A stretch of 64,000 nucleotides of DNA, from NCBI RefSeq assembly GCF_017874475.1, contig NZ_JAGGLO010000002.1:124001-188000 (forward strand), given 5' to 3'. Below, piece by piece: positions 1-64,000 of this stretch. The stretch's first letter is position 1. The number at the start of each line of letters is the position of its first letter. The notes below the pieces were generated by a model, which was not told the DNA's origin, did not search any database, and was given only the letters and a program-made list of their open reading frames with translations. Both the position numbers and the translations under genes were made by a program. The stretch is from Anaerococcus degeneri (GTDB taxonomy: Bacteria > Bacillota > Clostridia > Tissierellales > Peptoniphilaceae).

Positions 1-1
1 T

Positions 2-184
2 GCTTATATAGTTACTTACAAAGATTCTGATAACTCAAGGATAAAATTCATCTTCGACTGGGATGGAATAGAACAAGACTCTGGCGGATACTACAAACAC
101 GACCCATGGTATCTACTAGTTAATGGCACTGAATATTATAACGAATTAGATACTAAAAGAGAAAATGCCATAAATGACAAATAA
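2..184 (+). CDS. C-terminal end of an unidentified protein (partial)
   Basis: An open frame runs from the window edge to a TAA at 182-184 and encodes the last 60 residues of a protein. The residues are mixed and soluble-looking, rich in Tyr, Asp and Asn, for example FIFDWDGIEQDSGGYY, and contain no recognisable motif. It lies directly upstream of an integrase on the same strand, so it is probably cargo of the same integrated element. I do not recognise the family. The start is outside the window. Confidence 0.5.
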   Translation, partial: AYIVTYKDSDNSRIKFIFDWDGIEQDSGGYYKHDPWYLLVNGTEYYNELDTKRENAINDK

Positions 185-285
185 TAAAAAAGACCCACGC
201 TAATCACCACAAAAGCAAGAGTCTCTTTTTGCATACCTTGATATGCTATTTTCATTATAACACATTTTACAGAAAGGAGAAAATT

Positions 286-1308
286 ATGGAAACGTCTTAT
301 ACTTTAAGAGAACGTAAAGATACAGGAAATTGGCAAGCTATAATAAGACAAAAACAAGGTAACACCTGGAAACAAGTACAATCAAAAACTTTTGTCAAGA
401 ATACAGACGCCAAACAATGGGCAATAAACACATCATCTGAATGGCAAAAAAAGATTGAGAATGATTATGACAAAATGACAATCAGGCAATTAAAAGACGT
501 ATTTCTTGAATACAAAAAACTAGAGGTTAGAGAGAGTACGTTTTTCACAATTAAAAGTAATATAGATAACGCTGATTGGTTTGATGATAAAACAGTATAT
601 CAAGTAAGTAAGCTTGAAATACTTAAAAGAAATAAAACAGAATCAAAATCACATATTAAATATATGAGAATGTTCTATAACTTTTTAATCAATGAGTTAG
701 ATTTCAAAATCTCTAATCCATTCAAAACAGGCAAAATCAAAAAAGAGCCTGAAACTTTTGTATTGTCAAAAACAGATTATGAATTTTTGCTTGATAGAAT
801 CAAATTCGATGATGTGAAATTAGGGGTAATTATTCTATATCACACAGGATTAAGAATTTCTGAATTATCTGGATTAACGTGGGATTGTATAACAGATAAT
901 AATATCATAATAAATAAACAATTTAGTAATAAGTATGGTGAATTTAGAGAACCAAAATCAGAAAATTCTGTTAGAACCATTCCAATCCATAGTAATTTAA
1001 GAATCTATATAAAGAAATGGAAAAAGAGTCAAACCACTATTGATATTAGTAACAGAATCTTTAACAAAAAGGCTATGGGTCAAAAAATAGCTATTGAATT
1101 AAAAAGAATTACAGAGGGAACACATCTAGAGGGTTTAACCCCTCACGATTTCAGGCACACTTTTATTACTAATCTTGTACAAAACAAAACGGACATAATA
1201 ACAGTTGCCTATCTTGCAGGTGATAGGGTAGAAACTATAATAAACAATTATGTTCACACCAACAAAAAGACAATGGATTTGTCAAAACAGGCTGTAGAAA
1301 TGATATAA
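286..1308 (+). CDS. Tyrosine-type site-specific integrase
   Basis: This integrase (340 aa) recombines phage or conjugative-element DNA with the chromosome. Residues 5-50 resemble the AP2-like arm-binding domain, about 64-150 the SAM-like core-binding domain, and 160-340 the catalytic domain. Catalytic residues are visible: Arg190 in HTGLRISEL, Lys224 in the hairpin, His287 and Arg290 in PHDFRHTF, and the nucleophile Tyr322 in NNYVHT. The second His/Trp position is Gly312 in AYLAGD, a tolerated variation. The ATG at 286 is preferred because AGAAAGGAGA lies just upstream, whereas an in-frame start at 229 has no ribosome site. It is the last gene before conserved chromosomal genes, so it probably marks the right end of an island extending beyond the left edge. 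Confidence 0.9.
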   Translation: METSYTLRERKDTGNWQAIIRQKQGNTWKQVQSKTFVKNTDAKQWAINTSSEWQKKIENDYDKMTIRQLKDVFLEYKKLEVRESTFFTIKSNIDNADWFDDKTVYQVSKLEILKRNKTESKSHIKYMRMFYNFLINELDFKISNPFKTGKIKKEPETFVLSKTDYEFLLDRIKFDDVKLGVIILYHTGLRISELSGLTWDCITDNNIIINKQFSNKYGEFREPKSENSVRTIPIHSNLRIYIKKWKKSQTTIDISNRIFNKKAMGQKIAIELKRITEGTHLEGLTPHDFRHTFITNLVQNKTDIITVAYLAGDRVETIINNYVHTNKKTMDLSKQAVEMI

Positions 1309-1402
1309 GGTAACTAATTAATATATTTGTGACGGATTTGTGACTGTTAAAGAAACAACGGCTTGATTTCAATAGTTTATATCACATATGTAATATACCT
1401 TG

Positions 1403-1431
1403 ACTATATCTACAAGACCTATCCTTGTCAA
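1403..1431 (-). promoter_or_regulatory. Near-consensus promoter pointing into the integrase 3' end
   Basis: On the minus strand TTGACA (1426-1431), a 17-bp spacer and TATAGT (1403-1408) form an 11/12 sigma-70-type promoter. It starts 10 bp beyond the corA stop and reads leftward, antisense to the integrase. No minus-strand gene follows in the window. It may be the promoter of a gene displaced by island insertion, or may drive an antisense RNA. Confidence 0.5.
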
Positions 1432-1440
1432 AGGCAGACC

Positions 1441-2391
1441 CTATTTGTCAATCTTTTTAAATAATAGATAGCAAACGATGACGCTTAGGATTGATAGGCC
1501 AATGATGTACATATAGCCAAATTCCCAGCTGAGTTCCGGCATGTTTTCAAAGTTCATTCCGTACCAGCCAGTTAGGACTGTAATCGGGGTGAAAATCGTG
1601 GTTACAACTGTGAGGATTTTCATAGTTGAGTTCATAGTTAGGTCCATTTTTGAATCATAGGAGTCCTTGACATTGGTAATGTAGTCAGACAAATAGGAAA
1701 TATTAGCTGAATACCTCTCAACCCTATAGGCCAGAGATTTTAAGTGTTTGATGTCGTCATCATCAAAGATTTCATTTTCATTTTCTACAAAAACTTCAAT
1801 TGTATCTAGGAGTCTCTCGTAGGATGTGTAAAGATTAAGGGCCTTGTGCCTATTATCAGAAATTACCCCTATCTTATCCTTGTTTGACTTGTTATTTATT
1901 ATCGAATCCTCAATCTGGGCTGTGGAGTCCTTTATAGAATCAAAAATTCCTGTGTGTTTGTCAATTAGGGCTGTTATGAAGTGTTTTAAGGCACGGCCTG
2001 GCGACCTTGATGAAAATCTCTTGGCTACCATCTTGTTAAAGGCACGTGTAGTAGAATCGTCCTTGTCGTACATATCAACCACAACTAGCCTATTATTTTC
2101 TATATAAAAACCAATGAGGTCTGAGGTGTCAAGATTGCCCCTAATGTCTAAAAGTTCTAAAATCGCAAAAGTGTAAGTGTCTTCTACTGCCACATAGGAT
2201 TTTTTGCTATTTTCTGTGACAAGGAGGTCGACCAAGGCATTGTCAAGCTTATATTTTTTAGCAAAGTCAATAAAATCAGCCTTTCCTAAATACATTAGGT
2301 AAAAGTCGTCGTCTTCTATGGCATCATAAAATTTTGGCATGGTCGTTTCTTCAAAACCATTGTCCGTATCAAATTTATAAATATATTCCAT
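1441..2391 (-). CDS. corA: CorA-family Mg2+/Co2+ transporter
   Basis: This 316-residue protein belongs to the CorA family of pentameric divalent-cation channels, which mainly import Mg2+. The N-terminal ~240 residues are the soluble domain with a long charged helix. Two C-terminal membrane segments follow, joined by the diagnostic YGMN signature at residues 277-280 and an acidic loop (FENMPEL). Its length is normal for the family. The ATG at 2391 has an AGGAG site upstream. It has its own promoter and follows the terminator of the NhaC-type gene, so it is probably a single-gene unit. Confidence 0.93.
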   Translation of the reverse strand: MEYIYKFDTDNGFEETTMPKFYDAIEDDDFYLMYLGKADFIDFAKKYKLDNALVDLLVTENSKKSYVAVEDTYTFAILELLDIRGNLDTSDLIGFYIENNRLVVVDMYDKDDSTTRAFNKMVAKRFSSRSPGRALKHFITALIDKHTGIFDSIKDSTAQIEDSIINNKSNKDKIGVISDNRHKALNLYTSYERLLDTIEVFVENENEIFDDDDIKHLKSLAYRVERYSANISYLSDYITNVKDSYDSKMDLTMNSTMKILTVVTTIFTPITVLTGWYGMNFENMPELSWEFGYMYIIGLSILSVIVCYLLFKKIDK

Positions 2392-2421
2392 ATAAGCTCC
2401 TATTTTTCAAATATCTTAATC

Positions 2422-2450
2422 ATTCTATGGGATAGTAACTTCCTTGTCAA
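2422..2450 (-). promoter_or_regulatory. corA promoter
   Basis: The minus strand shows TTGACA (2445-2450), a 17-bp spacer and TAGAAT (2422-2427), about 30 bp upstream of the corA start. The -35 element abuts the T-tract of the upstream gene's terminator, so the two genes are separated with no spare sequence. Confidence 0.6.
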
Positions 2451-2485
2451 AAAAATCCCCGCACTTAGGCTAGGGATTTATTTTT
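2449..2485 (-). terminator. Intrinsic terminator of the NhaC-type gene
   Basis: The minus strand reads AAATCCC, a loop containing the gene's TAA stop, GGGGATTT and a T-run. The stem overlaps the last codons of the antiporter gene. Confidence 0.7.
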
Positions 2486-4063
2486 GTTTATAGATTTTAA
2501 AACCACCATAAAGACCATGATTACAAAAATTCCAAAGGCAAGGGAAATGATTGCCGAATGGGTAAAGCCAGCTACGATGTAGGAAATGCTGGAAACGCCT
2601 GCTACTGTAAGACCATAGGCTAACTGGGTTTTGACGTGATCAACGTGGACACAACCTGCACCTGCAGATGACATTATGGTTGTATCTGAAATTGGCGAAA
2701 TGTGGTCACCACAAACGGCCCCAGATAGGCAGGCAGAAATGCCTATGAAAAACAGAGGCTGACCTATTTCAAACATGGCAGTTATGATTGGAATCAAAAT
2801 CCCAAAAGTTCCCCAACTTGTTCCTGTGGCAAAGGCAAGGAAGATTGCAACCACAAAGATAACTGCAGGCAAAAATGAATTTAGGCTGCCAACTGCCCCT
2901 TTCATTAGATTTCCAACAAAGGCTTGGGATCCCAGGAGGTCGTTTGAAATATTTTTGAGGCTTGTAGCCATGGTTAGGATTAAAATCGCCCCAACCATAG
3001 AAGAAAATCCTTCAGACAAACTATCCATTGACTTTTCAAAACTAAGGACACCCCTCATTACAAAATAAATTATGGAAATGATAAGGGCAGAAAGAGATCC
3101 CATAGCAAGGGCCACAGATGAATCTGTATTAGCAAAGGCATTTACAAAGTCTCCGTAAAATTCATTTTCAGGATCAAAAAATCCACCAACGTAGACTAAA
3201 GATAAAACAGAAACTACAATCAAAACTAAAATCGGAAAGATAAGGTCAATCACTTTTCCATTTGGATTGCCGTCTTCTGCTGTAATTTTAGTAGTCTTAA
3301 CCACTCCAAGGTCTCCTGTTTCCATTGCTTTTTTCTCAACATCCTTCATCGGTCCAAAGTCGTTGTCAAAAAGTATGATTGACACTACAAAAACCAAGGT
3401 CAAAAGCGAATAGAAATTGAAAGGAATGGCCCTTACAAACATTTCTATGCCAGAAATCCCCTCAGCATATCCAGAAACCGCCGCTGCCCAAGATGAAATC
3501 GGTGCAATCATACAAATTGGAGCTGCTGTTGAGTCGATGATGTAAGCAAGTTTGGCCCTTGAAATCTTGTAAGAATCAGTCACAGGCTTCATGACAGAAC
3601 CCGATGTCAGGCAATTAAAATAATCGTCAATAAAAAGCATGGAGCAAAGGAAAAAGGTCGAAAGTTGGGCTGCCTTTCTCGATTTAATCTTTGAGTGGGC
3701 AAATTCACCAAAGGCCCTTGACCCGCCCGAATGATTTATCAAAACAACCATGATTCCCAAAACAACAAGGAAGATAAAAATTCCTGCAGTTTGGGAAACA
3801 GAAGCTATAAGCCCATCTTTAACCACATTGTCAAGGGATTTAGAAAGTGAACCACCAGATCCTAAAATCCCTCCGACTAAGATTCCCAAAAACAAGGAAG
3901 AATAAACTTCCTTGGTCAAAAGAGCCATAAAAATCGCAAGGACTGGCGGAAAAAGTGCCCAAGCAGTCGCAAAAGTATCTATCCCACTTAGGGAAATATA
4001 TATTGATAAAATTATCGAAACAAGGCCCACACAAAGGGCGAGTTTCATATTTTTCTTCTTCAT
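2465..4063 (-). CDS. nhaC: NhaC-family Na+/H+ antiporter
   Basis: A 532-residue polytopic membrane protein of the NhaC family, which exchanges cytoplasmic Na+ for H+ or another substrate. About a dozen hydrophobic segments are visible. Family-typical motifs include ATGTSWGTFG and GDHISPISDTTIMSS in the C-terminal half. The ATG at 4063 is chosen because GAGGAAGG precedes it; an upstream in-frame ATG would add 22 unlikely residues. With the adjacent Na+-type ATPase it suggests a sodium-based economy. Related proteins sometimes carry amino or organic acids, so substrate and direction are inferred. Confidence 0.85.
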   Translation of the reverse strand: MKKKNMKLALCVGLVSIILSIYISLSGIDTFATAWALFPPVLAIFMALLTKEVYSSLFLGILVGGILGSGGSLSKSLDNVVKDGLIASVSQTAGIFIFLVVLGIMVVLINHSGGSRAFGEFAHSKIKSRKAAQLSTFFLCSMLFIDDYFNCLTSGSVMKPVTDSYKISRAKLAYIIDSTAAPICMIAPISSWAAAVSGYAEGISGIEMFVRAIPFNFYSLLTLVFVVSIILFDNDFGPMKDVEKKAMETGDLGVVKTTKITAEDGNPNGKVIDLIFPILVLIVVSVLSLVYVGGFFDPENEFYGDFVNAFANTDSSVALAMGSLSALIISIIYFVMRGVLSFEKSMDSLSEGFSSMVGAILILTMATSLKNISNDLLGSQAFVGNLMKGAVGSLNSFLPAVIFVVAIFLAFATGTSWGTFGILIPIITAMFEIGQPLFFIGISACLSGAVCGDHISPISDTTIMSSAGAGCVHVDHVKTQLAYGLTVAGVSSISYIVAGFTHSAIISLAFGIFVIMVFMVVLKSINKNKSLA

Positions 4064-4353
4064 AAAAAACCTTCCTCTATATAAAATTAAGTAAATCAAA
4101 TAATATCTCAAAAAGAGTACGATTAACATTATACTTAATTTTAGAATATAAGAAAGTGTAAAACATCGACTATATCTAGTTTTACCTAAAATCAGAACGA
4201 AATTACCTATAATAAATATTATTTTGAAATTTTTAGTCTAATTTATTAAAAAAATCTGATTGTGATTTTCCTTATCTGAGTCTGTCTTTTCTTTATAAGA
4301 TTTCTCCTTTCCTCGGTCGTCGAAATGTCGGATAACATGATAAATTCACACAG
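4064..4353. other. AT-rich gap with no recognisable gene
   Basis: This stretch separates the antiporter gene from the end of the ATPase operon. It carries the antiporter's ribosome site and a TATAAT-like -10 element (minus strand, 4128-4133) without a clear -35. I see no coding frame or RNA gene here. Confidence 0.5.
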
Positions 4354-4387
4354 CAAAAAACCACCGAAAAATCGGTGGTCTTTTTTA
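4354..4387 (-). terminator. Terminator of the V-ATPase operon
   Basis: A perfect 8-bp stem, ACCACCGA (4360-4367) and TCGGTGGT (4372-4379), with a 4-base loop is flanked by A-runs and T-runs. It can work in both directions and lies immediately after the last ATPase gene. Confidence 0.9.
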
Positions 4388-5023
4388 TCTTTCTTCAGAA
4401 ATTATATCTTTAACTTTCATTAATCTTGATATAGTTGCTCTTTCGTTTTCTTCTAGTTTGGCTCTGATGTATTTGATTGTTTCTTCAAGGTCTGGGATGG
4501 TCCTGTATTCTAGGGCGTTTACCCTTCTTCTTGTCGATTCAATCTCATCTGCCATTAGCTGTGTTGTTTTTTCAAGCTCAGCTAGTTCTAGGAGCCTGTC
4601 TGTGACATGGTTTAGCTTCAAAATTGCTTGGTCAAGGCCAACACTTGTTGTGGCGTAGCCGTATGGAAACATTGAGGCTTTTTCGTTTACATTTACCTTA
4701 AATTCCATCTTAGGAATCCTAACACTCATGACGTTTTTTGTCGTAATGTCAACGCCAACTTCCTGGGTAGGAAAGCTTACCGCTTCTTCGAGGATTTCTG
4801 GGCTCATAAAGGCTGATGCCATGAGGAAGGCTGCAAAGGAGTCTGATAGTTCCTTTTCTACTTCCTCTCTGAGTTTTTTATTCTCCCTAATTAGTTCAAG
4901 AAATTGTCTCATAAGCTCATCTTGTTTATCTTTTAGAAGTTTGTATCCTCTTTTGGCGGTGGCAAGTCTTCCCTTCAGGGTGTTTAGGTTCATCCTAGTA
5001 GGGGTTACTTTTAATCTTGCCAT
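4385..5023 (-). CDS. ntpD: V-type ATP synthase subunit D (central stalk)
   Basis: This 212-residue subunit is the rotor shaft of the V1 sector, coupling catalytic A3B3 to the membrane ring. It begins with MARLKVTPTRMNL, typical of the family, and is dominated by long charged helices at both ends (about 10-60 and 145-205) that form the antiparallel coiled coil. The start lies 3 bp beyond the subunit B stop with little ribosome site of its own, implying translational coupling. It is the last gene of the operon, followed by a strong terminator. Confidence 0.93.
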   Translation of the reverse strand: MARLKVTPTRMNLNTLKGRLATAKRGYKLLKDKQDELMRQFLELIRENKKLREEVEKELSDSFAAFLMASAFMSPEILEEAVSFPTQEVGVDITTKNVMSVRIPKMEFKVNVNEKASMFPYGYATTSVGLDQAILKLNHVTDRLLELAELEKTTQLMADEIESTRRRVNALEYRTIPDLEETIKYIRAKLEENERATISRLMKVKDIISEER

Positions 5024-5026
5024 AGG

Positions 5027-6394
5027 CTAGTCCATGTATTTTTCTATTAGGGCGTCGTCAATTCTCTTAAGCTCTGATTTTGGAATTATCTTTAGAAGTT
5101 CCCAACCCAAGTTAAGAGTCTCTTCGATTGACCTATTTGTGTAATAACCTTGGTTGATATATTTTTCTTCAAAGGCCTTGGCAAATTCAGCAAAGGCTAG
5201 GTCTGCATCTGATAGAGCAGAGTCACCTAAGATCTTTTGAAGTTCTCTAGCGTCCACACCTGAAGCGTAGGCTGCGTAGATTTGGTTCATGGTATCTGCG
5301 TGGTCTTCACGGGTCTTGCCCTTGCCTATACCCTTATCCTTAAGCCTTGATAGGGATGGAAGGATGGAAACTGGTGGTGCAATACCTTGGTTATAAAGTC
5401 CACGGTCTAGGATAATTTGTCCTTCTGTGATATAGCCTGTCAAATCTGGGATTGGGTGGGTAATGTCGTCTTCTGGCATTGATAAAATTGGAATTTGGGT
5501 AATTGTTCCTGGTTTGCCACGAAGCTTACCTGCCCTTTCATAGATTGTTGAAAGGTCTGTATATAAATAACCTGGATAACCACGTCTGCCTGGTACTTCC
5601 TTACGGGCTGCAGATACTTCACGAAGGGCCTCTGCATAGTTGGTCATGTCTGTCATGATTACAAGTACTTGCATGTCCTTTTCAAAGGCTAGGTATTCTG
5701 CACAAGTAAGGGCCATTTTAGGTGTTGAAAGACGTTCGATTGCTGGGTCGTCAGCAAGGTTCATAAATAACACTGAACGGTCGATAGCCCCTGTTTTCTT
5801 AAAGTCATCCATGAAGAATTGGGCTTCTTCGAAGGTGATACCAATAGCTGCAAATACTACCGCAAAGCCTTCGTCATCTCCCAAAACCTTAGCTTGTCTG
5901 GCGATTTGGGCTGCTACTTGGTTGTGTGGCAGACCGTTTCCAGAAAAGATTGGAAGTTTTTGGCCACGTACAAGAGTATTTAGGCCGTCTATGGTTGAGA
6001 TTCCAGTTTGGATAAATTCTGAAGGGTAGTCTCTTGATACTGGGTTTATTGCTGTACCATTAACATCCCTCTTATCTTCAGGAATTATTTCTGGACCGTC
6101 ATCTATAGCTTCACCTAGGCCGTTAAAGGCACGGCCTATCATATCTTCACTTACAGCAAGTTCTAGAGGTCTACCCAAAAATCTTACTGATGTGGATTCA
6201 AGGTTGATACCTGTTGATCCTTCAAAAAGCTGAACCATGGCACGGTCCTTGTTAATTTCTATAACCCTGCCCCTTCTGTGCTCACCTGTGTGAAGTTTGA
6301 TGTCTACTAGTTCTTCGAAGTTTACTCCCTCAACGCCTTCAACAAGCATAAGAGGGCCAACTACTTCTGTTACTGTTTTATATTCTTTTAACAT
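5027..6394 (-). CDS. ntpB: V-type ATP synthase subunit B
   Basis: This 455-residue subunit alternates with subunit A in the V1 hexamer and contributes to, but does not itself form, the catalytic ATP site. It has the beta-barrel N-terminus, the degenerate nucleotide loop [15 protein letters not shown] near residue 150 in place of a true P-loop, and the [12 protein letters not shown] region. Its length matches bacterial and archaeal B subunits. A ribosome site (GGAGG) lies in the 4-bp gap after subunit A. It belongs to the nine-gene operon transcribed leftward from 12.8 kb. Confidence 0.96.
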
Positions 6395-6398
6395 CCGT

Positions 6399-8156
6399 CT
6401 ATGCCTCCTTTATTAGCTTGCTAATTGCTGAGTCAATTTCAGATCTGATTTCGTCAAATCTTTCCTTATTATCTTCGCTAATTAGTTTTAGTCTTGAGAT
6501 TGATTCGTTAACGTCAAGGCCTTCGATTTCTTTGATTTCAACGCCTTTTGATAAGGCTTCTAGGCACTTATCATAGTTATAAAGAATGATGCCTAGCATC
6601 TTATCTTGCTTATTTAGTGAGCAGTAGGTATCCACATCGTGGAAGGCGTTTTGTTGGAGGTAGTCCTCTCTGATAGATTTAGTTACATTTAATTTTAACT
6701 TATCATCATCAGATAGGGCGTCACGTCCTACAAGCCTTACTACTTCTAAGAGGCCTGATTCTTGTTGTAATAAACTCATGGCACGTTTTCTCATAGTTGA
6801 GAATTCTTCGTCAACATTGCCATCTATAAACTTATCCATCTTGTCTTGGTAAAGTGAATAAGATGATAACCAGTTAATAGCTGGGAAGTGTCTTTGGTAA
6901 GAAAGATCGTAATCTAGTCCCCAGAAGACCTTAACAATACGTAATGTAGCCTGGGTTACTGGCTCTGACATATCTCCACCTGGAGGAGATACAGCCCCGA
7001 TTACAGAAAGGGTACCAATATCTTCCCTATTTCCTAAAACTCTTACCTTACCGGCTCTTTCGTAGAAATCTGCAACACGGCTGGCAAGATAGGCTGGATA
7101 ACCTTCGTCACCAGGCATCTCTTCCAAACGTCCACTCATTTCACGGAGGGCTTCTGCCCATCTGGATGTAGAGTCAGCCATCATAGCTACGTTGTAGCCC
7201 ATATCCCTGTAGTATTCAGCAAGGGTGATACCTGTGTAGATTGATGCTTCCCTGGCTGCTACTGGCATGTTTGATGTATTTGCTATTAGGACTGTACGTT
7301 TCATGATTGATTCGCCAGTTTTTGGGTCAACTAGTTCTGGGAATTCATTAAGTACGTCAGTCATTTCGTTACCACGTTCGCCGCAACCAACGTAGATTAC
7401 TATGTCAGCGTCAGCGTATTTTGCGATTTGGTGTTGGACAACGGTCTTACCTGAACCAAATGGTCCTGGGATTGCTGCTGTACCGCCCTTAGCAACTGGG
7501 AAGAAGGTATCAATTACCCTTTGACCTGTAATTAGGGGTTCGTTAGGGTCGATTTTTTCCTTGATTGGTCTTCCTTGCCTTACTGGCCAGTACTGAATCA
7601 TGTTTATTTCTTTATCACCATCTTCTGTTTCTACAACAGCAATGGTGTCAGCTACTGTAAACTCACCAGCTTTTATATCTTTTAATTTGCCGCTTATTCC
7701 GTAAGGCACCATGATTTTGTGGGTAATAACTGTGGTTTCTTCTACACTTCCTAGTATATCTCCAGCTACAACTTGGTCTCCAATTTGGGCAAGAGGTTCA
7801 AAATCCCAAAGTTTTTCCCTATCTAGGGCTGGTGCTGTTACTCCTTTTTCTAGGAAATTTCCTGCAAGCATTTCAAGTTTCTCAAGTGGTCTTTGGATAC
7901 CATCGTACATTCTCTCGAGCATACCAGGTCCAAGCTCTACTGATAGAGGTCTTCCTGTTGACCTAACCTCATCGCCAGGGCCTATACCAGTTGTCTCTTC
8001 GTATACTTGAATACTTGCGACATCTCCCCTCATCTCTATTATTTCACCGATGAGCTTATCCTTTGATACCTCAACCACGTCATAGATATTAGCATCGGTT
8101 AGGCCTTCTGCCTCTATTAGTGGTCCAGATACTTTAGTAATTTTACCTATATTCAA
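6399..8156 (-). CDS. ntpA: V-type ATP synthase catalytic subunit A
   Basis: The 585-residue catalytic subunit hydrolyses or synthesises ATP at the V1 head. The Walker A loop GPFGSGKT is at residues 231-238, and the non-homologous region specific to A subunits lies at about 115-200. The conserved [19 protein letters not shown]-type stretch follows. Translation probably starts at a TTG (8154-8156) with AAGGAG six bases upstream; no better ATG is available and the N-terminus aligns with the family. It sits between subunits F and B in the same order as the Enterococcus hirae ntp operon. Confidence 0.96.
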
Positions 8157-8167
8157 ATTAAGCTCCT

Positions 8168-8479
8168 TTAATTTAGAATGTTGGCTCCAACTGCCTTTTC
8201 AACCGAACGGTTGATATCAGCAAGGCCGATACCCATTGATCCCTTGTTGGATGGGATTAGGATAATGGCTGGAGTCATAGATTCTCTGTATTTATCTATA
8301 GTTTCATGACAAAGCTCTGCCATAGCTTCGGTGATAAAAATCACACCGTAATTGTCCTTAGCAAGCTTGTCTATTAGTTTACTTGCGTCTTTTTCGTCAA
8401 TGGCTGTAAAGGCGTCAATTCCTATGGCCTTGAAGGCTAAAATCGAATCCTTATCGCCAATTACTCCAATTTTATACAT
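8168..8479 (-). CDS. ntpG: V-type ATP synthase subunit F
   Basis: This small 103-residue protein has the Rossmann-like fold of subunit F, which attaches to the central stalk subunit D and stimulates ATPase activity. Seen in sequence: the N-terminal strand [19 protein letters not shown] and the [12 protein letters not shown] segment, both family-typical. It overlaps subunit C by 8 bp. In E. hirae naming this position is ntpG; archaeal naming is subunit F. Confidence 0.9.
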
Positions 8480-9506
8480 AAGTTTCTCTTAACCTTTCCC
8501 TAGTAAAGTCTTTTGGAAGTGAATTTAACTTAGAGATAAAGATTATCCTTAGGTTTTTAATCTCTTGCTCCTTGGCAATCAAAAATCCTAGCAAAACTTC
8601 TGGGCCATAGGTCATAGACTTGGCGTTTTTGGCAAAGTCCATAAAGTGATCATCGATGGCCTTTTCTAGGTCGAGAAGATTTTCAGAATCCTTTTTGTCC
8701 CTGTCTAAGCTTTTTTTAAGATAAGAGTTTACCTTAAGGCTTGAAGTCTTAGAGACAATCTCGCTTACGTCCATACTTATCATGGCAAGGATGTCATTTT
8801 TATCAAGATTGCCGCCGTCTATTAAGGAATTTTTCAAATGATCAAAATCAAGTTTTTGTCCCCTTATTCTTAAGAGGGTCTTGATATTAACAAGGTCGAT
8901 TGTTTCCTTGGTATAGGCTAGGAGCGTTTCTATTCCAGTTGCCTTTGCAAGGGCGAGTTCCCTTTCATAATAGGACTTATCTAGAGATATGTCTATCATG
9001 GCTGGGTTTTCGCTTTCCCTATAAGCCTTGAGTGCCTTTTGGGCATAGGCGAGGTAGATTTCCCTATCTTCTTTTTTCCCAACGGAAGCAATACTTACTT
9101 GGCCGTCTGCAGATTTCAATAATTCCCTTTTGATAAAGGCTGTGTCTACATTTGCCATAGGCGAATAGATTTTTGAAAAATCTTCTTCTTGGATAATTTC
9201 TTTTACTAAAAGTTTTAGGTTATGAAAATTATATTTTTCGATTAAATACTGGCTGATATTTTTATCAGGAGTCACATCGTCTATTTTTTCATAAACCCTT
9301 ACTAATTCCTTGTTGAGGATTTTTTCGTACTCCTCATCCCTATCTAGCTCTGAGATTGCGCTGGCATAGGATGAGTCGTTTAGAGCATTTAACACTTCAC
9401 TTAAACTTTCATAGTCATTTAGTCTTTCAAGGTCACGGGCCTTAAGCAGATCATCTTCATAAATCCTTGTGGACGTAGAAGCTGCTATGAAGTTTTCTCT
9501 TTTCAT
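8472..9506 (-). CDS. ntpC: V-type ATP synthase subunit C
   Basis: A 344-residue, mostly helical protein of the AC39 family. Subunit C is the funnel-shaped adaptor joining the central stalk D-F to the membrane rotor ring of subunit K. It has several short similar helical repeats and no membrane segment, as expected. The ATG at 9506 follows an AAGGAAG site and overlaps the end of subunit E by 4 bp, pointing to coupled translation. Confidence 0.9.
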
Positions 9507-10066
9507 ATTTCTTCCTTAGTAAAAAGTGCGTCAGATATTATTTTTTTGATTTGGTCTTTTTCGTAATCAATTATTGATGAAAAAGAATTGTCATAGGTGA
9601 CATTGCCGTCTTTTATTATAAAACCATCGTCTGTGGTCTCGTTTGAAATCTTAAGCCCCTTTAGGTCCTCTGAATTAAAGACAGACTCCATTCCTTTTTT
9701 AAGGATGATTTCAGCATTTGATTCTGGGAAGCCCTCGAGCCTTTTAAGGACAAATTTTTTGTAGGATTGCTCGTCTAGGTTTTTAAGCTCAGCTAGGACC
9801 TTGTCTATAACTTGGTTTATAAGGTCGTTTTTGGCTCCTATTTTTATATCACGGGCCTTACGAGATGAAGAAAGTTCTTCATTTGTAAGGGTTATAGCAG
9901 CTTCTTTTTCTGCCTTTTCCATGATTGCTTTTCCCTCTTCGCTTGCCTTTTTCTTGGCTGCGTCAGTGATTTCCTTGGCCTCGGCCCTTGCCTGATCTAA
10001 TATCTGATTTTTTTCTTCTTCTGCTTTATTTTTTATAGATTCTAATATTAAATCAAGATTATTCAT
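9503..10066 (-). CDS. ntpE: V-type ATP synthase subunit E (peripheral stalk)
   Basis: The 187-residue protein has a long Ala/Glu/Lys-rich N-terminal helix (about 1-100) and a small globular C-terminal domain. This is the architecture of the peripheral-stalk subunit E, which pairs with the small coiled-coil subunit encoded by the first gene of the operon to hold the catalytic head still. AGGA precedes the ATG at 10066. It overlaps subunit C by 4 bp and follows subunit K by 15 bp. Confidence 0.9.
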   Translation of the reverse strand: MNNLDLILESIKNKAEEEKNQILDQARAEAKEITDAAKKKASEEGKAIMEKAEKEAAITLTNEELSSSRKARDIKIGAKNDLINQVIDKVLAELKNLDEQSYKKFVLKRLEGFPESNAEIILKKGMESVFNSEDLKGLKISNETTDDGFIIKDGNVTYDNSFSSIIDYEKDQIKKIISDALFTKEEI

Positions 10067-10081
10067 AATCTTATCCTAATA

Positions 10082-12457
<2,376 letters not shown>

Positions 12458-12471
<14 letters not shown>

Positions 12472-12781
12472 TATTTACAATCCTTTCTACAAGCGAGTCT
12501 ACAGTCTTTGATAAATCAGTCAAATCTCTCTGTTTGATTTCCTTTGATGCTTCACTTGCTTTTTCTAACACCGGTTTACTTTCTTCAAGGGCCTTGGCTT
12601 TGGCATCCTCAACTAGTTTTTTAGCCTTATTCTTGGCTCGGTCAATCTCTTCTTTATAAGATTCATCCGCCTTAATCTTGGCTTCTTCAACTAGCTTTCG
12701 GGCATCTTCCTTGGCCAAATCAAGCTCACGGGCTGCCGATTCTTCGGCTTTTTTCACTTGATTTAAAATGTCATCAGTCAT
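12458..12781 (-). CDS. ntpF: V-type ATP synthase small peripheral-stalk subunit (G/H type)
   Basis: A 107-residue, highly charged protein that is nearly all helix with Ala/Lys/Glu heptads. It matches the small coiled-coil partner of subunit E, called NtpF in E. hirae and subunit H or G elsewhere. It is the first gene of the operon, with AGGGGGTG before its ATG. The assignment rests on composition, size and operon position, since coiled coils carry few diagnostic residues. Confidence 0.8.
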
Positions 12782-12805
12782 AATTCACCCCCTAATGCTA
12801 ATTAA

Positions 12806-12835
12806 ATTATATCATATTTTTACCCAAAACGGGTA
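12806..12835 (-). promoter_or_regulatory. Probable V-ATPase operon promoter with small inverted repeat
   Basis: A TATAAT -10 element lies on the minus strand at 12806-12811, 25 bp upstream of the first ATPase gene. The -35 position holds no consensus, but the inverted repeat TACCC-aaaac-GGGTA (12821-12835) sits there and could be a regulator site. The -10 is clear; the operator is speculative. Confidence 0.35.
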
Positions 12836-12840
12836 TAGTC

Positions 12841-12869
12841 TAGACAAAATAAGACTAATATTTTACAAT
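12841..12869 (+). promoter_or_regulatory. Promoter of the lipoprotein gene
   Basis: TAGACA (12841-12846), a 17-bp spacer and TACAAT (12864-12869) precede the lipoprotein start by 14 bp. An AAAGGAAAA ribosome site follows. Confidence 0.5.
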
Positions 12870-12883
12870 TCAAAGGAAAATTT

Positions 12884-13966
12884 ATGAAAAAAATCTTGTT
12901 AATGGCTTTATTTGCTATATTGGCAGTAGGTTGTGATAAAAAAGAAGAAAATACAAAAGAGACCTATCCCCTTGGTGAACTAAGCGAATTTACTAAAGAC
13001 GATAGTCTCCTCACTGGCCAAAGACTAATCGCCTATCCAAGTTCGGTCAAAAATGATACTTACACAAAAAAAGACTTGGAGAATTTAGACTACAATAAGG
13101 AAATAAGGATGGGTGACATATTTTTTAGGATACCCGACAGGTGCCAACTTTTTAAAAAAGAAGACACTTATTTTGTGGACTTCCCCCTCGATTTATCCTA
13201 CAAAGTCCTCCTTAGTTTTAAGTCTATGGAAGATTCCTCCGACCTAATCGACCTATCCAAAAAGATAATTAGGGATGAAGAACTAAAAGACAAAATAGTT
13301 TCAAAACCAATAAAAAATTCTTTTACAGGTCTTGATAGTGCATATTTTATAACAAAAGAGGAAGAATATTCCTACACCCACTTTTTTATAAAATCTACAA
13401 ACACAACCATTTATTTTGTAATAAAAGAAGATAGGCCAAATCTTGGCGGAAAAATCATGGCCGATATCCTCATGACAGCCTACACCTCTGGAGATGATCC
13501 TTTCGAAGTTAACAAGTCTTTTGCCGACTACAAAGATAAGCTTACAGTCTTTGCCACAAAGGAAGAAAAATTTGCAGGCCTTGGTATTAAAATCCCAGAA
13601 AATTTCTACCTCCAACAAGAAGGCGACGGATTTAAATATTACCTAGCTAGGGAAAACAACGAATCCATAGGGGCCATCCTAATGAAGGAAGACAGGGTCG
13701 ATGGGAATCTTTACGATGCCTATAACCTAAACTCAGGAGACCTAATCTACTCAACATGTTTGATAAATATGGGCAAGGTTAGCCTAGACGGCGGGATTTT
13801 AGAAGGGGAAATCAGGCTTTATATGAAAGAAAATACCCTTACAGGAAAAAAGTTTGTCACAAAAAGAAAAAACACCTATCTCACAATAATAGTAGTAGGT
13901 CCTATAGCCAACAAATCACTCGCCATTTCCATGGCCGATTCAATTAAAGAATCAATTAAGAAATAA
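12884..13966 (+). CDS. Putative lipoprotein of unknown function
   Basis: The 360-residue product begins with a lipoprotein signal, MKKILLMALFAILAVGC, with a lipobox-type cysteine at residue 17. The rest is hydrophilic and mixed alpha/beta, without a domain I can name. It looks like two similar halves, each ending in a segment of the type TIYFVIKEDRP / TYLTIIVVGP followed by a helix containing ADIL/ADSI, so it may be a duplicated fold. It should be tethered to the outer face of the membrane. It is divergent from the ATPase operon and monocistronic. Function unknown. Confidence 0.8.
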   Translation: MKKILLMALFAILAVGCDKKEENTKETYPLGELSEFTKDDSLLTGQRLIAYPSSVKNDTYTKKDLENLDYNKEIRMGDIFFRIPDRCQLFKKEDTYFVDFPLDLSYKVLLSFKSMEDSSDLIDLSKKIIRDEELKDKIVSKPIKNSFTGLDSAYFITKEEEYSYTHFFIKSTNTTIYFVIKEDRPNLGGKIMADILMTAYTSGDDPFEVNKSFADYKDKLTVFATKEEKFAGLGIKIPENFYLQQEGDGFKYYLARENNESIGAILMKEDRVDGNLYDAYNLNSGDLIYSTCLINMGKVSLDGGILEGEIRLYMKENTLTGKKFVTKRKNTYLTIIVVGPIANKSLAISMADSIKESIKK

Positions 13967-13982
13967 TGTTTCACATGAAACA
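13967..13982. other. parS-like site (ParB-binding), downstream of the lipoprotein gene
   Basis: TGTTTCACATGAAACA matches the Firmicute parS consensus TGTTnCACGTGAAACA at all but one central base. It begins at the base after the lipoprotein stop codon. parB lies 19 kb away in this window. Confidence 0.75.
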
Positions 13983-14062
13983 TTAACTAAAAACACCAAA
14001 AAATTTTAAAAATTATTATAAATACCAAAACTTTAAATTTAAACAAAAAATTTTTGAATTTA

Positions 14063-14241
14063 AAAGGGGTTGTTGCAAATTGTGAATAACTATCGTCCCA
14101 TCAGCAGAGGGTTCTCTTAGAAAATTTTGCCTCTTAAGGCCGGCAGGCCAGCTATAGCCTGCCAGCTCATGGAGTAAAATTTTTCTTATAGGTTCCTCTG
14201 GTGATATTGGGACGATTTATTCATTCTGCAACAGCCCCTTT
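14063..14241. repeat. 179-bp palindromic element (MITE-like) after nrdB
   Basis: The left arm (14063-14110) starts AAAGGGGTTGTTGCA and carries TCGTCCCA. The right arm (14192-14241) is its imperfect inverted copy, ending TGCAACAGCCCCTTT. Inner stems continue inward: AGAAAATTTT with AAAATTTTTCT, and GGCAGGC with GCCTGCC around the centre. GGGGCTGTTGCA-type ends resemble insertion-sequence termini, so a MITE is likely. It lies between convergent genes, 3 bp past the nrdB stop, and may also act as a terminator. No protein is encoded. Confidence 0.65.
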
Positions 14242-14244
14242 ATT

Positions 14245-15303
14245 TTAAAGGTCGTCTTCAATTATTGATGATTTAGAATAAGCAGTTACTTTTGCTTCGA
14301 AAAAGTCAGTCTTAACTGCATTTGGATCTGAATACTCATCTACCCATTTCATTGATTGTGGGATTTCTGTATAGCCTTCAAAGAGTGGCTCAAAGCCAAG
14401 TCCCTTGGCACGAAGGTTGCCCAAATATTTGATATAATCTTCAATCATTGTTGTTGAAAGGCCCGGTATATTATCACCTATAGCATACTTGCCCCATTCG
14501 ATTTCTTGGCGTACACCTTCTTTTAGCATTTCCCTATAAATATGGGTTGCTTCTGGTGTGAAAAGGTCTGGCCTTTCCTTTTTAAGGTCGTTGATCAAGG
14601 ACCTAAATAGCCATAAGTGGGTGTTTTCGTCCCTGTTGATGTATCTGATTTCTTGAACAGTTCCTGGCATCTTGCCATTTCTTCCTAGGTTGTAGAAGAA
14701 GGAGAATCCTGAATAGAAATAGATTCCTTCAAGGATATAATTTGCAATTAGGGCCTTTACAAATTGGAATTCATTATCCCTTTCCAAAAATTCGTTATAT
14801 TGGTCACCGATAAATTCATTACGTCTTAGAAGGTGGTCGTCTTCCTTCCATAGGTATAAAATCCTGGTTCTTTCTTCTGGCGAACAGATGGTATCAAGAA
14901 TATATGAATAAGACTGAGAATGGATTGACTCTTGGTAGGTCTGGATTGACAGACAAAGGTTAATCTCATTTGCAGTTACATAGGTCTGTAGGTTTGGCAA
15001 ATTTGCAGTCTGGATAGAATCAAGATAGGTTAAAAAAGAAATGATCATGTCATAGGCTCTTTTTTCGTGCTCGTCAAGATTCCTGTAATCTTTTATATCC
15101 TGATTTAAATTTACTTCTTCTGGAATCCAGAAATTGTTCATAGCCTGTCTGTACCAATCTGATGTCCAGGTGTATTTTAGGTTGTTAAAATCGTTAAGGT
15201 TTGTGGTATTACCTTGGATAATTTTTCTCTTAGCAAGATCAATATCCCCATTTTCATTGAAAATCCCACGCTTTTCGACTTCTTTTCTTTTACTTTCTTC
15301 CAT
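14245..15303 (-). CDS. nrdB: Ribonucleoside-diphosphate reductase beta subunit (class Ia)
   Basis: The 352-residue radical-generating subunit makes the tyrosyl radical that NrdA uses to reduce ribonucleotides. The di-metal ligands are all present: Asp95, Glu125, His128, Glu192, Glu226 and His229. The radical tyrosine is Tyr132 in QESIHSQSY. The ATG at 15303 is preferred over the GTG one codon upstream because AGGAGG lies five bases before it. A small membrane-protein gene lies 9 bp upstream in the same transcript. Its partner nrdA is 1.4 kb upstream, separated by a repeat island. NrdF-type naming cannot be excluded. Confidence 0.93.
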   Translation of the reverse strand: MEESKRKEVEKRGIFNENGDIDLAKRKIIQGNTTNLNDFNNLKYTWTSDWYRQAMNNFWIPEEVNLNQDIKDYRNLDEHEKRAYDMIISFLTYLDSIQTANLPNLQTYVTANEINLCLSIQTYQESIHSQSYSYILDTICSPEERTRILYLWKEDDHLLRRNEFIGDQYNEFLERDNEFQFVKALIANYILEGIYFYSGFSFFYNLGRNGKMPGTVQEIRYINRDENTHLWLFRSLINDLKKERPDLFTPEATHIYREMLKEGVRQEIEWGKYAIGDNIPGLSTTMIEDYIKYLGNLRAKGLGFEPLFEGYTEIPQSMKWVDEYSDPNAVKTDFFEAKVTAYSKSSIIEDDL

Positions 15304-15312
15304 CACTACCTC

Positions 15313-15645
15313 CTAAGAAATGATATTTAAAACAACAGATGAAACAAATGACAAAATAATTGATGCAAAAACCAAACTAAATAGATGGGAATCAATATGG
15401 GCCCCATCAACAAATTTAAAAGCCAAATACAAAACAAAGGCACTGATAACAAAGGAAAATAAACCCAATGTTAAAATAGTAATTGGAAAGGCAAAAAACC
15501 TAAGCACAGGCTCAACAACTCTCTGAAGCAGGGTCAAAACAATAGCTGTAATAATAAGCGCCGAAGTCTTGTCAAATGAAATATGGCTGATAAAATTACT
15601 CATTAAAAATAATGAAATAGCATTTGCAATAAATAAAATTAACAA
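15313..15645 (-). CDS. Small four-helix membrane protein (YvlD / phage-holin-IV-like family)
   Basis: About 110 residues with four hydrophobic helices, matching the PF04020-type family (YvlD-like, formerly 'phage holin family'). The role of these chromosomal proteins is not settled; an envelope-stress link is known for some relatives. The likely start is a TTG at 15645, because AAGGAG lies six bases before it. An upstream in-frame TTG at 15669 has no ribosome site. It is co-transcribed with nrdB, an unusual partner. Confidence 0.7.
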   Translation of the reverse strand: MLILFIANAISLFLMSNFISHISFDKTSALIITAIVLTLLQRVVEPVLRFFAFPITILTLGLFSFVISAFVLYLAFKFVDGAHIDSHLFSLVFASIILSFVSSVVLNIIS

Positions 15646-15691
15646 AATAAACTCCTTTTTTTCATCCAAGATGAATTGTTCTTATAATATT

Positions 15692-15769
15692 ATTATACCA
15701 GATATTTGTGTTTTTTTCTTATCCGAGATAAGTTATCTTTTTTCTTATCCGAGATAAATTATCTTTTTT
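15692..15769 (-). promoter_or_regulatory. Promoter with two tandem 26-bp operator-like repeats
   Basis: On the minus strand an extended -10 (TGGTATAAT; hexamer at 15692-15697) lies about 47 bp upstream of the small membrane-protein gene. No -35 consensus is present. Instead two direct repeats with a 26-bp period (15718-15743, 15744-15769) each contain TTATCCGAGATAA and an overlapping GATAA-n-TTATC palindrome. Placement near -40 and -66 suggests activator sites. The regulator is unknown. Confidence 0.5.
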
Positions 15770-15826
15770 TCTTTAATACAATATTAATTATTATCTTTTA
15801 TTATTTCTTAGTCATTGACGTGACTG

Positions 15827-15951
15827 CTCCGTAAAAAGGGGAGCCCTAGGGAACGTTTCGCACGTTCCCTCATCGGCTCCCCTTAAACCCCTTCCGTTAC
15901 ACCCTCCGGGCGACCCCTCTCGGGGGATATTGTGTTTGCCTATCGGCAAAC
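15827..15951 (+). repeat. Left arm of the inverted-repeat island
   Basis: CTCCGT is followed by a perfect 10-bp outer stem AAGGGGAGCC/GGCTCCCCTT enclosing an inner AGGGAACG/CGTTCCCT hairpin. TTAAACCCCT and a GC-rich tract follow, then the hairpin GTTTGCC-tatc-GGCAAAC (15934-15951). The order matches the right arm read on the other strand. Confidence 0.7.
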
Positions 15952-16407
15952 ATGTTGGTATGGCGGTGTCCTTGTTTAAGTTGTACTATATCCAAACTTT
16001 TTTAAAATCCCAAGCCTCCTAAAAATTGCAATCTCGTCTAACTTGTGCTTTTTATTTTTAATTAGTTCACAGTATTTATATTGCTTTTATTCGTAAGTTG
16101 CTGTCAGTGCAATTTTCTTTACGGAGTCTTGGGATTTTAAAATACTTAATCTTAAGTTTTTTAACTCTTCGTTTGAAAATGAAAAACTCATCTAGCAATG
16201 TTTGGCAAAGCCAAACGAGCCTGGGACATTCTAGAACCTCGAGGCTAGTTCTCTCCTTTATTAGGCAAAGATTTCTAATCAAGTGTTGCGTTAAAAAAAC
16301 TGATTGTTTGAGCGTTAGTGAGTTATCAGTTTTTAGCAACCCGACGATTAGAAATCTGTGGGGAGATACGTAATCTTATACAAGGTAGTTCTCTCTACAC
16401 AAAAAAA

Positions 16408-16540
16408 GCTTGCCTAAAAGGCAAGCATCATTATCCGCACTCCGCCAAGGAGCCGCTCGGGGGTGTAGCCGAGAGGGGTTTAAGGGGAGGCGGGTGAGGG
16501 ACCCTGCGGAAGGTCCCTTGGGCCTCCCCTTAAAACGGAG
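16408..16540 (-). repeat. Right arm of the inverted-repeat island
   Basis: Read on the minus strand it repeats the left-arm order: CTCCGT (16535-16540), the AAGGGGAGG/CCTCCCCTT stem with inner GGGACC/GGTCCC, TTAAACCCCT, a GC-rich tract, then GCTTGCC/GGCAAGC (16408-16426). The arms differ at many positions, but changes in the stems keep pairing, as in the GGGAACG versus AAGGGACC inner hairpins. Confidence 0.7.
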
Positions 16541-16667
16541 TTGCCAAGTGAATAACAAATTTTATTTTATTTACCTAATTCCGAAGAATCAAGATATATA
16601 AACTTATCGTCTAATAAATAGAAACTTTGTAAATCAAACAAAAAATCCATTATTAATTGTAAGAATC

Positions 16668-19196
16668 CTATGCGGAGCAAGTATCACACTCTTCTACCTC
16701 AAGTGATTTTCCTCTCACATAGTAAATACTCTTCACTCCTGCTTCCCACGCTGTTAGGTAGACATTTAAAATCTGTCTCATGGTGTATTCGGTGGTGATA
16801 TAGATGTTTACCGATTGGGCTTGGTCAAGGTGACGTTGTCTGATTCCTGCCATGCGCATTGAGATATTTTGGTCTATATCGTGGGCATTTTCATAGAGCC
16901 AGAAGGTCTTTGTGGTTAATCCTGGTGCCACTCTTGGGACTATGGCGCCTTTCTTTTCTTCTAGGAAATAGCGGCTCATGATTGGGTCTACTCCTGCCGA
17001 TGTGCCCGAAATTATTGATGTTGATCCTGTTGGGGCTATTGCCATTAGGTAGCCATTTCTTAGGCCGTATTTTTTAACATCTGCAGCGAGTTTTTCCCAT
17101 CTTTCTGAAGAATAATCTCTATCTTTAAAATAGGCTCCTGTTTGCCAGTCGCTTCCTTCAAAGACTTTGTAGGATCCCTTATCTTTGGCGATTTCCACAC
17201 TTTCCTTGATGGCATAATAATTTATATCCTCATATACCCTGTCAACAAAAGCTGCGTGAGCTTTTTCGTCCGACCACCTGATGTCATTTTTTACTAGCAT
17301 GTGGTGGTAGCCGCTGGTGCCAAGGCCAATTGCCCTATATTTTTTGTTGGTAACTTCCGCATATGGGGTTGGGTAGTAGTTTAGATCTATTACATTATCA
17401 AGAGCCCTTACAACTGTCCTTACAGTTTCTTCAAGCTCTTCGGCATTATTCACATCAATTTTACCAAGGGTTAGGCTTGCTAGGTTACATTCCACAAAGT
17501 CGCCTGGCTTGGTTTTGTTCACTATAACAATGTCTCCATCTTCTGTGACTATTTCTGTAGAAACAGTTTCTGATGTGCTCATGTTTTGAGCAATCTCTGT
17601 GCAAAGATTTGATGAATAAATCATTCCCATGTGCTTGTTTGGATTGGTTTTATTTACCAAGTCTCTATTGAAAATGAAAGGTGTGCCTGTTTCTGACCAA
17701 GACTTGATTAGAAGCCTTACCATATCTTTTATTGGCATGACCCTTCTAGAAATTTCCTTATCGGCAACTAATTTTTTGTAAAATTCTTCAAATTCGTCTC
17801 CGTAAGTATCTTCTATGGCCTTGCCATATTTTTTTACAACCTCATGTGGGTCGAACATATACCAGTCACCTTCCATGTTATCTTTCACTTGCTTCCAGAA
17901 TAAATCTGGCACGCAAACTCCTGGGAAGACGTCATGGGCCTTCATTCTGTCATCGCCGTTGTTGGTTCTAAGTCCCAAAAACTCAGGCATATCCTTATGC
18001 CAAATATCAAGATAAACTGCCACAGCCCCCTGGCGAACGCCTAGCTGATCAACTGCCACAGCTGTATCGTTGGCAAGCCTTATCCAACGGATAACCCCAC
18101 CTGCAACTCCCTCAAAACCACGGATGTCAGACCCATTTGCCCTTACTTTTCCAAAATACATGCCCATGCCGCCACCGTGTTTAGAAACTTCGGCAAAATT
18201 GGTGATGGACCTATAAATTCCCTTTAGGGTATCAGGAACAGTTTCTATAAAGCATGATGAAAGCTGATTAAATGGCTTTCTAGCGTTGGTCATAGTTGGT
18301 GTTGCCATAGTTGCCTTTAGAGTTGATAAGATATCGTAAAGTCTTTTAGCAAAGGCGACCCTATTTTTTTCTGGAATTGCTAAGTGCATAGCGATTCCCA
18401 TAAACATCTCTTGGACCCTTTCCAAGATGCGGCCATCGTAGTTAGTGATTAGGTATCTTTTTCTCAATAAATCTAGGCCTGAATAGGTGAAAATGTCATC
18501 TCTCTTATGGTCTAGATATTTTTCTAGTTCATCTATATCTTCTGACGAGTAATTTTCGAGTATATAGGCCCCGTAGAGTTCTTTTTCTGTCAAGAACTTG
18601 AGCTTTGACTTAAAGTCGTAGATCTCGTAGCGTTCTTCCTCTTCTCTTATTTCTAGGTTTATCTTGTAGGCTAAAAACCTTGCTGCGATTATTTCCCAAT
18701 CTGGGGCTTCCTTGCTGGTTAATTCGCTTGCAGCACGGATTACAGCGTCTAAAACTTCCTTGTCGTTCATTTCTGGCTTAGTGAAGGACTCAAACTTGAA
18801 ATAAAGTGACTCTATAGGATACCTTTGGCTATCAAATTCTCTTTGAACCTTGGAAATTATCTCCATTAGGTCCTTATCGGATACATAAGTGCTAAAGTCG
18901 GAAATTACCTTCCTATCCATGTTGTGCTTGGCACGGTAGAGGATAAAGGATTTTACTTCCCTGTAATAATTTTCATCGATTAGATTAAGCTCAACCAAAT
19001 CTTGAACTTCTTCTACCGTCACAGTGTGGTCGGCTGGCAACTTCTCCTCGATTGTCCTTACAATCTTTTGGGCAATGTATTCAAGCTTTTCATCAGTAAT
19101 TGTAGAATCTACCGACTTAAAGGCCTTGAATATAGCTCTTTTGATTTTTTCCAATTCAAAATCAACTTTTGACCCGTCTCTTTTAATAATCTTCAT
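16668..19196 (-). CDS. nrdA: Ribonucleoside-diphosphate reductase alpha subunit (class Ia)
   Basis: The 842-residue catalytic subunit reduces NDPs to dNDPs. An ATP-cone allosteric domain spans about residues 1-95. The active-site redox pair is Cys315 and Cys570, and the radical-site trio is Asn530, Cys532 and Glu534 in SSNLCTEI. The C-terminal tail ends CDTCSA, whose cysteines (837, 840) pass electrons from thioredoxin. Thioredoxin genes occur at 27.5-28.6 kb. The ATG at 19196 follows TTGGAGTT. nrdB lies downstream on the same strand beyond the repeat island and has its own promoter. Confidence 0.96.
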   Translation of the reverse strand: MKIIKRDGSKVDFELEKIKRAIFKAFKSVDSTITDEKLEYIAQKIVRTIEEKLPADHTVTVEEVQDLVELNLIDENYYREVKSFILYRAKHNMDRKVISDFSTYVSDKDLMEIISKVQREFDSQRYPIESLYFKFESFTKPEMNDKEVLDAVIRAASELTSKEAPDWEIIAARFLAYKINLEIREEEERYEIYDFKSKLKFLTEKELYGAYILENYSSEDIDELEKYLDHKRDDIFTYSGLDLLRKRYLITNYDGRILERVQEMFMGIAMHLAIPEKNRVAFAKRLYDILSTLKATMATPTMTNARKPFNQLSSCFIETVPDTLKGIYRSITNFAEVSKHGGGMGMYFGKVRANGSDIRGFEGVAGGVIRWIRLANDTAVAVDQLGVRQGAVAVYLDIWHKDMPEFLGLRTNNGDDRMKAHDVFPGVCVPDLFWKQVKDNMEGDWYMFDPHEVVKKYGKAIEDTYGDEFEEFYKKLVADKEISRRVMPIKDMVRLLIKSWSETGTPFIFNRDLVNKTNPNKHMGMIYSSNLCTEIAQNMSTSETVSTEIVTEDGDIVIVNKTKPGDFVECNLASLTLGKIDVNNAEELEETVRTVVRALDNVIDLNYYPTPYAEVTNKKYRAIGLGTSGYHHMLVKNDIRWSDEKAHAAFVDRVYEDINYYAIKESVEIAKDKGSYKVFEGSDWQTGAYFKDRDYSSERWEKLAADVKKYGLRNGYLMAIAPTGSTSIISGTSAGVDPIMSRYFLEEKKGAIVPRVAPGLTTKTFWLYENAHDIDQNISMRMAGIRQRHLDQAQSVNIYITTEYTMRQILNVYLTAWEAGVKSIYYVRGKSLEVEECDTCSA

Positions 19197-19213
19197 TCAT
19201 AACTCCAAACTTA

Positions 19214-19229
19214 CTACTAGATGTAGTGG
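19214..19229 (-). promoter_or_regulatory. Candidate NrdR box upstream of nrdA
   Basis: On the minus strand the core CTACATCTAG fits the invariant C-w-A-n-A-T-n-T-w-G pattern of NrdR boxes, with about 11 of 16 consensus matches overall. It lies 18 bp upstream of the nrdA start, downstream of a TATGAT -10-like element. The usual second box at about 31 bp spacing is not clear, so the call is weak. Confidence 0.3.
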
Positions 19230-19287
19230 TATTTTATCGAAATCTATATCTATCATACCTTATATAGGGGCTGGTGCGAAATCTAGA

Positions 19288-19335
19288 TAAAAAAAGCACA
19301 AAGGCTTTCAAAGCTTATCTTTGTGCTGTTTTTCC
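19288..19335 (-). terminator. Terminator of the sppA-RDD operon
   Basis: A perfect 9-bp stem AGCACAAAG (19295-19303) and CTTTGTGCT (19319-19327) is followed by T-rich sequence on both strands. It lies 47 bp past the RDD gene stop, between it and the nrdA promoter. Confidence 0.85.
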
Positions 19336-19381
19336 TAAAAATTTTTGTTTTTTAAAAGTATATTTGCTAATAAAAACAAAT

Positions 19382-19876
19382 TTACCTAAAATCCACCCCG
19401 TATAAATCTATAAAGGCATCTTCCTTAACAACTGCTGTATCGACAAAAAAGTCGATTAGTCCTTGTTTTTTTGGTGTGAAAATCGGAAGAAGATAGACAA
19501 ACATAATGGTGTTTTGGATAAATCTGCCAGCTATTTCCCTGATTAGGATTTGACCAAGGTCAAGCTTGTCTGAAGTTAGACTTACAACCCTAATCCCTGT
19601 AATAATCTTGCCCAGGCTTTGGCCCTTGGTTATAAGGCTTGCTAGGGTAAAATATCCCAGTGTTATTGCCCAGCTAAGAATATCAGTCATAGCAAAACCA
19701 TAAAAGCTTAATTCTGGATTAAGGCCAAGGATTCCTATAATTATTTTATTTAAAGCTCCTACTATAACCATATCGATTATAAAAGCGATGGCCCTAGTTC
19801 CAAAAGATGCGTAAGCGTGGGCGTAATTTCTTTCTTTAAATTCTTGCCTATCTATTAAAACTTCTTTATTTTCCAT
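19382..19876 (-). CDS. RDD-family membrane protein
   Basis: A 164-residue membrane protein with an RDD-family layout: a first helix containing RAIAFIIDMVIVG (the Arg...Asp-Asp-like signature), a hydrophobic pair in the middle, and LGQILIREIAGRFIQN near the end. The family is poorly characterised; some members affect Na+/K+ or osmotic tolerance. It overlaps the end of sppA by 11 bp, so the two are co-translated. Confidence 0.85.
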   Translation of the reverse strand: MENKEVLIDRQEFKERNYAHAYASFGTRAIAFIIDMVIVGALNKIIIGILGLNPELSFYGFAMTDILSWAITLGYFTLASLITKGQSLGKIITGIRVVSLTSDKLDLGQILIREIAGRFIQNTIMFVYLLPIFTPKKQGLIDFFVDTAVVKEDAFIDLYGVDFR

Positions 19877-20849
19877 AAGCTCCCCCGTATAGGTACATTG
19901 GGCTTAGGGTATTTTTGTCCATAAATTCCTTGATAATAGCAAGATCAGATGCTCCTTGCCTATAGTCCTTGGCCTTTTGGAAAAATGACATTAGGGAAGG
20001 TGTAAAACTTGAAGAAGAAACTACGACTGGGTCTGTTAGCTTATTTTCTTTTGTCATATCTTCAATAGCCATATCTAGGTCCCCAATCTTATCAACAAGG
20101 CCATTTTTAATGGCTTGAGATCCGTCATATACCCTGCCGTCTGCGATTTTTTTAACATCTGCTTCGGACATGCCCCTGCCATCTGCAACTATTTTTACAA
20201 ATCTATTGTAGGCTGAATTTACAAGATCTTGGAAGTATTTTCTTTCTTCATCTGTTAGGTTTCTGCCTTGGCTGCCAGCGTCTTTCATCTTGCCAGAGGT
20301 GATATTTTGTTCCTTGATTCCATATTTTTCAAAAAGTCCTTGGAGCGAATACATCTGCATGATTACGCCAATTGAGCCGGTTAAGGTTTCATTTGAGGCG
20401 TAAATCCTATCTGTAGGTGCTGATACATAATAACCGCCAGATGCAGCCATCTCTCTCATTACAGAATAAACTGGGATATTTTTTGCCCTTAAGTTTTTAA
20501 TTTCCTTGGCAATTTGCTCTGACACATAAACAGAGCCGCCTGGTGAATTTACTGATAGGATGACTCCCTTAACAGCTGGGTCTTCTCCCGCTGCCTTTAG
20601 GTCACTAATTACAAAATCGCTAGCTGATCCGAATTGGATAACTCCGCTAAGGTCAACTACTTTAATTTTTTCCTTTGGGTTAGTACCGCTTAAAACTTCT
20701 TCGTCTACTAGGGCTTTTTTGCCAATCTTGTTGAGATAGGACATGCCAATTTCTTCTTTTTTGTCCTTGTTAAATCCTGATAGACTTGAGCCTAGTAGGA
20801 TGACTAGGGCAATGCCCACAGCTATCCACCTTTTTGCGTTGTTTTTCAT
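19866..20849 (-). CDS. sppA: Signal peptide peptidase SppA
   Basis: This 327-residue membrane-anchored serine protease degrades leftover signal peptides. An N-terminal anchor spans about residues 8-25. The ClpP/crotonase-like fold follows, with VNSPGGSV, the nucleophile Ser137 in MAASGGYYVSA, and the catalytic Lys in SGKMKD (187-189). It is the short SppA form with a single protease domain, of the Bacillus type. AAGGAG precedes the ATG at 20849. It forms an operon with the RDD gene and is divergent from the lar operon. Confidence 0.93.
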   Translation of the reverse strand: MKNNAKRWIAVGIALVILLGSSLSGFNKDKKEEIGMSYLNKIGKKALVDEEVLSGTNPKEKIKVVDLSGVIQFGSASDFVISDLKAAGEDPAVKGVILSVNSPGGSVYVSEQIAKEIKNLRAKNIPVYSVMREMAASGGYYVSAPTDRIYASNETLTGSIGVIMQMYSLQGLFEKYGIKEQNITSGKMKDAGSQGRNLTDEERKYFQDLVNSAYNRFVKIVADGRGMSEADVKKIADGRVYDGSQAIKNGLVDKIGDLDMAIEDMTKENKLTDPVVVSSSSFTPSLMSFFQKAKDYRQGASDLAIIKEFMDKNTLSPMYLYGGAYGK

Positions 20850-20921
20850 AAAAACTCCTTTATTTTTCTCTTTTAACTTTTAATATTATACCCGAAAAAA
20901 ATCAAGACTTAATTAAGATGA

Positions 20922-20950
20922 TTGCATTTTCTTAAGCCTATCAGTACAAT
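20922..20950 (+). promoter_or_regulatory. lar operon promoter
   Basis: TTGCAT (20922-20927), a 17-bp spacer and TACAAT (20945-20950) predict transcription from about 20957. This leaves an untranslated leader of roughly 136 nt before larE. Confidence 0.55.
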
Positions 20951-20992
20951 GAATATGCATTACAATTATCGTTAACACTCGATTACATTGTT

Positions 20993-21067
20993 ATGTATAG
21001 GTCCATTTGGACCTATTTACATAGAAAAGATTAAGCTGTATTTTTATATGGCTTAATTATTTTTTAT
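20993..21067 (+). promoter_or_regulatory. Structured leader of the lar operon (palindrome plus attenuator-like hairpin)
   Basis: First comes a perfect 8-bp stem ATAGGTCC (20997-21004) / GGACCTAT (21009-21016), extendable by ATGT/ACAT. Then ATTAAGC (21030-21036) pairs with GCTTAAT (21051-21057), extended by wobble pairs, and is followed by TATTTTTTATT. The second has the form of an intrinsic terminator placed before larE. The first could be an antiterminator-like stem or a regulator's operator. No known riboswitch class was recognised. Confidence 0.5.
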
Positions 21068-21092
21068 TATTTTTCAAAAAAAGGAGTGTTTT

Positions 21093-21926
21093 ATGGAAAA
21101 TTCAAGTAAAAAACTCTACGATATCATAGAAAATTTACTAAAAGAAAAAGTAGTTTTAGCTTTTTCTGGTGGAGTCGATTCTGCCCTACTCTTAAAAATC
21201 GCTACTTCCTTAAGAAAAGATGAAAACGATGTAGTCGCTATGTTTTTTAAGGCTCCATCATCTACAGAAGAAGACCTCACAAATGCCAAAAACTTGGCAG
21301 AAGAGATGGGAGTCAAACTTTTCATAAAGGATGTGGACATCTTTATAGATGACCACATAGTTAATAATTCAAAAGACAGGTGCTACCATTGCAAAAGTCA
21401 CCTTTTTAAACAAGCTATAAAATTAAAGGACGAGCTCGGTTACGGTTACGTCATAGACGGGACTAACACCGATGACCACAAGGTTTATAGGCCAGGACTC
21501 ATGGCCCTAAGGGACCTCGGGGTTGTAAGTCCCCTAAATATGGCTGGTTTTTCTAAGGAAATGGTGAGGGCCCTTGCGGATTACCTTAAAATAAGCGTTG
21601 CCAAAAGGCCATCAGCCCCATGTCTTTTAACTAGGTTTCCTTACGGTACAAAGATTACCCCAGCGAAACTAGACAGACTTGAAAAAGCAGAAGCTTTTAT
21701 AAGGGACCTAGGTTTTATAAAATTTAGGGTTAGAGATCACTCAAATATTGCAAGAATAGAGCTAACTCCAAATGACTTTATGGCCTTTATTGATAAAAAA
21801 GACCAAGTGATAAAAGAATTTAAAAATCTTGGCTTTTCCTATGTTACTGTCGACCTAGAAGGTTTTAGGTCAGGATCAATGGATGAAGGCCTAAGTGAAG
21901 AAGAAAAGAAAAAGTGGATCTTATAA
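21093..21926 (+). CDS. larE: LarE, sulfur-transfer enzyme for the nickel-pincer cofactor
   Basis: LarE (277 aa) adenylates a carboxylate of the nicotinic-acid-derived precursor and inserts sulfur, as part of synthesis of the nickel-pincer nucleotide of lactate racemase and related enzymes. The PP-loop SGGVDS is at residues 25-30. Three cysteines are present: Cys97 and Cys100 in DRCYHCK and Cys177 in SAPCLLTRFPYG. Only the last corresponds to the sacrificial cysteine of Lactobacillus LarE; the trio resembles the iron-sulfur-type LarE enzymes. AAAGGAG precedes the ATG. It is the first gene of larE-larB-larC; larA is not in the window. Confidence 0.93.
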   Translation: MENSSKKLYDIIENLLKEKVVLAFSGGVDSALLLKIATSLRKDENDVVAMFFKAPSSTEEDLTNAKNLAEEMGVKLFIKDVDIFIDDHIVNNSKDRCYHCKSHLFKQAIKLKDELGYGYVIDGTNTDDHKVYRPGLMALRDLGVVSPLNMAGFSKEMVRALADYLKISVAKRPSAPCLLTRFPYGTKITPAKLDRLEKAEAFIRDLGFIKFRVRDHSNIARIELTPNDFMAFIDKKDQVIKEFKNLGFSYVTVDLEGFRSGSMDEGLSEEEKKKWIL

Positions 21927-22684
21927 TGGATAAAAAAACCTTAATCAAACAAATAAAAAAGGGCACAATCTCTGAAGAGGCCGCCCTTAAAATCCTTGAA
22001 GACAAGGGATATGCAGATGTAGGGGAAAATGCTAAAATCGACTTCTCAAGAAGGGAAAGACGTGGTTTCCCAGAAGCAATTTACTGTGCATCAAAGGATG
22101 ACAAGAGCCTTATAGAAATTTTTAAGGCCTTTTACGACAGACGTGAATCTGTAATCGGCACCAGGGCAAGCCGTAGACAATTCGAAATCGTAAAAGAAAT
22201 CATACCTGATGTTGAGTATTCAGACCTTGCCCAAATTATTAGCCTTGACTACTCCAAAGAGACTGATAAAATCGGCGAAATCGCCATAGTCTCTGCCGGC
22301 ACATCCGATTTGCCAATTAGCCTTGAAGCTGAAATCACAGCTAGGTTTTTGGGGGCAAAGGTAAAATCCTACAGGGATGTGGGCGTTGCAGGAGTCCACA
22401 GGCTCTTAGATAAGACAAAAGAAATACAAAAAGCAAATGTAATTATAGCCATAGCAGGCATGGAAGCAGCCCTTGCAACAGTTCTTGCAGGCCTTGTTGA
22501 TAAGCCAATTATAGCTGTTCCAACATCAGTCGGCTACGGGGCAAATCTTGGAGGGATAACCGCCCTTCTATCAATGATAAACTCCTGTGCCGAAGGGGTA
22601 AGCGTGGTTAATATCGACAACGGCTACGGTGCGGCATACCAAGCCTGCCAGATAAATAGGCTAATAGCGAAAGGAAACAAATAA
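21926..22684 (+). CDS. larB: LarB, pyridinium-3,5-biscarboxylic acid mononucleotide synthase
   Basis: LarB (252 aa) carboxylates and hydrolyses nicotinic acid adenine dinucleotide, the first step to the nickel-pincer cofactor. The C-terminal half is PurE-like: AIVSAGTSDLP, GVAGVHRL, AIAGMEAAL and the GYGANLGGITALL loop are visible. The N-terminal ~90 residues are the LarB-specific region. The ATG at 21926 overlaps the larE stop by one base (TAATG), so translation is coupled; a GTG four codons upstream is less likely. Confidence 0.93.
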   Translation: MDKKTLIKQIKKGTISEEAALKILEDKGYADVGENAKIDFSRRERRGFPEAIYCASKDDKSLIEIFKAFYDRRESVIGTRASRRQFEIVKEIIPDVEYSDLAQIISLDYSKETDKIGEIAIVSAGTSDLPISLEAEITARFLGAKVKSYRDVGVAGVHRLLDKTKEIQKANVIIAIAGMEAALATVLAGLVDKPIIAVPTSVGYGANLGGITALLSMINSCAEGVSVVNIDNGYGAAYQACQINRLIAKGNK

Positions 22685-23703
22685 TGGACCTATATTTTGA
22701 AATGTACTCAGGAATCGCTGGTGACATGACCATAGGGGCTCTTTTAGACCTCGGAGCAAGCAAGGAGAAATTAGAATCAGGAATCAAATCTCTTGGCCTA
22801 AGTGGCTATGAATTGGTTTTTGAAAAAGTAAAGAAAAATGGCATTGACGCCTATAACTTTGACGTAATCCTAGCTAGTCACGATCATGATCATGATCACG
22901 ACCACTGCCATTGCCACGAACACACACACGAAGACGGTCATACTCATTCTCATGAACATTCTCACGACCATGACCACCATGACCACGACCACGAACATTG
23001 TCACGAACACACACACGAAGATGGTCATACTCATTCTCATGAACATTCTCACGACCATGACCACCATGACCATGACCACGACCACGAACATTGCCACGAA
23101 CACACACACGAAGATGGTCATACCCATTCTCATGAACATTCTCACGACCATGACCACCATCATAGCCACGACCATATTCACAGAAACCTAGACGATATTG
23201 AAAAGATAATCAATTCTTCAAACCTAAATGAAAATATCAAGAAGAACGCCCTAGGAATTTTTGACATCATTGGCGATGCAGAAGCCAAAGCCCACGGCAT
23301 TGACAAATCCCAAGTCCACTTCCATGAAGTAGGCGCCATCGATTCTATAATTGATATTGTCGGCACTTGCATCTGTTTGGACGACCTAGGCGCCAACAAT
23401 ATTTATTTTTCAGACCTCTACGAAGGATTCGGCTATCAAATGTGTGCCCACGGCCCAATGCCAATCCCTGTGCCAGCTGTAGCCAATATCCTAGCAGATT
23501 CAAACATAAATCTTAACTTTATAGGAGAAGAAGGCGAACACATCACTCCAACCGGAGCTGCAATAGCCAAATACTTCTATAAAAAAGCTCCAGAAAGTTT
23601 TAAAATCAAAAAAATCGGCCTAGGAGCCGGCAACAAGGACTTCGAAAAATCCACTAATATCCTAAGAGTAATTGAAATAGAAACTGGTAAAAAAAAACAA
23701 TAA
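22684..23703 (+). CDS. larC: LarC N-terminal part (LarC1), nickel insertase
   Basis: LarC inserts Ni into the pincer nucleotide in a CTP-dependent reaction. This frame encodes 339 residues beginning MDLYFEMYSGIAGDM, typical of LarC, and ending at a TAA after a run of nine A. A His/Asp/Glu-rich insert at about residues 66-162, built from near-identical 29-31-residue repeats, presumably binds or stores Ni. The C-terminal LarC2 domain continues in the -1 frame; slippage on the AAA AAA codons (23689-23697) would fuse them into about 481 residues. The start overlaps the larB stop by one base. Confidence 0.93.
   Translation: MDLYFEMYSGIAGDMTIGALLDLGASKEKLESGIKSLGLSGYELVFEKVKKNGIDAYNFDVILASHDHDHDHDHCHCHEHTHEDGHTHSHEHSHDHDHHDHDHEHCHEHTHEDGHTHSHEHSHDHDHHDHDHDHEHCHEHTHEDGHTHSHEHSHDHDHHHSHDHIHRNLDDIEKIINSSNLNENIKKNALGIFDIIGDAEAKAHGIDKSQVHFHEVGAIDSIIDIVGTCICLDDLGANNIYFSDLYEGFGYQMCAHGPMPIPVPAVANILADSNINLNFIGEEGEHITPTGAAIAKYFYKKAPESFKIKKIGLGAGNKDFEKSTNILRVIEIETGKKKQ
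22906..23178 (+). repeat. Tandem His-rich coding repeats inside larC
   Basis: Three near-identical copies begin with CACGAACACACAC at 22915, 23002 and 23095, so the period is 87 to 93 bp. Each encodes HEHTHEDGHTHSHEHS followed by an Asp/His tract. Third positions differ only slightly, so the expansion is recent or gene-converted. Confidence 0.85.
23689..23703 (+). promoter_or_regulatory. Putative -1 ribosomal frameshift site in larC
   Basis: In-frame codons GGT AAA AAA AAA CAA TAA place two lysine codons on a nine-A run (23689-23697) six bases before the stop. A -1 slip continues as ACA ATA AAA TTA CTT GAA ACA AAT into LarC2. The same type of arrangement, larC1/larC2 joined by frameshifting, is known in Lactobacillus plantarum. 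Confidence 0.75.
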
Positions 23704-24128
23704 AATTACTTGAAACAAATATCGACGATACCAGTGGAGAAATCTTGGGGTTTGCCTTAGAAAAAATCATGGAAATCGCCCTAGATTGCTACTACAGCCC
23801 GATTTTTATGAAAAAAAACCGTCCAGCCTATAAATTATCTGTAATCTATAAGGCTTGTGACGAAGAAAAAATCGAGGATATAATTTTTAGAGAAACCACC
23901 TCCATAGGCGTGAGAAAATTTGATCTCGATAGGACAATCTTAGATAGGGAAATTATCGAAATCTCTTATAAGAACAAGGACTACCTTGCAAAGCAAGTTA
24001 GATATAAGGATAAAGTTTATACCTATCCAGAATACGAATCCGCCAAGGATTTAGCTGAAAATGAGGGAATATCCTTAAAAGAAGCCTATGATTTGATGAG
24101 GGCCTTAGTTGTAAAAATAGAAAAATAA
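23704..24128 (+). CDS. larC: LarC C-terminal part (LarC2), read by -1 frameshift
   Basis: The open frame continues LarC after the slip: LLETNIDDTSGEILGFALEKIME, the usual opening of the LarC C-terminal domain, through about 140 residues to a TAA at 24126-24128. It lacks a ribosome site and a plausible independent start near its true N-terminus; the TTG at 23745 would cut off the conserved NIDD segment. It is therefore most likely made only as the LarC1-LarC2 fusion. This domain carries the nucleotide-binding part of LarC in the known structure. A strong terminator follows. Confidence 0.8.
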
Positions 24129-24131
24129 AGA

Positions 24132-24165
24132 CAAACCAGGACATGAAAACAGTCCTGGTTTTTTG
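24132..24165 (+). terminator. Terminator of the lar operon
   Basis: A perfect 10-bp stem AAACCAGGAC (24133-24142) / GTCCTGGTTT (24152-24161) followed by a T-run, just after the larC stop. Confidence 0.92.
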
Positions 24166-24351
24166 TGTAGATTTTTGGCTAATCTCTCCCTTTATTCTGA
24201 CTATTAATATATAAGATTCCTCATCGTTCGCTAGGTTCACTCTGTCGAAATGGTCCTTATAAATCCTGGACCAAGATGTTCTAGGAAATACTTAATATTG
24301 GGATAAAACTGGGTATATAATTACTAGAACGATGGAGGAGGGTCAATTTTT

Positions 24352-24708
24352 ATGAATCTTAAAAATTTCTCTGTTTTGCTCTTAAAAGAATCGAAAATTA
24401 AAGAAAGGAAAAATAAGGATAGGGCAAAAATTTTTGAACTATCTCTAGTCTTAATAAAAGTGCAAGAAGATTTTTTTGATAATAAAAAATCTGAACTTTT
24501 ATCCTACTTCAACGAAAAACTAAAAGTCTCACCATGGGAAAATTCTTATGGGGAACTGGTAAATAACAAGATTGTAAATATAATAGATTATTATGAAATA
24601 CTAGATGATATCGACTTTAAGAACTTTACAGAAGTTTATAGCAGGTTTATTATTGGAGATCTCGAGGACACTCCTCTGACTATTATAGAAAAATATCACT
24701 TGAATTAA
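24352..24708 (+). CDS. Small protein of unknown function
   Basis: A 118-residue, charged and Leu/Ile-rich protein, probably all helical and cytoplasmic. I do not recognise a family. Coding status is supported by a strong ribosome site (GGAGGAGGG) before the ATG, an uninterrupted frame, and an isolated position between two strong terminators. No signal peptide, membrane segment or metal motif is seen. It is transcribed alone, opposite to ftsH. Confidence 0.6.
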   Translation: MNLKNFSVLLLKESKIKERKNKDRAKIFELSLVLIKVQEDFFDNKKSELLSYFNEKLKVSPWENSYGELVNNKIVNIIDYYEILDDIDFKNFTEVYSRFIIGDLEDTPLTIIEKYHLN

Positions 24709-24779
24709 TATCTCTTTATTTGTAATTTAAGCTTATTCTTTACAAAATAAAAATTACAAACTAGCAAGGTGCAAACAAA

Positions 24780-24824
24780 AAAGTTGATGTTGCAGAACAG
24801 ATTTCTGCAACATCAACTTTTAAA
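24780..24824. terminator. Bidirectional terminator between the small gene and ftsH
   Basis: A perfect 18-bp stem (24780-24797 with 24803-24820) and a 5-base loop, flanked by A-runs on the left and T-runs on the right. It ends both the plus-strand small gene and the minus-strand ftsH. Confidence 0.92.
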
Positions 24825-24830
24825 TTGATT

Positions 24831-26903
24831 TTATTCCTCATCTTTAGACAAGTCTATAAATCTCTTATTTTCACCTTCAACTTCTGATTCCTTTTCATTT
24901 TCAGATTCATTTCCAGTTTCATTTTCATTTCCAACTGGCTTTTCTGATTCTTCTGAACTTTTAGAATCTCCTTGTGGTTGATTTTCTTCTTCAGAATTTT
25001 CTAGATTTTTAACATCTACATCGGTATTGTCTGCGATTTTTTCTTCACTAAGATTTTTGTCCTTTTTTCCTTCAAGAATTTCCATAAATTCTTCTCCTGT
25101 TATGGTTTCTTCTTTTAGGAGGTAGGCAGAGATTTCGTGGAGTTTATCTATGTTTTCCTTTAAAATTTCAATGGCTCTAAAGTGGGCGTCTGCTATGATT
25201 TTTGCGACCTTTTGGTCAATCTTATTGCCTGTGCCGTCTGATACTATCATAGCTCTTTGACCGCCAAGGTAACGTCCTTGGATTTGCTCTAATTGCATAA
25301 AGTCAAATTCGTCGTCCATACCATAGATTGTGACCATATTTCTTGCCATAGCTGTGGCTTTTTCTATATCATTTGACGCACCAGTGGTCTTGGTGTTGAA
25401 AATTAGCTCTTCTGCCGCCCTACCACCTGCAAAGGTCACGATTTCGTCGATTAACTCTTGCTTGGTCATGATATATTTTTCGTCTTTATCGACTGTCATG
25501 GTATATCCTAGGGCACCACCAGTTCTTGGAACTATGGTTATCTTTGTAACTGGTGTCTTGTGGGTTTGGATGGCTGCTACTAGGGCGTGGCCAACTTCGT
25601 GGTAGGCTATGATTTTCTTTTGGTCATCAGAGATTACTGCGTTTTTCTTTTGCATACCAGCTATTACTGTTTCGATTGATTCCTCAAGGTCTTCTTGGGT
25701 TAGCCTATTTCTGCCTTCCCTTACTGCCCTTAGGGCACCTTCGTTTACAATGTTTGCAAGGTCTGCTCCAGATGTACCTGCGGTTCTCTTAGCGATTTCT
25801 TCATAGTCTATGTCTGTTTCTTTTTTAATCCTCTTTGCGTGGACTTTTAGGATATCCTCACGGCCTTTTAAGTCTGGAAGTTCGACTTGGACTTGCCTAT
25901 CAAACCTACCTGGTCTAGTGAGGGCTGGGTCTAGGATTTCTGGTCTGTTGGTTGCAGCAAGTAACACTACTCCTTCAGCCGCATCAAAACCATCCATCTC
26001 ATTTAAGAGTTGGTTTAGGGTTTGTTCACGTTCGTCGTTTCCAGAGTATCCTGATACGTCACGCTTCTTACCGATTGCGTCGATTTCGTCTATAAAGACT
26101 ATACATGGGGCCTTTTCCTTGGCTTGTTTAAATAAATCTCTTACCTTAGATGCACCCATACCAACGAACATTTCCACAAATTCTGATCCTGAAATTGTAA
26201 AAAATGGCACTTTGGCTTCACCAGCAACAGCTTTTGCTAGTAGGGTCTTACCAGTTCCTGGAGGACCTACAAGTAAAATTCCCTTTGGCACTCTAGCTCC
26301 GATTTCCTTATATTTACTTGGATTATGGAGGAAGTCTACGATTTCGCTTAAGCTTTCCTTGGCTTCTTCCTGGCCAGCCACGTCTCTAAAAGACTTGCCT
26401 GTTTCATTTTCCATGTAGATTTTAGCATTGGATTTACCAAAATTCATGAAATCAGAACCGCCTCTGCCGCCCATGGTCTTTGATAAAGACCTTGATGCGA
26501 AGTAGAAGATTCCAATTAGGAAAATAAATGGAAGGACACTTGTAAGGAAGAGGGACAAGTATGGATTCATCCTTGTTTCTATTTCCTTGCCAAAAATTAG
26601 TTTGTCGTTGCGTTTTTGAGCCTTCAAAAGCCTTTCTGTAAGGTCTGTATCTTCCCAAAGACCTGTTTGGTAGGTCTTTTCTTCCCCTTCAACCTTTGCC
26701 TTGAAGGTATATTTTAAATTGTCCTTATTAACTTCAGTTACTTGGTCATTTTCAATCATCTCCACAAACTGGCTGTAGGATACTTCTTTTGCCCCGTCTT
26801 GTTGGGCAATAGGGCTAAAGACATATGAAAATATGAAGTAAATAATTATGGCACCTATCCAATAATATAATAGGGGCCTATTTTTTCTTGGTTTTTGGTT
26901 CAT
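24831..26903 (-). CDS. ftsH: ATP-dependent zinc metalloprotease FtsH
   Basis: The 690-residue membrane-bound AAA protease degrades misfolded membrane proteins and regulators. Two membrane helices (about 11-30 and 114-137) flank an extracytoplasmic loop. Walker A GPPGTGKT is at 213-220, Walker B IVFIDEIDAIG at 268-278, and the zinc motif HEVGH at 435-439. An acidic, low-complexity C-terminal tail of about 70 residues ends in RFIDLSKDEE. The start overlaps the marR-type gene by 4 bp, so expression is probably under that regulator. Confidence 0.96.
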   Translation of the reverse strand: MNQKPRKNRPLLYYWIGAIIIYFIFSYVFSPIAQQDGAKEVSYSQFVEMIENDQVTEVNKDNLKYTFKAKVEGEEKTYQTGLWEDTDLTERLLKAQKRNDKLIFGKEIETRMNPYLSLFLTSVLPFIFLIGIFYFASRSLSKTMGGRGGSDFMNFGKSNAKIYMENETGKSFRDVAGQEEAKESLSEIVDFLHNPSKYKEIGARVPKGILLVGPPGTGKTLLAKAVAGEAKVPFFTISGSEFVEMFVGMGASKVRDLFKQAKEKAPCIVFIDEIDAIGKKRDVSGYSGNDEREQTLNQLLNEMDGFDAAEGVVLLAATNRPEILDPALTRPGRFDRQVQVELPDLKGREDILKVHAKRIKKETDIDYEEIAKRTAGTSGADLANIVNEGALRAVREGRNRLTQEDLEESIETVIAGMQKKNAVISDDQKKIIAYHEVGHALVAAIQTHKTPVTKITIVPRTGGALGYTMTVDKDEKYIMTKQELIDEIVTFAGGRAAEELIFNTKTTGASNDIEKATAMARNMVTIYGMDDEFDFMQLEQIQGRYLGGQRAMIVSDGTGNKIDQKVAKIIADAHFRAIEILKENIDKLHEISAYLLKEETITGEEFMEILEGKKDKNLSEEKIADNTDVDVKNLENSEEENQPQGDSKSSEESEKPVGNENETGNESENEKESEVEGENKRFIDLSKDEE

Positions 26904-27370
26904 ATAGATCTCCTTGATATATATTTATCAAGTAGTATGTCAAGTTCTCTTAGCTCTTCTACTATTGTTTCTAGGTTTACATCCACAGCGTCATCTGGGA
27001 ATTCTTCCCTTATCTTGTAGAAATATTCTCCAAGTTCCTTGCTTGCAGCAATTCCTGTCTCGGTTAGCCTGACATTGACCACTCTTTCATCTTCTTCGCT
27101 TCTTATCCTATCTACAAAGCCTTTTTTCTCAAGCTTCTTGCAGATATTAGAAATGTTGCCACCTGTGACCCCTATAGCCCTTCCAAGATTACCTATTGAT
27201 ACGTCCTCATCAGCAGAATAAAGGGCAATTATTATCTTTAGTTGGAGAGGGGTGAGGTCTAGACTGTTTGCTGTATCTTGGAGCAACAAGTCTATTTTAT
27301 GAGATATTTCCCTAATCATAGAGAATATAGTATTGTTAAATTCAAAAAAGTTTATGTGTTTATCTGGCAT
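26900..27370 (-). CDS. MarR-family transcriptional regulator
   Basis: A 156-residue winged-helix regulator. The recognition region SIGNLGRAIGVTGGNISNICKKLEKKGFVDR followed by the wing SEEDERVVNVRLTETG is typical of MarR proteins. GGAGG precedes the ATG at 27370. It heads an operon with ftsH (4-bp overlap), an uncommon pairing. A palindrome lying between its own -35 and -10 suggests autorepression. The ligand is unknown. Confidence 0.9.
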   Translation of the reverse strand: MPDKHINFFEFNNTIFSMIREISHKIDLLLQDTANSLDLTPLQLKIIIALYSADEDVSIGNLGRAIGVTGGNISNICKKLEKKGFVDRIRSEEDERVVNVRLTETGIAASKELGEYFYKIREEFPDDAVDVNLETIVEELRELDILLDKYISRRSI

Positions 27371-27393
27371 AGCTACCTCCTATATACTATATT

Positions 27394-27421
27394 ATTTTAC
27401 ATATCTTAAAGTTTATGTCAA
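27394..27421 (-). promoter_or_regulatory. marR-ftsH promoter with overlapping palindrome
   Basis: Minus-strand TTGACA (27416-27421), a 16-bp spacer and TAAAAT (27394-27399). An imperfect palindrome with ACATA...TATGT ends (27399-27418) fills the spacer, a position suited to repression by the MarR-type product. Confidence 0.5.
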
Positions 27422-27457
27422 TATAAAAAGCTATATTTTACACCTATTATATATTTA

Positions 27458-28318
27458 TCAATTTTTACTAGCTAGGTAGGAGACTGCCTTAAGAGCTGCA
27501 ACCTGGCCTTCGCCAACAGCTTTCATGATTTGATAAGGCTTGCCAGTTATGTCTCCAGCCGCAAAAAGCCCCTTGATAGATGTGGATGTGTCCTTAGATG
27601 TGAGGATATGATTATCTTCCATTTTTATACATGGAACTAATCTTTCAGCCTTTGACGAATCTTTTTCTATAAAAAATCCATCAGCTATAATTTCTCTACC
27701 AGATTTAAAGATGAGTTTTTTTGCCCTTTCACTTCCCTCAAAACCAAGAGGAATCTCTCCTTCAATTAGGTCTATGCCTTCATTTAGGGAAACTTCCCTG
27801 CCTGTCATATTTACAAAAACAAGACTTCCTACAATCTCTGAGGTGAAATTTGCTTCCGCCACAGATTCATCATTGTAGCCGATAACTACAACTTTCTTAC
27901 CCCTATAAAGGGCCGCATCACAAGTCGCACAGTAGTTTACCCCCTTGGCAAAAAACTTTTCTTCATTTCCCAAATCTTTTTTAAGCTCAATACCAGTTGC
28001 CATTATCACTGACCTTGCTTCTATCATTTGGCTTTCATTTTCGATTTCAATCGCAAAATATGATCCCATGGCATAGATGGTTTTAACCTTCCTGGTATCT
28101 CTTTTGATTTCAAAATCTTTTAGGGATTTTTTAAATTTTTCATTTAGGTCAAACCCACTTATATCTGTAAAACCCAAGTAATTTGAGATTTTCTTGGTTT
28201 TAACTAGTTTTTCGGAGTCTTTCCCAAAAAGAATTACCGACTTATTTCTTATTTTTGAATTTAAAGCGGCGCTAAGTCCTGCTGGACCTGCGCCGATTAT
28301 TGCAATATCATAGGTCAT
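27458..28318 (-). CDS. trxB: Thioredoxin reductase-like flavoprotein
   Basis: The 286-residue FAD/NAD(P)H disulfide oxidoreductase reduces thioredoxin. The FAD-binding GAGPAGLSAAL lies at the N-terminus, the redox pair is in YCATCD (about residues 134-137), and the C-terminal FAD motif is GLFAAGDITGKPYQ. The second nucleotide motif, VVVIGYNDESVAEA, departs from the usual GGGxxA/G, and the protein is slightly shorter than E. coli TrxB, so cofactor preference (NADPH, NADH or ferredoxin-linked) is open. Its start overlaps the trxA stop by one base. Confidence 0.88.
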   Translation of the reverse strand: MTYDIAIIGAGPAGLSAALNSKIRNKSVILFGKDSEKLVKTKKISNYLGFTDISGFDLNEKFKKSLKDFEIKRDTRKVKTIYAMGSYFAIEIENESQMIEARSVIMATGIELKKDLGNEEKFFAKGVNYCATCDAALYRGKKVVVIGYNDESVAEANFTSEIVGSLVFVNMTGREVSLNEGIDLIEGEIPLGFEGSERAKKLIFKSGREIIADGFFIEKDSSKAERLVPCIKMEDNHILTSKDTSTSIKGLFAAGDITGKPYQIMKAVGEGQVAALKAVSYLASKN

Positions 28319-28626
28319 TATATGAATTTTGCCATTTCTTCTACAAGAGTTTCCTTTGGGTGAAAACCAATTAGGTTGCCTTTTAAAACCCCATCTTTAA
28401 ATATTAATAAAGAAGGAACTGCGTTTATATTGTATTGGCCTGCAATTTCGTTTGACTCATCCACATCTACTGTATAAATGTCGTAGTCAACTTCTCCTGC
28501 TAATTCTTCAAGGATTGGCGCTTGCATCTTGCATGGACCACACCAAGTTGCAGAAAAATCTACAAGGCAAAGTCCTGTGCCGTTTTCTACCTTTTCTCTA
28601 AATTCAAATGTATCTAATTTTTGCAT
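28318..28626 (-). CDS. trxA: Thioredoxin
   Basis: A 102-residue thioredoxin with the active site WCGPCK and the cis-proline segment NAVPSLLIFKDG. It donates electrons to ribonucleotide reductase and other disulfide enzymes. It is coupled to the reductase gene and lies 17 bp downstream of the PII-like gene, so these form one operon. Confidence 0.95.
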   Translation of the reverse strand: MQKLDTFEFREKVENGTGLCLVDFSATWCGPCKMQAPILEELAGEVDYDIYTVDVDESNEIAGQYNINAVPSLLIFKDGVLKGNLIGFHPKETLVEEMAKFI

Positions 28627-28643
28627 AAATGCTCCTTTGTTTC

Positions 28644-29240
28644 TTAATTACTCTGTTCTACCAGACCAGCTACGTGATTAACTGGTAGTGAATATATTAT
28701 ACCCTTTCCTTGGCTTTTCAAATCCATTTGGTCATAAATTTCGTTTTGGATTTTTTCCGCCATGTCTTTTTTTACAAGCATAATTACCAAATCTTTTTCT
28801 GGTTCTATGTTCATTGACAAGAACAACTTGCTTTTGACTGCTTCTCCTGAACCCCTGCCGTGGATTACTGTTGCACCCCTGGCTCCGTTTTCTTGGGCTA
28901 TGTGGATGGCTTTTTGGCCTTGGTGTCTGTCGACAATTACATATAAGCAAACATATTCCATTTTATTTTCTCCCTCTAATGATGTCGAAAAGGCCACAGC
29001 TGAATTGACCGCTTGTAGCTTTTCAGATATTTCCTCTATTATTTTCTTTACAGACTCTTCTTCTATAAGGGCTGTAACTATTTCCTTTTTTGTCTTATCT
29101 ATGGCAAGGGCTGATAAAATCTCGCTTGGCGCAGAGCCTTCGCCATAAAAACATCCTATGGCACTAGCTCCGTGGTCCTTTAAGATATTCATAAATTTAG
29201 ATCCCTTACCCCTTGGTAAGATTATTCTTAATAATTGCAT
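28644..29240 (-). CDS. PII-like signalling protein paired with a DUF1538 membrane protein
   Basis: A 198-residue protein with two ferredoxin-like PII halves, about 1-90 and 100-198. The first starts MQLLRIILPRGKG; the second has the PII-like pattern YVCLYVIVDRHQGQKAIHIAQENGARG with GATVIHGRGSG as its loop. PII-like proteins bind nucleotides and gate transporters or enzymes. Here it overlaps the DUF1538 membrane gene by one base, so that protein is the obvious partner. The ligand is unknown; classic GlnB T-loop residues are not conserved. Confidence 0.75.
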   Translation of the reverse strand: MQLLRIILPRGKGSKFMNILKDHGASAIGCFYGEGSAPSEILSALAIDKTKKEIVTALIEEESVKKIIEEISEKLQAVNSAVAFSTSLEGENKMEYVCLYVIVDRHQGQKAIHIAQENGARGATVIHGRGSGEAVKSKLFLSMNIEPEKDLVIMLVKKDMAEKIQNEIYDQMDLKSQGKGIIYSLPVNHVAGLVEQSN

Positions 29241-30631
29241 TATCTCGCTCCCTTATACAAATTGCCCATTATCATAATAGTTAAAACTGGCATCATGGCT
29301 ACAAAGGATATTACTCCAAAGCCATCGGCAATATTGCCTGCAACGCCCTGGCAAAATGCCAAAATGAAGGTCGCTGTCATAGGTCCTGATGCGACCCCTC
29401 CCGAGTCAAAGGCTATACCAACAAAGATTTGATCAACCCTCCTTGATAGGATTAGGGAAATCAAAAATCCCGGCACAATTAGCATCCAAAGGGCGAAGCC
29501 TTCAATTCTTATCCTGAAGATTGCAAGCATAACTGCAAAGGCAACCCCAATTGATAGGGCTATTAGGATATTTTTTCTTGGAATAGAACCACCTGTGACG
29601 TCTTCTACCTGTTCAGATAAAACAGCCACCGCCGGCTCTGCAAGAACAACCAAAAGTCCTAATACGAAACCAATTAATGGCAAAAATTTGCTATCCGATA
29701 AGCCTTCTCCCATAACCCTAGCAAGGTCCATAAATCCGCCTTCAACACTAGTTAAGAAAAGTATTAGGCCAAGATAGGTATAAACAAGTCCCAAGCTTAT
29801 CGACTTTAATTCATCTTTTTCTATCTTAAAATATAAATAGTTCATTATATAAAATACCAAGGCTATTGGCACTATAGCGAAGGTTGAATTTATAAAGCCT
29901 GACATTAGTGGAGAGTGGGCCACATGATCTGTTACAATTTCCCCGCCTCCACCAGCAAATAGGCTCATCAAAAGACCTGCTAAAATTGGTCCTGTTGAAG
30001 CAAGACCAACAAGGCCAAAGGAATCATCTTCGCTCTTTTCACCCTTGAGGCCCGCAACACCTAGACCAAGGGCGATTATAAATGGAGTTGTCATGGCTCC
30101 TGTAGTAGCCCCTGAGGCATCAAAGGCTATGGCATGACCCATTTCTTCTGTAAAAATCATCAGGATAAAAACTGTCCCATAAATTATGCACATCATAGTC
30201 GATAGGCTAATATCCTTAAATATCCTATAAAGACCAAAAGAAATCATGATTCCCACTCCAAGGGAAATAATCATTACTATGACCTGGGTAGGGATTCCTA
30301 TGGCGGATGTGACTTCTCCTGCAAGGATTAAAATGTCTGGCTCTGCTATTGATATGGTAAAACCAATAAAAACCCCAAAGACAATTACCTTTATAATCCT
30401 ATCAAACCTTGCAAGAAATTCTCCCATCATTGCGCCAATTTCTGATACAGATATTTCTACACCTGTTAGAAACACTCCAAGGCCAATGATTACTCCAAGA
30501 CATCCAAACAAGAAATTAACTAAGAGTTTACTTTCTACTCCTACAAAAAAATTCAAAATCACAACTAGGATGGCTATGGGCACTACTGACTTGGATGTGT
30601 TTTTTATTTCATCTATAAATATAAGACTCAC
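29240..30631 (-). CDS. DUF1538-family polytopic membrane protein
   Basis: A membrane protein of about 463 residues with roughly a dozen hydrophobic segments. Two halves repeat the same motifs: AEPDILILAGEV and AEPAVAVLSEQV, then AFDASGATTGAMTTPFI and AFDSGGVASGPMTATFI. This internal duplication is typical of transporters. The family is uncharacterised to my knowledge. The start is uncertain: a GTG at 30631 is chosen because an upstream in-frame TTG lies inside the pta terminator, although an AGAAAGAGG site almost touches this GTG. Confidence 0.75.
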   Translation of the reverse strand: MSLIFIDEIKNTSKSVVPIAILVVILNFFVGVESKLLVNFLFGCLGVIIGLGVFLTGVEISVSEIGAMMGEFLARFDRIIKVIVFGVFIGFTISIAEPDILILAGEVTSAIGIPTQVIVMIISLGVGIMISFGLYRIFKDISLSTMMCIIYGTVFILMIFTEEMGHAIAFDASGATTGAMTTPFIIALGLGVAGLKGEKSEDDSFGLVGLASTGPILAGLLMSLFAGGGGEIVTDHVAHSPLMSGFINSTFAIVPIALVFYIMNYLYFKIEKDELKSISLGLVYTYLGLILFLTSVEGGFMDLARVMGEGLSDSKFLPLIGFVLGLLVVLAEPAVAVLSEQVEDVTGGSIPRKNILIALSIGVAFAVMLAIFRIRIEGFALWMLIVPGFLISLILSRRVDQIFVGIAFDSGGVASGPMTATFILAFCQGVAGNIADGFGVISFVAMMPVLTIMIMGNLYKGAR

Positions 30632-30654
30632 CCTCTTTCTTAGAATTATATAAA

Positions 30655-30682
30655 AAAAGAGCAACCAAAACTGATTGCCCTT
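30655..30682 (-). terminator. Terminator of pta
   Basis: Minus strand: GGGCAATC pairs with GGTTGCTC across a short loop and is followed by seven T. It lies only about 25 bp upstream of the DUF1538 gene's likely start. Confidence 0.75.
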
Positions 30683-30693
30683 AAGTTCTTATT

Positions 30694-31716
30694 TTATTTA
30701 TTAGCTGCAGCTTCTGCTGCTTCTCTAGCTCTTTCTGCTGCTTGCATGGCTGTGATGATAGCTATTTCATACACATCTTGTGCTGAACAACCTCTTGAAA
30801 GGTCGTTAACTGGAGCATTTAGTCCTTGGAGTATTGGTCCTAGGGCCTTGTAACCACCAAGTCTTTGAGCTATCTTATATCCGATATTACCTGCTTGTAG
30901 GTCTGGGAAGATAAATACATTGCACTTACCAGCTACGTCAGATTCTGGAGCTTTGTTTTTAGCTGTTTCAGGATCAATTGCTGCGTCAAATTGGATTTCA
31001 CCAACGATTTTCATTTCTGGATTCATTTCTTTAGCAATAGATGTTGCCCTTGCAACCTTTGTTGCTAAATCGTGGTGGGCTGAACCGTGAGTTGAGAATG
31101 ATAGCATTGCCACATATGGGTCAAGACCGAAAGTCTTTGCTGTATGAGCTGTTTCTACTGCTACTTCTGCAAGTTCGTCCGCTTCAAGAGTGATGTTTAC
31201 TGCTGTATCTGCAAATACTAGTTGTTCTCCATCTGGTCCTAGCATTACCATTACACCAGAAACTCTCTTCCTGCCTGGAATTGTTCTAATAATTTGTAGG
31301 GCTGGTCTGATTGTGTCTGCTGTTGTATGGATAGCACCTGATACCAGTCCGTCTGCGTATCCAAGTTTTACTAGCATAACACCAAAGTAGTTTAGATCCC
31401 TTCTTAGGATAAATTCTGCTTCTTCTCTATCGATTTTGCCTTTTCTGATTTCTGTAAAGGCATCAACCATTTCATCGAAATGTTCAAATGTTTCTGGATT
31501 TAAAATCTTAATCTTTGAAATACTTTTACCAAGTTTATCTGCTGTTTTTTGGATTTCTCCTTGGTCACCTAAGACAAGTGGACTTAGTAGTCCTTCTTCT
31601 TGGTGCTTAATAGCAGCCTCTAGTACTCTTGGGTCATTACCTTCTGGTAAGACTATGGTAAGGTTTTTTCCTTTTATAACATTAATAGCTTGTTCTAGAA
31701 TCCCTATGTTTGCCAT
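30694..31716 (-). CDS. pta: Phosphate acetyltransferase
   Basis: The 340-residue short-form Pta interconverts acetyl-CoA and acetyl phosphate, the ATP-yielding branch of fermentation with acetate kinase (not in the window). Family features include VLPEGNDPRVLEAA at the N-terminus, GLVSGAIHTTADTIRPALQII, MLSFSTHGSA and FPDLQAGNIGYKIAQRLGG, the last forming the CoA/phosphate pocket. AAGGAGG precedes the ATG. It appears monocistronic, with its own terminator. Confidence 0.95.
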   Translation of the reverse strand: MANIGILEQAINVIKGKNLTIVLPEGNDPRVLEAAIKHQEEGLLSPLVLGDQGEIQKTADKLGKSISKIKILNPETFEHFDEMVDAFTEIRKGKIDREEAEFILRRDLNYFGVMLVKLGYADGLVSGAIHTTADTIRPALQIIRTIPGRKRVSGVMVMLGPDGEQLVFADTAVNITLEADELAEVAVETAHTAKTFGLDPYVAMLSFSTHGSAHHDLATKVARATSIAKEMNPEMKIVGEIQFDAAIDPETAKNKAPESDVAGKCNVFIFPDLQAGNIGYKIAQRLGGYKALGPILQGLNAPVNDLSRGCSAQDVYEIAIITAMQAAERAREAAEAAANK

Positions 31717-31797
31717 TAAATCCTCCTTGTTTTTTACTACTTTTATTATATTGTTTTCTATTTATAAAGCTAGTTTTTTTGCAAATTTTTTGCAATT

Positions 31798-32271
31798 TTA
31801 TCTTTTAGCTTTATTGAGGGCCTGGTTTTCTGGCTCAGATAATTCTTCCTTGGCAGAACCATTTGCAATTTCTTTTAGGTAAACATTAGCACCATCAGCG
31901 CCATAAAGACTTGTTAAGATAATTCCATTGTGGAAATTATCTAACATACAAAGAGCAAAGGATAATTCACGAGACTGGCCTTCGAAGGCGTCAAAGTGGA
32001 CAACTGCCATATTTGATACTGCCCCCATAGTTGTATCTTTAGCATCAGCTGCAGTCCTGTTTATATTTCTAAGCTCCTTGTGTGAGGATTCAATTTGGTC
32101 ATTTAAGTTGTTTAATAATTCTTCTATATTCACATCTGGGTCGTTGCCCCTTAAGAGGTGATCGTATCTTTGTTTTTGTCTACGAGTCCTATCTTGGAGC
32201 CCCTTTAGCATTGCAAATTGCAAGATTACAATTAGTGCCAAAAGGCCCATTCCTATATATATTCCTGTCAA
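31798..32271 (-). CDS. DUF4446-family membrane-anchored protein
   Basis: A 157-residue protein with one N-terminal membrane helix (about 4-24), a coiled-coil-like linker (30-75) and a small C-terminal domain containing AVVHFDAFEGQSRELSFALCMLDN. This matches DUF4446, common beside parB in Clostridia and of unknown role. The start is a TTG whose TTGA overlaps the stop of the upstream gene, preceded by AAGGAAAG. It is the last gene of the mnm-par block. Confidence 0.85.
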   Translation of the reverse strand: MTGIYIGMGLLALIVILQFAMLKGLQDRTRRQKQRYDHLLRGNDPDVNIEELLNNLNDQIESSHKELRNINRTAADAKDTTMGAVSNMAVVHFDAFEGQSRELSFALCMLDNFHNGIILTSLYGADGANVYLKEIANGSAKEELSEPENQALNKAKR

Positions 32272-32831
32272 GCTTTCCTTCTTTCTATAATATTTCTATT
32301 ATTTTGATATAATTTGTAAGCCTCTTTTAAGGCTTGATCTAGATCATACTTATAAGACACACCCTCTAGATTTGCTTTTATGGTTGGCACTGTTGCCTTC
32401 ATTGCATTATAGAGCATCTCATTTGCTATTTCTCCATCAGCTAGGGTGGAGGCCTTCCCATGTTCTAAGTAAAACCCGAGAATTTCAAGAGCCTTACTAG
32501 CCAGAGTATTAAGTCTCACCTGAGGTCTTGCTGCATCTATGTAAAACTTATCGTCGATTGGTCTCTTCTTTTTGTATTGGTCAATTAAAAGATTTGCATA
32601 ATAAATATCTTCATCGGCACATTTAACCAAAAGGTCCGAAATTTCTTCCATAGTCTTGCGATTTTCCCTAGCTTCTTCTTTTAGATTCCCCCAGTCGTTT
32701 CTTTCCATCATGAGCCCTAAGTTTAAGGCGAGATTTGCACTTAAGATTACAATGGCTCCGCCACCTGGTTTAGCGTTTACCTTTCTAGTTTCTTCTAGTA
32801 ATTCTCCTACCCTAAGGTCATTAATCTTCAT
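32268..32831 (-). CDS. Cyclodeaminase/cyclohydrolase-family protein
   Basis: A 187-residue all-helical protein of the FTCD_C family, which includes formimidoyl-THF cyclodeaminase and methenyl-THF cyclohydrolase. The N-terminal KPGGGAIVILSANLALNLGLMM segment is characteristic. Its role may be one-carbon folate chemistry, but the substrate is unproven. It overlaps parB by 11 bp and the DUF4446 gene by 4 bp, within the chromosome-partition block. Confidence 0.85.
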   Translation of the reverse strand: MKINDLRVGELLEETRKVNAKPGGGAIVILSANLALNLGLMMERNDWGNLKEEARENRKTMEEISDLLVKCADEDIYYANLLIDQYKKKRPIDDKFYIDAARPQVRLNTLASKALEILGFYLEHGKASTLADGEIANEMLYNAMKATVPTIKANLEGVSYKYDLDQALKEAYKLYQNNRNIIERRKA

Positions 32832-33855
32832 AGGAAATCCTGTCGTAAATCTTTTCTATATCTTCTATAGAAAAACAATCTATAACGACTTTGTAGGCAT
32901 CCTTGGATTTTTCTATGGCAACTTTTGTTGCTAGCTTATCCATGAATTTTTCTTCAAAATCGTCAAATAAAAGTGAGTCCAGGTTTGGAAGTTTTTCACT
33001 TTTTTCTTTTTTTTCTTGGTTTTTTTCTGCTTTTTTTGTTTCTATTTCTTTTTTGCCAGATAGGTCTATAAAGTTTTTGCGAGGAGTATCTTTTTCTTCT
33101 CTTGAGATTTTCTCTACATCACGGACAACTGCCTTCTTATTTATATAGTCATCAAGGGCCTGGGCTCTTTTATCTTCGTCGCTTAAAGATAAAAGGCTTC
33201 TTGCCTGGGATGGGGAGATAGTTCCTTGGCTTAAGGCGGATTTTTCTTCCTCATTTAATTTTAATAACCTAATTGTATTTGCTATATATGAACGGGACTT
33301 GCCCATTTTTTGAGCAATCTCATCTTGAGTTAAGCAAAAATTATCAGCAAGTTTCTTATAGGCTGTTGCCTCTTCTATAGCTGAAAGGTCTTCTCTTTGG
33401 ACATTTTCTATCAAAGATAAAACTTCAACGTCTTTTTCTTCATAATCTTTTACAATGGCATCAATGGTTTCTTCTTTATTTAAAAGGCTTGCCCTATACC
33501 TTCTCTCTCCAGCTAAGATTTCGTAGTGGTCACTAACCTTTGTGACTGTAATAGGATTTAAAAGTCCATATTCTTTAATAGAATTAGCTAAATCTTCTAG
33601 GGATTTTTCATCAAAATCTGTCCTTGGTTGACCTTGCCTTGGCCTAATCTTTTCTATTGCTAGACTTTGTATTTTTGTAAATTTTAAATTTTCTTCCCTT
33701 GTTTCTCCATTAATATCCGGAGCATTTTCTTGGCTAATATTTTCTGGTCTTGATAATTCTTCTGTTTTCTCATCAAGGATTTCTTCTTTTACTTCTTCCT
33801 TAATATTCGGAATCAAAGAACCCAGACCCCTTCCTAATGATCTTCTATTGGTCAT
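32821..33855 (-). CDS. parB: Chromosome partitioning protein ParB (Spo0J-type)
   Basis: A 344-residue parS-binding CTP switch that loads SMC and organises the origin region. The CTP-binding GERRYRASLL motif is at residues 116-125, the recognition helix-turn-helix TQDEIAQKMGKSRSYIANT at about 176-194, and a C-terminal dimer domain at about 295-344. It is longer than B. subtilis Spo0J because of an acidic N-terminal stretch and a charged linker (250-290) containing NFIDLSGKKE. AGGAGG precedes the ATG. parS-like sites lie at 13.97, 35.06, 36.02, 36.91 and 39.01 kb. Confidence 0.95.
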   Translation of the reverse strand: MTNRRSLGRGLGSLIPNIKEEVKEEILDEKTEELSRPENISQENAPDINGETREENLKFTKIQSLAIEKIRPRQGQPRTDFDEKSLEDLANSIKEYGLLNPITVTKVSDHYEILAGERRYRASLLNKEETIDAIVKDYEEKDVEVLSLIENVQREDLSAIEEATAYKKLADNFCLTQDEIAQKMGKSRSYIANTIRLLKLNEEEKSALSQGTISPSQARSLLSLSDEDKRAQALDDYINKKAVVRDVEKISREEKDTPRKNFIDLSGKKEIETKKAEKNQEKKEKSEKLPNLDSLLFDDFEEKFMDKLATKVAIEKSKDAYKVVIDCFSIEDIEKIYDRISYED

Positions 33856-33863
33856 AAATCCTC

Positions 33864-34811
33864 CTAAATATTCTTAATTAGTTCTGTAGCAAGACTGATA
33901 TAGGCCATAGCCCCCTGGCTTTTTGCATCGTATTCTATGCCTGATTTGCCGTGTGATGGCGCTTCTGCTAGCCTAACATTTCTAGGAATCATTGTCTTAA
34001 AGACCTTGTCCTTAAAGAATTTTTTAACTTCCTCAACAACTTCAAAGCTAAGCTTAGTCCTCTTATCAAACATGGATAGGAGAACACCTTCCACATAAAG
34101 GTCCTTGTTTAAACTTCCCTTTACAAGTTCAAAGGTATTCATAAGTTCACTTACACCTTCTAGGGCATAATACTCGGTTTGAATTGGAATAATTATCGAA
34201 TTGCTTGCTACTAGGGCATTTATAGAAAGAAGTCCTAGGGATGGTGGACAATCTATAAGAACAAAGTCGTAGTTTGTTTTTAGTTGACTTATTATTTCCT
34301 TAAGCTTTTGGGTCCTTTCAAGTGGATCAAGTTCCACAAGTTCAACTTCAAGACCAGATAGGGAAGACTCAGATGGAATCAAATCAACACCTGATACTGT
34401 ATTTATAATATATTGGTCAAAACCTTCAAAAGATGATTCTTCTTCATGACTTGCTTGTGAAACAATTTCGCTATGGCCAGTTAGGTCTATATATCTTTTC
34501 CCAGGTTCCTCTAAGCTTACTTCTTTCGCATCCTTACCTAAATTCTCTTCATCACTTTCATCGTGATTTTCTTTGGCTTCTTCCTCCGCTCTTTTACTTT
34601 CCTCTTGCTCAGCTAGGATATAGAAAAGATCATAAACAGATGTTTCTACCTTGTTTTTATCAATGCCAAGGCCTGTTGTGGCGTTAGCTTGTGGGTCCAT
34701 GTCAATTACTAAAACCTTCTTATCTAGGTAGGCTAGGGCTACTGCCAAGTTTACAACCGAAGTAGTTTTTCCAACCCCACCTTTTTGGTTAAATACTGAT
34801 ATAGTTTTCAT
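33864..34811 (-). CDS. parA: ParA/Soj ATPase with an acidic insertion
   Basis: The 315-residue Walker-type ATPase works with ParB in origin segregation and DnaA control. The deviant Walker A KGGVGKTT (10-17), DMDPQANATTGLG (38-50) and DCPPSLG are present. Between the first domain (YDLFYIL, about 60-66) and VDLIPSESS there is about 65 residues more than in ordinary Soj: a Glu/Lys-rich, probably disordered insert including RYIDLTG (106-112). The ATG at 34811 is preferred over GTG at 34817 because GAGG is five bases upstream. The start overlaps the cinA 3' end. Confidence 0.93.
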   Translation of the reverse strand: MKTISVFNQKGGVGKTTSVVNLAVALAYLDKKVLVIDMDPQANATTGLGIDKNKVETSVYDLFYILAEQEESKRAEEEAKENHDESDEENLGKDAKEVSLEEPGKRYIDLTGHSEIVSQASHEEESSFEGFDQYIINTVSGVDLIPSESSLSGLEVELVELDPLERTQKLKEIISQLKTNYDFVLIDCPPSLGLLSINALVASNSIIIPIQTEYYALEGVSELMNTFELVKGSLNKDLYVEGVLLSMFDKRTKLSFEVVEEVKKFFKDKVFKTMIPRNVRLAEAPSHGKSGIEYDAKSQGAMAYISLATELIKNI

Positions 34812-36003
34812 ATTCACCTCTCACTATTAATATAGTCATGTCGATCAGTTTATTCTTAATAACTCTTCTGACCTTGTTCCTATCTCCCTTTACACTAATC
34901 TTTCTGATATATTTCCTTCCCTTATATAAGGCACCTGCGTAGGCTATTCCTAAATGTGCATAACCTGTTGTAGCAAGACATAAGTCTGAACCTGTCGCCT
35001 TGAAAAGCCCATCAAGCATTTCTCCTGCCACTTCCGGACTTACCACGTCATACTTTTCAATTGTTTCATATGAAACATTTAGCAATTTGTGTTTGGTTTC
35101 ATTGGCGTAGGTTATATAGGATTCTTTTATAACATCACTTGCGCCAGCTACATCAATTATAGATGAAGCAACGAGTCCGCCTGTTATGGATTCGGCAGTG
35201 GAAATAAATTCTCCCTTTGCTCTTAATTCGTCAATGAGAACTTCTTCTCTTGATTTTTCTTCTGTAGTCAGAACGAGAGGGCCAAAAACTTCTTTTACCT
35301 TATTAACTCCCATATATAAGGAAGCTTTTAAATCTTCTTCATCTTTTCCACTTGCTGTTACCCTTAGTTCTACTCCCGTACTTTTAGCATAAGGACTTAT
35401 GGTTGGATTTGAACCTGAAAGGTCAATCCTACTTGCCACATCCCACTCACCCAAAAGAGCAATTTTACAATTAATAGATTTTATCATCAAGTCAGTGTGG
35501 ATTCTAGGAATGACTTCCTTATCAAACATATTTTGCATTTCATTTGGTGGGCCAGGCATTAATATAAATTTTGTCTTATTGCCTATTATACAACCAGGAG
35601 CGGTTCCTTGGTCATTTTTAAGTATGGTTGCTGATTTTGGGAAAATTGCCTGTTTCTTATTTACAGTCATGGCTTTTTTCTCATCGTTGAAATATTTTTG
35701 TAATTCCTCATAGGATTCATGATCTAAAGCCATCTCATCTTCTAGACCCAAAACCTTTACTAGAGTTTCCTTGGTAATATCATCATCGGTTGGTCCAAGG
35801 CCGCCGCTTATAAAGACATAGTCGTATTTGCCATCCGCTTCCTTTAGGGCTTGGTAGAGCCTTTCTGGATTATCTCCAACTGTTACCATCTTATATAAAT
35901 TTATGCCCATATCTTGGAGCCTTTCGGCGATAAACTTTGAATTTGTATCAAGAATTGATCCCAGCAGGATTTCTGTTCCCACTGAATATATTATTGCTTT
36001 CAT
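34789..36003 (-). CDS. cinA: CinA-family protein (nicotinamide mononucleotide deamidase / ADP-ribose pyrophosphatase)
   Basis: A 404-residue two-domain CinA. The N-terminal MocF/COG1058 domain (1-170) contains SVGTEILLGSILDTNS and SGGLGPTDDDIT. The C-terminal PncC domain carries STAESITGGLVASSI with the catalytic serine. It salvages or clears pyridine nucleotide by-products and is named for competence in streptococci. The ATG at 36003 is preceded by AAGGAAG. A parS-like palindrome lies within the gene and another directly upstream. Confidence 0.93.
   Translation of the reverse strand: MKAIIYSVGTEILLGSILDTNSKFIAERLQDMGINLYKMVTVGDNPERLYQALKEADGKYDYVFISGGLGPTDDDITKETLVKVLGLEDEMALDHESYEELQKYFNDEKKAMTVNKKQAIFPKSATILKNDQGTAPGCIIGNKTKFILMPGPPNEMQNMFDKEVIPRIHTDLMIKSINCKIALLGEWDVASRIDLSGSNPTISPYAKSTGVELRVTASGKDEEDLKASLYMGVNKVKEVFGPLVLTTEEKSREEVLIDELRAKGEFISTAESITGGLVASSIIDVAGASDVIKESYITYANETKHKLLNVSYETIEKYDVVSPEVAGEMLDGLFKATGSDLCLATTGYAHLGIAYAGALYKGRKYIRKISVKGDRNKVRRVIKNKLIDMTILIVRGEYENYISI
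35062..35077. other. Degenerate parS-like palindrome inside cinA
   Basis: TGTTTCATATGAAACA is a perfect 16-bp palindrome with two central differences from parS (CATATG for CACGTG). It lies within coding sequence near other parS-like sites and may bind ParB weakly. Confidence 0.45.
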
Positions 36004-36016
36004 ATAACTTCCTTAA

Positions 36017-36032
36017 TGTTTCACGTGAAACT
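36017..36032. other. parS site upstream of cinA
   Basis: TGTTTCACGTGAAACT has the canonical CACGTG centre and 15/16 identity to parS. It is intergenic, 13 bp upstream of cinA and 13.8 kb from dnaA. Confidence 0.85.
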
Positions 36033-36093
36033 TTTCTATTTATATTTTACTCCTATTGAATGTAAATTCTAATTTTGCAAAATTAAAAAACAC

Positions 36094-36897
36094 CTAAGCA
36101 TTTCGCCTAAGTGTTATTATAGAATATATTCCTATTATCAAAAATGTTCCATAGATTGCTAGACCGATTGGACTTAAGCCTTGGTCTAGAAAAGGTATCA
36201 TTGCAAGGATATTATTTGTTGCGTGTACTATTATAGGACCCTTAATCGATTTTGTCTTGTAATATACATAGGCTAAAACAAGTCCCATGAAAAAAGTATT
36301 TGGACTTTGGATGATATTAAAATGATAAAACCCAAACATTAGGGCTGTCAAAAATATTGTGGTATTCAAGGAACATTCTCTTTTGATTTCTTCAAACAAG
36401 ACTCCTCTAAAAAGTAGTTCTTCAACAAGGGGTGCACCGATTGCTACTACCACCAATATAATCACGCCATCTACAGGACCTTTTGGGCTAAAGGCTTTTT
36501 CCAGGAGTTTCATAGCACTACTTAATTGATCTGTGCCTGCAAAAATCTTCATTATTATGTTAACAAAAATTTGACCAAAACCAACTGTTCCAAGTCCTAT
36601 TCCTAAAAGTTGAATCGGATTAATAATTCTATTATTTAAAATATATGGCCTGTCCAATTGGTTCCTATAAGTCTTATCACGCTTTCCTATATAAAAATAT
36701 AAAAGAGTAAGTTTTATAAGCTGGCCTACAAATAGACCATATACAAGATAGTCAGAGGATTTTAGAATATCTCCATCCTTAATTCCTGCAATTATACTAG
36801 GAATGGTCGCTCCTGTGAAAGCATCAATTATGACATTAGCAAAAAGAAATGCTATTATTATAAAAAGAGTTTTAATTGCTTTTTTAAATCGTTCCAT
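36094..36897 (-). CDS. CPBP-family intramembrane metalloprotease
   Basis: A 267-residue polytopic protein with about seven membrane helices and the CPBP/Abi motifs: EELLFRGVLFEEIKR (EExxxR), FGFYHFN (FxxxH) and HATNN (HxxxN), which bind the metal in Rce1-type proteases. Bacterial members process peptides or confer bacteriocin immunity; the substrate here is unknown. It lies between rsmG and cinA with a parS site upstream. Confidence 0.9.
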   Translation of the reverse strand: MERFKKAIKTLFIIIAFLFANVIIDAFTGATIPSIIAGIKDGDILKSSDYLVYGLFVGQLIKLTLLYFYIGKRDKTYRNQLDRPYILNNRIINPIQLLGIGLGTVGFGQIFVNIIMKIFAGTDQLSSAMKLLEKAFSPKGPVDGVIILVVVAIGAPLVEELLFRGVLFEEIKRECSLNTTIFLTALMFGFYHFNIIQSPNTFFMGLVLAYVYYKTKSIKGPIIVHATNNILAMIPFLDQGLSPIGLAIYGTFLIIGIYSIITLRRNA

Positions 36898-36908
36898 AAA
36901 TTCTCCTT

Positions 36909-36924
36909 TGTTTCATGTGAAACA
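36909..36924. other. parS-like site between rsmG and the CPBP gene
   Basis: TGTTTCATGTGAAACA is the exact reverse complement of the sites at 13967 and 39014, one base from parS. It starts 12 bp upstream of the CPBP start and its last base directly abuts the 3' end of rsmG. Confidence 0.75.
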
Positions 36925-37557
36925 TTATAGGGGTTTTCTTTTCGGTAGATTTTGACCTCTTGGGTAGGTCTTCTTACAAGACCTAACTTTTTTTACAATA
37001 ACATTAACCCTTTCATTGCCATCAAGATCAATTTCTTCCATTTTGATAACCTCTCCACCTAAAATCTCAAGGGCATTGGCAGCAGCTTTCACTTCCTCAT
37101 CTGCCTTTGGTCCCTTAAGGGCGATGAAAAGTCCACCCACCTTTACAAATGGTAGGCAAAGTTCAGAAAGAGTTGACATGTTTGCCACAGCACGAGAAAC
37201 AACCACGTCAAATCCTTCCCTATTTTCCTTGGCAAAATCCTCAGCCCTGGTGTGAATGGCCCTGGCATTTGATAGGCCCAAGATTTCTATTACTTCATTC
37301 ATGAAATTAACTTTTTTGTTAACTGAATCTATAAGTGTTAGGTCAAAATCTTTTTCAATCCTTAATGGGATACCTGGGAAACCTGCACCCGCACCCAGGT
37401 CCAAAACCTTATCGCCTTCCTTAATATAATCTAAGACTGTAAGCGAGTCCTTAAAATGTTTTAATTCAATTTCTTCAGGGTCGGTTATTGTTGTTAGGTT
37501 TGTGTGAGAGTTTACCTCTAAAAGATAATCTGTGTAGGCCTTATATTTCTTATCCAT
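36925..37557 (-). CDS. rsmG: 16S rRNA (guanine527-N7)-methyltransferase RsmG
   Basis: A 210-residue SAM-dependent enzyme (formerly GidB) that methylates G527 of 16S rRNA; its loss gives low-level streptomycin resistance. The SAM motif [14 protein letters not shown] and the [18 protein letters not shown] segment are typical. It overlaps mnmG by 8 bp, the usual gidA-gidB arrangement near the origin. Confidence 0.95.
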
Positions 37558-39442
37558 AAAGTTCCCCTGTCTTTAGCCTAATCAAGAGCACGTTTATATC
37601 TGCAGGGCTAACTCCTGATATCCTTGAAGCTTGGCCAAGTGAATCTGGTTTTATTTCGTTAAGCTTTTCTGCCGATTCTTTCTTAAGACCAGGAATCTTT
37701 GAGTAATCAATATCATGGCTTAATTTTTTGCTCTCAAGTTTTTTAAATTTCTCTATATCTTTAAGCTGCTTATTGATATAGCCTTCATATTTGATTTCAG
37801 TTTGAACACTCATACTTATATAAGAAGGGAGGTCTTCTCTTTCTGGATCAAAAACTTTTGAATTTTCATAAGTTATTTCTGGTCTTTTAATAAGCTCATA
37901 AAGGGTTAGGCCATTGTTTAGTGGAGTAGATCCAAGTTCTTCAAGGGCCTTGTTAGTTTCCTCCTTTGGAGTAAGCATAATTGTCTTAAGCCTTTGAATT
38001 TCACCTTCAATTAGGTCACGCTTATCTAACATTTTTTGATAACGGTCATCAGATACAAGTCCAATATCGTGGCCCTTTTTTGAAAGCCTTTGGTCGGCAT
38101 TGTCTTGTCGCATGGTTAGTCTGTACTCACACCTAGATGTCATCATCCTATATGGTTCGTTAGTTCCTTTTGTAACAAGGTCATCAATTAGCACTCCTAT
38201 ATAGGCATCAGACCTATCGAGGATAAACTCTTCCTGGCCTTTTATTTTTAGGGCTGCATTTATACCTGCAACTAAACCTTGGCCAGCAGCTTCTTCATAA
38301 CCTGATGAGCCATTGATTTGGCCTGCAAAATACAAACCAGAATAGGCTTTTGATTCTAAAGTCCTTTTAAGTTCCCTGGTATCAATCATGTCATACTCAA
38401 TCGCATAGGCAGGTCTCATTATCTTTACGTCCTCAAGGCCGATTATGGTTTTATAAAATTCCATCTGGACTTCTTGAGGTAAGGATGAGGACACGCCTTG
38501 GACATACATTTCATTGGTAGTTAGACCTTCAGGCTCTATGAAGACTTGGTGGACGTCCCTGTCAGGAAATCTCACCATCTTATCTTCGATTGATGGGCAA
38601 TATCTTGGCCCAATCCCCTTGATCTTGCCCCCGTAAATTGGAGACCTATCGAGGTTATCTATGATGATTTGTTTTGTTTCTTCTGTTGTATAAGTTAGGT
38701 AGCAATCCTCTTGATGTCTGTCAGAATAATCTTTTCCCTCATTTAAAAATGAAAATGGAATTACTTCCTTATCGCCAGGTTGAACTGTAGTTAGGTCGTA
38801 ACTTATAGAATCCCTGTGTACTCTAGCAGGTGTACCTGTCTTAAATCTACGAATATTAAAACCCATTTCTACTAGGCTATCAGTCAAATATGTCGCTGCA
38901 GAAAGGCCGTGAGGACCACTAACTTTTTCATAATCACCTATTAAGATTTTTCCGTTTAGGTAGGTCCCGGTACAAATTATAAGGGCCTTGGTTTCATAGA
39001 TAGCCCCTTGGATTGTTTCACATGAAACAATTTTCCCGTCTTGGTAATTTATCTTGTCTACTTCTTGTTCAAAAAGATCGAGGTTTTCTTCGTCTTCAAG
39101 AACTTTTTTCATTTCTTCATGGTATTTTCTTTTGTCAGCCTGCACCCTTAGGGAATGGACAGCTGGGCCCTTTGATGTGTTTAGCATCCTTGATTGGATG
39201 AAGGTCTTATCGATATTAATCGCCATTTCCCCGCCCAAAGCATCAATTTCTCTAACTATATGGCCCTTGCCTGTTCCTCCGATATTAGGATTGCAAGGCA
39301 TGTCTGCTATTGATTCCATAGATGTAGTTAAGACTAGGGTCTTCATTCCAAGCCTTGCTGCAGCAAGACCTGCCTCACAACCAGCGTGGCCTGCACCAAC
39401 AACAACTACATCATAGGATCCTGCTTGATATTTATTTTCCAA
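37550..39442 (-). CDS. mnmG: tRNA uridine-34 modification protein MnmG (GidA)
   Basis: The 630-residue FAD enzyme works with MnmE to install the carboxymethylaminomethyl (or related) group on U34 of tRNAs. The FAD motif [17 protein letters not shown] is at the N-terminus; [23 protein letters not shown] and [16 protein letters not shown] follow. The likely start is TTG at 39442, since AAGGAG lies seven bases upstream and the product then begins (M)[15 protein letters not shown]; longer in-frame starts have no ribosome site. A parS-like site is inside the gene. Confidence 0.95.
39014..39029. other. parS-like site inside mnmG
   Basis: TGTTTCACATGAAACA, one base from parS, lies within coding sequence about 10.8 kb from dnaA. 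In B. subtilis several parS sites also lie inside or near the gid and spo0J genes. Confidence 0.75.
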
Positions 39443-40796
39443 CGCAAAACTCCTTAAATACTTTATCCATAATTTCTCCTGACACGGACTCACCTATAAT
39501 TAGGCCCAAATCTTCGTAAGCAGAAGACAAATCAACCTCGCAAGCATCTATTGGGATGCCGGCCTCCATGTCGGATAAGGATTCCCTTATCTTATCCTTA
39601 GCTGATTTTAAAAGCCTTTCGTGTCTGGTATTTGTAATTAAAACTGATTCTCTATTTATTTCCTTGGTATCAAAAATATCCCTGATTGTATCTTCCAGTG
39701 TCCTGATTCCCATTTGGTCAACCATTGAAGTTTTAATAATAGGAAGGTCTATTTTGAATAAATTCTCGTTAAACTTCCCATCAAGGTCTGCCTTGTTTAA
39801 AATTATAATGGCGTTCTTGCCTTTGATAAGATCAAGGATTTTCTCGTCTTCCTCGTCAAAGTCTCTCGATATATCGAAAATTGCAAGAATGAGATCGGAC
39901 TGGTCTACAAGTTCGATTGACTTATCAACCCCGATTTTCTCAACCAGGTCATCCGTATCCCTTATACCGGCTGTATCGTTAATCTTTAGGGTGAAATCTC
40001 CAAGAGAAATATATTCTGTAATCAAATCCCTAGTTGTGCCAGGTATATCAGTAACAATTGCCCTATTCTCATCCAAAAGAACGTTCAAAAGTGAAGATTT
40101 TCCTACATTTGGTTTACCGATAATTGTGGTATTTATCCCGTCTTTTACAAGTTTGCCCTTGTTTGATGTGGAAGCAAGTTCGTCGATTTTCGCCTGGGCT
40201 TTTTTGATGTAGGCAGTGATGTCAGAAACAGGTAAGTCTTCGCCGTCTTCTGTGAAATTTATCGAATACTCAAGGCGGGCAAGGCCTTCTTTAAGATCTG
40301 TCCTTATATCTCTGATTTTTTTAGTCAGTGAACCTTGAAGCTGGCTGATACCTTGGCTTGCAGATAATTTGTTGGTCGAATTGATTATATCAAGGACTGC
40401 TTCTGCCTGGGAAAGGTCAATTCTGCCATTTAGGAAGGCTCTTTTGGTAAATTCTCCTGGCTCTGCAAGGTCGGCCCCCTTATCAAGAAGGAGGTTTAAA
40501 ATCTCCCTTACTGCCACAAAAGACCCATGGCAGTTTATCTCGCACACGTCTTCTCTGGTATAAGTCGCAGGTGCCTTCATAAAGGCAACCATAACCTCAT
40601 CTACAATCTCTCCATCATTTCCAATTATGTGGCCGTAGCGAAGGTACCTATTGTCCTTATCAGGATCAATAGGCCTTTTATTAATCGGCCTAAATATTTC
40701 ATTTATAATGGCAAGGGTCTTATCCCCTGTCATTCTCACTATCGAAATCCCACCAGTGCCCGCTGGAGTTGAGATAGCTGCTATTGTCTTTGCCAT
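39432..40796 (-). CDS. mnmE: tRNA modification GTPase MnmE (TrmE)
   Basis: The 454-residue partner of MnmG has an N-terminal tetrahydrofolate-binding domain, a helical domain, and an inserted G domain with [19 protein letters not shown] and NKAD. It ends in EFCVGK, the C-x-G-K tail that takes part in the modification chemistry. AAGGAGG precedes the ATG. It starts the long leftward operon mnmE-mnmG-rsmG and onward. Confidence 0.96.
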
Positions 40797-40856
40797 AAAT
40801 CCTCCTTATGGTTTAGTGATTGTCCACTACTTTCACTAGTGGTTAGTAACATAAAG

Positions 40857-40884
40857 ATTATAGTGGAAATTGGCATTTTGTCAA
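40857..40884 (-). promoter_or_regulatory. mnmE operon promoter
   Basis: Minus strand TTGACA (40879-40884), a 16-bp spacer and TATAAT (40857-40862), about 60 bp upstream of mnmE. A CCACTA/TAGTGG hairpin lies in the short leader between them. Confidence 0.75.
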
Positions 40885-41032
40885 CATTAAAGCTTGACTT
40901 AAAGCCATTTTGCTTGGATTAATAAAAATAAATGTAAAATTTCCCTATTTTTTCAAAAAAATCCGCAAAATTCGTTTATTTTCTTAGTTAAATATGATAT
41001 ATTAGAAGTAACGAAGATTTTTTGGAGGAATT

Positions 41033-42724
41033 ATGAATTTATCATCACTGTCTTCCCTACAATGGAATCTCATCGCAGGAGGACTTGCAATATTCTTATT
41101 CGGTATCAGCCTAATGGGCGATGCCCTAACCAACTTTGCAGGACCCAAAATGCGAGGTTATGTTGAAAAATACACCTCAAACCCAATTAAAGGTGTCCTT
41201 GTAGGTATAGTTATTACAGGACTCATCCAGTCCTCATCAGCAACCACAGTTATAGCCATATCCTTCGTAAGGGCTGGTATCATGAGCCTAGAACAGGCCA
41301 TAGGAGTCACCCTTGGAGCCAATATCGGTACAACTGTAACATCAATCTTAATCGGTTTTAACCTAGGATATTTTTCCTACTTTATAGCCCTCATTGGTGT
41401 TTTAATCTTTATGTTCTCAGCCAAGAGGAAAAACAAATACATAGGTGAAATCTTTATCGGTTTCGGTCTTCTTTTCATAGGTCTTGAAATGATGGGCGGA
41501 TCCCTTGAAGAACTTAAAAACATCCCAGGCTTTGAAGATGTAGTAGCAAATGTAGGCCAAAAGCCAATCCTAGGTGTACTAATCGGTACGGCACTCACAG
41601 CCATGCTCCAATCATCATCAGCCTTTATAGGTATCACCCAATCACTTTACGCATCAGGCGCCATAAGCCTAGAAGTGGCCCTAGCCCTCATGTTTGGTGC
41701 TAATATAGGAACCTGTATAACAGCAATCCTTGCAAGCCTTGGAGGAAGCTTGTCAGCAAAAAGGACATCCCTCTTCCACATACTCTTTAACGTATCGGTC
41801 TCAATAATATTTTTATTATTCCTAAGCCCATACGAAAAATTAGTCCAAACTATAGCAAGCGCCACTAATGCAAGCGATCTAATGACCATAGCTATAGGTC
41901 ACTTCACCTTTAACTTCGTAGGAATGATAATCTTCCTACCATTAATAAAGATTGTAGCAAGAATATTAAGAAAGATAATCCCAGGCAAGGACTCAATCCT
42001 AACCGACCTAGGCAATATCGAACTAGACGAAAGATTAATCTCAGCCTTCCCAGCAGCTGCCCTTTCACAAACAAAGACAGCCATAATCCAGGAATCAGTA
42101 GTAGCCCTTGAAAACATCAAGGCGACCAAGTCCTACCTAAACACAAAGGACAAAAAACACTACGACACAAGCAAGGAAGCTGAATCAATGGTCAACGACA
42201 TGGACACAAAAATCCAAGCCTACCTACTAAACCTAGCCCAAAACCAATTGCCACCTGAAATCGAAAGAGACATGCAAACCTATCTGCAAGTACAAATGAA
42301 CGCCGAAAGAATCTCCGACCTATCTGAAAACTTAGCAGACTATTACCACGAAATATACGAATCAGGTACAGGCTATGGAGAAGAAGCCTTAGCTGACCTA
42401 AACGACATATGCGACCTAGTAATAAACAACATAGTAGTAGCTATGGAAATATTTGAAGAAGAAGACCTAGCCAAATTCAACAAACTAACAGAAGACGAGG
42501 CAGCCCTCGACCTGATGGAATTAAATCTAAGAAAGAGCCACTACAGAAGACTCAAAAAAGGCCTAGACATGACAACCATGGCCTCCTACGTCTACAACGA
42601 CATCCTATCCACCATGGAAAGAATCGGTGACCACGCCTACAACATATCCAGAGTCACAGTAGAGCCAATCAAAACCCACACCGGCTACCACATCGAAGGA
42701 GAAGACGGCAAAGCAATATTCTAA
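41033..42724 (+). CDS. Na+/phosphate cotransporter with PhoU-like domain
   Basis: A 563-residue protein of the NptA/YjbB type. The first ~310 residues are membrane helices with two Na_Pi_cotrans repeats, each containing a QSSSA motif: IQSSSATTVIAI and LQSSSAFIGITQ. The C-terminal ~220 residues are a helical PhoU-like domain, ending with STMERIGDHAYNIS. It probably exports or imports phosphate with Na+, gated by the PhoU domain. GGAGG precedes the ATG. It is monocistronic, with a terminator following. Confidence 0.92.
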   Translation: MNLSSLSSLQWNLIAGGLAIFLFGISLMGDALTNFAGPKMRGYVEKYTSNPIKGVLVGIVITGLIQSSSATTVIAISFVRAGIMSLEQAIGVTLGANIGTTVTSILIGFNLGYFSYFIALIGVLIFMFSAKRKNKYIGEIFIGFGLLFIGLEMMGGSLEELKNIPGFEDVVANVGQKPILGVLIGTALTAMLQSSSAFIGITQSLYASGAISLEVALALMFGANIGTCITAILASLGGSLSAKRTSLFHILFNVSVSIIFLLFLSPYEKLVQTIASATNASDLMTIAIGHFTFNFVGMIIFLPLIKIVARILRKIIPGKDSILTDLGNIELDERLISAFPAAALSQTKTAIIQESVVALENIKATKSYLNTKDKKHYDTSKEAESMVNDMDTKIQAYLLNLAQNQLPPEIERDMQTYLQVQMNAERISDLSENLADYYHEIYESGTGYGEEALADLNDICDLVINNIVVAMEIFEEEDLAKFNKLTEDEAALDLMELNLRKSHYRRLKKGLDMTTMASYVYNDILSTMERIGDHAYNISRVTVEPIKTHTGYHIEGEDGKAIF

Positions 42725-42726
42725 AT

Positions 42727-42752
42727 CAAGCCCCAAATGGGGCTTTTTTCTT
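42727..42752 (+). terminator. Terminator of the Na/Pi cotransporter gene
   Basis: AGCCCC-aaat-GGGGCT followed by six T, three bases after the stop codon. Confidence 0.9.
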
Positions 42753-42771
42753 TGGGAAAAATCCTCACCTT

Positions 42772-42800
42772 TTGACAGAAAATTAATTTTCACTTATAAT
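42772..42800 (+). promoter_or_regulatory. Perfect-consensus promoter of the MgtC-like gene
   Basis: TTGACA (42772-42777), a 17-bp spacer and TATAAT (42795-42800), 12/12 matches. A very strong core promoter for a possibly broken gene. Confidence 0.8.
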
Positions 42801-42836
42801 TAGAATCTAGAAGAAAGATAAGACTAGGAGGATGTT

Positions 42837-43289
42837 TTGGGAAAATTTGATGTTTTTAACTTCTACTTGCTTTTAAGGATTACCATGGCCTTGGCAGCGG
42901 GTTTTATAATCGGATCTGAGAGGGAAAATAAGAATAAATCAGCCGGGACTAGGACCCACACCTTAGTATGCCTGGGAGCATGTCTTGCTATGATTGTGTC
43001 AAAATACGGTTTTTATGATGTCAAACACTTCGATGCGGCAAGAGTCGCTGCCCAAATTGTATCTGGAGTAGGTTTCTTGGGTGCAGGGGTGATTTTCGTT
43101 AAAAACTACGGAGTCACAGGACTTACCACTGCTGCTGGGATCTGGACCACATCCATAATAGGCATGGCTTTTGGATCTGGCATGTACTTTATGGGCATCA
43201 TAGCGACAAGCTTTATAAGTTTTTTTCCAATCCTATATGTTTCCAGGAGAGATTTTCCAAAGACACACCCAATATACAGCCCTGATTGA
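42837..43289 (+). CDS. MgtC/SapB-family membrane protein, N-terminal domain
   Basis: This frame gives 150 residues: the membrane domain of MgtC/SapB proteins with four or five helices and the motifs AAGFIIGSERE, GTRTHTLVCLGACLAMI and AAQIVSGVGFLGAGVI. Members act in Mg2+ or virulence-related stress. The start is TTG at 42837 with AGGAGG six bases upstream. It ends in an out-of-family tail (DFPKTHPIYSPD) because the usual C-terminal ACT-like domain lies in the +1 frame directly downstream. The membrane domain alone may still function. Confidence 0.88.
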   Translation: MGKFDVFNFYLLLRITMALAAGFIIGSERENKNKSAGTRTHTLVCLGACLAMIVSKYGFYDVKHFDAARVAAQIVSGVGFLGAGVIFVKNYGVTGLTTAAGIWTTSIIGMAFGSGMYFMGIIATSFISFFPILYVSRRDFPKTHPIYSPD

Positions 43290-43491
43290 ATCCAGAGACT
43301 CAAACATAATCGGCAAAATCGATGCCTATGTAGACGAAAACCACCTCCACAAAAAAGGCTACAACCTAAGATTTAAGGACGAAAAATTCATACTAAACTT
43401 CAACATCTACCCAAAAGACCAAGAAGAACTATCCCACTTCATAGCATTTTTAGAATCCGACCTCCATGTGGAGAAATTTGATATATTTTAG
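43258..43491 (+). CDS. C-terminal domain of the MgtC-like protein in a shifted frame
   Basis: From 43258 the +1 frame reads QRHTQYTALIESRD and then about 65 residues resembling the soluble C-terminal domain of MgtC proteins, to a TAG. There is no ribosome site or sensible independent start; the nearest in-frame ATG at 43237 lies within the membrane domain. Dropping one C at 43257 joins both parts into a normal-length protein of about 217 residues. This is a frameshift mutation, a sequence error or a rare +1 recoding event. Confidence 0.65.
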   Translation, partial: QRHTQYTALIESRDSNIIGKIDAYVDENHLHKKGYNLRFKDEKFILNFNIYPKDQEELSHFIAFLESDLHVEKFDIF

Positions 43492-43527
43492 AAATTTATA
43501 ATTGTAATTTCCATAAGAATAAAACAT

Positions 43528-43558
43528 AAAAAGCAGTAGTTCAACCTACTGCCTTTTT
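43528..43558. terminator. Bidirectional terminator between MgtC-like and methyltransferase genes
   Basis: GCAGTAG (43533-43539) pairs with CTACTGC (43546-43552), flanked by A-runs and T-runs. It ends the converging mgtC-like and restriction-modification transcripts. Confidence 0.88.
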
Positions 43559-43564
43559 ACTTAT

Positions 43565-44821
43565 TTATTCGTTTTCAATTATTTCCCTTAAATCCTTTTC
43601 CATCCTATTTATAATTCCAGTTACCAACGCATTTCCCATCATGAAGTATCTTCTTCTTTTTGGCATTGTATCTGTCCAGTTTGGCGGAAACATTTGAATA
43701 AGTTCCGCTTCTACTTCTGTAATAATCCTATATTTATTTATATTTTCATCAAAAATTATATGAGATGACCTGTTTACAGTTCCCTCTGAAGTGAGCATTG
43801 TCCTTGCTGGAGAATTTAAGTCTTCTGGAAATGACATAGCTCCTTCGCTGTAATAGTATTCATGTCCTTGTTTGTTTGTTCTTTTTATCTTCTTGGATCC
43901 TTTAAGATATTCCCATTTTTTTAGTTTTTCATCCTCCACCACATAGTCAGAAAGGTCAGCTGAATTAAAATAATTCGCTTCTAATAAAATCCTGCTAAGC
44001 GGATAAATTTCCTCTCCTATGGAATCCAATTCAGATGTGAAAATCTCTTGGTTAATCATAACTCCTGTTTCGAAAAACTTTCCATTCTTATAAGTCTCAG
44101 AAACATCAGCTATATCTTTATAAGATTTTAAATCAATAACTTTATTCTCTTTTTCTTCTATATTTATAAGAAAGCGCCTATTTATAAAATTAGTTTTTAC
44201 AATCTCTGATAAATCATGTTTTTCTAATGATTTTGAATATTTGCTATCTTTTTTAAAAGCAAAGATGAAGACTCTCCTCCTCTTTTGAGGCATTCCATAG
44301 TTTGCCGCATTAATTACCCTCCATATAAGGTTATAGCCTAAATCATCAAGGGTTTTTAACATGACTGCAAAATCTCTCCCTCTTCTAGAAGCTGGAGATT
44401 TTAACAACCTATCAACATTTTCTAACAAAACAAAAGGTGTTTTTTTTTCAATCAAGGTGTCCCTTATTTGCCAAAATAGAACACCTTTTTTGCCTTCTAT
44501 TCCTTGCTCATTTGATAAAGACCTAGCTACAGAGTAATCCTGACAAGGAAAGCCTCCGACTAGTAAATTGTGGTCTGGAATTTCTTTTTTATCTACAAGG
44601 TTTATATCTATATTAGAGACATCTTCTCTTCCAAATCTCTTAATATAACAATCAAAAGCATCTTGAGTTTTATAGGCCGGCTCGAATTGATTGGCCCAAA
44701 CAAATTCCCAATCTCTGTTTTCAATAGCTCTGCCTGTTTTATTATCAAAACTATTTATATCATTAAGGCCTACCCTGAAGCCTCCAACTCCTGCAAATAG
44801 TTCTACAACTCTTAATTTCAT
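43565..44821 (-). CDS. DNA (cytosine-5-)-methyltransferase, Sau3AI-type partner
   Basis: A 418-residue C5-cytosine methylase. Motif I (LFAGVGGFRVGL), motif IV with the catalytic cysteine (GGFPCQDYS), motif VI (ENVDRLL), motif VIII (QKRRRVFIFA) and motif X (MGNALV) are all visible. The target-recognition region lies between VIII and IX. The adjacent endonuclease resembles Sau3AI, so the likely target is GATC methylated on C, an inference from pairing. Its ATG overlaps the endonuclease stop by one base, so the two are co-translated. Confidence 0.93.
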   Translation of the reverse strand: MKLRVVELFAGVGGFRVGLNDINSFDNKTGRAIENRDWEFVWANQFEPAYKTQDAFDCYIKRFGREDVSNIDINLVDKKEIPDHNLLVGGFPCQDYSVARSLSNEQGIEGKKGVLFWQIRDTLIEKKTPFVLLENVDRLLKSPASRRGRDFAVMLKTLDDLGYNLIWRVINAANYGMPQKRRRVFIFAFKKDSKYSKSLEKHDLSEIVKTNFINRRFLINIEEKENKVIDLKSYKDIADVSETYKNGKFFETGVMINQEIFTSELDSIGEEIYPLSRILLEANYFNSADLSDYVVEDEKLKKWEYLKGSKKIKRTNKQGHEYYYSEGAMSFPEDLNSPARTMLTSEGTVNRSSHIIFDENINKYRIITEVEAELIQMFPPNWTDTMPKRRRYFMMGNALVTGIINRMEKDLREIIENE

Positions 44822-46305
44822 TAATCTTTTCCTTCTATAAGTTCTTCTATCTGTTCTTTTACATAATCCTTATTGAGCCAAAAACATTGCTTAGTCATCT
44901 TATCCCCATTAGCCAATGTATCCATATTACTTTCAGATCCTTTTCCATACTTAACTCCATCTATAATATAGGCTGTCTGAGAGCTATGGAGTCTAACATG
45001 GAATATAACTGTATCTTTAGCTGTAGGTATATCATTATCAACTATATACCCACCTTTTGTATTTTCTTTTACTCTAAAGTTAATACCATCAAGAAATTTT
45101 TCTTGGAACATTTTCCATTCTTTCTTGCCTTCATTTTCTAAGTCTTTGACAGGCATGGTCCAAAATTTTGCTCCCTGTAAAATATCTTCTCCATCTTCAT
45201 TTTCTTTAAAAACTACAAACATAAATTTTGTTTGAGAGAAAAGTTCGTAAATTTCTGAATTATCCCAATCTTCATCTATAAAATCTTTTATTACAAAATT
45301 AGGAAAAGACATATGTTCCCTTAATTTCCCATCTTTTTTTACCCTAATAGTTTTTATCTGAATATTTGCCTTTTCAAATTCTTGAGCGTTCTCAGTATTA
45401 ACTCCTAATATTCTCATAACAAGCAAATGATTTACAGACTTAACATTAGCTCTTAAATTGAATTTTTTATACAAGTCATTAGCCTTAGATCCTACATAAG
45501 AATTGATTTTGTTTAAAACCACAGTTTCAAAATCACTATGCTTAAGGTCTTCATCAGTAAATGCAGGTTGATAAGTTTCAACCTCGTTAACTATGTAATG
45601 GTTTAGCATATATCTCATATAGGATTGTTTGAGAGAGAATGCCCTACTTTTAGCGGGAATATCACTGTAATATTGACTCCTATAGCTAGATTTAGCAGTC
45701 GCACCCTTAGTACAAGCACCCAAATACATGGTATCGGCTTCGGATAATTCATGAGCTTTCCCCGCTTTGATTTTTTTTACAATTTTTTTATAATCATCCT
45801 TAATTATTTCAAAGTCTTCTTTAGTTTGCTCGCTAAGTAAGTGAAATAAATTTACATAACCAATCCTATAATCAGTTCTTAATTTTTCCCTATCTCTAAG
45901 ATAAAAAATAAGCAACATTAATTGGATTTTTTCTAAAAGATGTGATTCCTTAAGGTCATCTTCTAATGGTCTATCAAACGGTATCATCGATAAGACAAGT
46001 CTTTCACCAGCTTTTAGTTCTCCCTTTTTGGTGTATTCATAAGGTGTTACCTTAAGTTCTACTCCTGCTTTTGGAAAATCTGGTCTAGGATCACTATTAG
46101 GTTGGTAGAAAAAATATAATCTTTCTAATAAATTACCAAGAGATCCTTTACCATATGGTGATTTATAATAATCGACCAAAGCTTGATATTCATATTCATT
46201 ATTTGAGGCATTATAAATGACATCAGAAAAACTAAACCCAACTAATTTACTTGCATATTCTTCTATAGATTTTGGATCCGAATCATCATATAGTTTAATA
46301 AACAT
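44821..46305 (-). CDS. Type II restriction endonuclease, Sau3AI-like
   Basis: A 494-residue protein with the two-domain MutH-like build of Sau3AI. The catalytic D-E-x-K site is seen as RPDFPKAGVELKVTP after GNLLERLYF (about residues 75-95). A second, non-catalytic MutH-like domain would form the C-terminal half. Sau3AI cuts GATC; the specificity here is inferred. The ATG at 46305 is preceded by GAAAGGAAATAAG. It is upstream of its methylase, a gene order in which the enzyme is made first, yet no control protein is evident. Confidence 0.85.
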   Translation of the reverse strand: MFIKLYDDSDPKSIEEYASKLVGFSFSDVIYNASNNEYEYQALVDYYKSPYGKGSLGNLLERLYFFYQPNSDPRPDFPKAGVELKVTPYEYTKKGELKAGERLVLSMIPFDRPLEDDLKESHLLEKIQLMLLIFYLRDREKLRTDYRIGYVNLFHLLSEQTKEDFEIIKDDYKKIVKKIKAGKAHELSEADTMYLGACTKGATAKSSYRSQYYSDIPAKSRAFSLKQSYMRYMLNHYIVNEVETYQPAFTDEDLKHSDFETVVLNKINSYVGSKANDLYKKFNLRANVKSVNHLLVMRILGVNTENAQEFEKANIQIKTIRVKKDGKLREHMSFPNFVIKDFIDEDWDNSEIYELFSQTKFMFVVFKENEDGEDILQGAKFWTMPVKDLENEGKKEWKMFQEKFLDGINFRVKENTKGGYIVDNDIPTAKDTVIFHVRLHSSQTAYIIDGVKYGKGSESNMDTLANGDKMTKQCFWLNKDYVKEQIEELIEGKD

Positions 46306-46452
46306 CTTATTTCCTTTCAATAATTTACCATAAATATCTAAAAGATCAACTTTTAATAATATTTTTTATAAAAAATAAATCAATTTCTTACAAACAAGTT
46401 TTTTACTTATATAAATTATATCAAAAATTGTTGATAACCGATAGCTGCCTTA

Positions 46453-46650
46453 TTAATTATTTGCAAGTTTCTCCCTAATCTCCTCACTCAAAAGGTAAAC
46501 CCCATCATTTTCCATATAATATTCATAAATTTCATCCAAGGTTTTTTCGCTTGTTTCTGGGCTTTCTAGACTTATTATAGCTTTTATTAGGTCTTTATAA
46601 TTTTCTTTGGCATATTTTTCTATATTTTCTTTTATTTCTTTATAGGTCAT
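46453..46650 (-). CDS. Small acidic protein of unknown function
   Basis: A 65-residue protein beginning MTYKEIKENIEKYAKEN, probably helical, with net negative charge and no recognisable family. The ribosome site GAAAGGAAATAAA is nearly identical to that of the endonuclease gene downstream. It lies immediately after the jag terminator, so it has no room for its own promoter and should depend on read-through. Its position before the restriction genes could mean a role with them, but no helix-turn-helix is evident. Confidence 0.55.
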   Translation of the reverse strand: MTYKEIKENIEKYAKENYKDLIKAIISLESPETSEKTLDEIYEYYMENDGVYLLSEEIREKLANN

Positions 46651-46662
46651 TTTATTTCCTTT

Positions 46663-46695
46663 CAAAAAAAGAGTACCCTTTCGGATACTCGATTG
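46663..46695 (-). terminator. Terminator of the rpmH-jag operon
   Basis: Minus strand GAGTATCC-gaaa-GGGTACTC followed by seven T. The stem is complete with one T-G pair, and it lies 4 bp past the jag stop. Confidence 0.85.
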
Positions 46696-46698
46696 TTT

Positions 46699-47637
46699 TT
46701 ATTCCCCGACGTAGTCTACTACTACGTATCTTTGTGGTTCTCGGCCTTCGGAGTGGCTTTCTACGTTTCTGTGTTTTGATATTTCTTCGTGGGCTAGGCG
46801 TCTTTCGTAGGAGTTCATGTATCTTAGGTTCCATGATTTTCCGCTTTGGGCTACTTTTTGGGCTGTTTCCCTGGCTAGTCTTACGATTTTTTCGTCTCTA
46901 CGTCTTTTGTAGTTGTTGATGTCTACATTTACTCTTAGGTTGTTAGATCTTGAGTCGATGGCTTTTCTTATGATAAATTCGATTGCATCTAGGCTTGCTC
47001 CGTTTTTGCCTATGGCGATGCCTGTGTCGCTTTCATCGACTTTTGCGTCTAGCTTTATGATTGATCCGTCTAGGTTGCCTATGACGCTTACATTTTCAAA
47101 GTGCATGGCTGTTAGGATTTCTTCTAAGAGTTCTTTGGCCTTGTAGTAGTTGTCTATGTTTGAACGTTTTTTGGAGAGGGCGTAGTCTCTTTTTTCTATT
47201 TCCTCTTCGTTTTCTTTGTCAAGGTCATTTTCGAATAGTTCGTCAGTTTTTTCTTCTACGATTTCTTCTACTTCTTCAAATTTTTCCTTGATGGCTTCTC
47301 CAATGTCTTTAGCTTTTTCTTCGATTGGTTCTTCTGTTGGGATGCCTTCTTCTCTTTTGATTTCTTCAGATCTTTTCTTGATGTCGTAGTCTTTTTCTAC
47401 TGCTTTTAGGGAGTCTATTTCGATTTCGTTTTTTAGATCTTCTAGGACCTTTTCCATGTCTTCGTCGTAGGATATTCTAACTACCGCATCTTTGCCGCCG
47501 ATTAGGCCTAGAAAGCCACCGCTTCCTTCTTCTAGGACGTCAATTGTGACTTCACTTCTTTGTTTGCCTATTTCGTCTAGGGCAAGTTTTACTGCTTCTT
47601 CTACTGTTTTGGCTGATTTTGTTAAAGATTTTTTCAT
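46699..47637 (-). CDS. jag: Jag/KhpB RNA-binding protein
   Basis: A 312-residue Jag (KhpB/EloR) protein: Jag-N domain (about 1-55, starting MKKSLTKSAKTVEEAVKLAL), a long acidic linker (60-160), a KH domain with GIAIGKNGASLDAI in place of GxxG, and a C-terminal R3H domain with SYERRLAHEEISKH. These bind RNA and help control cell elongation in streptococci. It overlaps yidC by 4 bp in the conserved rnpA-yidD-yidC-jag order. The linker is longer than in B. subtilis SpoIIIJ-associated Jag. Confidence 0.93.
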   Translation of the reverse strand: MKKSLTKSAKTVEEAVKLALDEIGKQRSEVTIDVLEEGSGGFLGLIGGKDAVVRISYDEDMEKVLEDLKNEIEIDSLKAVEKDYDIKKRSEEIKREEGIPTEEPIEEKAKDIGEAIKEKFEEVEEIVEEKTDELFENDLDKENEEEIEKRDYALSKKRSNIDNYYKAKELLEEILTAMHFENVSVIGNLDGSIIKLDAKVDESDTGIAIGKNGASLDAIEFIIRKAIDSRSNNLRVNVDINNYKRRRDEKIVRLARETAQKVAQSGKSWNLRYMNSYERRLAHEEISKHRNVESHSEGREPQRYVVVDYVGE

Positions 47638-48344
47638 TTCTCTTCTACCTTTTTACCTTTCATTACTAAGTGCATCACTACCATTATTATTAGTCTGAAT
47701 ACTGATGATAGGGTGTAGTAGAGTGGAAGTCCTGCTGGTAATTGTCTAAAGGTGAAGAAAAATACTAGTGGTAGGATTAACATCATTGTATTCATTCCGC
47801 CCATGGCTTGTTGTTGCTGTGGGTTTGTTTTCATTGAGAAAAGTGTGGTTAATAGTTGGGATAGGGATGTTAGTAGGGGTAGGCCGTACCAAAGTGGATC
47901 TGCTTCTAGGAGGGTTGGTACCCAGTAGAAGTCTGTTCTTAGGTGTTCCATTCCTTCTGGAAATACGTATTTACCTGTATTTTGCATCATTCTAAAGAGG
48001 CCGAATAGGACTAATATCTGAATTATCATTGGTAGACATCCGCCAAGTCCTGGTGCTACGCCTTCTTCTTTGTATAATTCCTGCATTTTCTTTTGTAGAA
48101 CTTGTTGGTCGTATCCGTATTTTTTTTGGATTTCGTCCATTTTTGGTTTGAAGGCTCTAGTTTTTTCTGCCTGTTTTTGGGTTGATACCGTTACTGGTAT
48201 GGATATTAAACTTACAAGTAGGGTCATTATTATAATTGCTATAGCATAGTAGCTTATAGACTCTGGTTCGGCTGAGCCTGCTGCGAGGTTATCATAGATT
48301 ATCCTCATTAGCTTACCGAGTATTGTCGCTATAAAATTCAACAT
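47634..48344 (-). CDS. yidC: Membrane protein insertase YidC/OxaA
   Basis: A 236-residue insertase with the core five-helix YidC fold: a first helix, the cytoplasmic hairpin TQKQAEKTRAFKPKMDEIQKKYG, and helices containing GLGGCLPMIIQILVLFGLFRMM. It inserts and folds membrane proteins, alone or with SecYEG. Unlike many Gram-positive homologues, it has no lipoprotein signal; the protein begins directly with MLNFIATILGKLM. Confidence 0.93.
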   Translation of the reverse strand: MLNFIATILGKLMRIIYDNLAAGSAEPESISYYAIAIIIMTLLVSLISIPVTVSTQKQAEKTRAFKPKMDEIQKKYGYDQQVLQKKMQELYKEEGVAPGLGGCLPMIIQILVLFGLFRMMQNTGKYVFPEGMEHLRTDFYWVPTLLEADPLWYGLPLLTSLSQLLTTLFSMKTNPQQQQAMGGMNTMMLILPLVFFFTFRQLPAGLPLYYTLSSVFRLIIMVVMHLVMKGKKVEEK

Positions 48345-48386
48345 ATATTCTCCGTTTTATTCTGTAGTATTAACTGTGGTATTATC

Positions 48387-48602
48387 TCATTTTACCGGGT
48401 CGTAGCCGCCCTTCGAAAATGGATTGCATCTTAAAATTCTCCACAAAGACATAAAAAAAGCTTTGACTGGCCCATATTTCCTAAATGCCTCTAGGGCATA
48501 GTTAGAACATGTTGGGTAGTATTTGCATTTTCCATAGCCTATTTGTGGAGAAATGAATTTTTGATAAAATCTTATCATTTTTATAAAAACTTTATTTAGC
48601 AT
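48387..48602 (-). CDS. yidD: Membrane protein insertion efficiency factor YidD
   Basis: A 71-residue YidD protein with the family pattern IRFYQKFISPQIGYGKCKYYPTCSNYALEAF and three conserved cysteines. It is thought to help YidC-dependent insertion from the inner membrane face. It overlaps the end of rnpA by 11 bp. Confidence 0.95.
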   Translation of the reverse strand: MLNKVFIKMIRFYQKFISPQIGYGKCKYYPTCSNYALEAFRKYGPVKAFFMSLWRILRCNPFSKGGYDPVK

Positions 48603-48942
48603 AGTATATCTTCTTTTTTCTAAATGCCTGATTTAGGGCGTGACCTAGAGAGGATTTTAATCTTTGGTAGTCAAATTCTGCGGTATGTTTTTTGGGGATG
48701 ATTACTATATCTACTCCATTGAGGTTTTTATAGTTTATCCTTATTATCTCTCTAAGTTTTCTTTTTAGGTGATTTCTGGTGTGGGCCTTGCCGATTTTTT
48801 TGCTTATAGAAAATCCAAAACGCGGATTCTCTAGGTCATTAGATCTTACAAGGACAGTGAAATCTCTATTATAGCATGCAAAGTTTTTTTTGTAGACTTT
48901 TTTAAAGTCTTTGTCTTTCTTTAGGCTTAATCTTTTTTCCAT
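48592..48942 (-). CDS. rnpA: Ribonuclease P protein component
   Basis: The 116-residue protein subunit of RNase P, which matures tRNA 5' ends with its RNA partner (rnpB, not in this window). The basic RNR motif appears as AHTRNHLKRKLREIIR and the FGFSISKKIGKA segment precedes it. It follows rpmH by 18 bp in the standard order. Confidence 0.95.
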   Translation of the reverse strand: MEKRLSLKKDKDFKKVYKKNFACYNRDFTVLVRSNDLENPRFGFSISKKIGKAHTRNHLKRKLREIIRINYKNLNGVDIVIIPKKHTAEFDYQRLKSSLGHALNQAFRKKKIYYAK

Positions 48943-48960
48943 TAATTACTTCTTATGGAA

Positions 48961-49095
48961 TTAAGCTGAAAGTCTTTTTCTGTTTTTCTTTCTTCTTGCT
49001 TTAAGCACTCTTCTGCCACCTGGAGAAGACATTCTTTTTCTAAAACCATGATCTTTTTTTCTTCTTCTTCTATTTGGTTGATAGGTTCTTTTCAT
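48961..49095 (-). CDS. rpmH: 50S ribosomal protein L34
   Basis: A 44-residue, highly basic protein beginning [20 protein letters not shown] and ending RKRLSA: L34. It starts at ATG 49093-49095 with AGGAGGTG upstream and ends at TAA 48961-48963. It opens the rpmH-rnpA-yidD-yidC-jag operon on the left side of the origin. Confidence 0.97.
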
Positions 49096-49128
49096 TTTTA
49101 CACCTCCTAATAAATTTTGACTCTAACT

Positions 49129-49157
49129 ATTATATTGAAAATAAGCTTATCTGTCAA
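49129..49157 (-). promoter_or_regulatory. rpmH promoter
   Basis: Minus strand TTGACA (49152-49157), a 17-bp spacer and TATAAT (49129-49134), a perfect consensus promoter 34 bp upstream of rpmH. Confidence 0.85.
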
Positions 49158-49808
49158 GATTATTTTCTCTTTTTTCTAGTGCTAAAGGGAGAATATGTAT
49201 TTATTTTTTTCTATGCAAAAAAATTCCTAAATTTTTGGTATGAATATTCTTTTTTATTTAGAATTTTAGAATAATTATTTATTGTTGATATCTTTGGGTA
49301 TTTTTTCTTTTCCACAACTTATGAAGAAAAAAATTCATGTGAATATTTTTTTAAATTTATGTTTAGTCTAAAAAAAGAATTTGTAAAATCTGCCAAAATA
49401 TATTTTTTCCTATACAAAAAATTAATAAATACACATACTTATCCACATATCAACAACAATCTTATTACCTCTAACCACACAAGTTTTGACTTATCCATAA
49501 TTTTATCCATAAATTGTGGATAAGTTGAAATAATGGCTAATTTATGGTAAGATTAGATGTGTAAAAGTAGGGGTAAAACTCTGGATTTACTAGGAATTTG
49601 CTCTTTGTTTGTGGATAAAATAGAAAAAAATATCTTGATTTTTAATTTATCCTCCGGCAAATCCTAAAAAATCAAGACAAATTTTATCAACAAGGGACTT
49701 ATCCACAACTTATCCCGAATTTGGGGATAAGGTCAAAATTTTTAATGATAAGCTTAAAATTACAAAGTAAATCTTAATGTGGATAAGACTTAAGAAAGGA
49801 ATGCTTAG
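49158..49808. other. oriC: Chromosomal replication origin, upstream part (oriC / incC-like)
   Basis: About 650 very AT-rich bases between rpmH and dnaA hold clustered DnaA boxes. Perfect TTATCCACA-type boxes are at 49439-49447 (+), 49515-49523 (-), 49610-49618 (-), 49699-49707 (+) and 49778-49786 (-). One-mismatch TTATCCATA boxes are at 49491-49499 and 49503-49511. The AT-rich stretch at 49160-49440 could serve for unwinding. dnaA's promoter must also lie here, so DnaA should autoregulate. No gene is seen. Confidence 0.88.
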
Positions 49809-51188
49809 ATGGAGAATCTAGAATTCATTACGAGTGAATTAAAAAATGAAATGAAAATGCATGTAAGCGATGACCAGCAATTTGATACATGGATTAATAT
49901 TTTAAAACCCTTAAACCTATACAATGGAGTCCTTTATCTTGAGATTCCAAAAAAAGATACACTTTTTATCTTTGAAGGTATCTGGAAGGCCAAACTCCAA
50001 GATGCTCTTGATAAAATAGGGCCAAAAATTGGAGGAAATCTTAAGGTGGAAGTAATAGCCAAGGATGGGGAAGATTATCAAAAAATCCTAACCTTGGGCA
50101 AGAACTACGACAAGGACGGCCAAATGAGGATTGATGAGGTAAAGTCTTTCCCAAGACCTCAGCTAGAAGAGGCTAATGTTTTTGAAAATTTTGTCCAAGG
50201 TAAATCAAACCAATACGCCCTTGGCATCAGTCAGGCTGTAGCAGATACCATTTCTAGGGGCGATGTATCAAAGGTTTATAATCCGCTATTTATCTATGGA
50301 TCAAGTGGCCTTGGAAAAACCCACTTAATTCAAGCTATAGCCCACCAAATCCTAGAAACCAGGGACGATGCCTATGTCATGTACCTATCTAGTGAAAAAT
50401 TTACCAACGAAATGATTGCAGCCCTAAGGACTAACAAAAACCAAGAATTTAGGGAAAAATACCGCTCAGCTGATATCTTACTTATAGATGATATTCAGTT
50501 TATAGCCAATAAAGAAGCGACCCAAGAGGAATTTTTCCATACCTTTAACGACCTTTACAATGCGGGCAAACAAATAGTAATCACTTCAGATAAGCCGCCA
50601 AGGGAGATAAAACACCTAGAAGATAGGTTGGTATCAAGGTTTAACTACGGTATTATAGCCGATATATCAAGGCCAGACTACGAAACCCGTGTGGCCATCC
50701 TTCAAAAAAAGCTAGAAGATCTTGGCGCTATAATTGATAATAATATCTTATCCTACATAGCCCTAGAAATTGACACCAATATCAGGGACCTAGAAGGTGC
50801 ACTTTCTACTGCCATTGCCTATGCAAAAAGTGACGGCAGGGTAGAAGTATCAATGGAAGATGCCATCAAGGGTGTAGGCACAAGGGTTAAAAACAAAAAG
50901 AAAAAACTAACCATAGCCGACATCCAACAGGCAGTTGCCAGTAAATATAATGTAAAACTAGCAGACCTTAAAGGAAAGTCTAGGAAGAAGGAAATTGTAA
51001 ACCCAAGGCAGATTGCCATGTATATCTCAAGGGAGCTCTTAGATGATTCCCTAGTCACAATAGCAAATGCCTTTGACAGGGACCATACAACAGTCATCCA
51101 CGGCATCGATAAGATAACAGACTTGATGGATGAAGATGAGGATCTAAAAAACGAACTTGAGGCCCTAATAAAGGAAATTAGGGACTGA
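49809..51188 (+). CDS. dnaA: Chromosomal replication initiator DnaA
   Basis: The 459-residue AAA+ initiator binds DnaA boxes and opens the origin. Domain I spans about 1-85, a short domain II linker follows, then AAA+ with Walker A GSSGLGKT (164-171) and Walker B LLIDDIQF. The C-terminal DNA-binding domain has the signature DRDHTTVIHGIDKI. AAGAAAGGA precedes the ATG. DnaA boxes lie both upstream and downstream of the gene. Confidence 0.97.
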   Translation: MENLEFITSELKNEMKMHVSDDQQFDTWINILKPLNLYNGVLYLEIPKKDTLFIFEGIWKAKLQDALDKIGPKIGGNLKVEVIAKDGEDYQKILTLGKNYDKDGQMRIDEVKSFPRPQLEEANVFENFVQGKSNQYALGISQAVADTISRGDVSKVYNPLFIYGSSGLGKTHLIQAIAHQILETRDDAYVMYLSSEKFTNEMIAALRTNKNQEFREKYRSADILLIDDIQFIANKEATQEEFFHTFNDLYNAGKQIVITSDKPPREIKHLEDRLVSRFNYGIIADISRPDYETRVAILQKKLEDLGAIIDNNILSYIALEIDTNIRDLEGALSTAIAYAKSDGRVEVSMEDAIKGVGTRVKNKKKKLTIADIQQAVASKYNVKLADLKGKSRKKEIVNPRQIAMYISRELLDDSLVTIANAFDRDHTTVIHGIDKITDLMDEDEDLKNELEALIKEIRD

Positions 51189-51411
51189 TTTGGGCATAAG
51201 CCTGTGGATAAGTCTGTTAATAACTTTTTTTGACGGACCAATCCAGAACGCCTTGTGCAAAGTGTGGAAAACTAGCGATTTATCCCTAAGCTTATCCATA
51301 TCTTATTAACAGAGATAAAGCTTGAAATATAGAAGACTTTTAAAGATATCCACATTTATACAGGGCCTACTACTAATACTACTAAGTTTAAATAATAGTT
51401 AAGGAGCATCC
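51189..51411. other. dnaA-dnaN intergenic part of the origin
   Basis: This 223-bp gap has a perfect DnaA box on the minus strand (TGTGGATAA, 51203-51211), a TTATCCATA box (51292-51300) and related ATCCACA and TTATCCC sequences. It is the second half of a bipartite origin, as in B. subtilis, and contains the dnaN leader. Confidence 0.75.
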
Positions 51412-52524
51412 ATGAAATTTGAAATTAAACAAAAAGAACTAATGAAAGCCCTCTCGATAGTAAATAGGGCAGTATCCAAATCTACCAATATCCAAATCCA
51501 TGAATTAATATACTTTTCTACAGAAAATAATAGACTTTCAATGACTTCCTTTGATGGAGAAATCTCTATCAAAACTCTAGCAGATGCCAAAATCCTGGAA
51601 GAAGGGGTCATGGCAGTGAAGGCAGACCTCATTACTAATATTATAAGAAAGCTTCCAGACGAGTTAGTAAAGATAGAATTGGATTCTGGAAAGATTAAGA
51701 TTTCTTGCAAGAGATCGAACTTTAACCTTGTTGCCTTTGAATATTTTGACAAGGAAGAAATCAAGGTCCCAGATGCAGTGGCCCTTTCTATAGATAATGA
51801 CAAGCTAAAAAGATCAATAAGCCAAACAGAATTTGCCACAACCCTAGATGAGACCAAGCTTGCCCTAACAGGCATCCTCTTTGAACTAAGGGAAGGGGCT
51901 TTGAATATGGTAGCCCTTGATGGATATAGGGTGGCCCTAAAGAAAATCAAGCTAGATTATCCGGGAGATTTTGAAAACACTGAATACATCATACCAAAAA
52001 GATCTCTTTTGGAATGGTCAAGGATAGTTTCAGATGAGTCCAAGACTTCTTTATATAGGAATGAAAACGACCTAATGTTTGTATCTGATGATACTACTAT
52101 GCTATGCAAGGTAATAGACAAAAACTTTATCGATTACAGAAATATCATCAACGATATTTCAGAAACATCAGTTATAGTAGAAAAATCTGCCCTAAATGCT
52201 GCCCTTGATAGGGCCCAAGTTTTATCTGACCCAGGCAGGGCAAACCTAATTCGTGTTAATATCGAAGATAGGGTCATGACCTTAAGATCAAATTCTGAAA
52301 TCGGAGATGTAAAGGAAGTTATAGAAATAGACCAAGAAGGCGAAGGCCTAGATATAGCCTTCAATGCAAAATATATGCAAGATGGGGTAAGGGCTTGTGA
52401 CAGCGAGAAAATCAAATTGAATTTCAAATCAAGCCTAAATCCATGTTTAATTTACCCAACAGATTCCAAACACGAAGGTGAGGACTATACTTATTTGGTT
52501 CTCCCAGTAAGGCTTGCTAGGTAA
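51412..52524 (+). CDS. dnaN: DNA polymerase III beta subunit (sliding clamp)
   Basis: The 370-residue clamp encircles DNA and tethers polymerase III. Three similar domains of about 120 residues are visible, beginning MKFEIKQKELMKALSIVNRAVS, with the typical C-terminal YLVLPVRL tail. TAAGGAG precedes the ATG. It continues the canonical dnaA-dnaN-yaaA-recF order. Confidence 0.97.
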   Translation: MKFEIKQKELMKALSIVNRAVSKSTNIQIHELIYFSTENNRLSMTSFDGEISIKTLADAKILEEGVMAVKADLITNIIRKLPDELVKIELDSGKIKISCKRSNFNLVAFEYFDKEEIKVPDAVALSIDNDKLKRSISQTEFATTLDETKLALTGILFELREGALNMVALDGYRVALKKIKLDYPGDFENTEYIIPKRSLLEWSRIVSDESKTSLYRNENDLMFVSDDTTMLCKVIDKNFIDYRNIINDISETSVIVEKSALNAALDRAQVLSDPGRANLIRVNIEDRVMTLRSNSEIGDVKEVIEIDQEGEGLDIAFNAKYMQDGVRACDSEKIKLNFKSSLNPCLIYPTDSKHEGEDYTYLVLPVRLAR

Positions 52525-52528
52525 AAAG

Positions 52529-52735
52529 ATGGAAATATTAGAATTTGAAACAAGTGAAATAAGGCTCAAAGACCTCCTAAAGGCAACTAATTTGCTACCT
52601 TCGGGAGGCTTTGCCAAGCATATAATAAGGGAAGAAGGCGTCCTTATAAATGACCAACCTTGTTATATAGCAGGTAAGAAAATCCACCCAGGAGACGAGG
52701 TCGTCTTTGATGGTGTGAAAATAATAATCAAATAA
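52529..52735 (+). CDS. yaaA: S4-domain RNA-binding protein YaaA/RlbA
   Basis: A 68-residue S4-like RNA-binding protein of the YaaA family, always found between dnaN and recF in Firmicutes. The RLKDLLKATNLLPSGGFAKHII and GDEVVFDG segments are typical. The ATG at 52529 lies 5 bp after the dnaN stop and the gene ends one base into the recF start codon. Its role in ribosome biology is suggested but not settled. Confidence 0.9.
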   Translation: MEILEFETSEIRLKDLLKATNLLPSGGFAKHIIREEGVLINDQPCYIAGKKIHPGDEVVFDGVKIIIK

Positions 52736-53835
52736 TGTGGATTCAGGATATAAAATTATACAATTTTAGGAATTATTTTTACGAGTCGGTAGTTTTTAAT
52801 GAATCGACCAATATCTTTATTGGCGACAATGCCCAGGGCAAGACAAATTTACTTGAGTCTTGCTACTACCTAGCCAATGCCACATCCTTTAAGAAATTAA
52901 GGGATAAGGACATCATAAATTTTGGCCAGGAAAAGATGGAAATCTCAGGCACCATCAGGAAGGGGCGTTCCTTCAAAAAAGTCCTAATCAGGGTAGAAGG
53001 AGCCGATAAGAATATTTTTGTAAATGAAGTAGAATATAAGAGGAACAAAGATTTAAAATCACTCTTTAAACTAGTCTTATTTACACCAGAAGACCTAAGC
53101 ATTATCAAGGAAGGACCCAATCTCAGACGAGATTTGTTGGATGAGATAATCACATCCATTGATTTTTCCTATGCCAGGGTCAAAAAAGACTACGATAAGA
53201 TTTTGTTCGCTAGAAATAAACTACTAAAGAATAAATCGTCCTCATATTTTAATGAGCAACTCGATGCCTTTGATAAATCCTTAGTCAAGGAAGGCTATAA
53301 GATTTACAGGTCAAGGCTCAAGTTTGTTAAATATGTAGAAAAATATGCCCAGGAATTTCAAACGGCCCTCACAAAGGGAGCTGAAAAGCTAGAAATAGAC
53401 TATCTTCCAGATATAAATGCAGAAAGTTTAGAGGAATTTTATAAGGTTTTCAGGGCAAAAAGAGATGAGGACCTAAGATACCAAAGTACCCAAGCTGGCA
53501 TCCACAGAGATGATATAATAATCAAAATAAACGGAAAAAACACCAGGCTCTTCGCCTCCCAAGGCCAACAGAGATCGGCTATTATTAATATAAAGCTCGC
53601 CGAAGTCAAGCTTTTGAGGGAGATAAGTGGGGATAGGGCTGTGATTTTGCTTGATGACGTGTTTTCGGAATTAGATGAGACTAGGAGCAAGTTTCTTTTA
53701 GAAAATCTAGCCGATTACCAAACTATAATCACAGCTACCAATACAAAAAGCTTGGAAAATGTTTCGGCTGATAAGATTTCCTATATTAAGGATGGCAGGA
53801 TTAGAAAGGATAAGTATGACAGAAAACAATTATGA
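52735..53835 (+). CDS. recF: DNA replication and repair protein RecF
   Basis: A 366-residue SMC-like ATPase that loads RecA at gaps. Walker A GDNAQGKTNLLES lies at about residues 31-43, and the C-terminal LASQGQQRS signature and VILLDDVFSELDETR Walker B are present. The ATG overlaps the yaaA stop by one base. The last 20 bp overlap gyrB, so translation is coupled. Confidence 0.96.
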   Translation: MWIQDIKLYNFRNYFYESVVFNESTNIFIGDNAQGKTNLLESCYYLANATSFKKLRDKDIINFGQEKMEISGTIRKGRSFKKVLIRVEGADKNIFVNEVEYKRNKDLKSLFKLVLFTPEDLSIIKEGPNLRRDLLDEIITSIDFSYARVKKDYDKILFARNKLLKNKSSSYFNEQLDAFDKSLVKEGYKIYRSRLKFVKYVEKYAQEFQTALTKGAEKLEIDYLPDINAESLEEFYKVFRAKRDEDLRYQSTQAGIHRDDIIIKINGKNTRLFASQGQQRSAIINIKLAEVKLLREISGDRAVILLDDVFSELDETRSKFLLENLADYQTIITATNTKSLENVSADKISYIKDGRIRKDKYDRKQL

Positions 53836-55717
53836 TGCTGGTAATATCAGGGTCTTAGAGGGACTAGAGCCCGTTAGACTAAGACCTGGTATGTATATAG
53901 GCTCAACAAGCTCAAGAGGACTCCATCATCTTGTTTACGAGGTTGTGGACAACTCAGTAGACGAGGCCCTAGCTGGTCGTTGTGACTACATAAAGGTAGT
54001 GATTGACAAGGATAATGTGGTAACAGTAGAAGATGACGGATCAGGTATTCCAGTTAAAGAACACCCAACAACCCATAAATCAACCCTTGAAACAGTTCTT
54101 ACAGTCCTCCACGCAGGTGGTAAGTTCGACGACTCTGCCTACAAGGTTTCCGGAGGTCTCCACGGAGTTGGTGTATCAGTAGTAAACGCCCTTTCAGAAT
54201 ACTTAATAGCAGAAGTAAAAAGAGACGGCCACATCCACAGGATGGAATTTGCCAGAGGCGAAGTTACAAAAGATATAGAAGTGATAGGTGATACAAGCGA
54301 GACCGGCACAAAAATCACCTTTAAACCAGATGCGGAAATTTTTGATACAGTAATTTTTGAAAGACAAATCTTAGAAAATAGGTTCAGAGAAATGGCCTTC
54401 CTTAATAGGGGAGTGGAAATACGTTTTGAAGACCAAAGAGAAGACTTCAAGACCTCTTTTAAATTCGATGGAGGAATCTCAGAATTTGTTAGCTTTTTAA
54501 ACCGCAACAAGGACCCAATAATGGAAATGATTCCTCACTTTGATGGGGTCCAAGAAGGGGTTGAAGTTGAATTTGCCTTCCAATATACAGACGGCTATAG
54601 CGAAAATATTTTATCCTATGCTAACAATATCCAAACTCCAGAAGGCGGTACCCACCTTTCAGGCCTTAGAACATCTTTAACAAGAACTGTTAATGACTAT
54701 GCTAGAAAATATAATTTCATAAAAGACAATGAGGATAACCTTCAAGGCGAGGACATCAGAGAGGGTATTACAGCTATCATTTCTGTTAAGATTTCTGACC
54801 CACAATTTGAGGGCCAGACCAAGTCTAAACTTGGAAACTCAGAGGTAAGGGGAGTTGTGGATTCTTATGTATCAGAACACCTCACAGCCTTCCTTGAGGA
54901 AAACCCAAAACCAGCCAAGTCTATAATCGACAAGGCCCTTGCGAGTAGGCGTGCTAGAGAAGCTGCAAGAAAGGCAAGAGATCTCACAAGAAAAAGGTCA
55001 ATCCTTGATTCTGCAACACTCCCAGGCAAGCTTGCTGACTGCCAATCTACAGATATTGGCGAGAATGAAATCTTCATAGTCGAGGGTAATTCTGCGGGCG
55101 GATCTGCTAAGGGTGGAAGGGACAACAGAATCCAAGCCATTCTCCCACTTAGGGGCAAAATTATGAACGTAGAAAAGGCCCACCTAGATAAGGTTTTAAA
55201 TTCAGAAGAAATTAAAAATATGATAACAGCCTTCGGTACAGGCATTGGCAAGGAATTTGACATATCAAAACTCCGCTACGGCAAGATTATCATCATGACA
55301 GATGCGGACGTGGACGGGGCCCACATTAGGACCTTGCTCCTCACCTTCTTCTATAGGTATATGAAAGATTTGATCGACCAAGGCCATATCTATGTTGCCC
55401 TTCCACCTTTATACAGGATTAGCCAGGGCAAGAAGGAAAGATATGTATATTCCGACGATGAAAAAGATAAGTACATCAAAGAACTAGGCGATCAGACATT
55501 TAAGATTAACAGGTATAAGGGTCTTGGTGAGATGAACGCCGAACAACTTTGGGAAACAACTATGGACCCAGATAGGCGTGTACTATTGAGAGTTGAAGAA
55601 GATTTGGAATCAACAACCACAGACGACACCTTCTCACTATTAATGGGAGAAAAAGTTGAGCCTAGACGTAACTTTATCCAAGAAAATGCCAAGTACGTTA
55701 CAGATATAGACGTATAG
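53816..55717 (+). CDS. gyrB: DNA gyrase subunit B
   Basis: The 633-residue ATPase subunit of gyrase. The GHKL ATPase site includes EVVDNSVDEALAG and DDGSGIPV. The TOPRIM domain has EGNSAGGSAKGGRD and DADVDGAHIRTLL. The ATG at 53816 is chosen because GAAAGGA precedes it and the product then starts MTENNYDAGNIRVLEG; an earlier frame start lies inside recF. It is followed 9 bp later by gyrA. Confidence 0.97.
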   Translation: MTENNYDAGNIRVLEGLEPVRLRPGMYIGSTSSRGLHHLVYEVVDNSVDEALAGRCDYIKVVIDKDNVVTVEDDGSGIPVKEHPTTHKSTLETVLTVLHAGGKFDDSAYKVSGGLHGVGVSVVNALSEYLIAEVKRDGHIHRMEFARGEVTKDIEVIGDTSETGTKITFKPDAEIFDTVIFERQILENRFREMAFLNRGVEIRFEDQREDFKTSFKFDGGISEFVSFLNRNKDPIMEMIPHFDGVQEGVEVEFAFQYTDGYSENILSYANNIQTPEGGTHLSGLRTSLTRTVNDYARKYNFIKDNEDNLQGEDIREGITAIISVKISDPQFEGQTKSKLGNSEVRGVVDSYVSEHLTAFLEENPKPAKSIIDKALASRRAREAARKARDLTRKRSILDSATLPGKLADCQSTDIGENEIFIVEGNSAGGSAKGGRDNRIQAILPLRGKIMNVEKAHLDKVLNSEEIKNMITAFGTGIGKEFDISKLRYGKIIIMTDADVDGAHIRTLLLTFFYRYMKDLIDQGHIYVALPPLYRISQGKKERYVYSDDEKDKYIKELGDQTFKINRYKGLGEMNAEQLWETTMDPDRRVLLRVEEDLESTTTDDTFSLLMGEKVEPRRNFIQENAKYVTDIDV

Positions 55718-55726
55718 GAGGCTTAA

Positions 55727-58174
55727 ATGACAGAAAATCAAAACATAATTAATATAGACCTCGAAAAAAAGATGAAGACATCTTATCTTGAATATTCGAT
55801 GTCTGTAATAGTATCAAGGGCCCTACCGGATGTCCGTGATGGACTAAAGCCTGTTCACAGGAGAATCCTCTACGGCATGCAACAGCTAGGCCTTGATCCA
55901 AATAAACCAACCAGAAAATCAGCCAGGGTTGTCGGTGATGTAATGGGTAAATTTCACCCACACGGTGACTCTGCAATCTACGATGCCCTAGTAAGGCTTG
56001 CCCAAGATTTTTCAACAAGGTACCCACTAGCCCAAGGCCAAGGTAACTTTGGTTCTATAGACGGCGATCAAGCTGCAGCCATGCGTTACACAGAAGTAAG
56101 GATGAGCAAGATTGCCAAGGAGATGCTTAGGGATATAAACAAGGATACAGTAGACTTTGTTCCAAACTTCGATGGCGAAGAGATGGAGCCAGCAGTCCTT
56201 CCTTCAAGGTTTCCAAATCTTTTAGTCAATGGGTCAAATGGTATAGCCGTAGGTATGGCAACCAACATGGCCCCTCACAACCTAGGCGAAGCAATCGACG
56301 CTTGCGTTGCCTATATGAGAAATCCAGAAATTGATGTTGATGAGCTTATAAAAATCATTCCAGGACCAGATTTTCCAACCGGAGCTTTGATTCTAGGCAA
56401 GTCTGGTATCAAAGACGCCTACACAACAGGCAGGGGCAAGATTAAGCAAAGAGCAGTAGCGAGAATCGAGCCTTTCAAGAAAAATAGGGAAAGAATTATA
56501 ATTTCAGAAATTCCTTACCAAGTAAATAAGGCAAGGTTAATAGAAAAAATTGCCGACCTTGTTAAGGAAAAAAGAGTAGACGGTATTTCTGATATCAGAG
56601 ATGAATCTGACAGGAAGGGTATGAGGATAGTTGTTGAAATCAAGAGAGATTCCAACGCAAATATTGTCCTAAACAACCTCTACAAATACACCCAATTAGA
56701 AAACACCTTTGGTATCATAAACCTAGCCTTAGTTAATGGTGAGCCAAAGATTTTAAACCTCAAAGAACTAATCGAATACTATGTTGACCACCAGAAGGAA
56801 GTTGTAACCCGCAGGACCAACTTCGACCTATCAAAGGCCCGCGAGAGAAAACACATAGTAGAAGGTTTAATTATAGCAATCGACCACATAGATGAAATTA
56901 TCAAAATCATCAGGTCATCTTATGACAATGATCAAATCAAAAAGATTTTCTTTGACAAGTATAAATTATCAGATGCCCAATCTCAAGCCATTTTGGATAT
57001 GCAATTAAAACGCCTATCAGGTCTTGAAATTGAAAAGCTTAATGCAGAAAATAAGGAACTTGCAGAAACAATTGAATACTTGCTTTCAATCCTAAATTCT
57101 GAAGAAAATCTTATAAACCTAATTATCGATGAAATTAGTGAAATTAAGGAAAAATACTCAGATGAAAGACGTACAAAGATTGTCCCAGATGAGGGAGAAT
57201 TTGATGTAACTGAACTTATCGAAGAAGAAGATGTTTTAATATCCCTAACAAAGGATGGTTACATCAAGAGACTTCCTATAGATACCTACAAGGTTCAAAA
57301 TAGGGGTGGTAAGGGAATAGCCGCTGGCAATACCAAGGAAGGCGACTTTATCAAAAAGATAGCAACAACTAATACCCACGAAGACCTCTTATTCTTCACA
57401 TCCTTTGGTAAGGTCTATTCGCTTGAAGCCTACAAGATTCCAGAAGGATCTCGTACTTCTCGTGGCCAGGCTATAATAAATATCCTAAACCTAGAGTCGG
57501 GCGAAAAGATTACAGAAATGATTACCCTTTCTGAACTTGGCAAAAATAGCCAACTAGTCCTTCAAACCCAAAACGGTCAAATCAAAAAGACCGATGCAGA
57601 AAACTTCACCAATATCAGGAGAAACGGCATTATAGCAATTTCTCTAAGAGAAGGAGATAAGCTAATTTCTGTAAGACAGATTGAAAAGGACGAAGAATTA
57701 ATTATTTCAACCCAAAATGGTATGACCATTCAGTTTAATACAAAAGACGTAAGGACCATGGGCAGGACTGCTGTAGGTGTTAGGGCCATCAGACTTGATG
57801 AGGGCGATGCAGTTGTAAGTATGAATATCAAGGGCGAAGAGACCTATCTTTTAGTTGTAACAAGAAATGGCTTTGGTAAGAAGACATCTTTCAACAACTT
57901 CAAGAACCAAAACAGGGGCGGCAAGGGCGTAAGGTGCCACAAAGTCAACGATAAAACAGGAAAAGTTGTTGACACCCTCCCAGTAGACCTTGATACAGAT
58001 ATAATGATGGTATCTAAAAAAGGTGATATGATTAGACTAGCAGCTAGGGATGTTTCAACTACAGGTAGAAGTACCATGGGTGTTAAGCTTAAAAACCTCG
58101 CAAGCGAAGGTGATGCTATAGTTTCAGTCACAACCTATGACAATATGTTGGAAGATGAGGAAAAAGATGTTTGA
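55727..58174 (+). CDS. gyrA: DNA gyrase subunit A
   Basis: The 815-residue cleavage-religation subunit. The active-site tyrosine is Tyr121 in [11 protein letters not shown]. The C-terminal wrapping domain contains the GyrA-box QNRGGKG, seen twice. The quinolone-determining positions equivalent to E. coli Ser83 and Asp87 are Ser82 and Asp86 in GDSAIYD, so no classic resistance change is present. AGGAGG precedes the ATG. The gene's end overlaps the next gene, linking gyrase to a sigma-factor module. Confidence 0.97.
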
Positions 58175-58472
58175 AAGTAAGATCTACGACAAGGAAAAAT
58201 TTCTCCTAATAGAAGTAAAGGGCGATCTTGATATCTATTCAGAAGACGAATTTAGAAGCTTTATCGAAAAGGAAATCGAAGGGGCTGATAAGGATATGGT
58301 CATAGACATAAAAGACCTTGACTACCTTGATTCTACAGGCCTTGGACTTTTTATGAAAGTTTATAAAATCGGCAAGGAAAAAGACAAGACAGTTTCTATA
58401 ATAAATCCAAAAGAAAATATCCTCAAACTGTTTAAAATTACAGACTTAACAGATGTCTTCAATATGGAGTAG
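58167..58472 (+). CDS. Anti-sigma factor antagonist (RsbV/SpoIIAA-like STAS protein)
   Basis: A 101-residue STAS-domain protein. The phosphorylatable serine lies in the conserved [12 protein letters not shown] segment. In partner-switching, the unphosphorylated form binds the anti-sigma factor and frees the sigma factor. The ATG at 58167 follows GAGGAAAAAG and overlaps the gyrA end by 8 bp. An RsbW-like gene and a sigma factor follow without gaps, giving a complete RsbV-RsbW-SigB order with no phosphatase gene nearby. Confidence 0.9.
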
Positions 58473-58474
58473 CA

Positions 58475-58816
58475 ATGGATAAGATAAGTATAAAAATACC
58501 CACCAACAAAAAATACCAAAAGTCAGTGAGACTTTTTGTGGCAGGCCTTGGATCAGAAATGGGTTTTAATATAGAACAAATCGAGGATTTGAAGGTCCTA
58601 GTTAGCGAGGCTATTAACTACAAGATGGGCCAAGATGGTTTAAATTTAAACTTTCTTGTAGGGGAAGACTCCTTATCTATAGAAGTTAATGGCAAGGATA
58701 AAAATGACGATACAAGAGCCCTTGCAATGAGAGATGCAATCCTTGCTGCTCTTGCGGATGAAATTGAGACCGAAGGCGAGCTTTTGAGAATAACAATGAG
58801 GAAGACTCATGCCTAA
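58475..58816 (+). CDS. RsbW-like anti-sigma factor lacking kinase motifs
   Basis: A 113-residue protein in the RsbW/SpoIIAB position. The N-terminal half fits the family (VRLFVAGLGSEMGF...EDLKVLVSEAINYKMG). However, the N-box asparagine is displaced, and the DxGxG and GxGL motifs that bind ATP are absent; the protein is about 30 residues shorter than typical RsbW. It probably still binds the sigma factor or the STAS protein but may not phosphorylate. It overlaps the sigma-factor gene by 8 bp. Confidence 0.75.
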   Translation: MDKISIKIPTNKKYQKSVRLFVAGLGSEMGFNIEQIEDLKVLVSEAINYKMGQDGLNLNFLVGEDSLSIEVNGKDKNDDTRALAMRDAILAALADEIETEGELLRITMRKTHA

Positions 58817-59582
58817 GCCAAATGCCAGCCAAGAGTATAAGGACGAAATAAATAAAAAGTTTGAGGAATTCCACAAGACCCGTGATAAGAAACTTAGGGA
58901 TGAACTGATCGAAGAGCACATGTATATAGTTGATATTTTATCTAACAAGTACGTGGGCAAGGGAATAGAAAAAGATGACCTCTACCAGGTGGCAAGCCTA
59001 GGCTTAATTAATGCTGTAGACCGATTTGACCCATCTAAGGGCTATGCCTTTTCATCCTTTGCAACCCCAACTATAATGGGTGAGCTAAAGAGATATTTCA
59101 GGGACAAGGGCTGGGTCATAAGGGTGCCAAGGCGTATCCAAAACCTTTATAAAAAGATAAATGTGGCCAAGAAAGTCCTACCCCAAGAACTCCAAAGAGT
59201 CCCAACCATAGCTGATATTGCAGACTATCTGGGAGAAGACGAGGAAACCATCCTTGAAACCATGGAAGCAAGCAAGGTCTACACTCCTCAGTCGCTTGAT
59301 ATGAAATACACAGTCCAAAAAGGGGAAAATGCCATTGACCTTTCAGAGATAATCGGCGAAGAAGATAAGAATTTCGATTCGATTGAGCTAAAGGATTTGA
59401 TAGAAAAATCAAAGGAAAGGCTAACTGACCTTGAGAAAGAAATCCTAGAACTCAGGTACTACGAGGGCAGGACCCAGGTTGATATAGCAGAAAGCTTAGA
59501 CATCAGCCAGATGACTGTATCAAGACTTGAAAAAAAGATTTTGAACAAATTTTCTATAGAATTTGAAAGGATGGCTGAATAA
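58809..59582 (+). CDS. SigB/SigF/SigG-family RNA polymerase sigma factor
   Basis: A 257-residue group 3 sigma factor. Region 2 is seen in VDILSNKYVGKGIEKDDLYQVASLGLINAVDRFDP and SSFATPTIMGELKRYFRDKGW; the PRRIQNL segment begins region 3; region 4 ends with GRTQVDIAESLDISQMTVSRLEKK. With its upstream RsbV/RsbW-like genes it probably runs a general-stress response; no sporulation genes are in the window. Its start codon lies inside the preceding gene. Confidence 0.92.
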   Translation: MPKPNASQEYKDEINKKFEEFHKTRDKKLRDELIEEHMYIVDILSNKYVGKGIEKDDLYQVASLGLINAVDRFDPSKGYAFSSFATPTIMGELKRYFRDKGWVIRVPRRIQNLYKKINVAKKVLPQELQRVPTIADIADYLGEDEETILETMEASKVYTPQSLDMKYTVQKGENAIDLSEIIGEEDKNFDSIELKDLIEKSKERLTDLEKEILELRYYEGRTQVDIAESLDISQMTVSRLEKKILNKFSIEFERMAE

Positions 59583-59761
59583 TGGAAAAAAATAAGAAAG
59601 CCCATCTTCTAATCGGTCTTAGCCTCTTAATCCTAGCCTTAGTTTTAGGCCAGGGATCTGCAATTCCTGATATGGCAAGAGGCCTTGTGACAGGTCTGGG
59701 ACTTGGGTTTTTAATCCTAAGCACGGGTATAGAAGATAAGTGCAAAAGAAAAAATATTTAA
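59582..59761 (+). CDS. Small two-helix membrane protein
   Basis: A 59-residue protein, MEKNKKAHLLIGLSLLILALV..., with two hydrophobic segments (about 8-24 and 31-49) and basic ends, so probably two membrane helices. The ATG is one base into the TAA of the sigma-factor gene (TAATGG), indicating coupling, and a terminator follows at once. Family unknown. Coding status is inferred from codon use, coupling and helix pattern. Confidence 0.65.
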   Translation: MEKNKKAHLLIGLSLLILALVLGQGSAIPDMARGLVTGLGLGFLILSTGIEDKCKRKNI

Positions 59762-59767
59762 ATATAA

Positions 59768-59799
59768 GGCTCTTTCCAGAAATGGGAAGAGTTTTTTTT
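59768..59799 (+). terminator. Terminator of the gyrBA-sigma operon
   Basis: CTCTTTCC-agaaat-GGGAAGAG followed by eight T, just after the small membrane-protein gene. Confidence 0.88.
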
Positions 59800-59847
59800 G
59801 GGAAATTTGATAAACTGGGTAAAAATTAGTAAAAGAGAGGAGTTTTT

Positions 59848-61023
59848 ATGAACAATTTTACTTACGACATCGGAACAAGGATTCATTTTGGAAGGGACGC
59901 TTTAGATTATATAGGGAAAGAGGCAAAAAAATACTCAGACAAAATCCTTTTGACTTACGGTGGTGGGTCAATCAAGAAAAATGGAGTCTATGACAAGGCT
60001 ATAAAAGAGCTTGAGGACGCAGGGATTGAAGTTTTTGAACTTTCTGGTATTCAGCCAAACCCAAGAATAGACTCTGTCAGAGAAGGAGTAAGGATAATCA
60101 AGGAAAATAAAATTGGGGCCATCCTTGCTGTTGGCGGAGGGTCAACCATAGACGCAGCCAAATTTATGGCGGCAGGTGCCTGTGCTGATTTTGACCCTTG
60201 GGAATTTATCTCAGAAGGAAAGCCAATGAGCCCAGCCATCCCACTTTTGACAGTCCTAACCATGGCTGCAACAGGATCTGAAATGGACTGTGGCGGTGTA
60301 ATCACAAATCCAGAAACTAAGGAAAAATTATCCTCAGGCCATGCCGATACTAGGCCAAAGGTATCTTTCCTAAATCCAGAACTTACCTACACAGTGCCAA
60401 AATTCCAAACAGCAGCAGGTTCTGCAGACATTTTATCCCACATTTTTGAAACCTATTTCAACATTGATGGAACAATGTTTATGCTTGATAGGATTATGGA
60501 AGCCTTGATGAAAACTGTCATCAAATACGGACCGATAGCCCTAAAAGACCCAGAAAACTACGAAGCTAGGGCCAACCTCATGTGGGCATCATCTTGGGCC
60601 ATCAATGATTTTATTTCAGATTCGAGCAAGGCAGCCTGGACAGTTCACCCAATCGAGCACGAGCTTTCAGCTTTTTACGACATAACCCACGGCCTTGGAC
60701 TTGCAATTCTCACACCAAGATGGATGGAATATTGCCTAAGCGAAAAAACAGTCCATAAGTATGTAGACCTTGGAGTAAATGTATTTGACCTTGATAAGGA
60801 AGGGGACCCTATGGAAATTGCAAGGCAAACAATAGAAAAAGTTAGGGAATTTTTCTTTGAAGACCTAGGCCTTGATTCAAACCTCAGAAAAATCGGAATA
60901 GATGAAGAACATTTTGAAGAAATGAGCATCAAGGCATGTGGCAAGGCCGGAGTCAAAAAAGGCTTCATAGACCTAAAGCCAAGTGATGTGAAGAAGATCT
61001 ACCAGATGTGCCTCGAAGACTAG
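59848..61023 (+). CDS. Iron-containing alcohol dehydrogenase (butanol dehydrogenase-like)
   Basis: A 391-residue NAD(P)H-dependent alcohol dehydrogenase of the Fe-ADH family. The nucleotide motif GGGSTIDAAKFMA is at about 96-108. The metal ligands are expected in the segments DILSHIFE, HPIEHELSAFYD and ITHGLGLAI (one Asp, three His). It resembles clostridial BdhA/YqhD-type enzymes, which reduce aldehydes to alcohols in fermentation or detoxification; the substrate is unknown. GAGAGG precedes the ATG. The next gene encodes a small cupin. Confidence 0.93.
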   Translation: MNNFTYDIGTRIHFGRDALDYIGKEAKKYSDKILLTYGGGSIKKNGVYDKAIKELEDAGIEVFELSGIQPNPRIDSVREGVRIIKENKIGAILAVGGGSTIDAAKFMAAGACADFDPWEFISEGKPMSPAIPLLTVLTMAATGSEMDCGGVITNPETKEKLSSGHADTRPKVSFLNPELTYTVPKFQTAAGSADILSHIFETYFNIDGTMFMLDRIMEALMKTVIKYGPIALKDPENYEARANLMWASSWAINDFISDSSKAAWTVHPIEHELSAFYDITHGLGLAILTPRWMEYCLSEKTVHKYVDLGVNVFDLDKEGDPMEIARQTIEKVREFFFEDLGLDSNLRKIGIDEEHFEEMSIKACGKAGVKKGFIDLKPSDVKKIYQMCLED

Positions 61024-61030
61024 GACAAAT

Positions 61031-61330
61031 ATGAAAGTTTATAATATTTTCGACAATTTGGTCTTTTCTAAAGATAGGGAAATTGAAGAAACAATTTTTG
61101 AAAATGACCAGGTGAAGATAATCAGGATTTGCTCTCTTGACCAGGCCACAGATTTTTACGACCAAGACCAGTTAGAGATTGTAAAAATTGTTAGAGGCAG
61201 GGCGAGGCTTGAAATTGAGGGGGAGGTGTTAGACCTCAAAGAAGGGGACATCCTCCCAATCCATCCCCACAAAATCCACAGGGTCTTAAGCCAAGATAAA
61301 ACTATTTGGCTTTGTATATTTGTAAAATAA
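61031..61330 (+). CDS. Small cupin-domain protein
   Basis: A 99-residue single-domain cupin. The beta-barrel pattern appears as GRARLEIEGEVLDLKEGDILPIHPHKIHRVLS, with cupin motif 1 largely lacking its histidines and motif 2 holding HPHKIHRV. Enzyme activity is not obvious; such proteins often bind a metal or small ligand. It lies 7 bp after the alcohol dehydrogenase gene and shares its terminator. Confidence 0.8.
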   Translation: MKVYNIFDNLVFSKDREIEETIFENDQVKIIRICSLDQATDFYDQDQLEIVKIVRGRARLEIEGEVLDLKEGDILPIHPHKIHRVLSQDKTIWLCIFVK

Positions 61331-61337
61331 ATTCACG

Positions 61338-61388
61338 CTAAAAGACTAATATCGGATTTTATAATTCTTTATTGGTCTTTTTTTGCAA
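61338..61388 (+). terminator. Terminator of the alcohol dehydrogenase-cupin unit
   Basis: AAAGACTAATA pairs with TATTGGTCTTT across a long loop and is followed by seven T. Confidence 0.7.
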
Positions 61389-61416
61389 AAATTTCAAATT
61401 TTGTAACAAAAGTTAC

Positions 61417-61444
61417 TGATAATCATTATCTAATGCTATATAAT
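61417..61444 (+). promoter_or_regulatory. Fur-box-like operator and -10 of the DUF438 gene
   Basis: TGATAATCATTATCT (61417-61431) matches the 7-1-7 Fur consensus TGATAATnATTATCA at 14 of the 15 positions. It lies where the -35 should be, upstream of a TATAAT -10 at 61439-61444. Iron- (or metal-) dependent repression is expected. No fur gene is in the window. Confidence 0.65.
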
Positions 61445-61463
61445 ATTATTAGGAGTGATAAAT

Positions 61464-62783
61464 ATGATAATTGATATAAATAAAACTGTTTATGAACTGA
61501 TAAAAGATAATGATAAATTAAAAGACGACCTAATAAGTGTGGGCTTTACTGCCCTTAATAACCCGCTTATGGTAAAAAGTTTAGGAAAATCTGTCTCCAT
61601 TAAGCGCGGAGCCAAGATGATGGGGATTAAAGATTATGAGATTAAACTAAAAGCAATGGGCTATGAATTAGTTGATTCATCAGAAAATCCGGAAGTTTTG
61701 GAGAGGAAAAAATTAATTAAATCTTACCTTCAGAGATTGTCATCTGGCGAAGATTTGGAATCTGTTAGGGAAGATTTTAAGAAAAGTTTTGAGGGCGTTT
61801 CTTCTTCAGAAATTATGGATGCCGAAGAAGAACTTTTAGGGGCTGGCATGGATAAGGCCGAGGTTAGAAAGCTCTGTGATGTTCATTCTGCCTTATTCCA
61901 TGGTGAGACAGAAAGTGAGAAAAATCCTTCTACCTACGAGGAAGGTTCATTTTTGGATTATTTTGCCAAGGAAAATGATAAAATCAAAGAAATACTTGAA
62001 AATGTAAAAAAGTCCCTAGAAAATGACCAAGACCTAGGAGAAGATATCTACAAGGTCTTTAACCATTACAGGAAAAAAGGCGACTTAATTTATCCAATCC
62101 TAAAGGCCAAATACAATAAACCAGGCCCATCAGATGTCATGTGGGCAGTGGATATTGATATAGCAAATAATTTCAAAAAAGCTATTAAACTTAATAAAAA
62201 AGACCTGGCTCTAGAAACCATAAAAAGAGCTGAGGAGATGACCTATAAGGAAGAAAATATCCTCTATCCTTTGGCCTTTGAAACAATTAGCCATGAAGAT
62301 TTTGACCTGCTTTTCAAAGATCTTGGTGACTATGATCACGACCTTGTTTCCTACAAAAAAGCGGAAAATAAAAAAATAAATGAATACACAGATGGATATA
62401 TAAATTTTGCCAAGGGTAAGATGAGAGTTGACCAATTAGAGGCCATGCTTGATACTTTAGAAATTGAAATAACCTATGTTGACGAAAATGACATAAACGC
62501 CTACTACAACGACCACAAAGGGAAAAAAGCCTTCAAAAGACCAGAAACATCCCTAGGCAGGGAAGTTTACTCCTGCCATCCACCCCAAGTAGAACCGATT
62601 GTAAGGGGCCTAATCAAAGAATTCAAGGCAGGAAGTAAAGATTCTCTAAAACTTGTGAGAAATATAAAAGGTAGGGACTTTGCCATTTCCTACTATGCAG
62701 TAAGGGATAAGGATGGGGTCTACAAGGGAGTTGTCGAAACAGTCCAAGACCTAAGTTTCTATAAAGAATATCTTAATAAATAA
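61464..62783 (+). CDS. DUF1858/DUF438 hemerythrin-PAS protein
   Basis: A 439-residue protein with three parts. Residues 1-65 resemble DUF1858. The middle DUF438/hemerythrin-like region has LCDVHSALFHGE, FNHYRKKGDLIYPIL and YKEENILYPLAFE, which supply candidate di-iron or heme ligands. The C-terminal PAS domain holds GREVYSCHPPQVEPIV and YYAVRDKDGVYKGVVETVQD. Such proteins are thought to sense oxygen, NO or redox. The first hemerythrin carboxylate seems changed (KKGD for KKEE). The ATG at 61464 is preferred over the GTG at 61455, since AGGAG lies eight bases upstream. Confidence 0.85.
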   Translation: MIIDINKTVYELIKDNDKLKDDLISVGFTALNNPLMVKSLGKSVSIKRGAKMMGIKDYEIKLKAMGYELVDSSENPEVLERKKLIKSYLQRLSSGEDLESVREDFKKSFEGVSSSEIMDAEEELLGAGMDKAEVRKLCDVHSALFHGETESEKNPSTYEEGSFLDYFAKENDKIKEILENVKKSLENDQDLGEDIYKVFNHYRKKGDLIYPILKAKYNKPGPSDVMWAVDIDIANNFKKAIKLNKKDLALETIKRAEEMTYKEENILYPLAFETISHEDFDLLFKDLGDYDHDLVSYKKAENKKINEYTDGYINFAKGKMRVDQLEAMLDTLEIEITYVDENDINAYYNDHKGKKAFKRPETSLGREVYSCHPPQVEPIVRGLIKEFKAGSKDSLKLVRNIKGRDFAISYYAVRDKDGVYKGVVETVQDLSFYKEYLNK

Positions 62784-62789
62784 AAACCA

Positions 62790-62818
62790 GACCGACTAGG
62801 ATTTTAGTCGGTTTTTTA
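62790..62818 (+). terminator. Terminator of the DUF438 gene
   Basis: ACCGACTA (62791-62798) pairs with TAGTCGGT (62805-62812) and is followed by a T-run. Confidence 0.9.
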
Positions 62819-62837
62819 AGTGCAAATTTATAATTTA

Positions 62838-62846
62838 TGATATAAT
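62838..62846 (+). promoter_or_regulatory. Extended -10 promoter of the zinc-ribbon/SH3 gene
   Basis: TGATATAAT, an extended -10 (hexamer 62841-62846), 47 bp upstream of the gene. No good -35 is visible, as is common for this promoter type. Confidence 0.45.
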
Positions 62847-62893
62847 AATAACAAGACTAGATATTAATGTAAAAAAACCAAGGGAGGAAATAT

Positions 62894-63955
62894 ATGATTT
62901 GTAAAAAATGTGGCCAAGAAAACAAAGACGGGGCCAAAGTCTGCGAGTCCTGCGGGGCAAGTCTTGTAGAAGATAATAATGAAAAACAAAAGATAAAAAT
63001 CTCTAAAGAAGAAAGTAGGAAGCGTACAGAAAGACAAAGGCAAAGATCAAAAGACAGGGACCTAATGACCTACGGCCTAATCCTAGGATCCGTAATGGCA
63101 TTTGCAGTTATTTTTATAGTCCTATCTTATTTCTTTAAGCTCGGTGCTCAAAGAGAAATGGCTAAAAATAATAAGCAAGAAACAGCCATAGAAGAAAATG
63201 TAGAACTTTATGAAAAGGCAATTACAACCAGCCAAGAAAAGATAAAGGCGAAAGACTACAAGAAAGCCATAGAAATATTAAAAGCCATCCCAGAAGAAGC
63301 TAGCGATTATTATAAAAAAGCCCAAGAAAAACTTGATGAAATCGAAAGCCTAGTTATAGAAGACATCAAAAAGGCAGTTACAGATGAGGACTACAAAGAA
63401 GCAAGAAAACTTGCCAACACATACACAGACCTCTTGCCAGAATCAAAAACTCTAGCAGATATTAAGGAAAAATTAAAAGGCGAAAATATAAGCCTAGCTG
63501 ACCTTGGCCTAGAAGAAGAAAAAACTGATAAAAAAGAAGATTCAGAAGAAAAAACAAGCAAAGATACAGAAGAAGATAGTGATAAATCTAGCGAAAAAGA
63601 CGCAAAAACAGATAGCAATGAAGACGCCAAGGAAGCCAGAGCCAACAGGAGAGAATTAGCAGAAAAATATGACCTTGAACAACTAAGGGCAACAAACTCC
63701 TACGGCCAAAACGGCAACCCAGCCTACACAGACATTTACAAAGAAGCAGACTTCCTAAACAAAGACCTAAAAATCGACGCCAACATGGGAGAAGTCAGAA
63801 CCGAACCAAACTTAAACTCAGGAGTATCAGGTTACGTCAACAACGGCGATAAAGTCCACTGCGAAGAAGTAGTAAATGACGGAGGCAGATACTGGCTAAA
63901 AATAGAAAAGGGCTGGATATCTTCAAAATTAATAACAGGTGAATTCAGGGACTAA
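62894..63955 (+). CDS. Zinc-ribbon, single-membrane-span protein with extracellular SH3-like domain
   Basis: A 353-residue protein. A zinc ribbon with Cys3, Cys6, Cys17 and Cys20 opens it, followed by a basic stretch and one membrane helix (about 58-80). A helical, TPR-like region with IKAKDYKKAIEIL and VTDEDYKEARKLA repeats follows, then an acidic Ser/Asp/Lys-rich linker (about 205-250) and a C-terminal bacterial SH3 domain (VRTEPNLNSGVSGYV...WLKIEKGWISSKLI). It may bind cell wall outside while the ribbon senses or anchors inside. GGGAGG precedes the ATG. Role unknown. Confidence 0.85.
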   Translation: MICKKCGQENKDGAKVCESCGASLVEDNNEKQKIKISKEESRKRTERQRQRSKDRDLMTYGLILGSVMAFAVIFIVLSYFFKLGAQREMAKNNKQETAIEENVELYEKAITTSQEKIKAKDYKKAIEILKAIPEEASDYYKKAQEKLDEIESLVIEDIKKAVTDEDYKEARKLANTYTDLLPESKTLADIKEKLKGENISLADLGLEEEKTDKKEDSEEKTSKDTEEDSDKSSEKDAKTDSNEDAKEARANRRELAEKYDLEQLRATNSYGQNGNPAYTDIYKEADFLNKDLKIDANMGEVRTEPNLNSGVSGYVNNGDKVHCEEVVNDGGRYWLKIEKGWISSKLITGEFRD

Positions 63956-63959
63956 AAAT

Positions 63960-63990
63960 AAAAGCTCAGTAGAAACGCTGGGCTTTTTGC
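63960..63990 (+). terminator. Terminator of the zinc-ribbon/SH3 gene
   Basis: AAAGCTCAG pairs with CTGGGCTTT and is followed by T, five bases after the stop. Confidence 0.85.
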
Positions 63991-64000
63991 ATTAAAAAGT

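Follow-up and report, generated by a model that had tools for sequence, protein, structure and literature searches.

What is the gene-free, hairpin-rich island beside nrdA in Anaerococcus degeneri, a mobile DNA element or a large structured RNA? We analyzed a 64,000-nucleotide stretch of this genome (the window, to which all unprefixed coordinates refer), in which the island core, 15810-16556, is flanked by nrdA (16668-19196, minus strand), whose product is ribonucleotide reductase alpha, and by a small gene (15313-15669, minus strand) that matches Pfam Phage_holin_4_2. The original prediction had placed a gene-free island at 15820-16549, splitting nrdA from nrdB. The ORFs overlapping the island are indeed of chance size only (59-91 aa), consistent with the lack of coding capacity of a MITE; however, the small gene separates nrdB (14245-15306, minus strand) from the island, so that a third gene intervenes on the nrdB side. 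The proposed ends were slightly off, as the start cuts the palindrome at 15810-15825 and the end is overrun by its partner at 16541-16556. With these corrections, the observation as a whole was confirmed as real, and its interpretation was partly supported.

We then delimited the core of the element with two alignments, one covering 31 copies in three genomes and the other 19 long-form copies; the window copy appears in these as a long form that extends from a terminal palindrome to a degenerate terminal palindrome. Features common to the aligned copies are the terminal palindrome, which carries CTCCGT/ACGGAG, and two arm hairpins, one per side; there are also small hairpins and two modules, left and right. 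The left terminal palindrome AGTCATTGACGTGACT (15810-15825; equivalents in other copies, GGTCATTTACATGACC) is followed by the left arm hairpin (15836-15885; helices 2 and 3, two-sided change in 9 of 18 pairs) and by the small hairpins CCCC-TCTC-GGGG and GTTTGCC-TATC-GGCAAAC (15914-15951, minus strand; helices 9 and 10), whose loops are GNNA on the minus strand. The left module (15995-16147, minus strand; inverted repeat I2, helices 11-15) appears, as we read its sequence, to be the frame of domain B on the opposite strand with an apex about 75 nt larger; short-form copies have an ordinary inverted domain B in its place. The hairpin GTTTGGC-AAA-GCCAAAC (16200-16216, plus strand; helix 18), at which most other copies have GNA or GNNA loops, leads to the right module, domain B itself (16268-16358, plus strand), which was identified by a match of our domain-B model R1 (G000:C2:140268-140358) and by covariation. 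Domain B comprises an outer stem, an internal loop GTTAAR/TAG, with GTTAAG/TAG as its signature form, an inner stem, and a conserved apex, in which TGTTTGA and GAGTT enclose a mini-stem with a GNA or GNNA loop. Behind it lie the hairpins GCTTGCC-TAAAA-GGCAAGC (16408-16426, plus strand; helix 25) and CTCC-GCCAAG-GAG(C) (16440-16453; helix 26, its stem invariant among the 19 copies), the right arm hairpin (16479-16534; inverted repeat I5, helices 27 and 28, two-sided change in 9 of 19 pairs), and finally the ACGGAG end sequence with the degenerate right terminal palindrome (16535-16556, the palindrome at 16541-16556), as judged from sequence, alignment, and helix 1. Terminal inverted repeats, as in a MITE, were found by the inverted-repeat search, the alignment, and helix 1. 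The predicted inverted arms are also present, at 15874-15918 and 16448-16492 (45 nt, 71% complementary), together with four more inverted pairs. At the apex (16308-16328) and its equivalents, GA flanks both sides of the short GNA-loop stem, giving tandem G-A mismatches that are reminiscent of an RNA kink-turn or of sheared GA pairs in DNA.

Outside the core, two TTATCCGAGATAA mini-palindromes (15719-15731 and 15745-15757, together 15719-15757) were recognized as direct repeat D1 and from the flanks of copies, and similar ones outside many copies may be part of the outermost ends of the element. Mini-palindromes of the type TTATCNNNGATAA are plentiful near copies, including 15719-15757, and elsewhere. 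Cassettes of 21 and 83 nt lie inside the arm hairpins of some copies in both orientations, and inverted domain-B pairs framed by arm hairpins also occur in congeners, for example at L015 (G006) and L016 (G005).

The window copy is one among many in its own genome and in sister species. The own genome (G000) contains 44 matching pieces. We interpret these as nine long-form copies of about 700 bp and five short-form ones, all near-complete, together with three or more partial copies; they are dispersed, like those of a MITE. Seven copies (one partial) and small fragments are located within 43.7-72.6 kb of contig C8. Complete copies were also found in G016 and G002, and 19 of the 61 relatives searched gave some match. 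A blastn search of plasmid and phage sequences returned no match to the element, and a 17-mer scan of genome contigs returned matches in two unrelated MAGs. Comparison by blastp of the ORFs flanking 30 loci revealed no common protein, the similarities being five pairs, each from related genomes or one genome, and the distant pair L182/L185. The open-access literature searched held no description of this repeat family.

The island had been thought to be under selection on structure, with compensating changes in the stems of its two arms. These changes hold among homologues and beyond the two arms. The window copy folded with z = -21.2 on the plus strand and -13.6 on the minus strand, and none of the 20 shuffles was as low on either strand. 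We tested covariation on 19 of the 22 long-form copies (omitting L034 and L035, which carry 83-nt inserts, and L061, which has a gap in its center); as the copies are related to one another, the pair counts, like the loop counts given below, are not independent. Among 163 pairs, 96.2% of cells were paired (shuffled mean 91.2), 41 pairs showed two-sided change (28.1 in shuffles), 188 cells were two-sided (68.1), and the covariation score was 0.212 (0.120), and none of 500 shuffles reached any of these values. Displacing the partners by 1-3 columns left 37-55% of cells paired, and further pair types were not above those in shuffles (reached in 332 of 500). Helices 11-15, which form the stems of the left module, are nearly invariant and carry little covariation information. 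A second alignment, of 28 domain-B cores chosen by hand for diversity from 73, gave 92.8% paired cells (73.1 in shuffles), 115 two-sided cells (36.9), and a score of 0.552 (0.187), each unmatched in 500 shuffles, and two-sided change in 12 of 18 pairs, which was reached by 11 of 500.

Such strong covariation and low folding energy would suit a large structured RNA or a 3'-UTR RNA element, in which domain B binds a protein or ligand, duplication disperses the copies, and selection on the RNA accounts for the covariation. The conservation of unpaired loops between families points the same way, as do the wobble pairs in the 28 domain-B cores, where G-U outnumbers A-C by 12 to 2, and the rarity of divergent neighbor genes (3 of 38 loci). 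In contrast, over 126 hairpins aligned without strand preference, GT:AC was 123:120, and at mismatches within helices of 127 hairpins, aligned in the same manner, it was 63:37, as compared with 11:1 in the acceptor stems of 30 tRNAs as a control. Among tandem neighbors, the antisense orientation relative to the motif outnumbers the sense orientation by 18 to 7; neighbors were classed by a simple ORF rule at 45 distinct loci, 38 of which have both neighbors, after three motif-less loci and repeats had been omitted. Furthermore, among the perfect hairpins (at least 6 bp, loop of 3-4) in the 31 related copies, 66 of 83 have a GNA or GNNA loop on one strand, against 1.55 of 10.3 in shuffles, and this strand changes between the halves of the element: the right half has 31 such loops on the plus strand and 0 on the minus strand, and the left half has 33 on the minus strand and 2 on the plus strand. 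At the third position of GNNA, purines occur 25 times and pyrimidines 13 times. GNA and cGNNAg loops are unusually stable in DNA. Rfam at gathering score returned no match at the window locus, group II introns included, and only a 5S rRNA and two tRNAs at 15 further loci; a permissive search gave six matches far below gathering, none of them credible. Since the loop polarity flips between the halves and G-T barely exceeds A-C, DNA hairpins are the likelier constituents of the element; with copies that also hop between sites, the large RNA that had been envisaged appears distinctly improbable.

Turnover was examined at sites shared between genomes. At the nrd site, G000, G016, and G002 carry the element, and G028 carries none. 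For the subtype of the window copy, no empty site, target duplication, or clean junction was found; the empty sites that the original prediction proposed to look for were seen in the sister clade described below. The counterpart of the window copy in G002 begins, in this one case, directly behind a terminator-like hairpin after nrdA. At the nrd site of G011 (L073), an element remnant is cut by an insertion whose frame is a putative transposase. In nine orthologous-site pairs, the orthologue ranked 4-9 of 9 copies in the other genome and always scored below the best own-genome copy, copies at the same site being less alike than copies at other sites, and three of the pairs that link G000 to another genome combine different forms. 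In addition, a block between inverted copies in G000 lies inverted in G016, which we ascribe to probable recombination between the copies.

Occupation of the same sites in sister species, mosaic content, and the apparent block inversion between inverted copies could also be read as signs of a resident chromosomal repeat of the BIME/REP type, no longer mobile and kept by a host function such as terminator back-up or gyrase or nucleoid binding, whose compensating changes arise by gene conversion and template switching between arms. Template switching can create and maintain hairpins, according to PMC8794818. It leaves unexplained, however, why loop sequences are common to several families. Copy number is also highly variable, with 0 to 29 R1 matches among congeners, and empty sites with near-identical copies in the clade of G007 and in G266 argue for recent movement there. 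We therefore regard a purely resident repeat as rather unlikely.

In the sister clade (G007 and its relatives), domain-B palindromes occur singly, with lengths of about 200 or 325 bp, and in near-identical copies. At locus L270 of G007, a 198-bp domain-B palindrome is located between two near-copies of AACCTAGATTAAACTAGGTT; the same site in G008, G030, and G001 has a single copy of AACCTAGATTAAACTAGGTT and no element, and the flank matches overlap by 20 bp, as in an empty site. Eight other genomes were compared at this site, among which G009 is also without the element, with a short unaligned gap, and G003, G014, G017, and G023 gave no continuous alignment. The two flanks were alike (score of at least 10) in 15 of 19 sister-clade loci, namely L270 and 18 hand-picked regions that include the near-duplicate loci L369/L370 and L378/L379, as compared with 9 of 342 mismatched pairings. 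Exceptions include L367, with a score of 9, L379, masked on one side, and L381, abutted by another IS end. L377 (G008) is a further exception, its right terminator hairpin being exactly reverse-complementary to the left one, T-run and A-run included. Most of the flanks form hairpins; a T-run lies to their right at 16 of the 19 loci, the orientation is constant, and by this make-up they are terminator-like, resembling intrinsic terminators. Copies of about 320 bp in this clade (L364-L373, L380, and L381) have a hairpin-bearing insert of about 130 nt that replaces part of the domain-B apex. G266, with 57 matching pieces, has flanking repeats of 14, 8, and 7 bp in three of eight copies, of which only the 14-bp repeat exceeds the controls (maximum 11). 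A search of G266 for an autonomous version, in 14 stretches by blast layout, two of which were read, gave no pair of ends enclosing a gene.

We then investigated the enzymes that could have moved these elements. IS1182-family elements in G007, G016, and G008 begin with CAGACTGTAGACAAAGTA or TAGACTGTAGACAAAGTA directly behind a hairpin, and the end CAGACTGTTGATAAAGTA of the L270 palindrome matches IS1182-family left ends at 16, 15, and 16 of 18 positions, a level above that of 60 shuffled 18-mers (14 or fewer); the other end of the sister-clade palindrome agrees with the IS end at 11-12 of 18. The G007 transposase passes the NCBIfam cut-off for IS1182. As described in PMC4923244, IS1272 and TnSha1 of this family insert into hairpins, several of them shown to be terminators, with partial deletion of the hairpin and in both orientations. 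PF13751 was detected in 5 of 11 genomes searched and is missing from the element-rich G030, G003, and G002, so the transposase is not present wherever copies abound. In the own genome, the intact IS1182 copy (L385) differs in its ends from the window's subtype, so that the common ends expected of a MITE and its partner are not seen there, and no mover of this subtype was found. The domain-B apex is absent from the IS1182 copies examined, and hairpins occur at both ends in L382 only, whose right inverted repeat is not clear.

A second type of enzyme, the Y1 transposase (RAYT/IS200-type), would move REPIN-like elements by acting on single-stranded hairpins. The inverted hairpin pairs and GNA-type loops resemble REP doublets, and Y1 genes are present in 21 of 31 congeners. 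Nevertheless, G030, G002, G003, G008, and G021 have 12-21 R1 matches and zero Y1, and G026 has seven Y1 matches and zero R1 matches. To our knowledge, Y1 elements do not duplicate a target hairpin, whereas the sister-clade copies do duplicate theirs. As copy number is untied to the presence of Y1 and element-rich genomes lack it, we rejected a Y1/RAYT partner, and a Y1-driven origin is highly improbable.

Taken together, the island is probably one copy of a non-autonomous, hairpin-targeting mobile DNA repeat family, consisting of palindromes within palindromes, that grows by insertion of hairpins into hairpins and is homogenized between copies. We base this on the direct observation of dispersal and, in the sister clade, of empty sites, flanking hairpin duplication, and an IS1182-type end. 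The non-autonomous mobile element, possibly with nested MITEs, of the original prediction is accordingly borne out by dispersed copies, sister-clade empty sites, flanking hairpin duplication, and nested hairpin cassettes. Transposases able to recognize DNA hairpins, an ability reported for IS1272, a member of the IS1182 family, would move the elements in trans, now or formerly. Because the element itself consists of hairpins, copies and cassettes could insert into each other, giving rise to the nesting. Gene conversion between copies, possibly with template switching between arms, would then produce mosaic copies and complementary arms. The subtype of the window copy probably had the same origin, near the nrdA terminator.

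Domain B also recurs outside the own genome and its sister species, usually as more than one copy per genome and with differing stems. Model R1, whose training set included some genomes afterwards searched, matched 24 of 31 genus genomes, with 1-29 matches each, and 12 of 299 phylum genomes from seven families, eight of the 12 having at least seven matches; the phylum copy numbers are lower bounds, since no more than 14 candidates were scored per genome. The apex 19-mer was likewise found in 12 of the 299 phylum genomes, ten of R1's 12 genomes being common to both sets, and the reversed apex pattern in none of the 299. In most of the 30 loci inspected, the 19-mer caps long hairpins, and the stems of these hairpins vary from family to family. 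Since IS1182 ends do not account for apex conservation in families whose ends are different, we tentatively entertain a further possibility, that domain B is the recognized portion of a distinct mobile-element class occurring across several families of the phylum. These palindromes would have the apex and the internal loop GTTAAG/TAG as their signature, which some hairpin-binding enzyme would read in single-stranded or cruciform DNA, with ends and stems left free to vary; such elements would acquire ends and hairpins from those they encounter, including IS1182 ends, and grow by mutual insertion.

The favored reading, a hairpin-targeting repeat family, has parallels in several known systems. 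With IS1182, IS1272, and TnSha1, the repeat probably shares hairpin targets, which PMC4923244 describes for the IS elements, and the sister-clade palindromes share one end; unlike these IS elements, it has no transposase gene, contains a conserved internal hairpin module that they lack, and, in the sister clade, doubles the hairpin that IS1272 partly deletes and inserts in constant orientation, whereas IS1272 uses both. The ends of the window's subtype also differ from those of the IS1182 family. The repeat resembles a MITE in being non-coding and multicopy with inverted ends and, in the sister clade, empty sites, but it conserves a hairpin apex rather than its ends and is a large composite of nested hairpins. 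BIMEs and the REP-REPIN system are also mosaic intergenic hairpin repeats of alternating orientation (as outlined in PMC2817692), although the present repeat is far larger and its copy number is untied to a Y1 transposase. Group IIC introns differ in that the locus has no Rfam group II match and the sister-clade target hairpin is duplicated. Insertion behind intrinsic terminators is a habit of these introns.

Our analysis offers a concrete mechanism, terminator-hairpin insertion with self-nesting, for a puzzling type of intergenic structure that is large and covaries. Bacterial intergenic DNA can owe strong covariation and conserved loops to DNA palindromes, which then mimic structured RNAs in covariation-based screens. 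The results also raise the question of whether some protein, and which one, reads a hairpin apex common to bacterial families with otherwise unrelated stems.

Viral contigs contain at least 80 stretches with the apex 19-mer, and in 25 of the 80 listed the 14 neighboring bases pair at eight or more positions; several of these 25 are near-identical and some have a swapped internal loop, and the other 55 resemble a different conserved or chance sequence. Domain-B-like hairpins were noted in IMG/VR contigs (L280, L351, L338, L275, and others), several of them swapped, with TTTTTAG on the 5' side and GTTAAG on the 3' side. Finally, nested in the stem of one copy in G266 (L251:2200-2380) is another palindrome, about 160 nt long and unlike the first.
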